DNA of 43,847 bases from a virus, in IMG/VR virus record IMGVR_UViG_3300045131_000787, positions 1 through 43,847 of that record; one strand, written 5' to 3'. The first letter of the stretch is position 1, and each line of letters begins with the position of its first letter. Positions 1 through 43,847 of this stretch are shown here, one piece after another. Both the position numbers and the translations under genes were made by a program. A model generated the notes under the pieces. That model searched no databases. It worked only from the letters and a program-made list of their open reading frames with translations, and was not told the DNA's origin.

Positions 1-551
1 TAGAAGAAACGTGAACCATCTGTTACACGATAGGGAGTAGTAGCAACATCTGTAATAAATTCTGCGATTGTAGTTTCTCCCTCAGTCGCAGTGGTTGTAA
101 AGGTCTGTATTCCACCAGGGGGTAGAATTAAAGAAGCAATATACATTCCTGCAACATCAGAAGCTGTCTTAGTAAAGAAAAAGGATTTCATACCTCCACC
201 TGCTAGGGAGTCGGCATATTCTTTATCTATTATTTGATGGTCAAGAGTAAAGTTGGCGTGGTCAGAAGCCAATAATGGAATACCATTTATAAATGTTTGG
301 GGAATGGTTTGGTCTTTAGTGACATAACCTGAGAGGTCAGGGGTTGGACCAGTATAACCTGTTGGACCGATAGGACCAGTGTAACCAGTGGGACCTGTCG
401 CTCCTGCTGGATTATCACGATACTCAAGACCTGTTCCGGGTCCATTTACAGTTAAAACTTGATTAGGGTCTCCAAGAGCAGCCAGTTGAGCTAAGGCAAC
501 CGATTCATCGAGGGTTATTTCTGTACCGGGTTGGTTAGCTTGATATGACAT
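1..551 (-). CDS. Collagen-like fibre protein, 3' end cut by window edge
   Basis: This leftward gene starts at 551 and runs off the left edge, so 183 residues are visible and the C-terminus is missing. The N-terminus begins MSYQAN, as does the collagen/CBM fibre at 37553-38206, suggesting a shared virion-anchoring end. Residues about 50-69 are Gly-X-Y collagen repeats with the GPTGYTGP pattern, followed by a beta-rich segment of unknown fold. Collagen-like stretches in phage virions normally trimerise fibres. It is the last visible gene of the head module. If the map is circular it could adjoin the adhesin cut at the right edge. A structural fibre role is inferred from the repeat; the receptor and exact position in the virion are unknown. 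Confidence 0.75.
   Translation of the reverse strand, partial: MSYQANQPGTEITLDESVALAQLAALGDPNQVLTVNGPGTGLEYRDNPAGATGPTGYTGPIGPTGYTGPTPDLSGYVTKDQTIPQTFINGIPLLASDHANFTLDHQIIDKEYADSLAGGGMKSFFFTKTASDVAGMYIASLILPPGGIQTFTTTATEGETTIAEFITDVATTPYRVTDGSRFF
345..404 (-). repeat. Short collagen-coding repeat
   Basis: About 60 nt encode Gly-X-Y triplets. The DNA repeats the ggaccagtgtaacc type of unit also found at 33977-34378 and 37790-38026, so these three loci could recombine. Confidence 0.75.
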
Positions 552-556
552 ATCTT

Positions 557-922
557 TTATTTACCTACAATGGATTTCATATTCTCAAAAATGTTCAAAT
601 ACTTATTTATTTTTTCTTCTTTTTCTTTTAAAGCATTAGCATATACATCAAGAGCAGATTCTTTCTGGGATATCTTTAATTCTCGTTCTCTTAGTTCAGA
701 TGTTATCTTCTCACCAGCGTTAACCTTATTAGTATAATCAGCGTTAGCCTCGGCTACTTTTGAATTTAAAATATCTAACTCTATTTTTTTAGCTTCAACT
801 TGATTAGTAGTAGAAATTATTTTAGCCTCAATCAAAGATATATTCTCTTGAACCTGTGCTAATCTACTCTCAATATCTTCTGGTAAATTTAACTCTACAT
901 TTTTTGTTCCAAATGTGCTCAT
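557..922 (-). CDS. Coiled-coil protein, probable minor structural protein
   Basis: 121 residues, unrecognised family. After about 15 residues nearly the whole chain is heptad-like and rich in Glu, Lys, Leu and Ile, predicting one long coiled coil with no membrane segment or Cys. It starts in an AAAAAATATG context with no Shine-Dalgarno site. It lies 5 nt downstream of another coiled-coil gene and just before a collagen-like fibre, so these two may form a stalk or attachment for that fibre. This role is inferred from position only. Confidence 0.6.
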   Translation of the reverse strand: MSTFGTKNVELNLPEDIESRLAQVQENISLIEAKIISTTNQVEAKKIELDILNSKVAEANADYTNKVNAGEKITSELRERELKISQKESALDVYANALKEKEEKINKYLNIFENMKSIVGK

Positions 923-927
923 ATTTT

Positions 928-1524
928 TTATAGTTTTTTACTTATTAAACCGTGTCTTTGGACTTCGACTAACATTCGTGGTAATTTATCAAGAACCACA
1001 TTTGTTTCCAAAACATTTTTTCTATTTACTTCAATAATTTCTTCAAGACTTCTTGCTAATTTAGCAACCAAGCCATCAATTAGAGTTGCATTGTCCTTAC
1101 TTACTCTAGTGACGTGGTCAACAACAGCATCTAGGGAAATTGCCTCGTCTTTTAGAACGGTAAAAGTATTTAATGCAGAAGAAACATCCTTCTCTAGGGA
1201 TGTCTTTTGTTCGGAAAGAATCTTCACTATCTGTGTAAAACCTGCAATTGTACTTTCAAGAATAGATTTCTGGTTTTGTAGACTTGCTACTTCCTTTGAA
1301 ATAAGAAGGGGTAACTCGGCTTCTTTTTTCTGTAGTTCTTCGATTCTACCAATAATCTTATTCATTCTTGTCTCTGAATGAGAACAAGAATCAACTAACT
1401 CCTTGTTTGTTTTTACAAGGTTATCTCGTTCCGTCTGGAGGTTAGAAATCTCCAGAAGAGCGGCATCTCTCCTCCCGGCGAAAGTGGCAAGATAAGCTTT
1501 TTGTTCTGGTGTAATTTCTTCCAT
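928..1524 (-). CDS. Long coiled-coil protein
   Basis: 198 residues, unrecognised. Heptad-like segments span roughly residues 20-120 and again around 140-185, with a hydrophobic middle segment (SLDAVVDHVTRV). No signal peptide or clear membrane span is seen. It is packed between the small beta-rich gene at 1529 and a second coiled-coil gene at 557, all leftward with gaps of about 5 nt, so it is co-transcribed with the capsid genes. A minor head or fibre-attachment role fits the location, but nothing in the sequence proves it. Confidence 0.6.
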   Translation of the reverse strand: MEEITPEQKAYLATFAGRRDAALLEISNLQTERDNLVKTNKELVDSCSHSETRMNKIIGRIEELQKKEAELPLLISKEVASLQNQKSILESTIAGFTQIVKILSEQKTSLEKDVSSALNTFTVLKDEAISLDAVVDHVTRVSKDNATLIDGLVAKLARSLEEIIEVNRKNVLETNVVLDKLPRMLVEVQRHGLISKKL

Positions 1525-1528
1525 ATTT

Positions 1529-1855
1529 TTAATATCTTAATGAATAATGACAAGCTCCATTGAAAGTTCCACCAGTGACTTCGATAATAAATGCTTCACC
1601 TGGATAACATTCGAAACGTGGTCTTCCATCTTCACCAGGTTCATCCTGAAGGGTCATACCTTGTCCAGCGTCAAGAACAAAGGAAGCTAATGTCCTAATT
1701 CCGGCTTTAACGATAAGATTTCCAGAACCAGCTAAGTCACCAATAAGTTCGTGAACATATATATAAGCATCTGGTTGTGCGGCTATTAAAGTCGTAGAAC
1801 CAATAGGTGCGGTTACTGGAATTGATGTTTTTCTTGTGTGTGCGTCTTGTAACAT
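1529..1855 (-). CDS. Small beta-rich protein downstream of the capsid gene
   Basis: 108 residues, no family recognised. The sequence alternates hydrophobic and polar residues with many Gly, Thr and Val (for example IIEVTGGTFNG near the C-terminus), typical of an all-beta sandwich. It follows the major capsid gene after a 94-nt gap containing a stable hairpin. Small beta proteins at this place in phage head operons are often capsid decoration or head-fibre proteins; that is the best guess here, at low certainty. Confidence 0.55.
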   Translation of the reverse strand: MLQDAHTRKTSIPVTAPIGSTTLIAAQPDAYIYVHELIGDLAGSGNLIVKAGIRTLASFVLDAGQGMTLQDEPGEDGRPRFECYPGEAFIIEVTGGTFNGACHYSLRY

Positions 1856-1906
1856 AGTTTTATTTTGTTATTAAAATTGATAAATAGAGTAGTTACCCTA
1901 CCCAAT

Positions 1907-1929
1907 CCTACCTCCATAATGGAGGCAGG
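1907..1929 (-). terminator. Hairpin after the major capsid gene
   Basis: CCTCCA (1911-1916) and TGGAGG (1920-1925) form a perfect 6-bp stem around TAA, extended by CCT/AGG beyond one A-C mismatch. It begins about 20 nt beyond the capsid stop codon. No T-run follows on the leftward strand, so it is more likely a 3'-stabilising or attenuating hairpin than a full intrinsic terminator. Confidence 0.5.
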
Positions 1930-1949
1930 GTGGATAGATTAACCTAGAA

Positions 1950-2981
1950 CTAGGCACCCAAACCGGTAGACCACATCCAACTTCTTGCATCGGATAGACC
2001 CATAACGGCTAGAGAGTTGAAGTTCAAGACCAAATCCTGGTTACCCAAGAGGTCAATAACTGCAGGTTCTGCTCTAGTTGGAAGAGCCTCGATATAGAGG
2101 AATCCACCATCTTGATTATTCATCTTTGAATCAAACATACCCCAAGCTAGACCTGACATACCCAAATTCTCGTATGGAGATAACTCCACGATTTTAAAGG
2201 TATCGGTAGCAGGAGCATTGTTAAATACGTTAGTTTGCTGTGGAGCTAATCCTTTATCAATAGTACCTTTTATGGTTTTAGCATATTGAGCAGCTACTGA
2301 ACCTCTTCGAACAACTAAAGTATCTAGGTCTGACATCATAGGATTACCACGACCGTCTTTCTTAACAGCTTGCTGCCTTCTTGCGGCTAGCAAAGATGAG
2401 TAAGTGAACTGTGGGTTTGTTGTAGCACCATCAACGATAACATTTGACCAAGCAGCACCACCATCTTCACGAGGGTGAGAAGCTGACCAATACTGAACAG
2501 CATCTGCACCTATTGTAGATACTGGAACTGCTGAACCGACTCCGTTAATAGGCAACCAAGTGAATGAGGTTGCTGTTCCTTGAGCCAATAAAGATTGAGC
2601 AAGATAGTTCTTAGCGTGCTCAATTGCATTTTTACCATCCAAAACCTTACCTTTTACAGCAGATTTTATTTTTGCTGCTGCACCCTCAAACAAGAAGAAG
2701 TTAGTCTGGAAAGTCAACCTTACTTTTTTAGTAAAGTGCATCTGGACAAAGTTCTTTGAAAAGCCTTGCATTGGAGCGTCTGACATACCGATACCACCAT
2801 CTGGGATAATTTCACCCATTCCTAGACCTGTAACACCAACATCTGAATAAATTCTTTCAGCATTATCAATTTTGAACATAAAGTCCATATATTCAGCCTT
2901 GACTGTAGGTGAAACCCTAGGGCTAACGTGTTTTAATACGTTATTTACGATAGTAGCATAATCATTTATTGTACCGTACAT
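1950..2981 (-). CDS. Major capsid protein
   Basis: 343 residues, probable shell subunit of the head. Position gives most of the support: it follows terminase, portal, an acidic scaffold candidate and a decoration candidate, the normal tailed-phage order. The N-terminal third has the long amphipathic stretch and the ERIYSDVGVTGLG segment reminiscent of HK97-fold coat proteins, followed by an alpha-rich segment near residues 95-130 and a beta-rich C-terminus. The length is in the usual range. The gene starts in an A/T context with no SD, and a hairpin lies just downstream. I did not recognise a specific coat family, so the fold assignment is inference. Confidence 0.75.
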   Translation of the reverse strand: MYGTINDYATIVNNVLKHVSPRVSPTVKAEYMDFMFKIDNAERIYSDVGVTGLGMGEIIPDGGIGMSDAPMQGFSKNFVQMHFTKKVRLTFQTNFFLFEGAAAKIKSAVKGKVLDGKNAIEHAKNYLAQSLLAQGTATSFTWLPINGVGSAVPVSTIGADAVQYWSASHPREDGGAAWSNVIVDGATTNPQFTYSSLLAARRQQAVKKDGRGNPMMSDLDTLVVRRGSVAAQYAKTIKGTIDKGLAPQQTNVFNNAPATDTFKIVELSPYENLGMSGLAWGMFDSKMNNQDGGFLYIEALPTRAEPAVIDLLGNQDLVLNFNSLAVMGLSDARSWMWSTGLGA

Positions 2982-3000
2982 ATATTTATTTTAATTAAGC

Positions 3001-3417
3001 TTATAACGTAATAAATTTACCAATGATAAGTCTATCACCAGTAGCTCCGTAAGGTTCGACCTGTTGAACAATACCAGTACCACTTGTGGTATGGGTGTTA
3101 TTAACTGTTGTTGAATTTGCACCAAGAACCATAGCCTGACCATTGTCAGTTGCTAGTGTATCATTAGTTGTTGAGAAGATAAAAGTATCTTCATCTGAAG
3201 GTACGATATAAAGAACACGTGTTTTTGCATCAGCGACTGAAATTGTTTCATTACAGACACCGAGCAAATCAGCTTTAACAGTTGAGGAAGTAGCTGGGAC
3301 AGCTAGACCAGCTGTCACCATAAGGATTTCTCCCAATGTTGATACCTGTCCAGTAGCCTTGTTAGCTTCTTTCAAATGTCTTGTATTCTTTATGGTGTGT
3401 TGTTTTACTGTTGCCAT
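3001..3417 (-). CDS. Probable capsid decoration protein
   Basis: 138 residues. The chain is beta-rich with many Thr, Val and Gly and an early LGEILMVTAGLAVPAT-type segment resembling small head-decoration (DUF2190-like) proteins that sit immediately upstream of a coat gene. The gap to the capsid gene is 19 nt and no SD is visible. The family resemblance is from memory; position and composition are the direct evidence. Confidence 0.5.
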   Translation of the reverse strand: MATVKQHTIKNTRHLKEANKATGQVSTLGEILMVTAGLAVPATSSTVKADLLGVCNETISVADAKTRVLYIVPSDEDTFIFSTTNDTLATDNGQAMVLGANSTTVNNTHTTSGTGIVQQVEPYGATGDRLIIGKFITL

Positions 3418-3443
3418 AAATAATTTGGATTATAGTAGCGACT

Positions 3444-4364
3444 TTAATCCGTTAGAAGTTCGACAGCTTTCTCCTCTGACATTCCAGTGGCGACGAGTTC
3501 TTTTACGGACTCTTTCATCTCTGGAGAATAATCTTGCTTTGCGATTGTTCCGCCTGGGAACTGCATAGCGTTGACTTTGTTTTGAACATCTGCACCTTTC
3601 AATACTCTTTCAGTGATAGTTTCTGATGGTTTAAACATACTTTCACGAGCAAGTTCTAGGACCGTCATCAATTCTTTTCCACTCTTGTTTTGCCAATTGT
3701 AGTTTGAATCAACGAAATCAAAGAAAACTTCTCTTGTGTCTATATCTTTAAGTTCAGTGTGTCTATCAACGAATTTCTCTAAGGTATTTTTAACTTCTGT
3801 GGCTAGACGTTCCTGTTGGACAATCTCTTGAATATCCTCTTTGGTCGCCCCACCAAGTTGTTTTAGACGTTCTCTGTCAGCTTTTGTAGCTTCATCCTCT
3901 ACTTCTACCTTCTTTTCAGCCTCTACTCCACTCTTTTGATTAAGTGGGTTGATAAGTTTATCAGTTCCATTCAGGTTTTTAATTTGACTTTTGGTCGTCT
4001 GAATTTGTTCTGATATTTGTTGTTTTTGTTCGTCAGTTTTGGCAAGTTTGCGTCGTTTTACCAAATCCATCAGTTCAATTCGCTTCTCATAAGATTCATC
4101 AGATTCGAATTTACCTTTGTTTGGAATACGATATTCATACTCACCTTCTTTCTTCTCATCAACAACTGGAGGGGTGCTGGAGTCCTCCGGTTTAGGGGTT
4201 TCTGGAGTTTCCTCCTTCTTCTCCTCTACCTTGACTTCCTCCTTTGCAGGAGTAAGTGCCTTTCCAGCTTTGACTTCATTTATTGAATCCTCAAGAACTT
4301 TATCAAGTTCTGCCTCATCATTAACTGTAGCCTCTATCTTCTCTTCTTCATTTGTTTTTTCCAT
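3444..4364 (-). CDS. Probable head scaffold protein
   Basis: 306 residues, extremely rich in Glu and Lys. The N-terminal 90 residues are low-complexity and acidic with Pro/Thr, the middle (about 90-200) is predicted coiled coil, and the C-terminus is a compact charged helix-loop segment, the site where scaffolds usually touch coat subunits. It lies two genes upstream of the major capsid gene, the usual scaffold position. No protease domain is visible. It is preceded by a duplicated 43-nt leader and by a candidate late promoter at 4412-4440, which would boost scaffold and capsid expression. Function is inferred from composition and context. Confidence 0.6.
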   Translation of the reverse strand: MEKTNEEEKIEATVNDEAELDKVLEDSINEVKAGKALTPAKEEVKVEEKKEETPETPKPEDSSTPPVVDEKKEGEYEYRIPNKGKFESDESYEKRIELMDLVKRRKLAKTDEQKQQISEQIQTTKSQIKNLNGTDKLINPLNQKSGVEAEKKVEVEDEATKADRERLKQLGGATKEDIQEIVQQERLATEVKNTLEKFVDRHTELKDIDTREVFFDFVDSNYNWQNKSGKELMTVLELARESMFKPSETITERVLKGADVQNKVNAMQFPGGTIAKQDYSPEMKESVKELVATGMSEEKAVELLTD

Positions 4365-4403
4365 ATTTTATCCGCCCGTATCGTGGGTCGGTGACGATGG
4401 TTA
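4361..4403 (-). repeat. Copy A of a duplicated 43-nt gene leader
   Basis: This stretch covers the scaffold-candidate start codon and its upstream leader. It matches 4894-4936 almost completely, differing by small changes around CCGCCCG versus CCTACCCG and GTCGG versus GTGG. Both copies contain ATCGT and ACGAT arms that can form a hairpin about 15 nt upstream of the start codon. Confidence 0.8.
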
Positions 4404-4411
4404 CTACTATA

Positions 4412-4440
4412 ATTATATAACGCCTATTAAAACTTTGCAA
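4412..4440 (-). promoter_or_regulatory. Candidate late promoter (TTGCAA-N17-TATAAT)
   Basis: Read leftward, TTGCAA (4440-4435) and TATAAT (4417-4412) are 17 nt apart, with ATAGG inside the spacer and TATAG after the -10 box. The same ATAGG element occurs in the candidates at 8404-8432 and 10836-10863. It would drive the scaffold, decoration and capsid genes. Confidence 0.5.
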
Positions 4441-4441
4441 A

Positions 4442-4897
4442 CTATCTATCTGTGAACTTACAGAACTTAGGGATTCGGTCTAGTTTCATTCTCAAGGTTT
4501 CTAGGTTTACTGACCCTTCATTAAGGAAAGAGATGGCGTGCTTCTGAAAATCTCCAGCCAATGAATTCTGTTCCTCTCCAATTGTTGTAGAATACTTAAT
4601 AGGAACAATAATCAGATAAACTTCCTTGTCTACTTCTTTATAAAAAAGAAAATTATCCTTTGGGTTAAATACTTTGTTAAAAATAGCGACTAAATCTTCT
4701 CTCTCTACTGGTTTACCGCAATATTTCTCGAAACTGATTGGGGCTTTACCTCCAAAAAAATAATCAGCTTCAGAAACTTCTTTACCAGAAGGTGTTTTAA
4801 AAATTGTTTTCTTCTCTGCCACTTTCTTTTCTGTGACTGGTGCCTCACCAATTACTTCTGCTGGAACTCCAACTTCTCCTTTTATTTTTGATGCCAT
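4442..4897 (-). CDS. Unknown head-module protein
   Basis: 151 residues, unrecognised. The first 35 residues are Lys/Glu/Val-rich and probably disordered; the rest looks like a compact alpha/beta domain with aromatic residues (ADYFFGGKAPISFEKY) and a VYLIIVPIKYS beta strand. No catalytic motif is visible. It is preceded by copy B of the duplicated leader, as the next gene is by copy A, so the two are probably expressed in a coordinated way. A head-assembly role is inferred only from position. Confidence 0.55.
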   Translation of the reverse strand: MASKIKGEVGVPAEVIGEAPVTEKKVAEKKTIFKTPSGKEVSEADYFFGGKAPISFEKYCGKPVEREDLVAIFNKVFNPKDNFLFYKEVDKEVYLIIVPIKYSTTIGEEQNSLAGDFQKHAISFLNEGSVNLETLRMKLDRIPKFCKFTDR

Positions 4898-4936
4898 ATT
4901 TTATCCTACCCGTATCGTGGGTGGTGACGATGGTTA
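4894..4936 (-). repeat. Copy B of a duplicated 43-nt gene leader
   Basis: Near-identical to 4361-4403. It spans from the start codon of the 4442-4897 gene back into the stop codon (4934-4936) of the gene upstream, so the intergenic space consists almost entirely of this element. Confidence 0.8.
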
Positions 4937-5401
4937 AATTTTTACGTTCTTAAATGATTTATAAAACTTCTTCATATACTCGTTCATCTCTGGTTTTAAC
5001 TTACTTTTGACTTCCTCTATATATTCTTTCGTTAACACAATTCTTGGAACACTCATATCTATCTTTGCTATTTTTGCGGCTTCTTCTATTAAAGCAAACT
5101 CAATAGGGTATGGATGCGTATAATTTATATTTATCTTCTGACCCTTCTTCATATCCTCCGTTAATTCACACTGCATTTGTCGACCGACCTCGACGACATT
5201 TATTCTGTCCGATTCAACAAAGGTGGCTTCTAGGACTTCTGAATTAACTCCGCCAACTAACATTGAAGAAAGTTCCTCGGCACTTACTTCAAATTCATCA
5301 CCAGATTTAGTAATAAATTTTAATAACTTCTTCTCAATTGCTTCTGGGGAGTAACCTATCTCTACGGTATAATCTTTTTGTTTTAATGTTTGCGGTTTCA
5401 T
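4934..5401 (-). CDS. Unknown head-module protein
   Basis: 155 residues, mixed alpha/beta, with a basic C-terminal helix (YMKKFYKSFKNVKI). No recognisable motif. The N-terminal part (KFITKSGDEFEVSAEEL) looks like a small beta domain. Its stop codon overlaps the duplicated leader of the next gene, and its start is 1 nt beyond the stop of the gene at 5403, indicating tight co-transcription in the head operon. Confidence 0.5.
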   Translation of the reverse strand: MKPQTLKQKDYTVEIGYSPEAIEKKLLKFITKSGDEFEVSAEELSSMLVGGVNSEVLEATFVESDRINVVEVGRQMQCELTEDMKKGQKININYTHPYPIEFALIEEAAKIAKIDMSVPRIVLTKEYIEEVKSKLKPEMNEYMKKFYKSFKNVKI

Positions 5402-5402
5402 T

Positions 5403-5639
5403 TTATTTTGGTTCTATTAGCTTTCCAGTCCTTATCTCTTCTAAATAATCTGCCATTCGACGTATCATCGTGCTTTGAGTATCTAATCGAATAGTATTTA
5501 CAATTGTCTGCCATTCGCTTTTTTCATCGACTAACTCTGATTGAACCATACAGTCTTTCATCAATTCAATTATAGTTCCAGCGTGTTCACTTTGAGCTAG
5601 AATTATTTTCTTTTGATTTGCGGTTTGATTTTCTAACAT
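5403..5639 (-). CDS. Small alpha-helical unknown protein
   Basis: 78 residues from the ATG at 5639, chosen because it sits in the AAATATATG context used throughout this phage and lies 4 nt after the preceding stop. A longer reading would overlap the wall-hydrolase gene. The protein is predicted largely helical (repeated Ile/Leu/Met with Glu and Arg), with no Cys or membrane span. No family recognised; possibly a small head-assembly factor. Confidence 0.45.
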   Translation of the reverse strand: MLENQTANQKKIILAQSEHAGTIIELMKDCMVQSELVDEKSEWQTIVNTIRLDTQSTMIRRMADYLEEIRTGKLIEPK

Positions 5640-5643
5640 ATAT

Positions 5644-6195
5644 TTATTTGAATAGTTTTCTCTTATTATCGTAGGTGATTGTCTGGTCTGGATTGTGAAT
5701 ATAAAAGTAAGCACCTTGCGTATTGTCTTGATAATCTCCTTTCTTTATTCGCTCCTTAATCGCATCTACAATCGCATCGACCTCTTTCTTTTTTGCGGCT
5801 GATAAAGAATTAGTCGAACTCGCATACTCTTGATATTGCTTACCTCCATAAGCTTGATACTGATTTGGCATCGCTAAAATTTCAGCGACTGACTTGTTCT
5901 GTCCTCTCTTGGCGTATTCTTTCTGACGATTCAAGACGGTGTTAAAGATAACATCAGCTTCTAACTGTTTCTTCGGATACTCTCGATTGCTAACTTCTCC
6001 ATAAAGAAGGGGTCGAAAAGCTTCGATATCAGTATCGGTTACTTTAGCCTGTCTATTTGGTAGATTGTAGACAGCTGGAAGTGGTTTTGCGACTGGAGCT
6101 GGTGGTGTATACAAACTAGAAAGAGCCGGGGTTGTTGTCCTCATCGTTTGGGCTTCTTTTTGTTTATTAAAGAAATCTGATAGTGGCATATACAT
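5644..6195 (-). CDS. SleB-like cell-wall hydrolase, probably virion-associated
   Basis: 183 residues. The C-terminal two-thirds match the pattern of the SleB / Hydrolase_2 lytic-transglycosylase-like family: a catalytic-type Glu in LYGEVSNR (E67), then VIFNTVLNR (82-90), EILAMPNQYQAYG (105-117), and a C-terminal AYFYIHN segment. Residues 1-55 are Pro/Ala-rich linker. No signal peptide or membrane anchor is present. Because it lies between portal and scaffold genes rather than in the lysis cassette, it probably packages into the virion to open peptidoglycan during DNA entry. Two in-frame ATGs (MYM) leave the exact start uncertain by two codons. Confidence 0.65.
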   Translation of the reverse strand: MYMPLSDFFNKQKEAQTMRTTTPALSSLYTPPAPVAKPLPAVYNLPNRQAKVTDTDIEAFRPLLYGEVSNREYPKKQLEADVIFNTVLNRQKEYAKRGQNKSVAEILAMPNQYQAYGGKQYQEYASSTNSLSAAKKKEVDAIVDAIKERIKKGDYQDNTQGAYFYIHNPDQTITYDNKRKLFK

Positions 6196-6201
6196 ATATT
6201 T

Positions 6202-8370
6202 TTAACCTTGAGCGGCGGCTCTACCCATTGAAGCGTCTATCGCACTACCCATTGGGGATTGTGGTCGTGGAACCTCGTTAGGATTTTGTGGTTGCATTGG
6301 GTTCATTCCGTCTCCAGCCATTTGTTGACCCATTGGCATTGATTCACCACCAGCACCTGGAGCACCTCCGCCAGGACCGGCTGCCATCGCTTGCATAGCA
6401 GTATTTTGAGCATCTTGTTCCATCTGTTTCTGTTGCATCTGTTGCTGCATAACTGAAGGTTGTTTCTTTAGAATAGAATCATAATCAGCTTTAGAAATGT
6501 AATCATAAATATCTCCACCCTGAACATCAAGAAGTTTTTCCAAAGCCATAAGCTGGGAAGCAGCGGCTTCTGGGTCCTGATTTCTCATAGAATAGATTAG
6601 AGTAATCTGATTAGTGATAACAGGGAAGAGAGCCATAAAGGTCTGTTTCTGAATTTCTAGTGATGGTAGAAGCATTGAATCTGGGTCGATAATAAATTCA
6701 ATATAGTCACAGATGTGACCAGTATTTTTCATCTCATCGAATAGACCCTTTGCAGAAATCTGGCGAGTATCAACATTATCAAGAACTTCTCCCTCTGGTG
6801 TAAAATCAAAATTTAATCTTAGATTTTTAGAAGCGGTAGCTACTTTTCTTACTGGAATACCAAAGTCATCAAGAACATCTTGAGATTCTATAAAGTAATC
6901 TGGATTCTGTTTTGTGAATTCTGCTAGTTGGTCTTCAGAATCAATCATAAAGATTTTATCAACAGAATATAATTGCTTCATCCAAGTGTTTGCGATATGG
7001 GCATCAAGTCCAAGAGCAGTAACCATAGAATTCTTTGGAGGAGTCAATCGGTTGTAAGCAGCTTCCTTTAATATAACGGTAGAACCAAGAGTCGTCTCGG
7101 ATTGTGTTCCAGCAACGATGTTGTTCACACCAGTGTTTTCTTCAATTGCTTGTTTCTGCTTATCAGCGTACATAATACCTTGCTGAACATTTCCAGAAGT
7201 TTTTACTACATCAATATCAGAACCAGGGTGTTTAGGATTTATAACATTTGGTCCTCTCTTATATGTAGCAGTTCCATTTTGGACTTGAGCTCCAAATAAT
7301 AGAGGTGAAATTTCTGCTTCAACTTGTTGTGCATTCAGGGAATTGATATAAGTAAACATCGCAGTGTTACCTCTCATCATTTCATAAAGACCGACGCCGT
7401 GTGGGTCATTCAAATCTCTTACGAAACATCGAGTAGTAACAACAGAACCGTGAGAACCATCGTTAGGTAATTCACCATCATAAATAATCATTTTTCCACA
7501 AGCAACAATATATCGATTGGTTAAATAGTTTTCGTAGTATCCAATAGTCACGCTCGTGTGAGCCTTCTCGTTGTTTTCATCTTTAGCTTCATTAGAAACA
7601 GAACAGTATTCTAATTTCTTTTTATTTTTTGCACCTTTAGCGTCAGGATACATTAAATAGAATTGTTCCTTTGGCATATCTCTTTCATAGTAAACTTCAC
7701 CCCAAGACCAGCAATCTCCGTGGTTGAATCCAATTCCCATCCAAGTTCTTTTAACATCCAAAGGTTCTCGGTAAATATCATCAAACATTATTTTCTCAAC
7801 ACCATTTCTTTGTACTGAAACTCTTCGTGGATAAACTCTCCACGCTCCCCATCCGTATGTAAATAAATTTTGGTAGGTAAGACCCAAAGTGTTGGCTCCG
7901 TTACCTCCAGTCATTGACCAACTTCTCTTCCATAATTCGTAAGAAGCTCTCGCATAAACTTTATCATCAGCAACAACAGTAGCATCTGGAAGTTTTCCTC
8001 CGAGCACTGAAGCCGCAATCATTACTTTTGCAAAAGCAATTGGTTCCTGTGAAACTGGAACACTCGAACGGTTTTTATCTTTATCTAAAATTTTATGTGG
8101 ATAGACAGAAATGTCGTATGCTCCATTCGCCATCTTGTTATACATAACCATTGAACCCCAACCGGATTTTTCGTATAATTTTTCTCCATAAGAGACGGTA
8201 GTATTCATTAAATTCTGGTCAATCTCGGCAGCGAGAGCATCAAACTTCACTCGGTATTGAGATTTCTTCATCTCTTGCTTTTTTTCGTCAAGAAATTTTA
8301 CTGCATCTTTTTTATCTCCTTTAGGAGTCGTCATATTATTAGTTGTGACTGGCGTCATATCTTTTTCCAT
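6202..8370 (-). CDS. Portal protein
   Basis: 722 residues, close to the length of P22-type portals. It is directly downstream of the large terminase and has the expected large alpha/beta body with many Trp and Tyr residues (WMGIGFNHGDCWSWGEVYYER region), followed by a long helical stem and an extended C-terminus (about 625-722) rich in Gln, Met, Pro and Gly that resembles a disordered barrel-exit tail. The portal would form the dodecameric ring through which DNA is packaged and ejected, and to which the adaptor-like protein at 34636 would bind. Family assignment rests on size, position and general sequence character rather than one diagnostic motif. Confidence 0.8.
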   Translation of the reverse strand: MEKDMTPVTTNNMTTPKGDKKDAVKFLDEKKQEMKKSQYRVKFDALAAEIDQNLMNTTVSYGEKLYEKSGWGSMVMYNKMANGAYDISVYPHKILDKDKNRSSVPVSQEPIAFAKVMIAASVLGGKLPDATVVADDKVYARASYELWKRSWSMTGGNGANTLGLTYQNLFTYGWGAWRVYPRRVSVQRNGVEKIMFDDIYREPLDVKRTWMGIGFNHGDCWSWGEVYYERDMPKEQFYLMYPDAKGAKNKKKLEYCSVSNEAKDENNEKAHTSVTIGYYENYLTNRYIVACGKMIIYDGELPNDGSHGSVVTTRCFVRDLNDPHGVGLYEMMRGNTAMFTYINSLNAQQVEAEISPLLFGAQVQNGTATYKRGPNVINPKHPGSDIDVVKTSGNVQQGIMYADKQKQAIEENTGVNNIVAGTQSETTLGSTVILKEAAYNRLTPPKNSMVTALGLDAHIANTWMKQLYSVDKIFMIDSEDQLAEFTKQNPDYFIESQDVLDDFGIPVRKVATASKNLRLNFDFTPEGEVLDNVDTRQISAKGLFDEMKNTGHICDYIEFIIDPDSMLLPSLEIQKQTFMALFPVITNQITLIYSMRNQDPEAAASQLMALEKLLDVQGGDIYDYISKADYDSILKKQPSVMQQQMQQKQMEQDAQNTAMQAMAAGPGGGAPGAGGESMPMGQQMAGDGMNPMQPQNPNEVPRPQSPMGSAIDASMGRAAAQG

Positions 8371-8403
8371 ATTTTTTTATAAAAATTAGATTGTTATACT
8401 ATA

Positions 8404-8432
8404 ATTATGAACCTATTTGATTTAATATGCAA
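8404..8432 (-). promoter_or_regulatory. Candidate late promoter before the portal gene
   Basis: Leftward TTGCAT (8432-8427), 17-nt spacer containing ATAGG, then CATAAT (8409-8404) followed by TATAG. It sits in the 75-nt gap between large terminase and portal, one of the few sizeable gaps in the left arm, and shares its architecture with 4412-4440 and 10836-10863. Confidence 0.45.
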
Positions 8433-8445
8433 GTTTTTTTCATTT

Positions 8446-10179
8446 TTAATGGTTAATAATTCCATTTTCTTCTCCGAACATCGCTTTTATGTGAGAAAAT
8501 CCTTCCGAACCGGATGAATCTTCGACATATCTACCCTGTTCTTGCAAAATTGCGTATCCGATAGAGGCTGCCATAATCACGTCGTCGTGTTTTTTATCCA
8601 TCGCCTCTGGTTTACCCTTGATATTTCTTATAAAAGTAAACATTTCATTTAAAATCGCTGCCGGGAATCCAGAGTCCAGTCTGAAAAAGACCGCTTTCAA
8701 GGAAGCGAGAGCAAAAGGTCTAGTTGCGGAGGTTGTCTTCCACCCGAAGAACTTCGTTACCTTCTGGGTGATGTCATCAAAGACCTTTCTATAGTATAGA
8801 TTGATATATCCCATCTTCTCCAGGGCATCATTCACCCAGAGCCCATCTTTGTTCACCTCAATACCAAGTAGAGCCCAGTTATAATACTTCCCTAGCTTAT
8901 AAGCCTCCGTCGCCAGTTCATCAGGAGCCACCGAGGAACGATAAATAGCATCACACTTCTCTGTTTTGTGATTGATAACGTAAAGCACTTGAGCATCCCC
9001 GTGTGCGAGTCCCTCCGCTGTATCCCCTCCAATAATGTACTTGGTCCCAATCTCTGGTGCGTGAAAGACTTCCAATGAGCCAGCGGAATGCTGGTTAAAA
9101 ACCACATCCCCCTTCTCGTTGTTCCCAAGTTCCCCTTTAACACCCGGCGTAGCCTCTAGCAATAATTTTGCCACCTTAGCAGTTGAGAAGTAAGTCTGAC
9201 CAGTAGAAAGGAACGCCTCTTCCGAGGTGGTTGGATACTCCTGAAGCAATTTCTTAGTCGCTTCCGGGGAGTTCTTTCCTCCGAACTGCAGCCACTTCAT
9301 ATAATAGTAAGTAATCTCCTTGTCGGAAAGGGAATGCTCCTTCTGATATTCCCCCCAGTCAATCTCGCACGCCTGCATCTTGGAAGTTGGTATATTCTCG
9401 TAAATCTTCTTCATTTCCATATCGTCGTACTGCCAGTTGTAGAAGTGCGGTAGGAATTGCACCTGCGATAAAAGCGGAGTAATCTTTTCCCGGTTTATCC
9501 AGTTCTCATTGAATATTTCGTAGAACCTTCCAGCCATACCCTCCGCCGTACTCTCAATAAAAATGAATCCATCAAAAGGAACAGTTGGGAATGTTCCAGT
9601 CTCCACCTCCTCCGCTCGCTTTGGAAACATCACGCACATCTTAGCAAACTCCGAAATGTGCACCAAGTGATAAGTTCCGGACCTACCAGAAACAGAAACC
9701 GCAATCGAGGAAGTAGAACCTTTGTGCGGTCCGTAATCAATAACCACCTGCACCTTTCGGGCACTGTTGTGATTCAATTTAAAGAACGCTCCTTTTACAT
9801 CCTCCGCCATATTTCGCAATGCGAAGTCCACCTTCTTATCAAAAATCGCTGTGGCGTCTTCCACCTTGTGAGCAATAATAATCCCTTCCTTGTTCGGGTT
9901 AAATAGAATCGAATCGAGTATAAAAATATCAATGAAAGTCGTGAATCCCAACTGCCTGCTCTTGAGAATGCAGTGCCTGTGGTACGGTTTCGGAATGTTC
10001 AAGTAAGTATCAAAAAAGTGCTTCTGGGCTCGGTTCATAGTAAACACCTGCTTGTCCCCATCCTTTGTAATAATCCAGTAGAGATTCGAAAGCCTCCACT
10101 CCTGATTTTTAATTAGGTCCGGATTCTCCTCGAGGAGTTTTACTATCTTCTCATTATGGTCTTTATAGAGGTTTGCCAT
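8446..10179 (-). CDS. Terminase large subunit (packaging ATPase-nuclease)
   Basis: 577 residues, normal length for TerL. The N-terminal ATPase shows a Walker A variant KSRQLGFTT (73-81), a Walker B with catalytic Glu in VHISE (173-177), and the coupling-type segment IESTAEG (208-214). The C-terminal RNase H-like nuclease shows Asp386 in GGDTAEG, Glu441 in GIEVN, and Asp532/533 in HDDVIMA, the expected metal ligands. It would motor DNA into the prohead through the portal and cut the concatemer. It overlaps the preceding small gene by 17 nt. The DNA is visibly richer in G and C than in neighbouring genes. Confidence 0.93.
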   Translation of the reverse strand: MANLYKDHNEKIVKLLEENPDLIKNQEWRLSNLYWIITKDGDKQVFTMNRAQKHFFDTYLNIPKPYHRHCILKSRQLGFTTFIDIFILDSILFNPNKEGIIIAHKVEDATAIFDKKVDFALRNMAEDVKGAFFKLNHNSARKVQVVIDYGPHKGSTSSIAVSVSGRSGTYHLVHISEFAKMCVMFPKRAEEVETGTFPTVPFDGFIFIESTAEGMAGRFYEIFNENWINREKITPLLSQVQFLPHFYNWQYDDMEMKKIYENIPTSKMQACEIDWGEYQKEHSLSDKEITYYYMKWLQFGGKNSPEATKKLLQEYPTTSEEAFLSTGQTYFSTAKVAKLLLEATPGVKGELGNNEKGDVVFNQHSAGSLEVFHAPEIGTKYIIGGDTAEGLAHGDAQVLYVINHKTEKCDAIYRSSVAPDELATEAYKLGKYYNWALLGIEVNKDGLWVNDALEKMGYINLYYRKVFDDITQKVTKFFGWKTTSATRPFALASLKAVFFRLDSGFPAAILNEMFTFIRNIKGKPEAMDKKHDDVIMAASIGYAILQEQGRYVEDSSGSEGFSHIKAMFGEENGIINH

Positions 10180-10384
10180 TTTCTACTTGATTAAAAGTCT
10201 CTTCCGCTATCCTTAGCAATTCATCCACCCGGCTCGTATAAAACGTCTGCATCTGTCTCGCATACTCCAACTGCTTAAAAATAACCATCGGGGTCATCGG
10301 GTCGTGTCGAATATCCACAAGAAGCACGTTCCTCTTCTCTTGAGGTAGTTTCGAAAATCTTCTATAAAATTCGTGTAATTGCAT
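10163..10384 (-). CDS. Small unknown protein between the terminase genes
   Basis: 73 residues from the ATG at 10384, preferred because the small-terminase stop and this start form the TAATATG junction typical of the phage; another ATG lies 18 nt further upstream. The protein is helical and charged (HEFYRRFSKLPQEKR, then LEYARQMQTFYTSRVDELL). No family recognised. Its 3' end overlaps the large-terminase start by 17 nt, so translation of the two is probably coupled. It might assist packaging. Confidence 0.55.
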   Translation of the reverse strand: MQLHEFYRRFSKLPQEKRNVLLVDIRHDPMTPMVIFKQLEYARQMQTFYTSRVDELLRIAEETFNQVENGKPL

Positions 10385-10385
10385 A

Positions 10386-10799
10386 TTAAAAATCTGGGTC
10401 ATTAGGAATAGGTTCCACTGGCGGAGCGATGTTTGTCTGATTTTCTATCTGCTGCAGTATCACAGTGCGAAGCCTGTTTGTAGACGGAGTAGCATTCGGG
10501 TCCTTTGGAACCGTATTGAACCTGGACCACGCCGCACCTATAGCATTAAGGGCACCGACCAGGTCCTTGTTTGAAAAATCTTCGAACCCTCTCGCTTTAA
10601 ACTCGTGCATAGCGGCTAAGGCTAAATTGTTGCTGTCTACAGCCAGAGCAGCCATCGCAGAATTGAATCCGGGTTTATTCTCAATGTGAGATGAAATGGA
10701 GTTTGCAACATTCGGAGAATAACCTACGTCGAGAGCGACCTGCTTTTTACACTTTCCTTGTCCACCAAAGATACGCATAGCATAAGCTTTTTGTTTCAT
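10386..10799 (-). CDS. Terminase small subunit
   Basis: 137 residues from the ATG at 10799. Residues about 17-45 read as the helix-turn-helix of small terminases (KKQVALDVGYSPNVANSI), which binds the packaging site; the C-terminus is Pro/Asn-rich. It is the first gene of the leftward late arm. I chose this start because AGGGAG lies 6 nt upstream, one of the few SD-like sites here. A second in-frame ATG at 10829 falls exactly 7 nt after the -10 box, so a leaderless form 10 residues longer is possible. The open frame extends further upstream across the promoter, but that part is unlikely to be coding. Confidence 0.7.
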   Translation of the reverse strand: MKQKAYAMRIFGGQGKCKKQVALDVGYSPNVANSISSHIENKPGFNSAMAALAVDSNNLALAAMHEFKARGFEDFSNKDLVGALNAIGAAWSRFNTVPKDPNATPSTNRLRTVILQQIENQTNIAPPVEPIPNDPDF

Positions 10800-10835
10800 T
10801 GAAGCTCCCTTGTGAGGTATTCTTACCATAGAGTA

Positions 10836-10863
10836 ATTATAGCACCTATAATTTAGAGTGCAA
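10836..10863 (-). promoter_or_regulatory. Main late promoter candidate (TTGCAC-N16-TATAAT)
   Basis: Leftward TTGCAC (10863-10858) and a perfect TATAAT (10841-10836) are 16 nt apart, with ATAGG in the spacer. It faces the terminase genes and abuts the repeat cluster that begins at about 10889, so a protein bound to the repeats would be well placed to control it. Confidence 0.65.
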
Positions 10864-10888
10864 GTTATGGGTGCTACTGTCCTTCGAA

Positions 10889-11209
10889 AACAGGCACAAC
10901 AGGCACAAGGCAGGCACAAGAAAAAGGGTTATGCCTGTTTTTATATGTTGATAAATAAGGCTAGATTGGAAAAAACAGGCACAAGGCACAAGAAACGGGG
11001 AAAAAGATTTCTATAGATAATATAGACATAAGTATAGGGTCCTATATATATTAGAATCTTTTTTAGTAAATCTTATGCCTTATGCCTGTTTTTTCTGAAT
11101 GACCCTTTAGATTAGCCATATAAAAACAGGCACAACTATTTTTGTTATGCCTGGTTATGCCTGTTTTGGTAGAATACCCTTTGTTTAAGCCATAAAAAAA
11201 CAGGCATAA
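10889..11209. repeat. Cluster of inverted AACAGGCAYAA elements
   Basis: Full or near-full copies occur on the + strand at 10889-10899, 10898-10908, 10909-10919 (first bases GG), 10974-10984, 11125-11135 and 11199-11209, and on the - strand (TTATGCCTGTT form) at 10929-10939, 11080-11090, 11145-11155 (last two bases GT) and 11155-11165. Half copies follow the full ones at 10985-10992 and 11073-11079. The copies pair as hairpins: 10911-10937, 11127-11153 and the perfect 13-bp 11155-11167/11197-11209. A larger nested inverted repeat spans 10974-11090. Confidence 0.85.
11097..11209. repeat. Direct repeat of about 38 nt ending in the AACAGGCAYAA element
   Basis: Unit 1 (11097-11135) and unit 2 (11172-11209) share GAAT, CCCTTT, GCCATA, an A-run and the terminal AACAGGCA(C/T)AA in the same order. 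They start 75 nt apart. The repeat therefore includes flanking sequence as well as the short core. Confidence 0.7.
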
Positions 11210-11275
11210 GGTTTTTAGACCTAAAAAAAATACAGTCCCTTTTTAATAGGAATAGCCCCCGGGTGTTATTTTTGG

Positions 11276-11385
11276 ACCCCCTACCATACTCTGGAGGTGG
11301 GGAAATTGGTCTGTTCGGTTGGGGGAGGTACAGGTTCTTTTTTCTAGTATATTGATACCCCTATCTTGGAAGGGGTTACCCCCTA
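11276..11385. repeat. ACCCC(C)TA repeats with C/G hairpins
   Basis: ACCCCCTA or ACCCCTA occurs at 11276-11283, 11357-11363 and 11378-11385, with opposing G-runs at 11297-11302 and 11320-11327. ACCCCT (11357-11362) pairs with AGGGGT (11371-11376). These tracts stand out from the A/T-rich surroundings and could be protein sites or structured single-stranded DNA. Confidence 0.55.
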
Positions 11386-11399
11386 CGACTATGTAAAGA

Positions 11400-11457
11400 C
11401 TATAATTAAAAGAATATAATTATAATAATAATAATTAAAGGATACATATAAAATAAT
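11400..11457. other. A/T-rich tract, possible DNA-unwinding element
   Basis: Nearly 60 nt composed almost only of A and T, with ATAATA steps, lying between the C/G tracts and the GC-rich island. This is where an origin would melt if the repeats at 10889-11209 are initiator sites. No function is proven. Confidence 0.4.
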
Positions 11458-11459
11458 GA

Positions 11460-11616
11460 GTGTGTGAGTACACACACAAGACTATTAAGAGAAGACGCCC
11501 GAATGATGAGGCGAGCAGGTCAGGAGCGGAGGCGGAGCCGAGCCCTACCCCACCACACCACAAGCCCCCTAGCAATACCGCCCACACCATAGCACCCAGA
11601 GTGAACAGCCGTTCAC
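11460..11616. other. GC-rich island with flanking palindromes
   Basis: Positions about 11490-11605 are strikingly G+C-rich for this genome: a purine-rich half (to about 11541) followed by a C/A-rich half. It is framed by GTGTGTG/CACACAC (11460-11466 and 11471-11477) and GTGAAC-AGCC-GTTCAC (11601-11616), both operator-like palindromes. A GC-rich island in an AT-rich genome can mark a structured RNA or a recently acquired segment. Frames across it use a very Pro/Arg/Ser-rich composition unlike any phage gene here. Confidence 0.45.
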
Positions 11617-11672
11617 TACAGGATAGCACAGTTGACACAGCACAGCTTTTGTGTTTGAGAAGTTATTAACAG

Positions 11673-11700
11673 TTGACAGCACAGGTGTATTTGATATCAT
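11673..11700 (+). promoter_or_regulatory. Early promoter (TTGACA-N16-TATCAT)
   Basis: TTGACA (11673-11678), 16-nt spacer, TATCAT (11695-11700). It precedes the first early gene by about 60 nt. A second TTGACA lies at 11632-11637 in a similar context (AGTTGACA..GCACAG), but it lacks a good -10 box. Confidence 0.65.
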
Positions 11701-11758
11701 AGTTATAAAGGTCGTGAATAAAAAACATTATAAATTATAATAAATAATAAAAACGAAT

Positions 11759-12037
11759 ATGAAAACTATATCATTTGAGAACTTGGGAACAGTGAACAAA
11801 AACAAAGTCAGTTATAACGGAGCGAATGGGAATTATATGGAGATATATTTTAGCTATGCTACACCTGTATCAATTAGAGCTAGCATTGGAGGACAGTTTG
11901 AAAACTTTACAAGGCAAAACGATTGGTCAACAACGACAGGGAAGCTATTAAACGAGTGCGAACCAGACAAGAGCAAGAGAATAGCGGGAGAGCAGTTTGA
12001 ACAAAAATTAGCCAAGATTTTAGCAAAGTTTAATTAA
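11759..12037 (+). CDS. Conserved-type small early protein
   Basis: 92 residues, first gene of the early arm. It contains an N-terminal beta-rich segment (MEIYFSYATPVSIRA), a middle TTTGKLLNE motif and a basic helical C-terminus. I recall similar small proteins (IEIYYSYxTPV, then WSxTTGKH) in phages and plasmids with no known function. It starts in a GAATATG context with no SD. Probably an accessory or host-interaction protein. Confidence 0.6.
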   Translation: MKTISFENLGTVNKNKVSYNGANGNYMEIYFSYATPVSIRASIGGQFENFTRQNDWSTTTGKLLNECEPDKSKRIAGEQFEQKLAKILAKFN

Positions 12038-12042
12038 ATAAT

Positions 12043-12330
12043 ATGAAGTGTTTTAAAATATATCAAGACATTGCGACAGCGAGAGAATACGAATATACAA
12101 AAGAGTTTGAGAGCATAGACGAAGCACAAAAAATAGTCAGTGAATACGAAGCAGAAGACAGAGAGCAAAAAGAATATCACAGCTATACAATATTAGACGA
12201 AGCAGGAAACGACATTGAAGAGTTAGAGCAAGAAGCATTTAGACTATTAGCAATGAATGCAATGCAGGACATAGGATTGACAGAAGACGAAGCAGAGCGA
12301 GAATTTGAGGATTATCAATTTAGTATTTAG
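12043..12330 (+). CDS. Acidic small early protein
   Basis: 95 residues, very rich in Glu, Asp and Tyr (predicted strongly acidic), mostly helical with no membrane span. Unrecognised. It lies 5 nt after the first early gene with an AATAATATG start. Highly acidic small early phage proteins are sometimes DNA mimics that inhibit host DNA-binding enzymes; that is only a possibility here. Confidence 0.55.
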   Translation: MKCFKIYQDIATAREYEYTKEFESIDEAQKIVSEYEAEDREQKEYHSYTILDEAGNDIEELEQEAFRLLAMNAMQDIGLTEDEAEREFEDYQFSI

Positions 12331-12347
12331 AAGCTTATATATCAATC

Positions 12348-12367
12348 CCCCTTGCATAAGCGAGGGG
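12348..12367 (+). promoter_or_regulatory. Intergenic hairpin
   Basis: CCCCTTGC (12348-12355) pairs with GCGAGGGG (12360-12367) through eight base pairs, one a G-U on the + strand RNA, closing an ATAA loop. No T-run follows. It may stabilise or process the early mRNA between the acidic gene and the gene at 12389. Confidence 0.5.
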
Positions 12368-12388
12368 AGAGAGATAACAATAAATAAT

Positions 12389-12697
12389 ATGAAAGTAAAA
12401 ACAATAGATATAAATGTAAAAGAATGGTTTGACAAAGTTAACGGCAATAGTTATTTTGCAGGCGAAGTTGTAGTCAATTATGGAATGAAGAGCGAGATAA
12501 TATTTAATATGCCGTTTCAATATGGATACGGCGAGCAATATGTTCAAGAGGCTACAACAATACTTAACCATAAAGACTTAACAAAAGCAGAGAATTTTTG
12601 CTTATGGAGATATTGCAAGGATAACAAGATAATTTTAAGAACGAATAAGGAAGAGAATTGTCTACAAAGAGAATTAAAAGCTTATAACAAAAAATAA
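12389..12697 (+). CDS. Unknown small early protein
   Basis: 102 residues from the ATG at 12389, chosen for its AATAAATAATATG context; an upstream in-frame start would run through the hairpin. The protein mixes beta (KTIDINVKEWFDKV, VVNYGMKSEIIFNMP) and helical segments with a basic C-terminus (KAYNKK). No family recognised. The gap to the next start is 1 nt. Confidence 0.55.
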   Translation: MKVKTIDINVKEWFDKVNGNSYFAGEVVVNYGMKSEIIFNMPFQYGYGEQYVQEATTILNHKDLTKAENFCLWRYCKDNKIILRTNKEENCLQRELKAYNKK

Positions 12698-12698
12698 T

Positions 12699-13277
12699 AT
12701 GAAAACATACACAAAAACTACAGTTAGCACCGAGCCAAGACTGGTAATAGAACACGATGATTGGTGTTCAAGCCCAAGAGAGTGGAGTAATTTAGGCTAT
12801 TTTATAACCCAAGACCGAAACTATGAGAGTCCAGACAAGGTAACAGACTTACAAGACATTATAAAAGACACAGGCGACAGAGCCGAGAGCCAAGACGAGC
12901 ATATAGAATTGATTAAAAAAGAGTTTACAGCCGAGAAAATACTAGCAATATACCCAATAGTAAAATATGAACATAGCGGAGTGAGCTATTCTTTAGGCAC
13001 AGCACACGGATTTGATTATAGTAATAACGGATTTTACATTGTAACCGAGAAAACCGCAAAAGAGATAGGAGCAAAGGCAAAAGACTATGAAAAGATTATC
13101 AAGAGCGAGCTAGAAGTGTTTAACAAGTATGCGAACGGAGAGTGTTATCAGTTTTGTTTATATGATGATAAAGGCGAGCATATAGACAGTTGCGGAGGCT
13201 TTTATGATATTGAAGATATCAGAGAGAGCTTGCCAGAAGAATTTAAGAACGATAATTTAACAGATTATTTAAAATAA
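12699..13277 (+). CDS. Conserved phage/plasmid protein of unknown function
   Basis: 192 residues. It carries SPREWSNLGYF near residue 30, HSGVSYSLG near residue 90, YIVTEKTAKEIG near residue 115 and DSCGGFYD near residue 165. These match, from memory, a widespread family of mobile-element proteins (SPREWDNLGTM, HSGI, GFIYV, DSCWGFxG) with no assigned activity. It sits in a run of small early genes with no SD. No catalytic triad or nucleic-acid-binding motif is obvious. Confidence 0.6.
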   Translation: MKTYTKTTVSTEPRLVIEHDDWCSSPREWSNLGYFITQDRNYESPDKVTDLQDIIKDTGDRAESQDEHIELIKKEFTAEKILAIYPIVKYEHSGVSYSLGTAHGFDYSNNGFYIVTEKTAKEIGAKAKDYEKIIKSELEVFNKYANGECYQFCLYDDKGEHIDSCGGFYDIEDIRESLPEEFKNDNLTDYLK

Positions 13278-13281
13278 TACA

Positions 13282-13509
13282 ATGAAAAATGAATTAAATT
13301 TTGACGTTTCAGATTTGAAAGACGTAAAAACAAAAGAAGAAGCTAGACAGTATGCAATTGATTGGCAACAGTGGGTCAGTGAGCAGAATGAGATAGGCAA
13401 AGAACCGACACTATACACGAGTGATTTAGTAGAGTGGCAAGCCGAGTTTGAAAGAATAGGAAAAGAGTTTGATTTAACAGAAGAGTTTATTGAGAACGGA
13501 ATAATATAA
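13282..13509 (+). CDS. Small conserved early protein
   Basis: 75 residues, helical and acidic. The pattern AIDWQQWVSEQ, then WQAEFERIGKEF, then EEFIENGII at the very C-terminus is reminiscent of small uncharacterised phage proteins that end in ENGII. No function can be assigned. It starts in an AATACAATG context, 4 nt after the preceding stop. Confidence 0.55.
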   Translation: MKNELNFDVSDLKDVKTKEEARQYAIDWQQWVSEQNEIGKEPTLYTSDLVEWQAEFERIGKEFDLTEEFIENGII

Positions 13510-13516
13510 AAATAAA

Positions 13517-13822
13517 ATGATACATCCATTAACAAAAGCATTTAGAGAGCTAGCGAAAGCAGGTTGGTTAGCCAAGAGGAGATTAGCTTGTTGCCGTAGT
13601 TGTGCGACAGCAGGCTTGCCAGACGATTTAGCGAACCTTAACGCTTATACGACGAGCCAGAGCGACGATAACATTAAAGAGAACGGCGAGGGATACATTT
13701 ATTGGTCAGCACCAGAGGATAATCCAAAGGAGATTATTAAAGCATTGAAAGCACAAGGACTAGAAGTGAAGTGGAACAAAGACCCAAAGACAGCAATATT
13801 TATTAAAGTAAAGGTATGTTAG
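13517..13822 (+). CDS. DUF6891-like small protein with a Cys cluster
   Basis: 101 residues. An N-terminal segment with three close Cys residues (CCRSC, about 25-29) is followed by a beta-rich part (GYIYWSAPEDN) and a GLEVKWNKDP segment near the C-terminus. This order resembles the DUF6891-type family as I remember it, whose function is unknown. The Cys cluster could bind zinc. Its last codons overlap the start of a 24-residue membrane peptide. Confidence 0.5.
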   Translation: MIHPLTKAFRELAKAGWLAKRRLACCRSCATAGLPDDLANLNAYTTSQSDDNIKENGEGYIYWSAPEDNPKEIIKALKAQGLEVKWNKDPKTAIFIKVKVC

Positions 13823-13890
13823 ACGATATCATAACTATAGCCGTGATTATAGCAATGATAGGGAGTAGTTTATTAGTATTAAAAAAATAA
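13816..13890 (+). CDS. 24-residue single-span membrane peptide
   Basis: A very short frame starting at 13816 inside the end of the previous gene and stopping 1 nt before the next start. It encodes a charged N-terminus (MLDD), a hydrophobic span of about 18 residues (IITIAVIIAMIGSSLLVL) and a KK end. It fills exactly the gap between two genes and ends in the TAATATG junction used elsewhere, which favours it being real. Tiny membrane peptides of phages often modulate host membranes. Confidence 0.45.
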   Translation: MLDDIITIAVIIAMIGSSLLVLKK

Positions 13891-13891
13891 T

Positions 13892-14167
13892 ATGAACGAA
13901 GAACAACAAAAACAATATGACACTATGCTTAAAATTATAGATGAGATAGAGAATGACGACGATAATTTAGAAGTATTAAAGGCAGGAGCGGAATATTGGT
14001 GTAGCAATTGGGATTTGTGTGAGGGATATAAGGAAGCTATGAGATTATGTTTACACGACCAGTATTTTAATCACGCTAGTGAGCAAGAGCCAGACGAATT
14101 AAAAGTATTGACCGATATTTTATTAGGTAAAATTAAAATGGAAAACAATGACGACAAAACAAATTAA
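13892..14167 (+). CDS. Acidic unknown early protein
   Basis: 91 residues, Asp/Glu/Asn-rich and helical, with a WCSNWDLCEGY aromatic/Cys segment in the middle. Unrecognised. It starts at a TAATATG junction and its 3' end overlaps the next small gene by 20 nt. Confidence 0.55.
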   Translation: MNEEQQKQYDTMLKIIDEIENDDDNLEVLKAGAEYWCSNWDLCEGYKEAMRLCLHDQYFNHASEQEPDELKVLTDILLGKIKMENNDDKTN

Positions 14168-14294
14168 AGAACTAGAGCGACGCAATGAGTTGATAGAAAA
14201 GATAATCAAAGCCAAGTTGAGCCGAGCCGAACAGCTTATGTTCAATGAGTATGTGGAGAATGAACTTTTATTAGAATCCGAGTGTAATAAATAA
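14148..14294 (+). CDS. 48-residue helical protein
   Basis: Starts at the ATG at 14148 within the end of the previous gene and ends 1 nt before the ATG at 14296, again with the TAATATG junction. The product is a charged amphipathic helix pair (IKELERRNELIEKIIKAKL, then EQLMFNEYVENELL). The exact fit between two genes and its codon character support it. Function unknown. Confidence 0.55.
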   Translation: MTTKQIKELERRNELIEKIIKAKLSRAEQLMFNEYVENELLLESECNK

Positions 14295-14295
14295 T

Positions 14296-14496
14296 ATGAA
14301 CGAAGAACCAGTAGCAGTGTCTATATGTCACGGATATGGTGGAGCAATTAAAATTGAAGCCACTGTAGACGGAATTAGATACATAATAGAGCGAGAGCAT
14401 ATAGTAGATTTACTAGAGGATATGATTTTGGCGAAAGGATATACAGCTTATAAAAAGAAGCACCAAGTGATACCAAGATTAGAAATAAATAAATAA
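14296..14496 (+). CDS. Unknown small early protein
   Basis: 66 residues with an N-terminal beta hairpin (AVSICHGYGGAIKIEAT) and a helix that includes HIVDLLEDMIL. No recognised family. It is followed 1 nt later by the zinc-finger regulator gene in the TAATATG arrangement. Confidence 0.5.
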   Translation: MNEEPVAVSICHGYGGAIKIEATVDGIRYIIEREHIVDLLEDMILAKGYTAYKKKHQVIPRLEINK

Positions 14497-14497
14497 T

Positions 14498-14989
14498 ATG
14501 CCTAAAATAGAAATAAGAGCAGACTGTAAAGTTTGCGGTGGAGATATTGTGGATAACAGGTTCAGAACTTATTGTAGTAAACAGTGCCGAGATAAGTTTA
14601 ACAATCAGAAATATAAAGTCAGACAAGCACAGTGGCAGTTGGATAGGTATGACAGGATAGCAAGTATCCCTGACCCAGAGCATAAATGCCAGTGTTTGAT
14701 ATGTGGCAAGTGGTATGTGCAAGTGGGAAGCCATAGTTATTTGAGGCACGGACTGACAGGCAGAGAATATAGAGAGAAGTTTGAGTTAGAAGTGAAGCGA
14801 GGCATAGTGCCAGAGTGGTATAGGAAGTTGAAAGGCGACCAAGCTTTAGACAATGAAACATTTAAGAACTTAGAAGCAGGAGCGAAGTTTAGATTTGTGA
14901 AAGGAGATAAGAAAGCAGGACATTATAAGCGTTCACCGATAACGCTTAAAAAACTGAAGGCTTTACATCCACGAAAAATAATTTCATAA
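14498..14989 (+). CDS. Ros/MucR-like zinc-finger regulator
   Basis: 163 residues with two metal sites. The N-terminal one is C10-x2-C13 with C26-x3-C30 (YCSKQC), like small treble-clef fingers. The second, C66-x2-C69-x9-H79-x4-H84 followed by GLTGREYREKF, matches the Ros/MucR C2H2 finger. These proteins bind AT-rich DNA. The C-terminus is basic. It is the last gene before a 154-nt gap holding a consensus promoter and two CATTAAG repeats, so it may control the SSB/primase transcript. Autoregulation or an HNH-associated role cannot be excluded. Confidence 0.7.
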   Translation: MPKIEIRADCKVCGGDIVDNRFRTYCSKQCRDKFNNQKYKVRQAQWQLDRYDRIASIPDPEHKCQCLICGKWYVQVGSHSYLRHGLTGREYREKFELEVKRGIVPEWYRKLKGDQALDNETFKNLEAGAKFRFVKGDKKAGHYKRSPITLKKLKALHPRKIIS

Positions 14990-15003
14990 CTATATTTTTC
15001 TTT

Positions 15004-15050
15004 CATTAAGTCTTCATTAAGCTTGACACTGGCACAGATAGGAATATAAT
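15004..15050 (+). promoter_or_regulatory. Consensus promoter with upstream CATTAAG repeats
   Basis: TTGACA (15023-15028) and TATAAT (15045-15050) are perfect boxes 16 nt apart. Two direct copies of CATTAAG (15004-15010 and 15015-15021), 11 nt in phase, end directly before the -35 box and look like an activator or repressor site. The promoter would drive the SSB, methyltransferase and primase-helicase genes. Confidence 0.75.
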
Positions 15051-15056
15051 TAGTAG

Positions 15057-15143
15057 ATATTTAATTCGTCTAGTCCACGAAAAAAAATATAGGGGAGGAA
15101 TTATTCTCCCAACAATAATAATGGTGGTAATCCACTAAGCAAT
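15057..15143 (+). promoter_or_regulatory. Structured 5' leader of the SSB-like gene
   Basis: Two hairpins are visible: GGGAG (15093-15097) with CTCCC (15106-15110), and TGGTGG (15122-15127) with CCACTA (15132-15137) around a TAAT loop, the latter ending 6 nt before the start codon. They could regulate translation initiation in the absence of an SD site. Confidence 0.4.
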
Positions 15144-15788
15144 ATGGGATTAGAAAATAGAGAGGCAGGGAATTTTATTACTATTTACGACGGCAAGTTT
15201 TCTCAAAGAGTTGAGAAAGGAGAAGAGGGTGCTGTTGAACGAGTAAACAAGCTCAAGAAAACTGTTTACGAAAAGTATCACGATAGCCTTACTGGCAAGC
15301 TCGTGAGTATCAAAGTGAAAGACGGAGAGTATGGGAAGCAGTGGGTGTTTGGTTTCCAAGATACTAAAGATGTTTATTTATTACAGTTACCATTTTCAAA
15401 TTCTTTCTCAAAGAACATTTTGAAAATGTTACCGAACGCTGACCTGACAAAGGAAATGCGATTGACCCCAAGCTCTAAAGTAGAAGCTGACGGAACTAAA
15501 AAGTATTCTATCTTTATCAATCAAGACGGACAGGCTTTGAAGCACGCTTACACAAAGGATAATCCAAATGGATTGCCTCCAATGACCCAAGTTACAGTGA
15601 AAGGTTCACTTGTATGGGATGATACTGACCAGATGATTTGGTTAGAGAAAATGGTGAACGATACTATTGTTCCAAAGTTAGGTGGTGCAGTCGCTCCAAC
15701 AGCAACCGCTCCAGTAGATAGTTTAGATAAGTTTGTTGGTGATTTAAACGCAGGAGTAGATATTAACCCAGAGGATATTCCTTTCTAG
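15144..15788 (+). CDS. Single-stranded DNA-binding protein (SSB-like)
   Basis: 214 residues. The central beta-rich part (about 45-165) fits an OB-fold: it opens with LTGKLVSIKVKDG and later shows MTQVTVKGSLVWDD. The C-terminus is an acidic linker ending in PEDIPF, the signature tip by which SSB proteins recruit partner enzymes. Position supports this: it heads the operon containing the primase-helicase. It would coat replication intermediates. The N-terminal 40 residues are charged and of unclear fold. The body does not match bacterial SSB closely, so it is probably a phage-type SSB. Confidence 0.65.
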   Translation: MGLENREAGNFITIYDGKFSQRVEKGEEGAVERVNKLKKTVYEKYHDSLTGKLVSIKVKDGEYGKQWVFGFQDTKDVYLLQLPFSNSFSKNILKMLPNADLTKEMRLTPSSKVEADGTKKYSIFINQDGQALKHAYTKDNPNGLPPMTQVTVKGSLVWDDTDQMIWLEKMVNDTIVPKLGGAVAPTATAPVDSLDKFVGDLNAGVDINPEDIPF

Positions 15789-15790
15789 TT

Positions 15791-16342
15791 ATGAGAACTT
15801 ACACGAACAATTGGTTTGAAATAACAGGCAGGGCGAACTTTGAAAAATATGTTTTACCCTTAAAAGAAATACCCGACCTCAATTTTTTAGAGGTTGGGTG
15901 TTACGAGGGGCAGACTTCAAACTGGCTATTGGATAATACAAACGCTGACTTAACTGTTATGGATACCTTTGCAGGTGGTCAAGACTTACCAGAAGAAGTT
16001 GATTTGCTCCAGAGGTTTAAGAATAATACCGAAGAACACAACGATAGAATATGTATTGAAGTAGGTAGGTCGCAAGAGAAACTAAGAGATGAAGCCCCAG
16101 AGAGTTATGACTTCATATACATTGATGGCTCACACTTAGCAGGCGATACCTTAGAAGACGCAGTCCTCGCTTTCCGATTATTGAAGAAAGGAGGTATAAT
16201 GATTTTTGACGATTACACTTGGGGAGTAGGAATGGGCTTCTATGATATTCCTAGAACTGGTATAGATGCTTTCCTCTTAGTCTTTGGTAATCAGTTGGCA
16301 GTGTTGGAAAAGAATTCTCAAGCAGTAATAAGGAAAATGTAA
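15791..16342 (+). CDS. SAM-dependent methyltransferase (Methyltransf_24-like)
   Basis: 183 residues, a compact class I methyltransferase. Motif I is FLEVGCYEGQTS (32-43); an acidic strand end follows in TVMDTF (55-60); IDGSH (111-115) and FDDYTWG (139-145) are characteristic of the Methyltransf_24/TylF-type group, often O-methyltransferases for sugars or small molecules. No target-recognition domain or DNA methylase motif IV (DPPY/NPPY) is visible, so DNA modification is unlikely. It begins 2 nt after the SSB gene. With the RmlB-like enzyme at 20147 and the double glycosyltransferase at 39419 it may belong to a sugar-decoration route; that link is inferred. Confidence 0.7.
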   Translation: MRTYTNNWFEITGRANFEKYVLPLKEIPDLNFLEVGCYEGQTSNWLLDNTNADLTVMDTFAGGQDLPEEVDLLQRFKNNTEEHNDRICIEVGRSQEKLRDEAPESYDFIYIDGSHLAGDTLEDAVLAFRLLKKGGIMIFDDYTWGVGMGFYDIPRTGIDAFLLVFGNQLAVLEKNSQAVIRKM

Positions 16343-16359
16343 AAGCACGCAAATGCACA

Positions 16360-16490
16360 AAATGCTAAAAACAAAAACAAATATAGGTAACAAAATGAAA
16401 ACCGTCAGAGATAACAAGGTTATTAGCATTTCCTTGATTACGACCTTTGGCGGTTTTCATTTTGTTACTTATAACCAAATAAAAATGCTA
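16360..16490 (+). promoter_or_regulatory. Predicted pseudoknot RNA leader of the primase-helicase gene
   Basis: Arms 16382-16406 and 16449-16473 pair over 25 bp. The two positions that are not Watson-Crick are G-U in the + strand RNA, so the helix is complete only there. Inside the 42-nt loop a CAAGG/CCTTG stem (16415-16419 and 16432-16436) presents TAGCATTT (16424-16431). That octamer is exactly complementary to AAATGCTA at 16483-16490, which ends on the A of the start codon, and to a second AAATGCTA at 16360-16367. The arrangement allows a pseudoknot that hides the start and a competing upstream pairing that frees it. Confidence 0.65.
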
Positions 16491-18871
16491 TGAAAAAAGA
16501 TACTACTCAAATGTTAGAATGCTTCCCTGACCACTGCTATAGATACTTGGACAGGACAGGAGCAAATAGAACTCCAGTATCTTCCGCAACACGAAGAGAT
16601 GACCTTAATGCGATTGGATATGACAGTTACTTTACACCAAATGGCTTTGCCAATTTCAAAGACAATCCTAGTGCAATAAAAGAAAACTGTACCTCGCTGA
16701 ATAGTTTCTTTGTGGATATAGACGGAAGAAAAGAGTGGAGTGAGATAGAGGGGATAATTAAAAGATTAGAACCGACTTTTGTATTGGAAACTTTTCACGG
16801 CTATCACTGCCACTGGCTCTTAGACGAAGCGATATATAAGAATGAAGTAACAGCGGAGGAGTGGGCATTAGCTATGGCTAGGTGGGAGAGATTGGAGCAA
16901 AACATAGTAGATAATCTAAAAGCCGACAACAACGCAAAAGATATACCAAGAATCCTAAGAGTACCGAACAGTTTCTATTGGGAGAAAGGTTGTGGAGAAC
17001 TATACAAGAAAGGAACGAAAGATATTTTTAAGATAACTGGGAAGTGGAAAAATTTAGCTTGCCGATACACTATGCAGACACTGGAGGAAGCTTTCCCACC
17101 GACCAAGAGAGAATTGAGCTTCATTGAAACTCCACTAGGAGAGAGGACAAAGAAATTTGCTGACGCTGAACGCAAAGACTTTTTCAATAGAGTGAACGCC
17201 GAGTACCCTCTGACCGAGCGAGATAGTTTTAATAAACTGATTAGTGCCGAGCCTGAAACGATACCTGCAGGAGCAGGGAGAAATAATGCCTTACTCGTTA
17301 CCGCTTCACTTATGAAGCAAGCAGGGTGGACTCAAACCCAAGCCCTAGAACACTTACAGAAAACTGGTTGGCACGGAATGGAGATTGAGCGTGGTGGTTG
17401 GAATGAGATACAGAACACAGTAAACAGTGCATTCTCTAAAGGCTACACTTACTCTTTCAAGAATGAGATTATCTCTCACAATATGACCCCAGACGAGCAG
17501 AGTAAAATCCAAGACGCCTTTGCCTCCGCCGTGAAGCAGAGAAAAGAGTTGGATAAGATTAGATTTGCTGACTATGAAAAGGAACTACTCTTACGCTTCC
17601 CTTATCTAAGACGAAACGAAATTGGAATACTCTATGATTATAGGAAAGGAGTTTATGTCCCAGTGAGCGACCTAGACCTAAGAAGTATGATACTCCGAAG
17701 CTTAGACGAGGATATGCTAGTAAACTATAGGACAACAAAGAACGTAAACGACAAAATCGCCTGTCTTTTATCTATCATCCCGAAGCTAAATATCACTGAA
17801 GACGACGGCAAGATTGTGAATGTAGTGAACGGCTTATTGAATATCTACACCAAAGAACTGTTACCGCACACACCGAACTTTGTGTCCTTGATACAATACC
17901 CTGTCGTTTATAATCCTGAAGCTAAGTGTCCGAACTGGGATAAATGTGTCGCTGATTGGATGAAAGGACCAGAACAAGAGGAGAAGACCAGATTAGTGAA
18001 ACAGTTTTGTGGCTACATTCTATCCTCCTCTATGCTTTATGACCGAGCCTTGTTTATGGTTGGAGACGGAGGAAACGGAAAGTCCACTTTCATTGATACT
18101 ATCTCTGGAGTGATTGGAGCAGACGCCACTTCCCATATTGACCTAGATGGATTGTATGGGCAGTTTGGAATGGCAGGACTGGTTGGCAAGCGATTGAATA
18201 TTATTGAGGAGGTTCGTGGAAACTATTACGAGAGCAACAAATTAAAGAAACTTATCTCTGGTGAAAGAGTTACCATTGATATGAAATACAAAGAACAGTT
18301 TACTTTTAAACCACAAGCTAAGTTCGTCTTTGCCGTGAATGAAATGCCTAGAGTTGATGATGTGTCCACCGCAACCGAACGCCGAATATGTGCTGTTACT
18401 TTCCTAAATAACTATAGAAAGAATCCGAATCCAAAGCTCCGAGCAAGCGTGGGAGGTCTAGGAGAAGAAGCTTCCGGAATTTTGAACTGGATGATTGAGG
18501 GAGCGATTGACCTAAAAGAAAAAGATAATTTTATTGTGACAGGAGAGCAGACTAGAATGTTGAATGAATACCGAGAGGAGAACTCATCTGTTGAAGGATT
18601 TATTAAAGAGTGTATTGTCCTTGACCCAGAACAAAGTATTGAAACCCCCGACCTCTACTCTGAATATAAGAAGTGGTGTGCTTCAGACGGCGGAAGAAAG
18701 ACCAAAGCGAAAATTACTTTCACCAAAGAGATGAAAGCTTACGGAGCTAAGGAGGACCGATTTACTTTTGAACCTAGAAGATTTGGTGACGCTGAAGCTA
18801 AGTTTGTTGGAATGAAATTGAATCCTCTATGGAAAAATCAGGGGACTAATAGTTGGGGAGACTTCAAATAA
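16490..18871 (+). CDS. Primase-polymerase/SF3 helicase fusion
   Basis: 793 residues. The N-terminus is an archaeo-eukaryotic-type primase of the RepB-primase kind: FFVDIDG (Asp76, Asp78), the His motif HGYHCHW (103-109) and RVPNSFYW (157-164). A PriCT-like helical segment follows near 250-320 (GRNNALLVTASL). The C-terminus is a D5-type SF3 helicase: Walker A GDGGNGKS (525-532), Walker B LNIIEE (569-574), sensor Asn in FAVNEMP (614-620) and Arg pair 631-632. It would unwind the origin and prime, and perhaps extend, new strands. With no DNA polymerase gene in the window, it either recruits the host polymerase or does more synthesis itself. Translation probably depends on the leader structure upstream. 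Confidence 0.88.
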   Translation: MKKDTTQMLECFPDHCYRYLDRTGANRTPVSSATRRDDLNAIGYDSYFTPNGFANFKDNPSAIKENCTSLNSFFVDIDGRKEWSEIEGIIKRLEPTFVLETFHGYHCHWLLDEAIYKNEVTAEEWALAMARWERLEQNIVDNLKADNNAKDIPRILRVPNSFYWEKGCGELYKKGTKDIFKITGKWKNLACRYTMQTLEEAFPPTKRELSFIETPLGERTKKFADAERKDFFNRVNAEYPLTERDSFNKLISAEPETIPAGAGRNNALLVTASLMKQAGWTQTQALEHLQKTGWHGMEIERGGWNEIQNTVNSAFSKGYTYSFKNEIISHNMTPDEQSKIQDAFASAVKQRKELDKIRFADYEKELLLRFPYLRRNEIGILYDYRKGVYVPVSDLDLRSMILRSLDEDMLVNYRTTKNVNDKIACLLSIIPKLNITEDDGKIVNVVNGLLNIYTKELLPHTPNFVSLIQYPVVYNPEAKCPNWDKCVADWMKGPEQEEKTRLVKQFCGYILSSSMLYDRALFMVGDGGNGKSTFIDTISGVIGADATSHIDLDGLYGQFGMAGLVGKRLNIIEEVRGNYYESNKLKKLISGERVTIDMKYKEQFTFKPQAKFVFAVNEMPRVDDVSTATERRICAVTFLNNYRKNPNPKLRASVGGLGEEASGILNWMIEGAIDLKEKDNFIVTGEQTRMLNEYREENSSVEGFIKECIVLDPEQSIETPDLYSEYKKWCASDGGRKTKAKITFTKEMKAYGAKEDRFTFEPRRFGDAEAKFVGMKLNPLWKNQGTNSWGDFK

Positions 18872-18872
18872 T

Positions 18873-20150
18873 ATGATACCACCATTATACGAACATCAGA
18901 AGAAAATAATTAAAGAGAACAAACTGAAGTGTGGCTTGTTTCTCGGAACTGGTGCTTCCAAAACCAGAACGGCTTTGGAAATGGCGGAGGGTGAGGTATT
19001 GGTTATTTGTCCAAAGCAACAGAGAGAAGACGAAACTTGGCAGAGAGAAAATACTAAATGGGGAACGAATAAAAATCTAACAGTAATCAGTAAAGAAGAT
19101 TTGCGAAAGAGCTGGGATAAGTTGCCTCACTACGACACTGTAATTATAGATGAGTGTCACAATAATCTAGGAGTGCTTCCAATGATGATACAGAGAAAGA
19201 AAATACAGTATCCGAAATGCTCCCAGATATTTGAAGCGACCCAGAAGTTTCTTACGAAACATAACCCAAAGCGATTGTATCTCCTCTCCGCTACCCCAAT
19301 TCCAAAGCCAATGAGTATGTGGGCGATAGGAGTTTTGTTTGGTCAGAAGTGGGATTTCTGGCAGTTCAGACAGACTTACTATAACGAAATCAGGATAGGA
19401 GGAGTGCGTAGAATCTGGATGCCAAAGAAAGACGAAGCCACCAAGCAAAGACTAGCCGATTTAGTCCATAAGTTTGGTTATACTGGAGGGCTTACAGATT
19501 TCTTTGATGTCCCAGAACAGACCCATAAAGTAGTTGAAATTGAGCCTAGTAGCGAGCAAAAGAAGGCAATGACCGAAATGACCTTTGCCGAGGCAGACCC
19601 CCTTGTAAGGCGTGCCAGACTCCGCACGATTGAAAATGGAGTGCTATATGGGAAGAAGATTGAGACTTTGGATGGTAAAACGGACAAAATGACTAATCAG
19701 ACTAAGATTTTCAAGTCACACAAGATAGATTACATCCTAGAACGAGCCCTAGAGTTCCCCAAATTACTTATCTTTGCTAACTATACCGCCCAGATTGAAG
19801 AGATTGCAAAGGCTCTAAGAGAAGAGGGATACAATGTCTCCACTCTGACAGGAGCAACAAAGGACCGAAGCTTTATCCGAACAGTAAACGAAAGCCCCGA
19901 GCCTCATATCATTATCGCCCAGAGTTCAATATCATCCGGCTACGAATTGCCTAGCTTCCCGTGTGTAATCTATGCAAGTAAGAGTTGGAGGTATGTGGAT
20001 TACGAGCAAAGCTTAGGTCGTGTGCTTCGTTCAAATCATTTAAAAAAGAATTTATATATCCACCTTGTAGTCAAAGGCTGTGATATGGATTGTCACAAAG
20101 CCATAATGAGCGGAGTAGACTTCCAAGAAAAATTAACATTAAATATATGA
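18873..20150 (+). CDS. SF2 (SNF2-like) DNA helicase
   Basis: 425 residues. Motif I LGTGASKT (24-31), motif II DECH (93-96), motif III SATP (139-142) and a C-terminal motif VI-like QSLGRVLRS near residue 385 give a complete two-lobe SF2 helicase or translocase. Phage relatives act in replication fork remodelling or recombination. It starts in an AATAATATG context 1 nt after the primase-helicase. Its TGA stop overlaps the next start as ATGA, one of the two TGA stops identified in the window. Confidence 0.88.
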   Translation: MIPPLYEHQKKIIKENKLKCGLFLGTGASKTRTALEMAEGEVLVICPKQQREDETWQRENTKWGTNKNLTVISKEDLRKSWDKLPHYDTVIIDECHNNLGVLPMMIQRKKIQYPKCSQIFEATQKFLTKHNPKRLYLLSATPIPKPMSMWAIGVLFGQKWDFWQFRQTYYNEIRIGGVRRIWMPKKDEATKQRLADLVHKFGYTGGLTDFFDVPEQTHKVVEIEPSSEQKKAMTEMTFAEADPLVRRARLRTIENGVLYGKKIETLDGKTDKMTNQTKIFKSHKIDYILERALEFPKLLIFANYTAQIEEIAKALREEGYNVSTLTGATKDRSFIRTVNESPEPHIIIAQSSISSGYELPSFPCVIYASKSWRYVDYEQSLGRVLRSNHLKKNLYIHLVVKGCDMDCHKAIMSGVDFQEKLTLNI

Positions 20151-21148
20151 AGATTTTATTAACAGGAGGGGCAGGGTTCGTCGGTTCGCATATTCTTTCG
20201 CATTTTCTAAAGAATACCGACCACGAAATAGTGTGTGTCTGTTCGTGGAAGCACAGAGGTGCACCATTTAGAATTTTAAACGATGCAAATTATCAAGAGA
20301 ATAAGGAAAGAGTAAAAATTATTACTCACGATTTGATTTCTCCTCTCACTGCAGATGTGAAAGAGAAAATAGGATTCCCAGATATTATCATCAATGTAGC
20401 TTCCGAGTCGCACGTTGATAGGTCAATCACCGACCCAGTTCCATTCGTCAAAAATAATGTGGACCTGATGCTCACAATGTTGGAGTTCGCAAGAGAAGTA
20501 AAACCTAAAATGTTTCTTCAGTTCTCCACCGATGAGGTATATGGGCAAGCTCCACTCGGAGTGGACCATAAAGAATGGTCACCGATTATTCCTAGCAATC
20601 CGTATTCAGCCTCAAAAGCCGCTCAAGAAGCTATAGCAATTTCTTATTGGAGGACCTACAAGATTCCGGTTATCATTACAAACACTATGAATGTGTTTGG
20701 TGAACGCCAAGACAAAGAGAAGTTTATCCAGTTGGTAATTGAAAAAGTAAAGAACGAAGAAAAGGTAACAATTCACGGATACCCAGATGGTAAGACAGCC
20801 GGTTCACGATTCTATATTCACGCTCGGAATGTCGCTGATGCAATTCTACATATCATCACTAATGTGACCCCTACAATGTATCCTGAAGTTGACCGACCAG
20901 AACGATTTAATGTAGTAGGAGAAAAAGAAGTAGATAATTTAACCTTAGCTAATCTGATTGCTTCCTATGTTGGTAAACCCTTGAAGTATGAAATGGTGGA
21001 CTTCCATAGTAGTCGCCCGGGGCACGATTGTCGTTATTCCCTAGATGGTGAGAAGTTAGCAAGTATCGGTTGGAAGCCAAAGGTTTCGTTTGAGGAGTCG
21101 TTAAAACGAACAGTTGACTTTAGTTTAAAAGAGATGTCTGACAAGTAA
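20147..21148 (+). CDS. RmlB-like NDP-sugar 4,6-dehydratase/epimerase
   Basis: 333 residues, an extended short-chain dehydrogenase. TGGAGFVGSH (6-15) binds NAD; FSTDEVYG carries the Asp-Glu pair typical of dTDP-glucose 4,6-dehydratases; the active-site Tyr and Lys are in NPYSASKAA. ESHVDRSI and NVFGERQ are further RmlB-type landmarks. It would act on a nucleotide sugar in the cytosol, making a 4-keto-6-deoxy or epimerised sugar. It overlaps the helicase stop by 4 nt, so it is translated with replication genes although its role is metabolic. The exact substrate cannot be read from sequence. Confidence 0.85.
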   Translation: MKILLTGGAGFVGSHILSHFLKNTDHEIVCVCSWKHRGAPFRILNDANYQENKERVKIITHDLISPLTADVKEKIGFPDIIINVASESHVDRSITDPVPFVKNNVDLMLTMLEFAREVKPKMFLQFSTDEVYGQAPLGVDHKEWSPIIPSNPYSASKAAQEAIAISYWRTYKIPVIITNTMNVFGERQDKEKFIQLVIEKVKNEEKVTIHGYPDGKTAGSRFYIHARNVADAILHIITNVTPTMYPEVDRPERFNVVGEKEVDNLTLANLIASYVGKPLKYEMVDFHSSRPGHDCRYSLDGEKLASIGWKPKVSFEESLKRTVDFSLKEMSDK

Positions 21149-21153
21149 TAAAC

Positions 21154-21181
21154 TTGACACAGGTGTTGACACAAGTATAAT
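21154..21181 (+). promoter_or_regulatory. Consensus promoter (TTGACA-N16-TATAAT)
   Basis: TTGACA (21154-21159) and TATAAT (21176-21181) are both perfect with a 16-nt spacer. A second TTGACA lies inside the spacer (21166-21171), giving a tandem ACTTGACACAGG / GTTGACACAAG repeat that might also bind a regulator. It drives the second early cluster starting at 21192. Confidence 0.75.
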
Positions 21182-21191
21182 AGAAATAAAT

Positions 21192-21542
21192 ATGAAAATA
21201 AAAAAAATAAAATTAACAATAGAAGAGAGGTTTGAAGCAACAAAACTGCTTAATGAATTTAGAGGTAGCTTAGATAAGCTAGCCGTTATCCTAGAGGATA
21301 TCAAATTGTTTCCTTTGAGTGATGAAGATTTAGCTAAGATTGGAGGAAAGAAGAGTATGTCTCCAGATGGAAAACAGACAGTGAATTGGAACATTCAGTT
21401 GGGAGAAGCCTTGTTGAAAGAAATAGAAATAAAAGAAGAGACAGTTGAGTATCTTAGAACAGCGATAAAGACAAAGAGTGATAGTGGAAAATTAGGAGTA
21501 GAGGATAGTGCGGCTATAACCTTAAAAGCAAAACTAGATTAA
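21192..21542 (+). CDS. Unknown early protein
   Basis: 116 residues, mostly helical and basic at the N-terminus (MKIKKIKLTIEERFEATKLL). No known motif; a central GGKKSMSPDGKQTVNW loop separates two helical parts. First gene behind the 21154 promoter and 1 nt before a nuclease gene, so a role in DNA processing is plausible but unproven. Confidence 0.5.
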   Translation: MKIKKIKLTIEERFEATKLLNEFRGSLDKLAVILEDIKLFPLSDEDLAKIGGKKSMSPDGKQTVNWNIQLGEALLKEIEIKEETVEYLRTAIKTKSDSGKLGVEDSAAITLKAKLD

Positions 21543-21543
21543 G

Positions 21544-21921
21544 ATGAGCAAAAAAGAAGCAAAATGGAATACAGTGTTGAACCAGTATTTTAGGGAGAAA
21601 AAATTTTATTGTTTCTTTGAACTAAAAGCCACCGACAAGGAATCATTTCCATTTAGTCAGATTCGGAAAGTGCAGGATGAAGGGCTTCCAGCGTTAGAGA
21701 AAAGTGGCTTGGTCTGGAAGCTATCAGATGAAGAGAGCCGACCCAAGCCTTGTGACGGATTCAGTATTCCACCATTACCGGCTTATCTGATAATAAAGTT
21801 CCCAGACGGATTTTATTTCATCAGGATTGAGAAGATAGTGGATTTAAAAGACAAGGGAGTAATCTCCATAAGTAGGTCGACAGCGGAGAGTTTAGCAGAA
21901 AAAATAATTAAAATAAATTAA
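21544..21921 (+). CDS. PD-(D/E)XK resolvase-like nuclease
   Basis: 125 residues. An early Glu (E5, KKEAKW), the FELK motif (Glu26, Lys28), a SFPFSQI..VQDEGL segment with Gln44, a CDGF Asp and the AYLIIKFPDGFYFI strand pair follow the layout of small phage Holliday-junction resolvase-like PD-(D/E)XK enzymes as I remember them. It would process recombination or replication intermediates before packaging. The family match is from pattern, not search. It is preceded by a 1-nt gap and has no SD. Confidence 0.6.
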   Translation: MSKKEAKWNTVLNQYFREKKFYCFFELKATDKESFPFSQIRKVQDEGLPALEKSGLVWKLSDEESRPKPCDGFSIPPLPAYLIIKFPDGFYFIRIEKIVDLKDKGVISISRSTAESLAEKIIKIN

Positions 21922-21925
21922 AAAA

Positions 21926-22186
21926 ATGTCAGAATTAAACGTAGTAGAAATTGTAGTAGCAGTGGTAATCGTAGTTAGTTTAGTAGAAGTAATCGTAGTT
22001 CGTAGAATTATTAGAAATCTTACTGAAACAGAAAAGATGGTAGCAATCCTCTTGAGAGATAAATTGAAGGGAGAAATGGGAGATATGGTCGAAAATATGA
22101 AGAAAGGTTTAGAGAATTTATTTAATCCTAAAGATGAAACAAAAAACAATGTTAAGAAAACCAGAACCAACAGTAAGACTAAATAG
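21926..22186 (+). CDS. Membrane-anchored small protein
   Basis: 86 residues with one strong N-terminal transmembrane segment (about 6-25, Val/Ile-rich), then a charged amphipathic helix and a Lys/Asn/Thr-rich tail (KTRTNSKTK). The tail would lie in the cytosol if the N-terminus is outside. Position among DNA-processing genes might suggest tethering of phage complexes to the membrane, but a superinfection or host-takeover role is equally possible. Its end overlaps the following ribbon-helix-helix gene. Confidence 0.55.
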   Translation: MSELNVVEIVVAVVIVVSLVEVIVVRRIIRNLTETEKMVAILLRDKLKGEMGDMVENMKKGLENLFNPKDETKNNVKKTRTNSKTK

Positions 22187-22301
22187 TCACGTCAGACCCG
22201 ACCAAAAAGCTTTCATCAAGAAGGAAGCCAAGAGGTTGAAATTAAGCGAAGGGCAAATCAATAGAATGATAATAGACTTCTATATGAAACAGCCTAAATA
22301 A
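22149..22301 (+). CDS. Ribbon-helix-helix-like DNA-binding protein
   Basis: 50 residues, starting inside the previous gene and ending 1 nt before the next ATG. The pattern is a short beta strand (PTVRLNSHV), then two helices (PDQKAFIKKEAKRLKL and EGQINRMIIDFYM) with a turn containing Ser, as in Arc/CopG-type repressors, which dimerise through the strand and bind DNA with it. It may repress early promoters. Small size makes the assignment tentative. Confidence 0.55.
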   Translation: MLRKPEPTVRLNSHVRPDQKAFIKKEAKRLKLSEGQINRMIIDFYMKQPK

Positions 22302-22302
22302 A

Positions 22303-22593
22303 ATGAACTTATACGAAGAATACGCTTTAGTCAAAGCAAAAATGACCGAGTTAGAGAACCAGGAAGACGCTCTTAGAGTAAAAATCCTAGAGCAAATGGT
22401 AGAAGAGGGTCAGGAGAAAGTAGAGACGGCTATGGGAAGTTTCAAGAAAGCAACCCTAAAGAAGTGGACATACACCGAGAAAGTCACAGAGCTGAACGAA
22501 GAATTCAAAGCTCAAAAAGCTAAGGAGGAATCAAACGGTGATGCTACCTTCGTCGAACAGCCGTCACTCCGATTTACACCAGTTAAATTATAA
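22303..22593 (+). CDS. Coiled-coil unknown protein
   Basis: 96 residues. The first 45 residues form a Glu/Lys/Leu-rich coiled coil (YEEYALVKAKMTELENQ), followed by a MGSFKKATLKKWTYTEKV beta-type segment and a second short helix. The order resembles small phage proteins that accompany recombination or single-strand-binding genes, without a defined function. It lies in tight array with the genes around it. Confidence 0.5.
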   Translation: MNLYEEYALVKAKMTELENQEDALRVKILEQMVEEGQEKVETAMGSFKKATLKKWTYTEKVTELNEEFKAQKAKEESNGDATFVEQPSLRFTPVKL

Positions 22594-22597
22594 AATT

Positions 22598-23125
22598 ATG
22601 AAACCCGCAAAAAAAGAAAAAGAAAATATTGATTTACCTAGAGAGGTTAAAGCAGGTAAGTCAGAGAAGAAACCAAAAGTAGAATTGGTCAGCTATTCTA
22701 TTAAAATGACTATTCCCACTGGTCAGTATGCAAATATCATTCCAGAAATAGTAGTCAAAGCTGGAACTGTAGAGCAAGCTCACGATTTTATCGCTCCACA
22801 CTTCAATAAGTTGTGGAAGGAGTATTATCTAGTGAGTGAGAGACGCCCAGAAGTAAAACCTGTAACCACCCAGTATCCGCCACTACAAAAAAATCCTACA
22901 AGCACAGCAACGAACGCTACACCTACTACGCCAGAGACAGCTTCTCCAGCTAGTTCAGTCGCTTTCACTAAAGCAAGCCAAGCAATCGCTTCTTGTTTGA
23001 GTACAGAGGCTCTTGAGATAATCAGTAAGCAAGTTATCGTTTCAACTAAGCTAACCGCCGAGGATAAATTGGCTCTAGCCGAACCAATCGCCACTAAATT
23101 AAAAGAATTAAATGGACAAGCTTAA
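22598..23125 (+). CDS. Two-domain unknown protein with Pro/Thr linker
   Basis: 175 residues from the ATG at 22598, chosen because it follows the previous stop in the TAAAATTATG context. A basic N-terminus leads into a small alpha/beta domain (SYSIKMTIPTGQYANIIPEIV, then AHDFIAPHFNKLWKEYY), then a Thr/Ala/Pro-rich linker (about 90-120) and a C-terminal helical pair. No family identified with confidence. It is followed by overlapping genes leading to a nuclease, so it may belong to a recombination module. Confidence 0.5.
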   Translation: MKPAKKEKENIDLPREVKAGKSEKKPKVELVSYSIKMTIPTGQYANIIPEIVVKAGTVEQAHDFIAPHFNKLWKEYYLVSERRPEVKPVTTQYPPLQKNPTSTATNATPTTPETASPASSVAFTKASQAIASCLSTEALEIISKQVIVSTKLTAEDKLALAEPIATKLKELNGQA

Positions 23126-23327
23126 AGAGTTAGTCGAAGCATTAGGTTGGAAAGAAATCCTATCAAAAAATGATAAAATGTTTTCTTTTGTTAAGGATGA
23201 TTTAAGATTAAATTATTATTTTACAACTGGAACATTAACGGTTCAAGGACCAAATAGGGTAATAAAAGTTCACAAGGATGTAATGGATTTAGTAACATTA
23301 GAAGAAATAATATGCACGATAAACTAA
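23112..23327 (+). CDS. Small unknown protein
   Basis: 71 residues, overlapping the previous gene by 14 nt and the next by 16 nt. Predicted as helix, beta hairpin, beta, helix (DKLKELVEALGWKEIL, then LTVQGPNRVIKVH). No motif recognised. Tight overlaps show it is translated as part of the same set as the downstream PD-(D/E)XK nuclease. Confidence 0.5.
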   Translation: MDKLKELVEALGWKEILSKNDKMFSFVKDDLRLNYYFTTGTLTVQGPNRVIKVHKDVMDLVTLEEIICTIN

Positions 23328-23929
23328 TACTCCCAAAACCACATCTATCTTGGTCCCAACTATCCTGTTGGCTATCCAACCCGACCCGTTACCGCAAAGA
23401 ATACTTTGAAGCCGGTGATAAACTAGACACAAAGTATTTACGGTTTGGGAAAGGAGTAGCTGAATTGATAGAGAATGGAACACACAAGACTTTGCTTCCA
23501 GACTTAGTGGTTTATGATAAACCCGAGTTTGAAATCAGAACGGATGTGCTCGGAGTGCCAACTCTAAGCTACCTAGATACCTATAATTCGGTAGAGAACG
23601 TCTTTCGAGAGTACAAAACTGGTAAGATTCCGTGGACCAAAGCTAAGGTAGTGAAGCACGGACAGTTAGTCTTCTATGCCACAACTCTGAAACACAGCAC
23701 TGGAAAAATGCCCGAGTATTGTGACCTAGATTGGATTCAAACAAAAGAAGGAGGTATGGAGATTGAGGACTTCTGGAGGTCGAACGAGAAGCAAATCAAT
23801 GTAACAGGAGTTATAAAATCTTTTCACCGCCCATTCGATGAAAGAGAGATTGAGAAAATGGAACAGTTAATAGTGAAGGTGGCGAATGAAATATCAGACG
23901 CCTATCAAGCCTTCTTAAAAGAAATATAA
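23312..23929 (+). CDS. PD-(D/E)XK exonuclease-like protein (RecB/Cas4 superfamily)
   Basis: 205 residues. The opening [16 protein letters not shown] with Cys19, and [11 protein letters not shown], are typical of RecB/Cas4/AddB-type nucleases. The catalytic core is Asp89 in YLDTY and Glu100-x-Lys102 in REYKTGK, followed by the QLVFYA helix with Gln118. No iron-sulphur Cys quartet is seen, so it is not Cas4 proper. It probably acts as a 5'-3' exonuclease for recombination or host-DNA degradation. The neighbouring small genes may include a partner annealase, which I could not identify. Confidence 0.7.
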
Positions 23930-23933
23930 AATT

Positions 23934-24068
23934 ATGTCACCATTAAAAAAGGGTTCATCACCAAAAGTAATATCATCAAACATTAAAACTGAAGTAAAGG
24001 CTGGAAAGCCACAGAAGCAGGCAGTAGCAATTGCTCTTAGCAAAGCAGGGAAAAGCAATAAGAAATAA
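23934..24068 (+). CDS. 44-residue basic protein (DUF6496-like)
   Basis: Encodes a short, strongly basic protein with [19 protein letters not shown] and [17 protein letters not shown]. This pattern is common in small phage proteins with the conserved [10 protein letters not shown] core, of unknown function. It starts in an AAATTATG context and ends 1 nt before the next start in the TAATATG arrangement. Confidence 0.65.
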
Positions 24069-24069
24069 T

Positions 24070-24303
24070 ATGGCTAGAATAACAGCGACAAAATTAGCAA
24101 GAGCAAAGTTTCGAGCAGGGAGTAAGGTAATGTATGGCAAAAAAGTAGCTGTTCAAAGAATTGTTGGATACGAACCTGCTGAACCGAGAAACATAGTTAG
24201 ACATCCTAAACACCCAGAGCTCACAGTTTTAGCTAGCCCCGGACAGAGAATAAACTTTGGTCGGGAGGCGTATCGAAAGGGTTTAACTCATAAAAAAAGA
24301 TAA
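24070..24303 (+). CDS. Small basic protein
   Basis: 77 residues from the ATG at 24070, picked for the AATAATATG junction. Arg/Lys-rich throughout, beta-rich middle (KVMYGKKVAVQRIVGYEPAE), no Cys. Possibly nucleic-acid binding. The stop overlaps the next start by one base (TAATG). No family recognised. Confidence 0.55.
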   Translation: MARITATKLARAKFRAGSKVMYGKKVAVQRIVGYEPAEPRNIVRHPKHPELTVLASPGQRINFGREAYRKGLTHKKR

Positions 24304-24521
24304 TGAAATACTTACCAATATACGGGAAAAAGACTCTTCGCCTAGCTTTTGAATTTGGATTAGTCCTTTCAGAGGTAGCAAAAGAGAAAGGGATAACAGT
24401 TACGTCTGAAATCTCTGCTAGAGCTGAAGAAATACTGATAAATGAATTAAGAATAAATGGATTTGAGAAGACCGCCTTGAACTTTGTCCCATTAGTCCTT
24501 GCATCATTTGAAGTTAAATAA
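24303..24521 (+). CDS. Small helical protein, last early gene
   Basis: 72 residues, helical and moderately hydrophobic (LRLAFEFGLVLSEVAKEKG, then AEEILINELRINGF). No membrane span long enough to be certain. No family recognised. It closes the early arm just before the bidirectional terminator; the 110 nt between them show no further gene. Confidence 0.5.
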   Translation: MKYLPIYGKKTLRLAFEFGLVLSEVAKEKGITVTSEISARAEEILINELRINGFEKTALNFVPLVLASFEVK

Positions 24522-24632
24522 TATAATTATGGTTGGGGGAGTTACGAGAGACATCGAGGAAAGAACTTTGAACTGTTTAGCTTAATGCTTTCAGTAGGAG
24601 GATTGATACGACTTTCTGGTTTCTCCTTAAAC

Positions 24633-24696
24633 AAAAAAACGCCTAGTTACCTTAGCAAATAATTTCAAATTATATGCGTAACATAGGTGTTTTTTT
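24633..24696. terminator. Bidirectional terminator between converging arms
   Basis: A7-C-GCCTAGTTAC (24633-24650) pairs with GTAACATAGGTG-T7 (24678-24696) with one bulged T and one G-U. The stem has a T-run on its 3' side in both directions. The loop carries a second perfect hairpin (ATAATTT/AAATTAT). It separates the early arm from the late arm and would stop both transcripts. Confidence 0.75.
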
Positions 24697-24697
24697 A

Positions 24698-27600
24698 TTA
24701 GAATCTTTTTCGAGACGTTCCAGATTTCTTTGGGGCGTCTTTTGCTTTAGAGAAAGCTTTTGCTTCCGGTAAGTTATATTTTCCAAACAGAGTTCCTTTA
24801 ATGTAATTCATTGGAGTCTGGGCTATCTTGTATTGAAAATTTCCAGCAGAGGTTGTGGACTTCCCGGAATTTACAGCTTGGAATCCTTCTATGCTTCTAC
24901 TGATTTGGGCTCCAGCTGGAACCACGTTTGTGAACAATGATTTACCCACAGCTTTTACTCTCTGTCCGGCGTCTAATTTATTTCCATAAGAATCTTCTCC
25001 CATAATTCCCTTACCCCAGATATCAATAAAAAATTGAATGACTGGTGGCATACCCCATCTTAGAGTTTTAAATGAATCATCCCACTTCATACCAAAGGCT
25101 CCTCCAATGTAGGTAAAGAGAAGCATTGAACTTAGAATGTAGCGGAAGAGTTTCGCATACTCTCTTTCTGAAACCATTGAACCGATAAACTCCACCTGTT
25201 TTAATCCGAAAGTTTGGAATTGAGCGAAAGTCTTTGCGATATCACTATTCAAAGCGACCGGTGTATCAAGAGAACCAAACTGGAATTGTGTTTTAGCGGC
25301 AATAAATTTTCCGTAAGCGACAGCGTCTTCCATATTAGGGACATAATCTTTTGTAACTTCTTTGTTCAGAGCCTTTGCAATCTCTTTTGGTGTGATATTT
25401 CCAGCGAGATATTTTGCCTTTGCACCATAGTAAGCGGCACCTCTGTTTACAAGTTCTGAAGCATTCATATTTAGGAAGAGGACTTTATCAAACTTCTCGG
25501 CGAACTTTTTGATAGCACTGTAGGTCTGGTCTTCTAGGAATGGGGCAATCAAAACTCCATTCTCTTCTAACTCCTTACTTCCAAATTTTACTAGGTCAAC
25601 GTAACCTCGGACCGTATATCTAGTTCCAAGTTCAGAAAATGTGTTCACTCCCTGTGTAAGGTTCTTAGCAAAAGAGGTAACGGACCCTCCAATCTTTGCT
25701 CGGGCAATCATCTGACGAGCCTGTCTGGTCAATGAAGAGGTAGGGCGAACACCAAAGATGTAACCAAACTTCTCTTTTATGTGGTTATCAATTGAGGTAT
25801 CAAGTTCTGTAGGGCGTAAGTTTACGGCTCCAATGTATCGATTTAGGTAGTTTAATTGGCTTGTATCAGTCAATTGAGCTGATGCTTCCTTCAAAGAAGC
25901 GAGAGCTGGGTCCATATTGACCTTCCTAGTGGCTCGTTTTACATAAGCATCTAGTGCTTTCCAAGTATCTTTGATGTATCCCTCGGCTCCGGCTCTTTGC
26001 AATAAGTAAGGGTCATAGACCTGTCCGGGAATTTTCTTGTTGATTAAGTAGGCAATCTCTTCTGGTATTTCACCCTTGCTTCCTATTGGGAAAATGTGAG
26101 TGATGTAAGATGAGATTCTCTCATCAGCTTTCATACCCAATCGGTCAGCCCATTGAGATAACCAAGTTTTAATTTCACCAGCGATTTTAGCTTCCTGTGG
26201 ATTCAATTCGATTGTTTCACCATCCAAGAAACGGAAGATTCTTTCATTACTCTCTGGACCAACTTGTTTTGACCAAGCGGTAATCTTATCTATATTTTTT
26301 GGAAGCTCCAAAGTGTATTTGGTGTAGCCTTCCAGTAATTCCAAATAATTAGCTTTTATTCCCATACGCTCAAACACTCTCCACGGGGTTCGTAGATAAT
26401 CAATCCAGCGGATTCTTTCATTCAAAGGAGTTCTCTTTTCACCCTCAATGACTTTTTGAAGAGGTTCTACTTCTATATCTGGTGGTAGGTTCTGAATTGA
26501 AGGAGCGGCGGCGGCTTCAATCTGGTCCATTGGTGTAGGAGCTTCAGGTTCCGGTTCAATCTGTTTGTTCTGAACTGCACCAGAGGGGAATAGGCTAGTT
26601 GGAGGAACTTCTTTTGTCGGACCCTGCTGAAATATCTGCAAGAGTTCCTGTTTGAAACTCGGAGGTTCTTGAGCCATTAGGTCAGCAAGCGGAGTGGTTT
26701 TATCACCTGATAAAGCTCTCTCAAAGAGAGGTCTTATCCTAGTTAAGGCGGCGTGCTCCTGTCTATTTACTAATCGTTTCATACCCTCCCAAAAACGAAT
26801 AGCTAATCTTTGGTAGAGAGGTTTGATTTGAGCGGCAGGAACTTTATTACTCATAATGTATTCAGCGAAGCTTTCAGCAAAGAACTCTTGCACACTTTTT
26901 GCGTGGTGGGTTACATTTCCCTCTAGCCCGGCAGTGAACAATTGTCTAGCTCCACCTTTTGTTAGCTGATGATAGACCCGAGTGACCATATCTCTCTCTT
27001 CTTGAGTCAATATCATATACCAACCAGCGTGACCGAACTCGTGTGAGAATACTCGGGAAGCATCAACTCCTTTCCCAGCTGCACCTTTCTGCATCTGAAG
27101 TAGGTTGCTACTAGGTTGATACTGGTTGAATCCATTTCTTCTTATTGAAAATCTTCCATAAGTATTTTTGAATTTAGCATTCTCTGCTAGGTTTAATGAG
27201 CCTAAGTAATCATCACTGGTGTTTTCAAAAAGAGTCTTCAAGATAGTTGCATCCTCTGGAAAAATAGTCTTGTTCTTGACCATATCATCAAACTTGCTTA
27301 TGAATTTCTTGTAGCCGGGACCAGTTGCTTTGGTTTCTACAGCTGGAGTTGGCTGAAAATCATTTATCTGTTGATTTAATCTTTCAATTCCTTTTACAAT
27401 TTTCTCATCCCCTGGGTTACTATTTCTTAGTGTAACTAAGGCGTCTCTTCTCCTCTGCAATTCACTTATATCTGATTGTTCACTAGGTGTTTGAGGAGTT
27501 TCTTTATCAAATAATCTTTCATTTCTTATTGGTGTCGGTTGAATGCTTTCTACCATTGATTGAGCAACTGCCATTTGGTCCATTGGATTTACTCGGCTCA

Positions 27601-28750
27601 AATCAACTTCTAGGTTTCTTGCTGTATCAGCAATTGTTGGGTCAGGATTGTTTTGTAGATTTTTAAGTTCAGTTATGTAGTCTCTCTTCTCTTCCTCTGC
27701 AACAGTTGTCTTTGGTAAAGATTGATTGATAGTATAAGAAGCGGTTCCAACAGCGGACCCAGAGATACCTCCAACAAGACCGGTCATTAAAATCTGACCA
27801 GAGGTGAAGTATTCTTTAGCACTAGCAAGGATTTTAGCTTTCTCTTCTGGAGTCTTAGCGTTACTGTAATCATTACCCATCTTCAACAAGTCCTGTGCAA
27901 CTTCAGTTCCTCCCTCAACCCCAAAGTTTTTCACAACAGTTTGCATCAATGTCTTAGCTGGAGCCTTGAATAGAGCCTCGATTGAATTACCGAGCATCCT
28001 ATCTCCAAGCACATCAATGCCAATGTTACCTAAACTGGTAACACTTCCTTTGTTTTCTATTTGGTCAGCGGCGGATAGAGCGGTCCAATAAGCTGTGGAT
28101 AGTGGGCGACCAGCGTAAGGCACGAAGTTCAGAGCCACACCAATAGCGGTTTGAGGTAGAGAGTCTCCTAATTGATAGAAAAATTGATTAAGTTTTGATG
28201 GGTCACCAGCTTGGTAAGCTCGATTCGCTTGATAGGCTTCATCAAAAGTCTTAGGTCCAATAGCTTGAACAGCTGAAACGATACCTGTTCCAGAAGTTCT
28301 TTTTGCAACCTCTGCCATAACGGGAGCAACGGCTGGGTGATTCATTATTTTTAGAGGGACATCTTTTGTATAGTTTACAGCATTCCAAGTGGATTCGAGT
28401 GGTTTTCGTATTAAATCTTCTAATGGTTTTAAAGCGGTCCTTTGCTTCTCGGAAGCGGCTTGAATTACTCCTTCCCTTTGTTTGTATTCTTCTGTAACTG
28501 GTTTCAAAAAGGTAGAAACACTTTCCGGTAATTTTATATCTAAAGGTTTTATGCTCTCCATAAAAGAATAGGGAGCCTTTGTCTGTTCTGGTTTATAAAC
28601 TAATGGAGTTGAGGAAACAGGAGTAGGAGCGACAGGAGTAGGAGCGGCTTCAGTAGGTGTGGCAACTGGACTCATAGTAAATCGATTAGCAGTAGTCACT
28701 GCCTTTTTTACTTCAGGTTTAGCAATTGTGAAACGGTTGTATGTTGCCAT
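24698..28750 (-). CDS. 1350-residue virion protein with metalloprotease domain
   Basis: Start at 28750 (AAAAAATATG, 7 nt after the previous stop). Residues 1-80 are Pro/Thr-rich; hydrophobic, Gly/Ala-rich segments lie near 195-240 and 315-345; a zinc-protease motif HEFGH is at about 570-574 with a downstream FFAESFAEYI segment (about 623-632) as third ligand. A long helical part follows, then a hydrophobic ILSSMLLFTYIGGAFG segment near residue 1190, and a Lys-rich C-terminus. This resembles large polyvalent phage proteins packaged in the head and ejected with the DNA. It is the last gene of the late arm, downstream of two other ejection-type genes. Protease action on host targets or on virion proteins during entry is inferred. 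Confidence 0.65.
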   Translation of the reverse strand: MATYNRFTIAKPEVKKAVTTANRFTMSPVATPTEAAPTPVAPTPVSSTPLVYKPEQTKAPYSFMESIKPLDIKLPESVSTFLKPVTEEYKQREGVIQAASEKQRTALKPLEDLIRKPLESTWNAVNYTKDVPLKIMNHPAVAPVMAEVAKRTSGTGIVSAVQAIGPKTFDEAYQANRAYQAGDPSKLNQFFYQLGDSLPQTAIGVALNFVPYAGRPLSTAYWTALSAADQIENKGSVTSLGNIGIDVLGDRMLGNSIEALFKAPAKTLMQTVVKNFGVEGGTEVAQDLLKMGNDYSNAKTPEEKAKILASAKEYFTSGQILMTGLVGGISGSAVGTASYTINQSLPKTTVAEEEKRDYITELKNLQNNPDPTIADTARNLEVDLSRVNPMDQMAVAQSMVESIQPTPIRNERLFDKETPQTPSEQSDISELQRRRDALVTLRNSNPGDEKIVKGIERLNQQINDFQPTPAVETKATGPGYKKFISKFDDMVKNKTIFPEDATILKTLFENTSDDYLGSLNLAENAKFKNTYGRFSIRRNGFNQYQPSSNLLQMQKGAAGKGVDASRVFSHEFGHAGWYMILTQEERDMVTRVYHQLTKGGARQLFTAGLEGNVTHHAKSVQEFFAESFAEYIMSNKVPAAQIKPLYQRLAIRFWEGMKRLVNRQEHAALTRIRPLFERALSGDKTTPLADLMAQEPPSFKQELLQIFQQGPTKEVPPTSLFPSGAVQNKQIEPEPEAPTPMDQIEAAAAPSIQNLPPDIEVEPLQKVIEGEKRTPLNERIRWIDYLRTPWRVFERMGIKANYLELLEGYTKYTLELPKNIDKITAWSKQVGPESNERIFRFLDGETIELNPQEAKIAGEIKTWLSQWADRLGMKADERISSYITHIFPIGSKGEIPEEIAYLINKKIPGQVYDPYLLQRAGAEGYIKDTWKALDAYVKRATRKVNMDPALASLKEASAQLTDTSQLNYLNRYIGAVNLRPTELDTSIDNHIKEKFGYIFGVRPTSSLTRQARQMIARAKIGGSVTSFAKNLTQGVNTFSELGTRYTVRGYVDLVKFGSKELEENGVLIAPFLEDQTYSAIKKFAEKFDKVLFLNMNASELVNRGAAYYGAKAKYLAGNITPKEIAKALNKEVTKDYVPNMEDAVAYGKFIAAKTQFQFGSLDTPVALNSDIAKTFAQFQTFGLKQVEFIGSMVSEREYAKLFRYILSSMLLFTYIGGAFGMKWDDSFKTLRWGMPPVIQFFIDIWGKGIMGEDSYGNKLDAGQRVKAVGKSLFTNVVPAGAQISRSIEGFQAVNSGKSTTSAGNFQYKIAQTPMNYIKGTLFGKYNLPEAKAFSKAKDAPKKSGTSRKRF

Positions 28751-28757
28751 ATTTTTT

Positions 28758-29795
28758 TTAACCACTAAAGAAGTCACCGACACCTTGCATTATTTTGCTG
28801 AACCAACTGTCTTTCTTTTCAGGAGTCAAAGGTAATCTACCAATCAAATATAATTTAACCGCTTCTGGTAAGTCACCATCCATAATCTCTTGAGCTCCTT
28901 CTTCGGCAGTCATTCTTCCATCAGTGATATCGGTCATAAGTTCTACCATATTTTCATCCACATAAGAAGATTCTCCAGATACTGGGTCATAGACTTTTGG
29001 TCGGCTAACAAAGTAATTCTTAATATCGCTATCTAATTGTTTAAATTCATCAATCGTAAGATTGGCTCGGGCAGCACCAGTTTTGATATTCGCATCAGTA
29101 AATAAGCTATCATCACCTGCACCTTTAGAACCAGTCGTTGCTCTCCAAGCTCTGATTTGTTCGTTGGTAGAAAAGATTTTATCTTCTCGGTCAGCTAGTT
29201 TTTTATCAGCCTCTTGCTTATCTTTTAATCGTGCAAAGACATCATTCAAAGCTGGGTCATAAACTCCGGCGTAAGCTTTTTCAATCGCTGCTAATTCTTG
29301 TGGGCTATAAGCTATACCAGATTTATTACCAGCCTTGTATGGGTCAGTAGTTCCGGTAGCGATGTCATTTCTTGCATTATTCAAATTGGTTGCTCGAGCA
29401 GTAAGAGCTGTCGCTGATTCACCTGTATTCGTCAGTGCATCACCGGCTGTCTGTCCAATATCACCAGTAGCCTTGCTTGCTGGAATCTTTAAAGCAACGT
29501 AGTTAGCATATTCTTGAGGAGTAAAGTATTTACCAGTTTCTGGGTTCATATATTTTGAACGTGGAGCAGGAGCGGCAGGAGCGGCAGGAGCCGATTGAGC
29601 ACCACCAGTAAATACTGGAGCAGTATTCATTTTTCCAGTGACAGCATCTACTTTACCAACTTCACCGGTCCAAGACACGGGAGTAAAACCACCAAGAGTA
29701 ACAGTTGGTGCTTGATAGGAACCACCACCATTAGGTAATTGTCTTGTTGATGTTCCTTGATTATATCCAGAAAGAAATGAGTTTAATGATGGCAT
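28758..29795 (-). CDS. Probable internal/ejection virion protein
   Basis: 345 residues. N-terminal 80 residues are Gly/Pro/Ala/Ser-rich and disordered; the middle is Ala/Thr/Asn-rich and helical (about 110-230); the C-terminus ends in an amphipathic helix rich in Phe and Trp (SWFSKIMQGVGDFF) that could insert into membranes. No enzyme motif. It lies between the peptidoglycan-binding protein and the large metalloprotease protein, matching the trio of ejected proteins found in short-tailed phages. The call is by context. Confidence 0.5.
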   Translation of the reverse strand: MPSLNSFLSGYNQGTSTRQLPNGGGSYQAPTVTLGGFTPVSWTGEVGKVDAVTGKMNTAPVFTGGAQSAPAAPAAPAPRSKYMNPETGKYFTPQEYANYVALKIPASKATGDIGQTAGDALTNTGESATALTARATNLNNARNDIATGTTDPYKAGNKSGIAYSPQELAAIEKAYAGVYDPALNDVFARLKDKQEADKKLADREDKIFSTNEQIRAWRATTGSKGAGDDSLFTDANIKTGAARANLTIDEFKQLDSDIKNYFVSRPKVYDPVSGESSYVDENMVELMTDITDGRMTAEEGAQEIMDGDLPEAVKLYLIGRLPLTPEKKDSWFSKIMQGVGDFFSG

Positions 29796-29796
29796 A

Positions 29797-30777
29797 TTAG
29801 TATTGATTATTATAACCTGTTGCTAGTAATTTATTTCCTTTATTCCAAAGATATCCAGCGGCTCTCTTTTGAGCTTCAGTTTTCCGAGCGACGTTTTGAG
29901 TCCCTTGATAGTCATACTGGTTTGGATTATAAACATTTGAAAGACTTCCAGAGCCGACTCCTCCAGTAGCCACGTTAGGATTGAATGTGTTCTGACCTAA
30001 TTTGTAGTATTGTGAAAGACCGTTAGCGGCGTTGTTTCCGTATTTGTATTGAAAGTTTTGAGCGGTATTCGAAATATCACGACCAAGAGATGCTTGCTTG
30101 TAGGCTTGGTCTTGTTCGTATCCCTTTTTTAAATTCTTCTCTTTTTGAACCCGACCACCAGAAAATAGAACTCCCTTGTTGGCAGCGGACTGGTCAGCGG
30201 TTGCTTTGTCTGCTTCAAAATTCTGTCCAGACTGTAATAAATAGTTTTGATAGTCAGCTTGTTTTTGTGCTAGAGAATTTTCTGCATCAGTAGTTTCTTT
30301 CTGTTTTAGAGCATCAAAGTAGAGAGCATTGTCTTCTTCAGCTTGTTTTAGAGCTTTTTGTTGGTCTTCTAAGCTAAAAGGCTGACCAAATTGGTTAACT
30401 AAACCACTAAAATCACCAGTTTCAGCGGCGTAGGCTAAGTCTTCAGCATTATTTCCTTTAGCAACAGAAGCTTTAATAATAGGATGTTCATTCAAAGCAT
30501 TGTTATATTCCTCATCAGTGTAAGGTTGCGAGTTAGCGTTACCAGCTCCAGAGGCAGCGGAAATTGTTTTAGGACCCCAGTACCCAGGACCAGATGTATT
30601 ATCAACACCAGCTTGTTGCTGGAATTTCTTGACAGCGGCAGTAGTCTGCGGACCGTAAATACCAGGACCAGTTGCAACTTGCTGTGCGGTCATCAAACCT
30701 TTTGAAACTAAGAAATCTTGAAGCTTTTTGACTTCAGCTCCTGTCTGACCGGGTTGTAAATTGGTGTTTGGATACAT
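29797..30777 (-). CDS. Virion protein with peptidoglycan-binding domain
   Basis: 326 residues. Residues about 8-73 are a PG_binding_1 type domain (GAEVKKLQDFLVSKG, then YGPQTTAAVKKFQQ, then YWGPKT). The rest is Gln/Ala/Asn-rich coiled coil (about 120-230) and a Gly/Asn/Tyr-rich C-terminus. There is no catalytic domain, so it probably anchors or guides the ejection apparatus through the wall, alongside the two downstream genes. It follows a candidate promoter. Confidence 0.65.
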   Translation of the reverse strand: MYPNTNLQPGQTGAEVKKLQDFLVSKGLMTAQQVATGPGIYGPQTTAAVKKFQQQAGVDNTSGPGYWGPKTISAASGAGNANSQPYTDEEYNNALNEHPIIKASVAKGNNAEDLAYAAETGDFSGLVNQFGQPFSLEDQQKALKQAEEDNALYFDALKQKETTDAENSLAQKQADYQNYLLQSGQNFEADKATADQSAANKGVLFSGGRVQKEKNLKKGYEQDQAYKQASLGRDISNTAQNFQYKYGNNAANGLSQYYKLGQNTFNPNVATGGVGSGSLSNVYNPNQYDYQGTQNVARKTEAQKRAAGYLWNKGNKLLATGYNNQY

Positions 30778-30789
30778 AGCTTTGTTTTA

Positions 30790-30818
30790 ATTATATAATT
30801 ATTAAATAAAATTGTCTA
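30790..30818 (-). promoter_or_regulatory. Possible promoter for the ejection-protein genes
   Basis: Leftward TAGACA (30818-30813), 17-nt A/T-rich spacer, TATAAT (30795-30790). The -35 box overlaps the TAG stop of the fibre gene upstream. It lacks the ATAGG element of the left-arm late promoters. Confidence 0.35.
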
Positions 30819-32381
30819 CTTGATGGGTTTATTCATATTTAGAAACTTCTCGTTTGCGATATATTCCTCTAAAGTTTTACTCTCAAACCTATAATTTTCG
30901 TGACCTTTTCTTTTACCCCAAACTTGATAACCTCCACTCTCACATTTTATATAGTGATAAGGTGCGACAGTCACCTCTTCAAACATAGGGTCTAGTTTTT
31001 TTGGCTCATCACAAAAATCCATAAACCATACTTCAGGACTTTCCATACAATAAAGAGCATTAAAACCTTCAGAGGTTGGAATTATTGCTGTCTTGTTAGA
31101 GTTCATAGTTAAGGTATAACTTGAAAACTCAATTTTGTTAGCACCAGATAGATATAGACCATTAGAACCTTTAACGGTTAGACCAGTAGAGGAAACTTTT
31201 GTATACGAACCATCATAGGTATAGTCTCCTAAGCTACTCTTTACAGCCAAAGATGAGTGTCCAGAAGAATCTCCAGTGTTTGTTCCAGAACTAGAACCAG
31301 AAAAGTTATCAGCAGAAATATTTCCTCCAGCAGTTATATCCCTATCTGCATCAAAGTCTCCTTTAGAACTAAAGAAGAAATAAGCATCTTCGTATCCAAT
31401 AGGATGGATAACAAAGTTTGTGCTATCCCCAGCTCCTGAATATATTTCAGTGTAATACTGATGGTCCCAATGGACATCATTAGATAAACGAATTCCACCA
31501 CCAATAGACATTTGACTGTAACCAGCGGTTGTTCCAGCTCCGTCAATAAATATGGTCTCATCTCCAGAGGAGTTATAAAAGGTAATATCGTCAGATGAAC
31601 CATCAATCACCACTCTGTGACCAGAGGCGGATGTTTTAAATGTTTTTCCTGTTATTGTAGTACCTGAAATATTTTCAGCGGCAACACTGCCGGCGGTAAC
31701 AGATAAGGCGTTTACATAACTTGTTGTAACCGTGTTACCAACAATGGTAGTTACACCAGCAGAATCTTGAGCAGAACCCAAACCAACATTAGTTCCTACA
31801 ACCAATTGTCCAGTAGTAATTTTTGAAGCGTTGATTGAGTTAGCAAGAATGTTATCTCCAACGATTTGAGTTGCTTCGGAAAGATTATAAGTAGCGAGAT
31901 TACCAGCAGAAGCATTTACAGCAACAGCAACTAATACTTTCCCAACCCCTACAGCATTAGCTGGAGTAGTTGTTATTTGATATGCAGTTAAAGAAACAAG
32001 CAGGTCCAAATAAATATAAGTCTTTGCCGCCATATTTCCAGTGTTACCAGCAGAAATAGAGTAAGAGACACCACTGGCAGAAGTGAAAGTTCCTGCTCCC
32101 CAAGCCACTGTATCTAAATCAGTGGAAGAAAAAGCACAGGTCTGTCCCCAGCCCCAGTTAGAAACATCAAGTACCGTCACGGGATAAGTCCCCGGAGTTA
32201 GTTGTTGACCATTGATAGTCACATTACCCATATTTATATCTTGAGCGGCACCGCCAGAAGGAATGGGTGTTGGTTCAGAGTCACTTGAATCAGCTGATTC
32301 AAATGCGGCATCTTTTGTCTCAAGACTTTGTGAATTATCTCTGTATAAAAATCTATTCAAAAATAAATCTGATAACTTCAT
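30816..32381 (-). CDS. Tail fibre protein
   Basis: 521 residues, Ser/Thr/Gly-rich and beta-structured. The N-terminal 120 residues include PVTVLDVSNWGWGQT; the middle carries the NSINASKITTGQLVVGT type of repeat found in many phage fibres, then a Gly/Ser-rich shaft (GSSSGTNTGDSSGHSS). The last 100 residues are different: acidic, with Cys, Trp and Tyr (WFMDFCDEPKK, YQVWGKRKG), suggesting a compact tip or assembly domain. It starts 1 nt after the hub-like gene and ends in TAG. No intramolecular chaperone peptidase motif was found. Host binding is inferred. Confidence 0.65.
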   Translation of the reverse strand: MKLSDLFLNRFLYRDNSQSLETKDAAFESADSSDSEPTPIPSGGAAQDINMGNVTINGQQLTPGTYPVTVLDVSNWGWGQTCAFSSTDLDTVAWGAGTFTSASGVSYSISAGNTGNMAAKTYIYLDLLVSLTAYQITTTPANAVGVGKVLVAVAVNASAGNLATYNLSEATQIVGDNILANSINASKITTGQLVVGTNVGLGSAQDSAGVTTIVGNTVTTSYVNALSVTAGSVAAENISGTTITGKTFKTSASGHRVVIDGSSDDITFYNSSGDETIFIDGAGTTAGYSQMSIGGGIRLSNDVHWDHQYYTEIYSGAGDSTNFVIHPIGYEDAYFFFSSKGDFDADRDITAGGNISADNFSGSSSGTNTGDSSGHSSLAVKSSLGDYTYDGSYTKVSSTGLTVKGSNGLYLSGANKIEFSSYTLTMNSNKTAIIPTSEGFNALYCMESPEVWFMDFCDEPKKLDPMFEEVTVAPYHYIKCESGGYQVWGKRKGHENYRFESKTLEEYIANEKFLNMNKPIK

Positions 32382-32382
32382 T

Positions 32383-33849
32383 TTAGTTGACGTCTTGTCC
32401 CTTGTCTTGGACTGTTAACAATTCGATACCTTTGAAGATTATTGGCTCACCGCTCGAATATCCTCGAAGTCGTAGTGTAACTTCATTGAAGTCCTTTGTT
32501 TGTGTGTTAGGTATAAGAGTAACCATTTTGTCCTTGATTGTTCCCAAATACTCCCACTCGTTAGAACTAGAATCATTACATTGATATTGGAATTCTGCTC
32601 CACCGCCGTTCTCTGCTATCACAGCTATGCCGGTTATGTTCTTGGAAGAAGATGTCATTTCGGTGAACGCTCGTTCACGGTCAATTACTTCGTAGTATAT
32701 TTTAGCACCAAAGTCTGTAAAACCAGAGTCTAGTTTTCCAACTTGTCCATCAGAGATACCAGCGATTTGTTCTATTGTAGTTCCGTTGTCGTATCTAATC
32801 AGAGCAGTGATAGATATGCTTGCAAAATCATAGATAGTCCATACTTGAGTTGAAATTGAATACCTCATCTGACAGTTAGAGTAAGTCACTCCATCAACAG
32901 TCACCGCTCCAATAGACCATTTCACAGCATCATAACCATCATAAACTCCAACAATACTGGCGTAATTGGCTCGTGGAATTGCTTTTATAAAATCAATAAC
33001 TCTACGAGAAATCTCTGTAGGTTGTCCATCATAATTAAATTTATAGAATCCAGAAGAGTGGTGGAAGTAGACCCCGTCTTTTCCTTGAATGATTGATTCC
33101 TGTGAGAAAGTTCCAACACCGTATGCAGGGTATGGGTCAACATTGTCCGCACTATAAACACGATAGATATGATTCTGTTTGAAAACTAAAAGAGCTTTAG
33201 GTACTCGAAACAACCCCGTAATTGATTCTCCATCTTGTGGAGAGAATGTGGAAATAAAATTTGCTGTTATATCAAAAGTAAGAGGGGAGACATAAGATGT
33301 CCCGTTAGTAGATTGAACAATATCCGTGTAGTAAAGAATATCTTTTGCCGCATCAGCTATCCAGACACGCCCATCGAATCCAGCTTGAATGAAATCTGCT
33401 TTAGGGAAAGTACCAGGGACATCAGTTGTATCAAAAGTTCCTCCGTTCGAAGTCTTTGGAGCATCTCCACCGTTGCCGTTTACCATCCAAGTTCTATTTA
33501 AGAACTGACTGAATCTAGCCTTGCCTGTTCCGGTTAGACCGGTACGAACAGAAGCCCACGCACCAGTGGTAGAATTCAATGCCATAATAGTTGTCCCGAT
33601 TCTGGCGAAAAGATATTTTGTTGAACTTGATTGTGAATTTAATGTCCCAAAAGAACCAATACTCCCAGCTTGGGCAGTGGCGTAAGTAGCAACTCCCGGT
33701 CTGGAACTAATTGTTCCGATTCTATCAAAGTTCATATTGATAGCTAATTGAACTGAATTTTCTGGACAGACGTTATCATCTAATTGAGCACTACGAATAA
33801 CTCCTTCAGTAGGATATGGAATTTTAAAATCTTTTATGGTTTCTGACAT
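32383..33849 (-). CDS. Tail hub/stabilisation protein, P22 gp10-like
   Basis: 488 residues from the ATG at 33849 (AAATAAGATG). After an extended N-terminus the chain is built of repeating beta blades: RPGVATY, KYLFARIGTTIMAL, DGRVWIADAAKDILYY, VFKQNHIYRVYS and IIQGKDGVYFHHSSGFY, as in a beta-propeller. Proteins of this size and pattern are the hub that plugs DNA after packaging in P22-like tails (gp10). It is encoded between an adaptor-like gene and a fibre, in agreement with that. I rely on pattern and context, not on a proven match. Confidence 0.5.
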   Translation of the reverse strand: MSETIKDFKIPYPTEGVIRSAQLDDNVCPENSVQLAINMNFDRIGTISSRPGVATYATAQAGSIGSFGTLNSQSSSTKYLFARIGTTIMALNSTTGAWASVRTGLTGTGKARFSQFLNRTWMVNGNGGDAPKTSNGGTFDTTDVPGTFPKADFIQAGFDGRVWIADAAKDILYYTDIVQSTNGTSYVSPLTFDITANFISTFSPQDGESITGLFRVPKALLVFKQNHIYRVYSADNVDPYPAYGVGTFSQESIIQGKDGVYFHHSSGFYKFNYDGQPTEISRRVIDFIKAIPRANYASIVGVYDGYDAVKWSIGAVTVDGVTYSNCQMRYSISTQVWTIYDFASISITALIRYDNGTTIEQIAGISDGQVGKLDSGFTDFGAKIYYEVIDRERAFTEMTSSSKNITGIAVIAENGGGAEFQYQCNDSSSNEWEYLGTIKDKMVTLIPNTQTKDFNEVTLRLRGYSSGEPIIFKGIELLTVQDKGQDVN

Positions 33850-33875
33850 CTTATTTTTTTTATTAACTTTCCTAT

Positions 33876-33911
33876 CCCCTAACACCATACCGCAAAATAT
33901 GATGAGAGGGG
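33876..33911 (-). other. Imperfect intergenic hairpin
   Basis: In the leftward RNA, CCCCTCTCATCATA pairs with TATGGTGTTAGGGG at 12 of 14 positions around an 8-nt loop. It lies between the collagen-like gene and the hub-like gene, with no T-run after it, so it is more likely an mRNA-processing or stabilising element than a terminator. Confidence 0.4.
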
Positions 33912-33919
33912 GAGAAAAA

Positions 33920-34621
33920 CTAAACGGTGATGTTAGTTACTAAACCATTCACCACAGTGATAGTTTGGACTGGACCAGTAGGACCAGCACTATAACTATT
34001 TCCTGATGTTGAACCAGTGTAACCAGTAGCTCCGATAGGACCAGTGTAACCAGTAGGACCAGTGTAACCTGTTGGACCGATAGGACCAGTGTAACCTGTT
34101 ACGGTTGAAGCTGCTCCGATAGGACCAGTGTAACCAGTTGGACCAGTTGCTCCGGCAGGACCAGTTGCTCCAGTAGATGAAGCGGCTCCATCTGGACCAG
34201 TGTAACCAGTAGCTCCAGTTGCTCCGATAGGACCAGTAGCTCCAGTTGCAGTAGCGGCACCAGAAGGACCAGTGTAACCAGTAGGACCAGTGTAACCTGT
34301 TACGGTTGAAGCTGGACCAGTGTAACCTGTATAACCTGTTGGACCGATAGGACCAGTGTAACCTGTAGCTCCAGCAGCACCAGAACCAATCGTTGACCAA
34401 ACAGGTGAAGCGACTGTTCCAGTGTTCTGATAAACAGCTGAACCACTAAGGTCTTGGAGTAAACACTCCAATGCGAATATGTTTGCATAGGTTGCTCCAG
34501 CGTATTGGGATGGATTACCTATGACTGTTCCAAGAGTAATCAGCTGGTAAGAGCTGTCATTCTTTGGTTGTTCCTGTTGCTGAATGTCAACAAGAGGGAT
34601 TAGGGGATTTTGATATGCCAT
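33920..34621 (-). CDS. Collagen-like fibre or whisker protein
   Basis: 233 residues. Residues 1-80 form a globular N-terminus ([17 protein letters not shown], then [16 protein letters not shown]). Residues about 82-215 are Gly-X-Y repeats in which X-Y is often PT, YT or AT, with short Ser/Thr breaks (AASTVTG). The C-terminus ends [12 protein letters not shown], also seen with small changes in the collagen/CBM fibre ([10 protein letters not shown]), so both share a capping motif. The Thr-rich repeats would be good O-glycosylation targets for the GT encoded upstream. It lies between adaptor and hub genes, suggesting attachment at the neck or tail. Confidence 0.75.
33977..34378 (-). repeat. Collagen-coding repeat tract
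   Basis: About 400 nt of tandem, degenerate 9- and 18-nt units (ggaccagtgtaacc type on the + strand). The tract encodes the Gly-X-Y region and is likely to expand, contract or exchange with the similar tracts at 345-404 and 37790-38026. Confidence 0.85.
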
Positions 34622-34635
34622 ATTTTTTTGTTAAA

Positions 34636-36006
34636 TTAACCAGTAATAATAGTAGTCTCCTGCCCGGTATAAAGATTATTGAATAAGGCTTGCACCAAAT
34701 CTTCAAATTTCTTTAAGTCTGGGTCGTTACTTTCTAGTGAAATATTCTTTCGGTATTTAATAGCGTAACGTAGATACCACTTATAAATCTCTCGATAGTG
34801 CTCTGGGAGCTCTTGGTAGAGATTTACAACGTCATCAACTTTCTTGTAATAATCAATGTAGAGGTTATTTCCCTGCATTGAGTCTGGAATAATTCTGTCG
34901 AAATACAATTTTCCGTCAAATACTGTGTAACTGATAGGCTGTGAAATTGTCGGTCTCGACCAGACCTTAGTCCCGGCTGGGATTACTCTTGTTATTCCAG
35001 TTACTCCAAGTAACTGATTCGTTGTTAAGTCTATAGAGGTGTAAGCAATCTGCATAGTGGTCTGTGTAAAACCAGTAGTAGCAACATAAGCTACACCCGA
35101 AGCCGTGTTAGGGAAATCTCCCACGCTATCTAAGGTAATTGAAACTGCACCGATTAAAGCCTCTGCTTGAGTTATTCCACCAGCGACGCAGTATGAAAAA
35201 CTATTCCAATCTCTTTTATCAATGTATCCTAAATTGAAAGGGGTAAGAATTCCATTAACTATAATTCTAGCGGAAAGCACTGACCTGTCTGTTTCATTGA
35301 AGTCTATATCAGTTGGTAAGTCTACATAGTTAGTTCCAGCGAGCATCTTAATCGGATAATTAAATTCTTGTTGCCAAGCGTGACGGATACCATAAAGTTT
35401 CCCTTGAGTGTATTTACGAGCATCATCAATCGCTCCAATACAGAACTCCGCATTGATTTTAGAATCATTAGCATCTACTCCCATCGCCCTTAGCACTGGG
35501 TAGATAACGGTAGCAACTGAATTAGTTGGGTAAGTCAGAACACTGATAGGGGAGGAAACTGTTGATACACCAGCTGTTACCGAGTTTTTCCATTGAACAG
35601 TATAAGTGTCGGAAGTTAAACCTGCCGCATCATAATAAACAGTATTCTGTTGTGTGACCTGAAAAGTTAAAGTAGCTAAAGGAGCACCATTTTTAGCGAT
35701 TACTACCTGGTTGTATTTGATTTCAGAGACTGTATCACCACGATTGTGAGCCATAACAGCGGCTGCGGTCACAAAGTTTTGAGCTGTATGAGAAGCAGAA
35801 GTAACGATTTCACAGTTAGTAGAGCCTAAAGACGAGAGCATAAGCAAAAGAGCTCCAGCAGTGAAGTCTGTAGTATTATCAACTGGAGAAGCGACTGAAG
35901 CGGCAGCTGTATTAGCACTAAGATAAGTAGACGTCTTAATATCCAACTGATTTGGAATCTCGATGGTGTTGCCTATATTGTGTTTTATCGTGATTTGTGG
36001 ATACAT
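34636..36006 (-). CDS. Tail adaptor/nozzle protein, gp4-like
   Basis: 456 residues. The N-terminal 170 residues are a beta-rich, Ig-like insertion-type part (STYLSANTAAASVAS, then TVQWKNSVTAG). The rest looks like a phage head-tail adaptor: FCIGAIDDARKYTQGKLYG, then NYVDLPTDIDF, and near the C-terminus YIDYYKKVDDV followed by the helical ELPEHYREIYKWYLRYAI. This order recurs in adaptors of short-tailed phages that sit on the portal. Its position just upstream of the hub-like gene agrees. The N-terminal extension is unusual for the group. Assignment is moderate and based on pattern. Confidence 0.5.
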   Translation of the reverse strand: MYPQITIKHNIGNTIEIPNQLDIKTSTYLSANTAAASVASPVDNTTDFTAGALLLMLSSLGSTNCEIVTSASHTAQNFVTAAAVMAHNRGDTVSEIKYNQVVIAKNGAPLATLTFQVTQQNTVYYDAAGLTSDTYTVQWKNSVTAGVSTVSSPISVLTYPTNSVATVIYPVLRAMGVDANDSKINAEFCIGAIDDARKYTQGKLYGIRHAWQQEFNYPIKMLAGTNYVDLPTDIDFNETDRSVLSARIIVNGILTPFNLGYIDKRDWNSFSYCVAGGITQAEALIGAVSITLDSVGDFPNTASGVAYVATTGFTQTTMQIAYTSIDLTTNQLLGVTGITRVIPAGTKVWSRPTISQPISYTVFDGKLYFDRIIPDSMQGNNLYIDYYKKVDDVVNLYQELPEHYREIYKWYLRYAIKYRKNISLESNDPDLKKFEDLVQALFNNLYTGQETTIITG

Positions 36007-36024
36007 ATATTTATAATTATAACA

Positions 36025-37545
36025 TTATGATTGATAAAAGCTAGGTAAAGGACTTAATGGTCCACCAAATATCCAACCGGTGTTCCCTCCATTATCTATC
36101 GAATTTCTACCAGCGTACCAAGTAGCTGATAATGGTATCGAGCTTATGGATAGAATTACTTCAGCGGAATCAATAGCTGTCCAACTACCATCACCATTTG
36201 GATAACTTAAATTTCCAGCCATAGTTTTTGATGTAGAATTTATACTAATAGAAACCACGTCTGTATATGATGGGTTATCGTGTTCTATTGATATACAATA
36301 GTTCACTCCATTTTCTAAGACTACTCTGTTCTCTCCACTGAATGTAAACAAATAATAAGTGTCTGGTGTTCCGTCAAGAGTTGAGGCATCTAATAAATTT
36401 GATACTGCAATAGGAGAACCTACTGGTTTACCACTGCCAAATGTACCAGTATGGGCATAAATCTTAGCTTGAACATTACCAGTAGGTGAACCTGTTTTTG
36501 TTAATAGATAACCTGCACTATACATTCTTTGTCCGTTGCCAGTGAAAGATTGGGCATAAGCAATATATCCTTGACCAGGTTCTTGAGTTAATAACCATTG
36601 TTGCTCGTTATAGTCTCCAAACGATTCAAATAATGACTCCATATCTGGTTCAGTGTTTGAGTTACTTAAATCTAAGTAATTTGAACCAACAACTCCAGTC
36701 GGTTTAAATAGATAAAATGGGTCACTTCCATTTGTTGAATCAATGGTGACTAAGTTTCCACTTGAACCTAGAGGTGTGAAAGTATTTATTATTTGTCTGT
36801 TGCCGGTTGTAAATTTTACCGATTTACCACCAGTAATCTTTATATCATTAAAAGTATTATTTCCTTTTATATAACTTCCAGTAGTGTTTAGCCACACATT
36901 ATAAAAAGTGTAGTTTGAGTCAAAAGCCGTAGATGTACCAGATAGTTTTACTGTCGATGTTTCTGGATATACTGTAATCCCATCCCCAAAAATAAAAGAC
37001 CAGTCATTCATTGCATTGTAATAATCTAGGGTCTCCCAAACACCTGAACCCATATAAACTGTCGAGTAGTAACCAGCAATAGTCCTTGCTGTAATATTAA
37101 AATCATTTGCATCAAAGGTTGCATTTTGTATATCTATGTCTACCCCCGTGACTAAATTTCCTGCTAAAGTATTATTACCTTGAATAGTGAAATAAACAGT
37201 AAAATCAGCACCATTAGTTTGTATGGTACCAGTTCCTTGTATTGAAAGATGATTTGAAATTGTTGCCGTTGACTCTAAGACAATAGAACCATAACATCTA
37301 ATATTCCAACCTCCGCCGTCAGTTATTGTCCAAGAGTGTCCACTGTTTGCTGTAATGTCGTGAAATACTATATCATCAGTAGAAAAACCTATCGTTCCAC
37401 CAGCCCCGAAACCGGAACTGGCATTGATAAAAACATCATCAGAAGAAGTTGGAATTGAAGCACCAGAAGAACCACCAGAAGTTGTGCTCCAGTGTGCTGT
37501 GTCGTGCCAGTCTCCTGTTCCTCCAACATAATATCTATTTGCCAT
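36025..37545 (-). CDS. Beta-helix adhesin or tailspike
   Basis: 506 residues. It opens with ANRYYVGGTGDWHDTAHWS, a module common at the start of phage beta-helical surface proteins. Residues 30-280 have regularly spaced short beta strands with Thr, Asn, Gly and Ile, typical of a right-handed beta-helix. Residues about 320-470 look like a separate jelly-roll, carbohydrate-binding type domain (AYAQSFTGNGQRMYSAGYLL). The end, ATWYAGRNSIDNGGNTGWIF, is another recurring phage motif. No obvious catalytic pair is visible, so binding rather than degradation is the safer inference. Confidence 0.6.
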   Translation of the reverse strand: MANRYYVGGTGDWHDTAHWSTTSGGSSGASIPTSSDDVFINASSGFGAGGTIGFSTDDIVFHDITANSGHSWTITDGGGWNIRCYGSIVLESTATISNHLSIQGTGTIQTNGADFTVYFTIQGNNTLAGNLVTGVDIDIQNATFDANDFNITARTIAGYYSTVYMGSGVWETLDYYNAMNDWSFIFGDGITVYPETSTVKLSGTSTAFDSNYTFYNVWLNTTGSYIKGNNTFNDIKITGGKSVKFTTGNRQIINTFTPLGSSGNLVTIDSTNGSDPFYLFKPTGVVGSNYLDLSNSNTEPDMESLFESFGDYNEQQWLLTQEPGQGYIAYAQSFTGNGQRMYSAGYLLTKTGSPTGNVQAKIYAHTGTFGSGKPVGSPIAVSNLLDASTLDGTPDTYYLFTFSGENRVVLENGVNYCISIEHDNPSYTDVVSISINSTSKTMAGNLSYPNGDGSWTAIDSAEVILSISSIPLSATWYAGRNSIDNGGNTGWIFGGPLSPLPSFYQS

Positions 37546-37552
37546 TTTATTA

Positions 37553-38206
37553 TTAGACGATTGAAGTTATTGCTCCATTAGTTACCGTAACTGTTTTTGA
37601 GTCTACTGTAGTGAAAGAACCGGAAGGACCGGTTACACCTTGAACTAAAAGACTCCAATAATTTGTATTTGTAGGGTCTTGAGTTGTAGAATTTTGAATA
37701 CAAATATAACCACTACCATTATACCTAACACAGTCATTTACTGAATAAGGACCTGGAGATGCCCATTCTCCTTCCCAGGGATATTGGGTTCCAGCCATAC
37801 CAGTGTAGCCAGTTGGACCGATAGGACCAGTGGCTCCAGTTGCAGAAGCTGAACCGTCTGGACCAGTATATCCAGTTGGACCGATAGGACCAGTGGCTCC
37901 AGTTGCAGTAGCAGAACCGTCTGGACCAGTATATCCAGTTGGACCAGTAGCTCCGGCAGGACCAGTTGGACCTGTTGAACCAGTAGTTCCGGCAGGACCA
38001 GTTGGACCAGTAGGACCAACAGGTCCAGAAGTTTTTGTATCAACCCAGGCATTTGTACCTGAATCCCATACCCAAATAGAATCAGTTGAACCAATTGTTG
38101 CAAAGTATCCGTCGGCTCCAATCGGGTATGCTGTATTAAGGGCTGTTGGAGTCGCAAAGTATCCTAAGTCCATTGGGTCTCCCATTCTATTTGCTTGATA
38201 AGACAT
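37553..38206 (-). CDS. Collagen-like fibre with carbohydrate-binding module
   Basis: 217 residues. Residues 1-57 contain a small phage module ([17 protein letters not shown], then [14 protein letters not shown]); 61-139 are Gly-X-Y collagen repeats; 144-187 match a CBM5/12-like chitin/carbohydrate-binding domain ([17 protein letters not shown], then [12 protein letters not shown], then YWSLL); the C-terminus repeats the [11 protein letters not shown] cap. The architecture is a trimeric stalk with a sugar-binding head, suitable for attachment to surface glycans. The MSYQAN N-terminus is shared with the fibre at the left edge. Confidence 0.75.
37790..38026 (-). repeat. Collagen-coding repeat tract
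   Basis: Tandem 9-nt-based repeats encoding Gly-X-Y. Two consecutive units of about 60 nt (encoding [20 protein letters not shown] and its close copy) are almost identical, which points to recent duplication. Confidence 0.85.
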
Positions 38207-38249
38207 ATTTTTTGAGTATTATTTATTAAACGCTAATATAATTCTACAC

Positions 38250-38429
38250 CTATTTCCCTGAACCTGCAACGTCTGATGGATTATTTGGCGTTACAAAGTA
38301 GAAAGCAAACGCCATAGATGCTAAAACCATAAAATCTTTTGATTCGATTTTACCAAGAAAGAGACCAGCAACCACGGCGGCTGCCATTAAGATGAAAACA
38401 ATTTTTGCTGCTGAATTTAAGACTGACAT
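38250..38429 (-). CDS. Small two-span membrane protein, holin candidate
   Basis: 59 residues. Two hydrophobic segments (about 10-26, IVFILMAAAVVAGLFLG, and about 33-46, FMVLASMAFAFYFV) are separated by a short charged turn (KIESKD), with a short polar C-terminus. This hairpin topology, the small size and the location 12 nt after the endolysin gene make it a class II-type holin candidate. It ends in TAG and starts in an AAAAATATG context. Confidence 0.6.
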   Translation of the reverse strand: MSVLNSAAKIVFILMAAAVVAGLFLGKIESKDFMVLASMAFAFYFVTPNNPSDVAGSGK

Positions 38430-38441
38430 ATTTTTATTTGA

Positions 38442-39422
38442 TTATGGAAATAACTCATAGAGTTTTCCTTTTGTTAAATCGCCAAAGTTTCCTTCTTGAG
38501 GAAAGATGGCATAAGCTTTTTGAAACTTCTTACACGAACTTCTGGACACTGGACCCCAATTCTCGACCTCGGCTATATTGGTAGGGAAGTATCCTAACCA
38601 CTTAAAGCATTGCTGTGCGGATATAATTGAACCATCGAAATGAGGTTTATCTGATTGTTCTCCAACACTAAATCGGAAAGCCATAAGATAAGAAGCCAGG
38701 TAACAACGATGGTTAAAATACTCACGACTGATTAACCTTTGACCATTCATTGAATGACCAATACCCCACGATTCATCACAAACAAGATATTCTTGTCCGT
38801 TATAAGTGACTGGTTCAAGAGCGATGATGGAGTGACCAGAAGTCATTGGTTGTTCACTAATGATAGGAATATCTTTCCATTCATATTGATTGTAATGGAA
38901 CCAGAGCATCACTCCTTTACCAGTATTCTGAAGAGTTGATGCAACGGTATCAAAATCCAAAGGAACAGAAATTCTTTTTATCTCTATCATCTTCGCTAAG
39001 TCTTTAGCATAAGGAGGCATTGGAACTGCCATTGCGTCTTGGTTATTCAAACCATCTCCTGGCATAAATTGCTCAAAGATATTTCCTATTTTAGGGAAGA
39101 CTTGGTAAATATCAACAGAGTTACAACCTGGTATGTCTGGGTTAGAACGCAATTGATAAGGGAAACAGGTGGAGAAATCTACCCACACCCCGTACTTCTG
39201 ATAGAACCAAATGGAAAGCTCTTTGGCATAAGTGAAGACAACACATCGACCGCTCACACCCTGTGAACGAATCGGATATCTTAAAAAGTTTTTTGGTTCT
39301 TTTGTAGGAAAGACTGGTGGAGCAACAGCCGTAACAACATCACTCTGTTTGTAGTTTTTACTTTTCTGCTCGTCAGTCTGATTATCATAACAACCATTGT
39401 AAATTATTTCTGGTTTTTTCAT
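38442..39422 (-). CDS. Papain-like cysteine peptidase with PG-binding domain, probable endolysin
   Basis: 326 residues. The peptidase core has Gln54 and Cys60 in SQGVSGRC, His197 in SGHSII, and DESWG (216-220) where papains have NSWG, so the third catalytic residue is replaced by an acidic one. The C-terminal 65 residues (HFDGSIISAQQCFKWLGYFP, then KKFQKAYAIF, then GDLTKGKLYELF) look like a peptidoglycan-binding repeat domain. There is no signal peptide, so export would need the adjacent holin. It could cut peptide cross-links of peptidoglycan. A virion-associated protease is the alternative. It overlaps the glycosyltransferase stop as ATGA. Confidence 0.6.
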   Translation of the reverse strand: MKKPEIIYNGCYDNQTDEQKSKNYKQSDVVTAVAPPVFPTKEPKNFLRYPIRSQGVSGRCVVFTYAKELSIWFYQKYGVWVDFSTCFPYQLRSNPDIPGCNSVDIYQVFPKIGNIFEQFMPGDGLNNQDAMAVPMPPYAKDLAKMIEIKRISVPLDFDTVASTLQNTGKGVMLWFHYNQYEWKDIPIISEQPMTSGHSIIALEPVTYNGQEYLVCDESWGIGHSMNGQRLISREYFNHRCYLASYLMAFRFSVGEQSDKPHFDGSIISAQQCFKWLGYFPTNIAEVENWGPVSRSSCKKFQKAYAIFPQEGNFGDLTKGKLYELFP

Positions 39423-41173
39423 AATTCTAATAATTTTTTAGCTAATAAAGCACGGTCTTCCTCGACGTGAGACCAGCCAGTTTTATAGACTTCATCCATC
39501 TTTCGGTCTGGAGTTTTAGTCCAGTGATAATGATTGACGATAGAATTTTCTGCTCGTACAGCAATACCCAGCTTATTCATCTTTGCCCAGAGTAAATTAT
39601 CACAGCCACAGTGCCAGAAGTCGGTATCAAATATCTCTCCTATCTTTCCTACAATATCTCTACGAATCATAAAATGCTCATTGATATTCCCAGCGTCAGC
39701 AGATAAAGTTCCAGTGTTGAAAGCGACGTAACCTTTCTCTCCAACTTTTAAAGCTTCATTGATTGATTCCGGAGTGAACTCGGTATCGTTTGAAGCAAAC
39801 ACAATCCAGTCGCCAGTAGACTCTTCATAACCCTGTTTCAGAAGTTTAGGTACGCCAATTCTATTCTCAAAACTGTCAGGCTTCACAATTATTTCAATTC
39901 TATCTTGTGGGTAATTGAGAGCTTTAATTGAGTTCAAACACCTTATTAAGCCTTCCTCTCTACCGAGGGTAGGTATTACGAAGCTCAATTTAGGCTTTAT
40001 AGGCTCTGGTTTTTTTGTTGAATCGTAGAAAGAACCGTCAGCAATATACTTGGGGTTAGTAGGATTATAGGCTAGAGCTTTCTTCCAGTGTTCATAACTG
40101 TGTAATTTATTACCTATCCACCAGTAAGAAATGTAGAGGAGTTCGTGTGGAACATTCTCGTAGTATGGTTGGTGATTAGAATAAAATGGAATCTGGGTAA
40201 TAGACAAAGCCGCTTCAGAATAAACAATTACTTGAGCGTGCATATTTTTACTAAAATAGTATTCAGCTAATCGCATCAAAGGTTCTCGGCGAGCTTCTTT
40301 CTCAACAGATTTTATCCACCAAAGGAGCATTTCATCTGTCTTACCTAATGCTCTATACGCATCTCCAACATATAACATTGACTGGGCGGCTTCAGTTACC
40401 CAGCGACCCATTGAAATATGATTTAAAAACTCTTTTATTGCAGAGCGGTATCTACCTAGATAAAGCATTTCCCTCGCAAAATAATGAGAGTTACGGTCAT
40501 TGCTAGGATTGTTATAGCAATCAATCGCCAAGCCTTTAAGGTATCCTGTTCTGTTTGTTTTTTCATTTTGGTAATGTTCCAATTTAATTATGTCCTCTCC
40601 AAGATATTTCGTCTTGGCGTTTCCTGTTAAAATCTCGTGAATAATTCCAACCCATCTTAGAATTTTTCTATTATAAAATTTGCAGTGACGAAATTTAATG
40701 ACCGGATTACCAAGTTTATCGTGAGAAAACACAAACTCATATTCCAGTTGTTCAGCACCATTAGTAATAGCTTCATCTAGTTTATCAATATCAAATTTTG
40801 TAAATACCTCATCACAGTCAGGGGTAGCTATAATATCGCAGTCTGGAAAATCAGCTATATAGTTACGAGCTGATGCAAAATCAAAAAGAGACTCACCGGC
40901 ATTTACCACTGGAGCCTCGCCTTCTACTATGAATTTAGCATTGATTTTATCTGCTAATTCTTTATCTATGTTTATTCTAAATTTGTCACCGACAGCTTCT
41001 ACTTTGCACCCGAGAGATTTAGCTACTTCAATCGTGTTGTCAGTTGACCCAGTGTCTAAAACCCAAATGTCACCACCTCTTTCTTGGAACTCTTTAAGAG
41101 AACCAATCATTCTTGGTAGAGTTAATGCTTCATTTTTTGCGATAAGTGCAACACTAAATTTTGGTTTATTCAT
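39419..41173 (-). CDS. Double GT2 glycosyltransferase with TPR-like middle
   Basis: 584 residues, three parts. Residues 5-185 are a GT2 domain (VALIAKNEALTL, then VLDTGSTDNT, with a DxD motif in TPDCDE, 119-121). Residues about 225-375 are helical repeats like TPR (YFAREMLYLGRYRSAIKEFL, then YVGDAYRALGKTDEML). Residues 395-560 are a second GT2-type domain (SFVIPTLGREEGL, then GDWIVFASNDTEF). The two domains could add different sugars in sequence, using a nucleotide sugar in the cytosol, with the TPR part holding a protein substrate. It lies inside the lysis/fibre region. Collagen-like fibres are plausible acceptors; host surface modification is the alternative. Confidence 0.8.
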   Translation of the reverse strand: MNKPKFSVALIAKNEALTLPRMIGSLKEFQERGGDIWVLDTGSTDNTIEVAKSLGCKVEAVGDKFRINIDKELADKINAKFIVEGEAPVVNAGESLFDFASARNYIADFPDCDIIATPDCDEVFTKFDIDKLDEAITNGAEQLEYEFVFSHDKLGNPVIKFRHCKFYNRKILRWVGIIHEILTGNAKTKYLGEDIIKLEHYQNEKTNRTGYLKGLAIDCYNNPSNDRNSHYFAREMLYLGRYRSAIKEFLNHISMGRWVTEAAQSMLYVGDAYRALGKTDEMLLWWIKSVEKEARREPLMRLAEYYFSKNMHAQVIVYSEAALSITQIPFYSNHQPYYENVPHELLYISYWWIGNKLHSYEHWKKALAYNPTNPKYIADGSFYDSTKKPEPIKPKLSFVIPTLGREEGLIRCLNSIKALNYPQDRIEIIVKPDSFENRIGVPKLLKQGYEESTGDWIVFASNDTEFTPESINEALKVGEKGYVAFNTGTLSADAGNINEHFMIRRDIVGKIGEIFDTDFWHCGCDNLLWAKMNKLGIAVRAENSIVNHYHWTKTPDRKMDEVYKTGWSHVEEDRALLAKKLLEL

Positions 41174-41174
41174 T

Positions 41175-41537
41175 TTATTTAAAATATTTATTTATAACGA
41201 AAGGCATTAAAAATTGAATTACTGCTAAAGCTCCCATCCCTATCCATAAGTATTTATTTAAATTTTTAATATCAACCGAGTGTTCGTCTTGGACTCTTTT
41301 AGTATTCTCTAGTTCTTTCTCATCTTCCTTACAGTGAGCTGTATAAATATCTTTATCTAATTTACCAGCTTTCAAACCTCCTATATCTTGGGCTAAAATA
41401 TTATCTTTCTTTTCTAAAGAAGTAATTAAATCCTCTACTCTTGTGTTTAAACGGATTAGAAGGTCTCTATCCTGTCTATCAAAGCCGTAGGCTTGTTGAT
41501 GTTCTCTAGTTGCTAATGGTTTTAAATTCTCATCCAT
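41175..41537 (-). CDS. XhlA-like membrane protein, lysis-associated
   Basis: 120 residues: a charged coiled-coil body (about 25-90, with RLNTRVEDLITSLEKKDN) and one C-terminal transmembrane span (LWIGMGALAVIQFLMPFVI) ending in NKYFK. This order matches XhlA/haemolysin-type phage proteins that help holins. Its position at the head of a run leading to the endolysin and holin candidate supports a lysis role. It is the first gene after a candidate promoter. Confidence 0.6.
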   Translation of the reverse strand: MDENLKPLATREHQQAYGFDRQDRDLLIRLNTRVEDLITSLEKKDNILAQDIGGLKAGKLDKDIYTAHCKEDEKELENTKRVQDEHSVDIKNLNKYLWIGMGALAVIQFLMPFVINKYFK

Positions 41538-41568
41538 TTTGTTTATAAATTATGTTTAAGTCTTTTTA

Positions 41569-41597
41569 ATTATACCTTAAACTGTTAATAAAGTAAA
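41569..41597 (-). promoter_or_regulatory. Candidate promoter for the lysis cassette
   Basis: Leftward TTTACT (41597-41592), 17-nt spacer, TATAAT (41574-41569). The gap between the HNH gene and the XhlA-like gene (about 98 nt) is long for this arm, so a separate start of transcription for lysis genes is plausible. The -35 box is weak. Confidence 0.4.
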
Positions 41598-41606
41598 TTG
41601 TTAGTT

Positions 41607-41626
41607 ACTCCGATATAGCTCGGAGT
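41607..41626 (-). terminator. Hairpin downstream of the HNH gene
   Basis: ACTCCGA (41607-41613) and TCGGAGT (41620-41626) form a perfect 7-bp stem with a 6-nt loop, starting about 10 nt after the HNH stop. No strong T-run follows in the leftward direction. It probably marks the 3' end of the HNH transcript unit. Confidence 0.5.
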
Positions 41627-41635
41627 GGGCTGTGG

Positions 41636-41884
41636 TTATGCACCACCAAGTTGAGTATCATAGGCTCGGTTGTTTCGTTTAACGATAACAAACAAACTGT
41701 TTGGGTCACACCAGACGGTGTTCAACTCGTGAGCTATTTCCTCTACGGACATAGCTTCACCATTGTGGCGAGAGAAGATTTTGTGAAACCAATGATGTAA
41801 GTCCATAGGAACTTTCACCATATTCTTCTTGTTTCTTCTACCGCCGTGAATCTTCGGAAGTCGGTGGTGTCTATCCTTTCTCAT
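41636..41884 (-). CDS. Small HNH-type endonuclease
   Basis: 82 residues. The pattern RHHRLPKIHGGRRNKKN, then VPMDLHHWFHKIF, fits a compact HNH (beta-beta-alpha-metal) nuclease, with the first His pair as general base and the HHxxFH cluster as metal ligands. It is not in the terminase neighbourhood, so it may be a free-standing homing-type gene rather than a packaging partner. Unlike almost every gene here, it has a perfect SD (AAGGAGG) at good spacing and is bounded by a hairpin, which together suggest acquisition from a host that uses SD signals. Confidence 0.55.
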   Translation of the reverse strand: MRKDRHHRLPKIHGGRRNKKNMVKVPMDLHHWFHKIFSRHNGEAMSVEEIAHELNTVWCDPNSLFVIVKRNNRAYDTQLGGA

Positions 41885-41888
41885 TTCG

Positions 41889-41896
41889 CCCTCCTT
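41889..41896 (-). promoter_or_regulatory. Strong Shine-Dalgarno site of the HNH gene
   Basis: Leftward AAGGAGGG, five bases (CGAAA or similar) before the ATG at 41884. Exceptional in this genome, where starts normally follow A/T-rich sequence with no SD. Confidence 0.75.
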
Positions 41897-41918
41897 GTGT
41901 TAAAGAACTCTTAGAAGT

Positions 41919-42116
41919 TTATAGACTTTCTGGGGTCTCTATTTCCTCAACTACTGGTGTTTCTTCTAAGGTAATCTGCTCATTTATCTTGACTAAGTCT
42001 AAATCAGCTCTAGTAATCATACCCTCGGCTACTTTTTTCATTTCAATCCCTCTTTCTTTAGCTTGTTCAATGATAACCTTTCGTGCCTTTAAATTTTCTA
42101 ATTGTTCTTGTGTCAT
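41919..42116 (-). CDS. Small charged helical protein
   Basis: 65 residues, Glu/Lys/Ile-rich, predicted as two helices (EQLENLKARKVIIEQAKERG, then DLDLVKINEQI) with an acidic Pro/Thr/Glu tail. No family recognised. It starts 3 nt after the adhesin stop and precedes the HNH gene. Could be a fibre-assembly or packaging accessory factor; this is a guess. Confidence 0.5.
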   Translation of the reverse strand: MTQEQLENLKARKVIIEQAKERGIEMKKVAEGMITRADLDLVKINEQITLEETPVVEEIETPESL

Positions 42117-42119
42117 TTT

Positions 42120-43847
42120 TTAATTATGATTTAATCTAAACCCCTTTTGATATTCCCAGAATACCCAATGAGGTGTTGCTGATAATTTGTCTGTGTTCCC
42201 ACTATCTACCGACCTTTTTGCGTTGAAATCATTTGTTGAAACATTACTGTCTTGAACGTCTATGTAAAATGTTGTTAGCGGTCCACCTGAAATATTGTCT
42301 ATCGTATATCTTGAACCTGGAACATCACTTCTAAAGTGCATTTCGTGTCCTGGTGAGCTTCCTGTATCTTCAAAGTTACCCAACTCATAAGTCTTGCCGT
42401 GTTCAAAAGTAATTGAAATGTCTTGAGCAGATGGATTGGTAAAGTAACCAATAGTCATATCACCAAATAGATTAACTGTAGCACAAGGTGAAAAATACCC
42501 CGTGCTAAAAGTTCCTGTGTTAGTTATAGTTTGAGATGTTCCTTGTAAAGATAATGAACTGCTAAAGAATGTTCCTGAACTGGTTAAATCACCCTTTAAT
42601 ACAAAAGCACTACATTGGCAGTCTGCTGGGCTTGTAACGGTTAAATCTCTGACCACATCACTTCCGTATGAGGTTAAATGGCAGTCTGAAGTTACCGTTA
42701 CATCACAAGTCGTTGAACCACCCACTTGAACATCACCTCCTGGCATTGTTCCATTTAAATTGATAGCTGTATCAGAAATGAGTTTAGTAATAGCTGTTAG
42801 AGTTCCGTCTATTGTAATCGTTCCGGTTTCTCCACTATCTCTTATAATCTGAGTTCCTGTATAAGTGCAACCTGTCGGTACGAGTAAATCACAACCATCT
42901 CTATAATATAAGACATTTGAAGTTGCTCTGAAACAATAATCAGTTATAGCTGTTGATGCAATAGTAAAAGCACTTGCATAACTTACTAAAGGATTTAGGT
43001 TAGTATCTCCTATTACCATCGTGTCTTGCTCCATTGTTACGCCTGTGACAGCTGTCGTTCCTTCGGTTAGGTTCGTAAGTAAAGCTCCCTTAACTGTTTC
43101 GCCATTGATGAAAAATAAAGCAGGTGTTCCATACATTGAATCAACACCTGTAAAAGAGAAGTCGCCTGAACCTGTTGTGTCTACTCTTCTCTTCAATTCA
43201 GCACATAATATGCCAGTAGACCAAGTTGGCGTAGGTATTGTAATAGTATTTCCACCAACTAAATCTGTTGCACTCGTTCCTGAACCTTCGTCAAAATGCC
43301 ATAAGTGAGTTATGTTTGATTCGGAAGTGTAATAGTATTTACCATTCCAACCTGGTCTGCTTGCAAGAGTCCAGTCGTCAGTTACCCAAGAGGCACTTTT
43401 AGCATCTGAAGATATAAATATTTCACCATACTTTGCTGTTGTGTAAGTGTTATAAGGGTAATCACCTCTAAAGACTCTATCAAATTGAGTCAGACTTCCT
43501 AATATTGCTGTGTTCTGCGATGCAACTTGAACCCCATCTCTGTAAATATAATACTGATTTGTGTTCCTTGTAATTACCCACCTATGCAGACCATAGCCAG
43601 ATTGCGTAAATGATAGGTTGGATGCAGAGCCACCAGAAGCTATCGTTACAGAGCCTAAGTCTAATCCAATCATAGAGTTGGTAACACTTGATTGCAGAAC
43701 TGTGTTTTTGCTTACTGTAATATCGGCAGAAAAAGCCACAGTAAATACCGTTCCTAAATCAAAAGAAGTGACAGAAGCATCTCCTGCTCCAGAGTTTACC
43801 ATTCCTGCTGTCATTTTCGGTATGTTTAAAGCAATCTCTTTTCCACT
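42120..43847 (-). CDS. LamG-like/beta-helix adhesin, 5' end cut by window edge
   Basis: The frame stays open to the right edge (11 codons upstream of the first visible ATG at 43814), so the N-terminus may be missing; 575 residues are visible. The first 190 residues look like a concanavalin/LamG jelly-roll (FTVAFSADITVS, then YGLHRWVITRNTNQYYIYRDGVQV, then THLWHFDEGSGT). The rest is beta-helical, with an ITIDGTLTAI type of strand, and ends with the IDVQDSNVSTNDFNA, then SVDSGNTD motif found in other phage surface proteins. It is probably a receptor-binding spike or fibre. It might form one gene or module with the fibre cut at the left edge; the sequence here does not show a join. Confidence 0.7.
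   Translation of the reverse strand, partial: SGKEIALNIPKMTAGMVNSGAGDASVTSFDLGTVFTVAFSADITVSKNTVLQSSVTNSMIGLDLGSVTIASGGSASNLSFTQSGYGLHRWVITRNTNQYYIYRDGVQVASQNTAILGSLTQFDRVFRGDYPYNTYTTAKYGEIFISSDAKSASWVTDDWTLASRPGWNGKYYYTSESNITHLWHFDEGSGTSATDLVGGNTITIPTPTWSTGILCAELKRRVDTTGSGDFSFTGVDSMYGTPALFFINGETVKGALLTNLTEGTTAVTGVTMEQDTMVIGDTNLNPLVSYASAFTIASTAITDYCFRATSNVLYYRDGCDLLVPTGCTYTGTQIIRDSGETGTITIDGTLTAITKLISDTAINLNGTMPGGDVQVGGSTTCDVTVTSDCHLTSYGSDVVRDLTVTSPADCQCSAFVLKGDLTSSGTFFSSSLSLQGTSQTITNTGTFSTGYFSPCATVNLFGDMTIGYFTNPSAQDISITFEHGKTYELGNFEDTGSSPGHEMHFRSDVPGSRYTIDNISGGPLTTFYIDVQDSNVSTNDFNAKRSVDSGNTDKLSATPHWVFWEYQKGFRLNHN

Follow-up and report, generated by a model that had tools for sequence, protein, structure and literature searches.

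We identified a long hairpin in the leader of a phage primase-helicase gene, and comparison with relatives indicates that it is a selected and conserved cis-encoded RNA of the coding strand that is tied to the primase gene. The comparisons also point to a copy of the loop target upstream of the hairpin, and not to the primase start, as the universal partner of the loop. On balance we lean towards a model in which the hairpin tip is antisense to the start of a leader ORF that is coupled to the primase, so that the element would act as a mainly intermolecular, dosage-dependent feedback brake. The element lies in a 43.8-kb virus record (the window, i.e., the whole stretch of 43,847 nucleotides that was analysed) with a GC content of 39% and an A-rich context at gene starts. 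An SD-like 4-mer was found at just 3 of the 41 gene starts in the window, which together with the A-rich context bears out the previous suggestion that this phage does not use SD sites. Judging solely from these start contexts, the host would be Bacteroidota-like. The features of the element and the genes around it are as follows (positions in the window):

15144..15788, + strand: probable SSB-like gene of the same operon with C-terminal ...PEDIPF; acidic tail in the window sequence and in relatives
15791..16342, + strand: methyltransferase-like gene 5' of the element (Pfam Methyltransf_24)
16353..16493, + strand: upstream ORF, putatively translated, 46 aa (MHKMLKTKTNIGNKMKTVRDNKVISISLITTFGGFHFVTYNQIKML), reading through the hairpin and stopping at a TGA (16491-16493) that overlaps the primase ATG (ATGA)
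16360..16368, + strand: upstream target seqA AAATGCTAA, codons 3-6 of the upstream ORF; 9-nt complement to the hairpin loop
16382..16410, + strand: 5' arm of the main stem, 29 pairs, from the fold; 16/29 pairs changed on both sides in relatives
16416..16419, + strand: 5' side of the apical clamp, AAGG, pairing with CCTT in the fold; GG/CC invariant in the close clade
16423..16431, + strand: antisense loop TTAGCATTT, complementary to seqA and, over 8 nt, also to the primase start copy
16432..16435, + strand: 3' side of the apical clamp, CCTT, from the fold and relatives
16445..16473, + strand: 3' arm of the main stem, from the fold and changes in relatives
16483..16490, + strand: second target copy seqC AAATGCTA; its final base is the A of the primase ATG
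16490..18871, + strand: D5/P4-type primase-helicase, 793 aa (Pfam DUF5906, D5_N, Pox_D5; PHROG DNA primase), the regulated gene in the proposed model

The hairpin boundaries were taken from minimum-energy folds, in which the main stem consists of 29 contiguous pairs (16382-16410 with 16445-16473), 26 of them Watson-Crick and three G-U. The stem itself had been recognized in an earlier note on this DNA, but as a 25-bp stem with two odd pairs, both G-U, and these details did not hold. The folding energy of the window hairpin is -46.9 kcal/mol compared to -21.4 ± 3.3 kcal/mol in shuffled sequences (z = -7.8), and the hairpin is the strongest short-range inverted repeat of the whole window. The loop octamer TAGCATTT (16424-16431) has two exact complements (AAATGCTA), one at 16360-16367 and one at 16483-16490, confirming both copies that had been described, upstream and ending on the start-codon A. 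The match with the upstream copy extends over 9 nt (AAATGCTAA/TTAGCATTT) and is longer than the match with the start copy. As the octamer occurs three times in total across the 43.8 kb and about 2.4 occurrences are expected by chance anywhere, the signal lies in the clustering of the copies and not in their number. The possibility that the octamer is a regulon-wide target was rejected, the genome containing no further copies.

The stop of the methyltransferase-like gene (16342) sits 10 nt before the upstream ORF. In the window this gene separates the SSB-like gene, for which a Pfam search gave no match, from the hairpin, and a similar gene is present in L002, L012, and L030 among others. In other relatives the element is directly preceded by the SSB-like gene, with no methyltransferase-like gene between them.

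Scans of viral contigs identified 33 uncultivated relatives with primases that are 55-91% identical, and one partial match at 52-53%. A search of the genome collection (bacterial genomes) returned no relatives and no prophage relatives, and the primase matches among GenBank phages reach merely 24-29% over part of the protein, which is too distant for alignment of the leaders. A long hairpin is present in the primase leader of nearly all 33 relatives; no convincing hairpin was found in L040. Where a gene has been inserted before the primase (L026, L030, L031, L033, L047, L048), the hairpin precedes the inserted gene. The leaders of the distant primase loci L007-L010 were read and contain no comparable hairpin, and the RNA model gave no match there either. 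This covariance model, built from eight members, recovered eight further members (L013, L026, L032, L034, L039, L047, L049, and L051). Wherever it scores, there is one site per genome record, located at the primase leader, and the primase (+) strand scores higher at every site found. Nine loci (L006, L030, L037, L038, L042, L043, L045, L046, and L050) are below the model threshold and were recognized by position and the loop rule only. The loci are related and not phylogenetically independent, and the p-values given below overstate their independence.

The stem covaries among relatives, the check which the earlier note had called for. In a close clade of eight, 17 of the 33 stem pairs show changes on both sides and 93.2% of stem cells are paired, compared to 47-55% with slid partners, and none of 500 shuffles reached any of five stem covariation measures. 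Mismatches in 26 non-redundant stems, scored regardless of strand, comprise 72 G-T and 13 A-C (p = 5e-11), and therefore the functional RNA is taken to be the coding strand. Part of the G-T excess could come from a bias towards C-to-T mutations on the coding strand, but such a bias could not maintain the stems. Together with the strand preference of the covariance model, this asymmetry supports the previous observation that the stem is complete on the coding-strand RNA. In Rfam searches, the window element hit nothing but eukaryotic microRNA and lncRNA models, at chance level, and the relatives yielded a single unrelated tRNA; no Rfam family covers the element, in line with the proposal that it may be a new RNA class. 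Two other identities were rejected, a target-site duplication of a mobile element, since the relatives share its position and orientation and have homologous stems, and an intrinsic terminator, since a consistent U-run is lacking downstream of the stem.

In all 26 non-redundant loci, the loop region is exactly complementary over at least 7 nt (mean 8.6) to a site within about 45 nt upstream of the stem. When loops were swapped between loci, an upstream complement of at least 7 nt was found in 121 of 650 combinations (19%), part of which is due to relatives with the same code. The duplex energy of the hairpin top with the upstream region is -16.9 kcal/mol when both come from one locus and -11.8 kcal/mol with swapped tops (p = 3e-8, 26 non-redundant loci). 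As MAFFT places the upstream target one column off, loop/target pairs were counted on a hand-set register. Changes in the loop are matched by changes in its target, and the predicted linkage between the two is borne out across relatives. The resulting target codes are lineage-specific, each with an 8-12 nt complement in the loop:

AAATGCTAA: window, L002
AAATGTAAC: L001, L027, L012, L025, L029
AATGTATGTA: L028
AATGTAGAA or AAATGTAGA: L032, L034, L039
AATGCAAC: L013, L026
CTTCGACAA: L043
ATAACCCGCAAA: L038
AAACATGCTAC: L050

A short ORF that is usually open through the hairpin, and which the earlier note had missed, overlaps the upstream target with its first codons. A complement of at least 7 nt that includes an AUG is present in 19 of the 26 loci (12% with swapped loops), and a second helix beside the loop covers the start codon of the upstream ORF or its neighbourhood in L006, L037, L041, L042, L046, and L030/L033. 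Of the frames with an upstream ATG, 20 of 27 are open through the hairpin, compared to 9 of 51 frames without one (Fisher p = 1.5e-6). In thirteen loci the ORF stop lies within -17 to +14 nt of the primase ATG; examples are the window, L001, L027, and L038 (+1), L041 (-2), L006 (+4), L046 (+5), and L029 (+7). A leader ORF that overlaps the start of the replication gene is thus found in the window and many relatives, but not in L013, L032, L034, L037, L039, and L043. The ORF stops well before the primase in L013 (-45), L037 (-36), and L043 (-151), and in L032, L034, and L039 an ATG-TAG alone is present at the target, with no through-running ORF. In bacteria and archaea, re-initiation after termination at ATGA overlaps is an established process, for which Bacteroidetes do not rely on an SD (PMC6728339). 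In-frame alternative starts of the window ORF are located at 16362 and 16395. There is no conservation of the amino acid sequence of the ORF; between the window and L002, for instance, the reading frame shifts within the hairpin. A conserved leader peptide was rejected for this reason, the frame shifting between close relatives, and it therefore seems that ribosome passage, and not the peptide, matters. The target itself holds an out-of-frame ATG-TAA or ATG-TAG mini-ORF in many relatives (L001, L012, L025, L027, L029); at 16362-16368 the window has ATGCTAA in place of this start-stop mini-ORF.

In the model that we favour, the leader ORF ends on or near the primase start codon, and ribosomes terminating there would re-initiate on the primase. 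The clamped loop, in some lineages together with the second stretch beside it, would pair with the ORF's own start region, which would block ribosome entry at the leader ORF and silence the coupled primase. The pairing partners would most likely be on separate RNAs (two mRNAs, or one mRNA plus a processed hairpin), and repression would rise with transcript and genome number. We infer translation of the ORF, coupling, repression over activation, pairing in trans, and dosage feedback. Pairing between molecules is favoured because a simple estimate of lengths indicates that the linker of 0-31 nt between target and stem would not extend to the loop in about 18 of the 26 loci. This argument is rough, as internal loops bend stems and stem bases can melt. 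In the other 8 of the 26 loci the linker could span the stem according to this estimate, and there pairing within one molecule could occur. Single-molecule predictions leave both pairing partners largely unpaired, although this holds less for seqA in some lineages.

The earlier note had proposed that the loop masks the primase start codon in a cis pseudoknot, in which the loop would pair, within one RNA, either with the primase start, giving the OFF state, or with the upstream copy, giving the ON state. A complement at the primase start does exist in a subset of loci. The loop matches the start exactly over 8 nt in the window and L002, and over 7-8 nt in L001, L027, L028, L029, L006, and L039; in total, a start copy of at least 7 nt is found in 9 of the 26 loci, window included, compared to 82 of 650 swapped combinations (12.6%). 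In step with the loop and the upstream copy, the start copy also differs between window/L002 (AAATGCTA) and L001/L027 (AAATGTA); L028 and L006 show further such changes. Across the family, however, pairing with the own primase start is no better than that of swapped tops (-10.3 vs -10.0 kcal/mol, p = 0.58, 26 loci), and masking of the start codon is thus not supported as the conserved feature; most lineages have lost the start copy, whereas the upstream copy was never lost. A pseudoknot in one molecule is moreover sterically doubtful, as the linkers are too short for a full stem in most loci, and in the window just 9 nt separate the stem from the start copy while the stem measures roughly 80-110 Å. 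We consider the cis switch unlikely as an explanation of the element. It is plausible, because of the co-changes of the start copy, that the primase start serves as a second, optional target in the neighbourhood of the window, and the loop could thereby also cover the primase start in the window and some of its relatives.

By analogy, the element would work like phage P4 CI, P1 C4, and plasmid R1 CopA-tap-repA, and it appears to be a member of none of these systems. The leader of the P4 alpha primase operon carries seqA, CI, and seqC, and CI acts by premature transcription termination (PMC4825925). The likeness to P4 CI lies in the antisense loop between upstream and downstream target copies in the leader of a D5/P4-type primase operon, with loop and targets setting specificity. 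A trait of C4-type RNAs, complementarity of the loop to a region of translation start within the operon's own transcript, is likewise present. In contrast to P4 CI, with its termination mechanism and C4 fold, the element here is one long hairpin with no C4 match, its upstream site is an ORF start, its downstream copy is optional, and lysogeny genes were not found. The Rfam C4 model (RF01695) gave no match in window positions 16200-16700 up to E = 1, nor at gathering in the window and nine relatives. As a control, Rfam finds C4 (74.9 bits) and isrK on the P4 record. In the P4 sequence, a C4 loop (CAGCCTCC) is the complement of GGAGGCTG, the SD region of the following ORF, and TTCTCAC has complementary GTGAGAA copies on both sides.

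In P1 C4, which carries a' and b' stretches, one loop occludes the ribosome-binding site and the other gives specificity, and the RNA regulates a leader ORF (PMC5320573). The bipartite pairing in L006, L037, L041, and L046 resembles that of P1/P7 C4, but the latter, about 77 nt long after processing and folded into three stem-loops, acts on icd/ant, whereas here the antisense sequence lies inside the leader ORF and the primase would be controlled. CopA of R1 blocks the leader ORF tap, to which repA is translationally coupled (PMC5717011). Shared with R1 are the leader ORF overlapping the start of the replication gene and the antisense sequence directed at the leader ORF; CopA is encoded on the opposite strand from its own promoter, whereas the antisense sequence here is on the same strand within the leader and the protein is a primase-helicase. 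In IncI/IncB-type repY-repZ control, a hairpin loop pairs with the leader and a leader peptide controls the replication gene (references in PMC10724649). The IncI/IncB-type pseudoknot activates and adjoins the rep start, whereas the partner conserved here lies upstream, where the loop mostly could not reach it in cis. In IsrK-orf45-anrP of Salmonella Gifsy-1, a leader ORF with an AUGA overlap is coupled to a phage gene, alternative pairing occurs with RNA of the same transcript, and the nucleotide sequence is conserved better than the amino acid sequence (PMC4825925). The putatively coupled AUGA-type leader ORF, the alternative pairing, and the stronger conservation of nucleotides than of amino acids are similar here, but IsrK activates in trans from its own promoter, and no sequence or structural homology to IsrK was found with Rfam.

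The resemblance to P4 and P1 brings up an immunity function, in which a processed, stable small RNA like P4 CI or P1 C4 would shut down the primase operon of a superinfecting or resident relative and the divergence of loop and target would give specificity. The layout of target, antisense loop, and target before a D5/P4-type primase is indeed as in P4, as checked on the P4 record, and loops and targets diverge between relatives in matched steps. Lysogeny is unsupported, however, because no tyrosine integrase or serine recombinase was found in 8 records of 42-46 kb (classed as possibly incomplete) and the genome collection yielded no prophage relatives. We regard immunity as quite unlikely to be the function of the element. 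Near-perfect stems of 27-47 pairs are of the type cut by RNase III, and the double-stranded stem could serve as a processing or stability site between operon genes, with the loop complementarity being secondary. The stems are of this length and quality and show strong covariation, but such a site needs no loop complementary to the upstream region, yet all 26 loci have one, which makes this reading very improbable. An element acting at the DNA level, such as a cruciform, a replication origin, or a substrate of neighbouring endonuclease VII/HNH genes, would fit the location in a replication operon and the endonuclease VII-type genes between hairpin and primase in L026, L030, L031, L033, and L048, but is very unlikely in view of the strong strand asymmetry of wobble pairs, the constant position upstream of the primase in the same orientation, and the lack of such an endonuclease gene there in most relatives.

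Returning to the antisense brake on the leader ORF, we tentatively suggest that the element may represent a new class of same-strand, self-encoded antisense RNA, in which a hairpin within a translated ORF silences the start of that ORF on sibling transcripts. This would give SD-less phages a protein-free, dosage-sensitive control of the primase with lineage-specific loop/target codes; such a class is possible rather than probable. If true, an undescribed RNA family would set primase output in widespread uncultivated phages that lack SD sites, and the logic of antisense RNA acting on a leader ORF, as in plasmid copy control and P4/P1, would extend to phages with no SD to mask. The matched loop/target codes would then predict which phages cross-regulate each other in a co-infected cell.

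A second strong hairpin follows the first one before the primase in L042, L043, L045, and L049, its loop having no clear complement nearby. The genes between hairpin and primase in L026 (2478-3017), L030 (2367-3014), L033 (2506-2980), and also L031 and L048 are of the endonuclease VII/HNH type, and the ends of these inserts overlap the start of the primase. In L026, the insert opens with codons (MKKNATPFLN) that resemble the N-terminus of the L013 primase. In L030 the endonuclease-like ORF starts at the leader ATG and runs through the hairpin. Similarly, an HNH-like ORF in L047 (2029-2535), for which Pfam gave no significant match, runs from the leader ATG in frame through the hairpin, with the primase about 830 nt downstream. 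Elsewhere in the window, clustered inverted copies of AAAACAGGCACAA / TTATGCCTGTTTT are located in an intergenic region between divergent gene blocks (10887-11211), which may be an origin or an operator array. The phage genome further carries a sugar-nucleotide epimerase/dehydratase gene (GDP_Man_Dehyd/Epimerase; window 20090-21148) and a family 2 glycosyltransferase gene (window 39419-41173).
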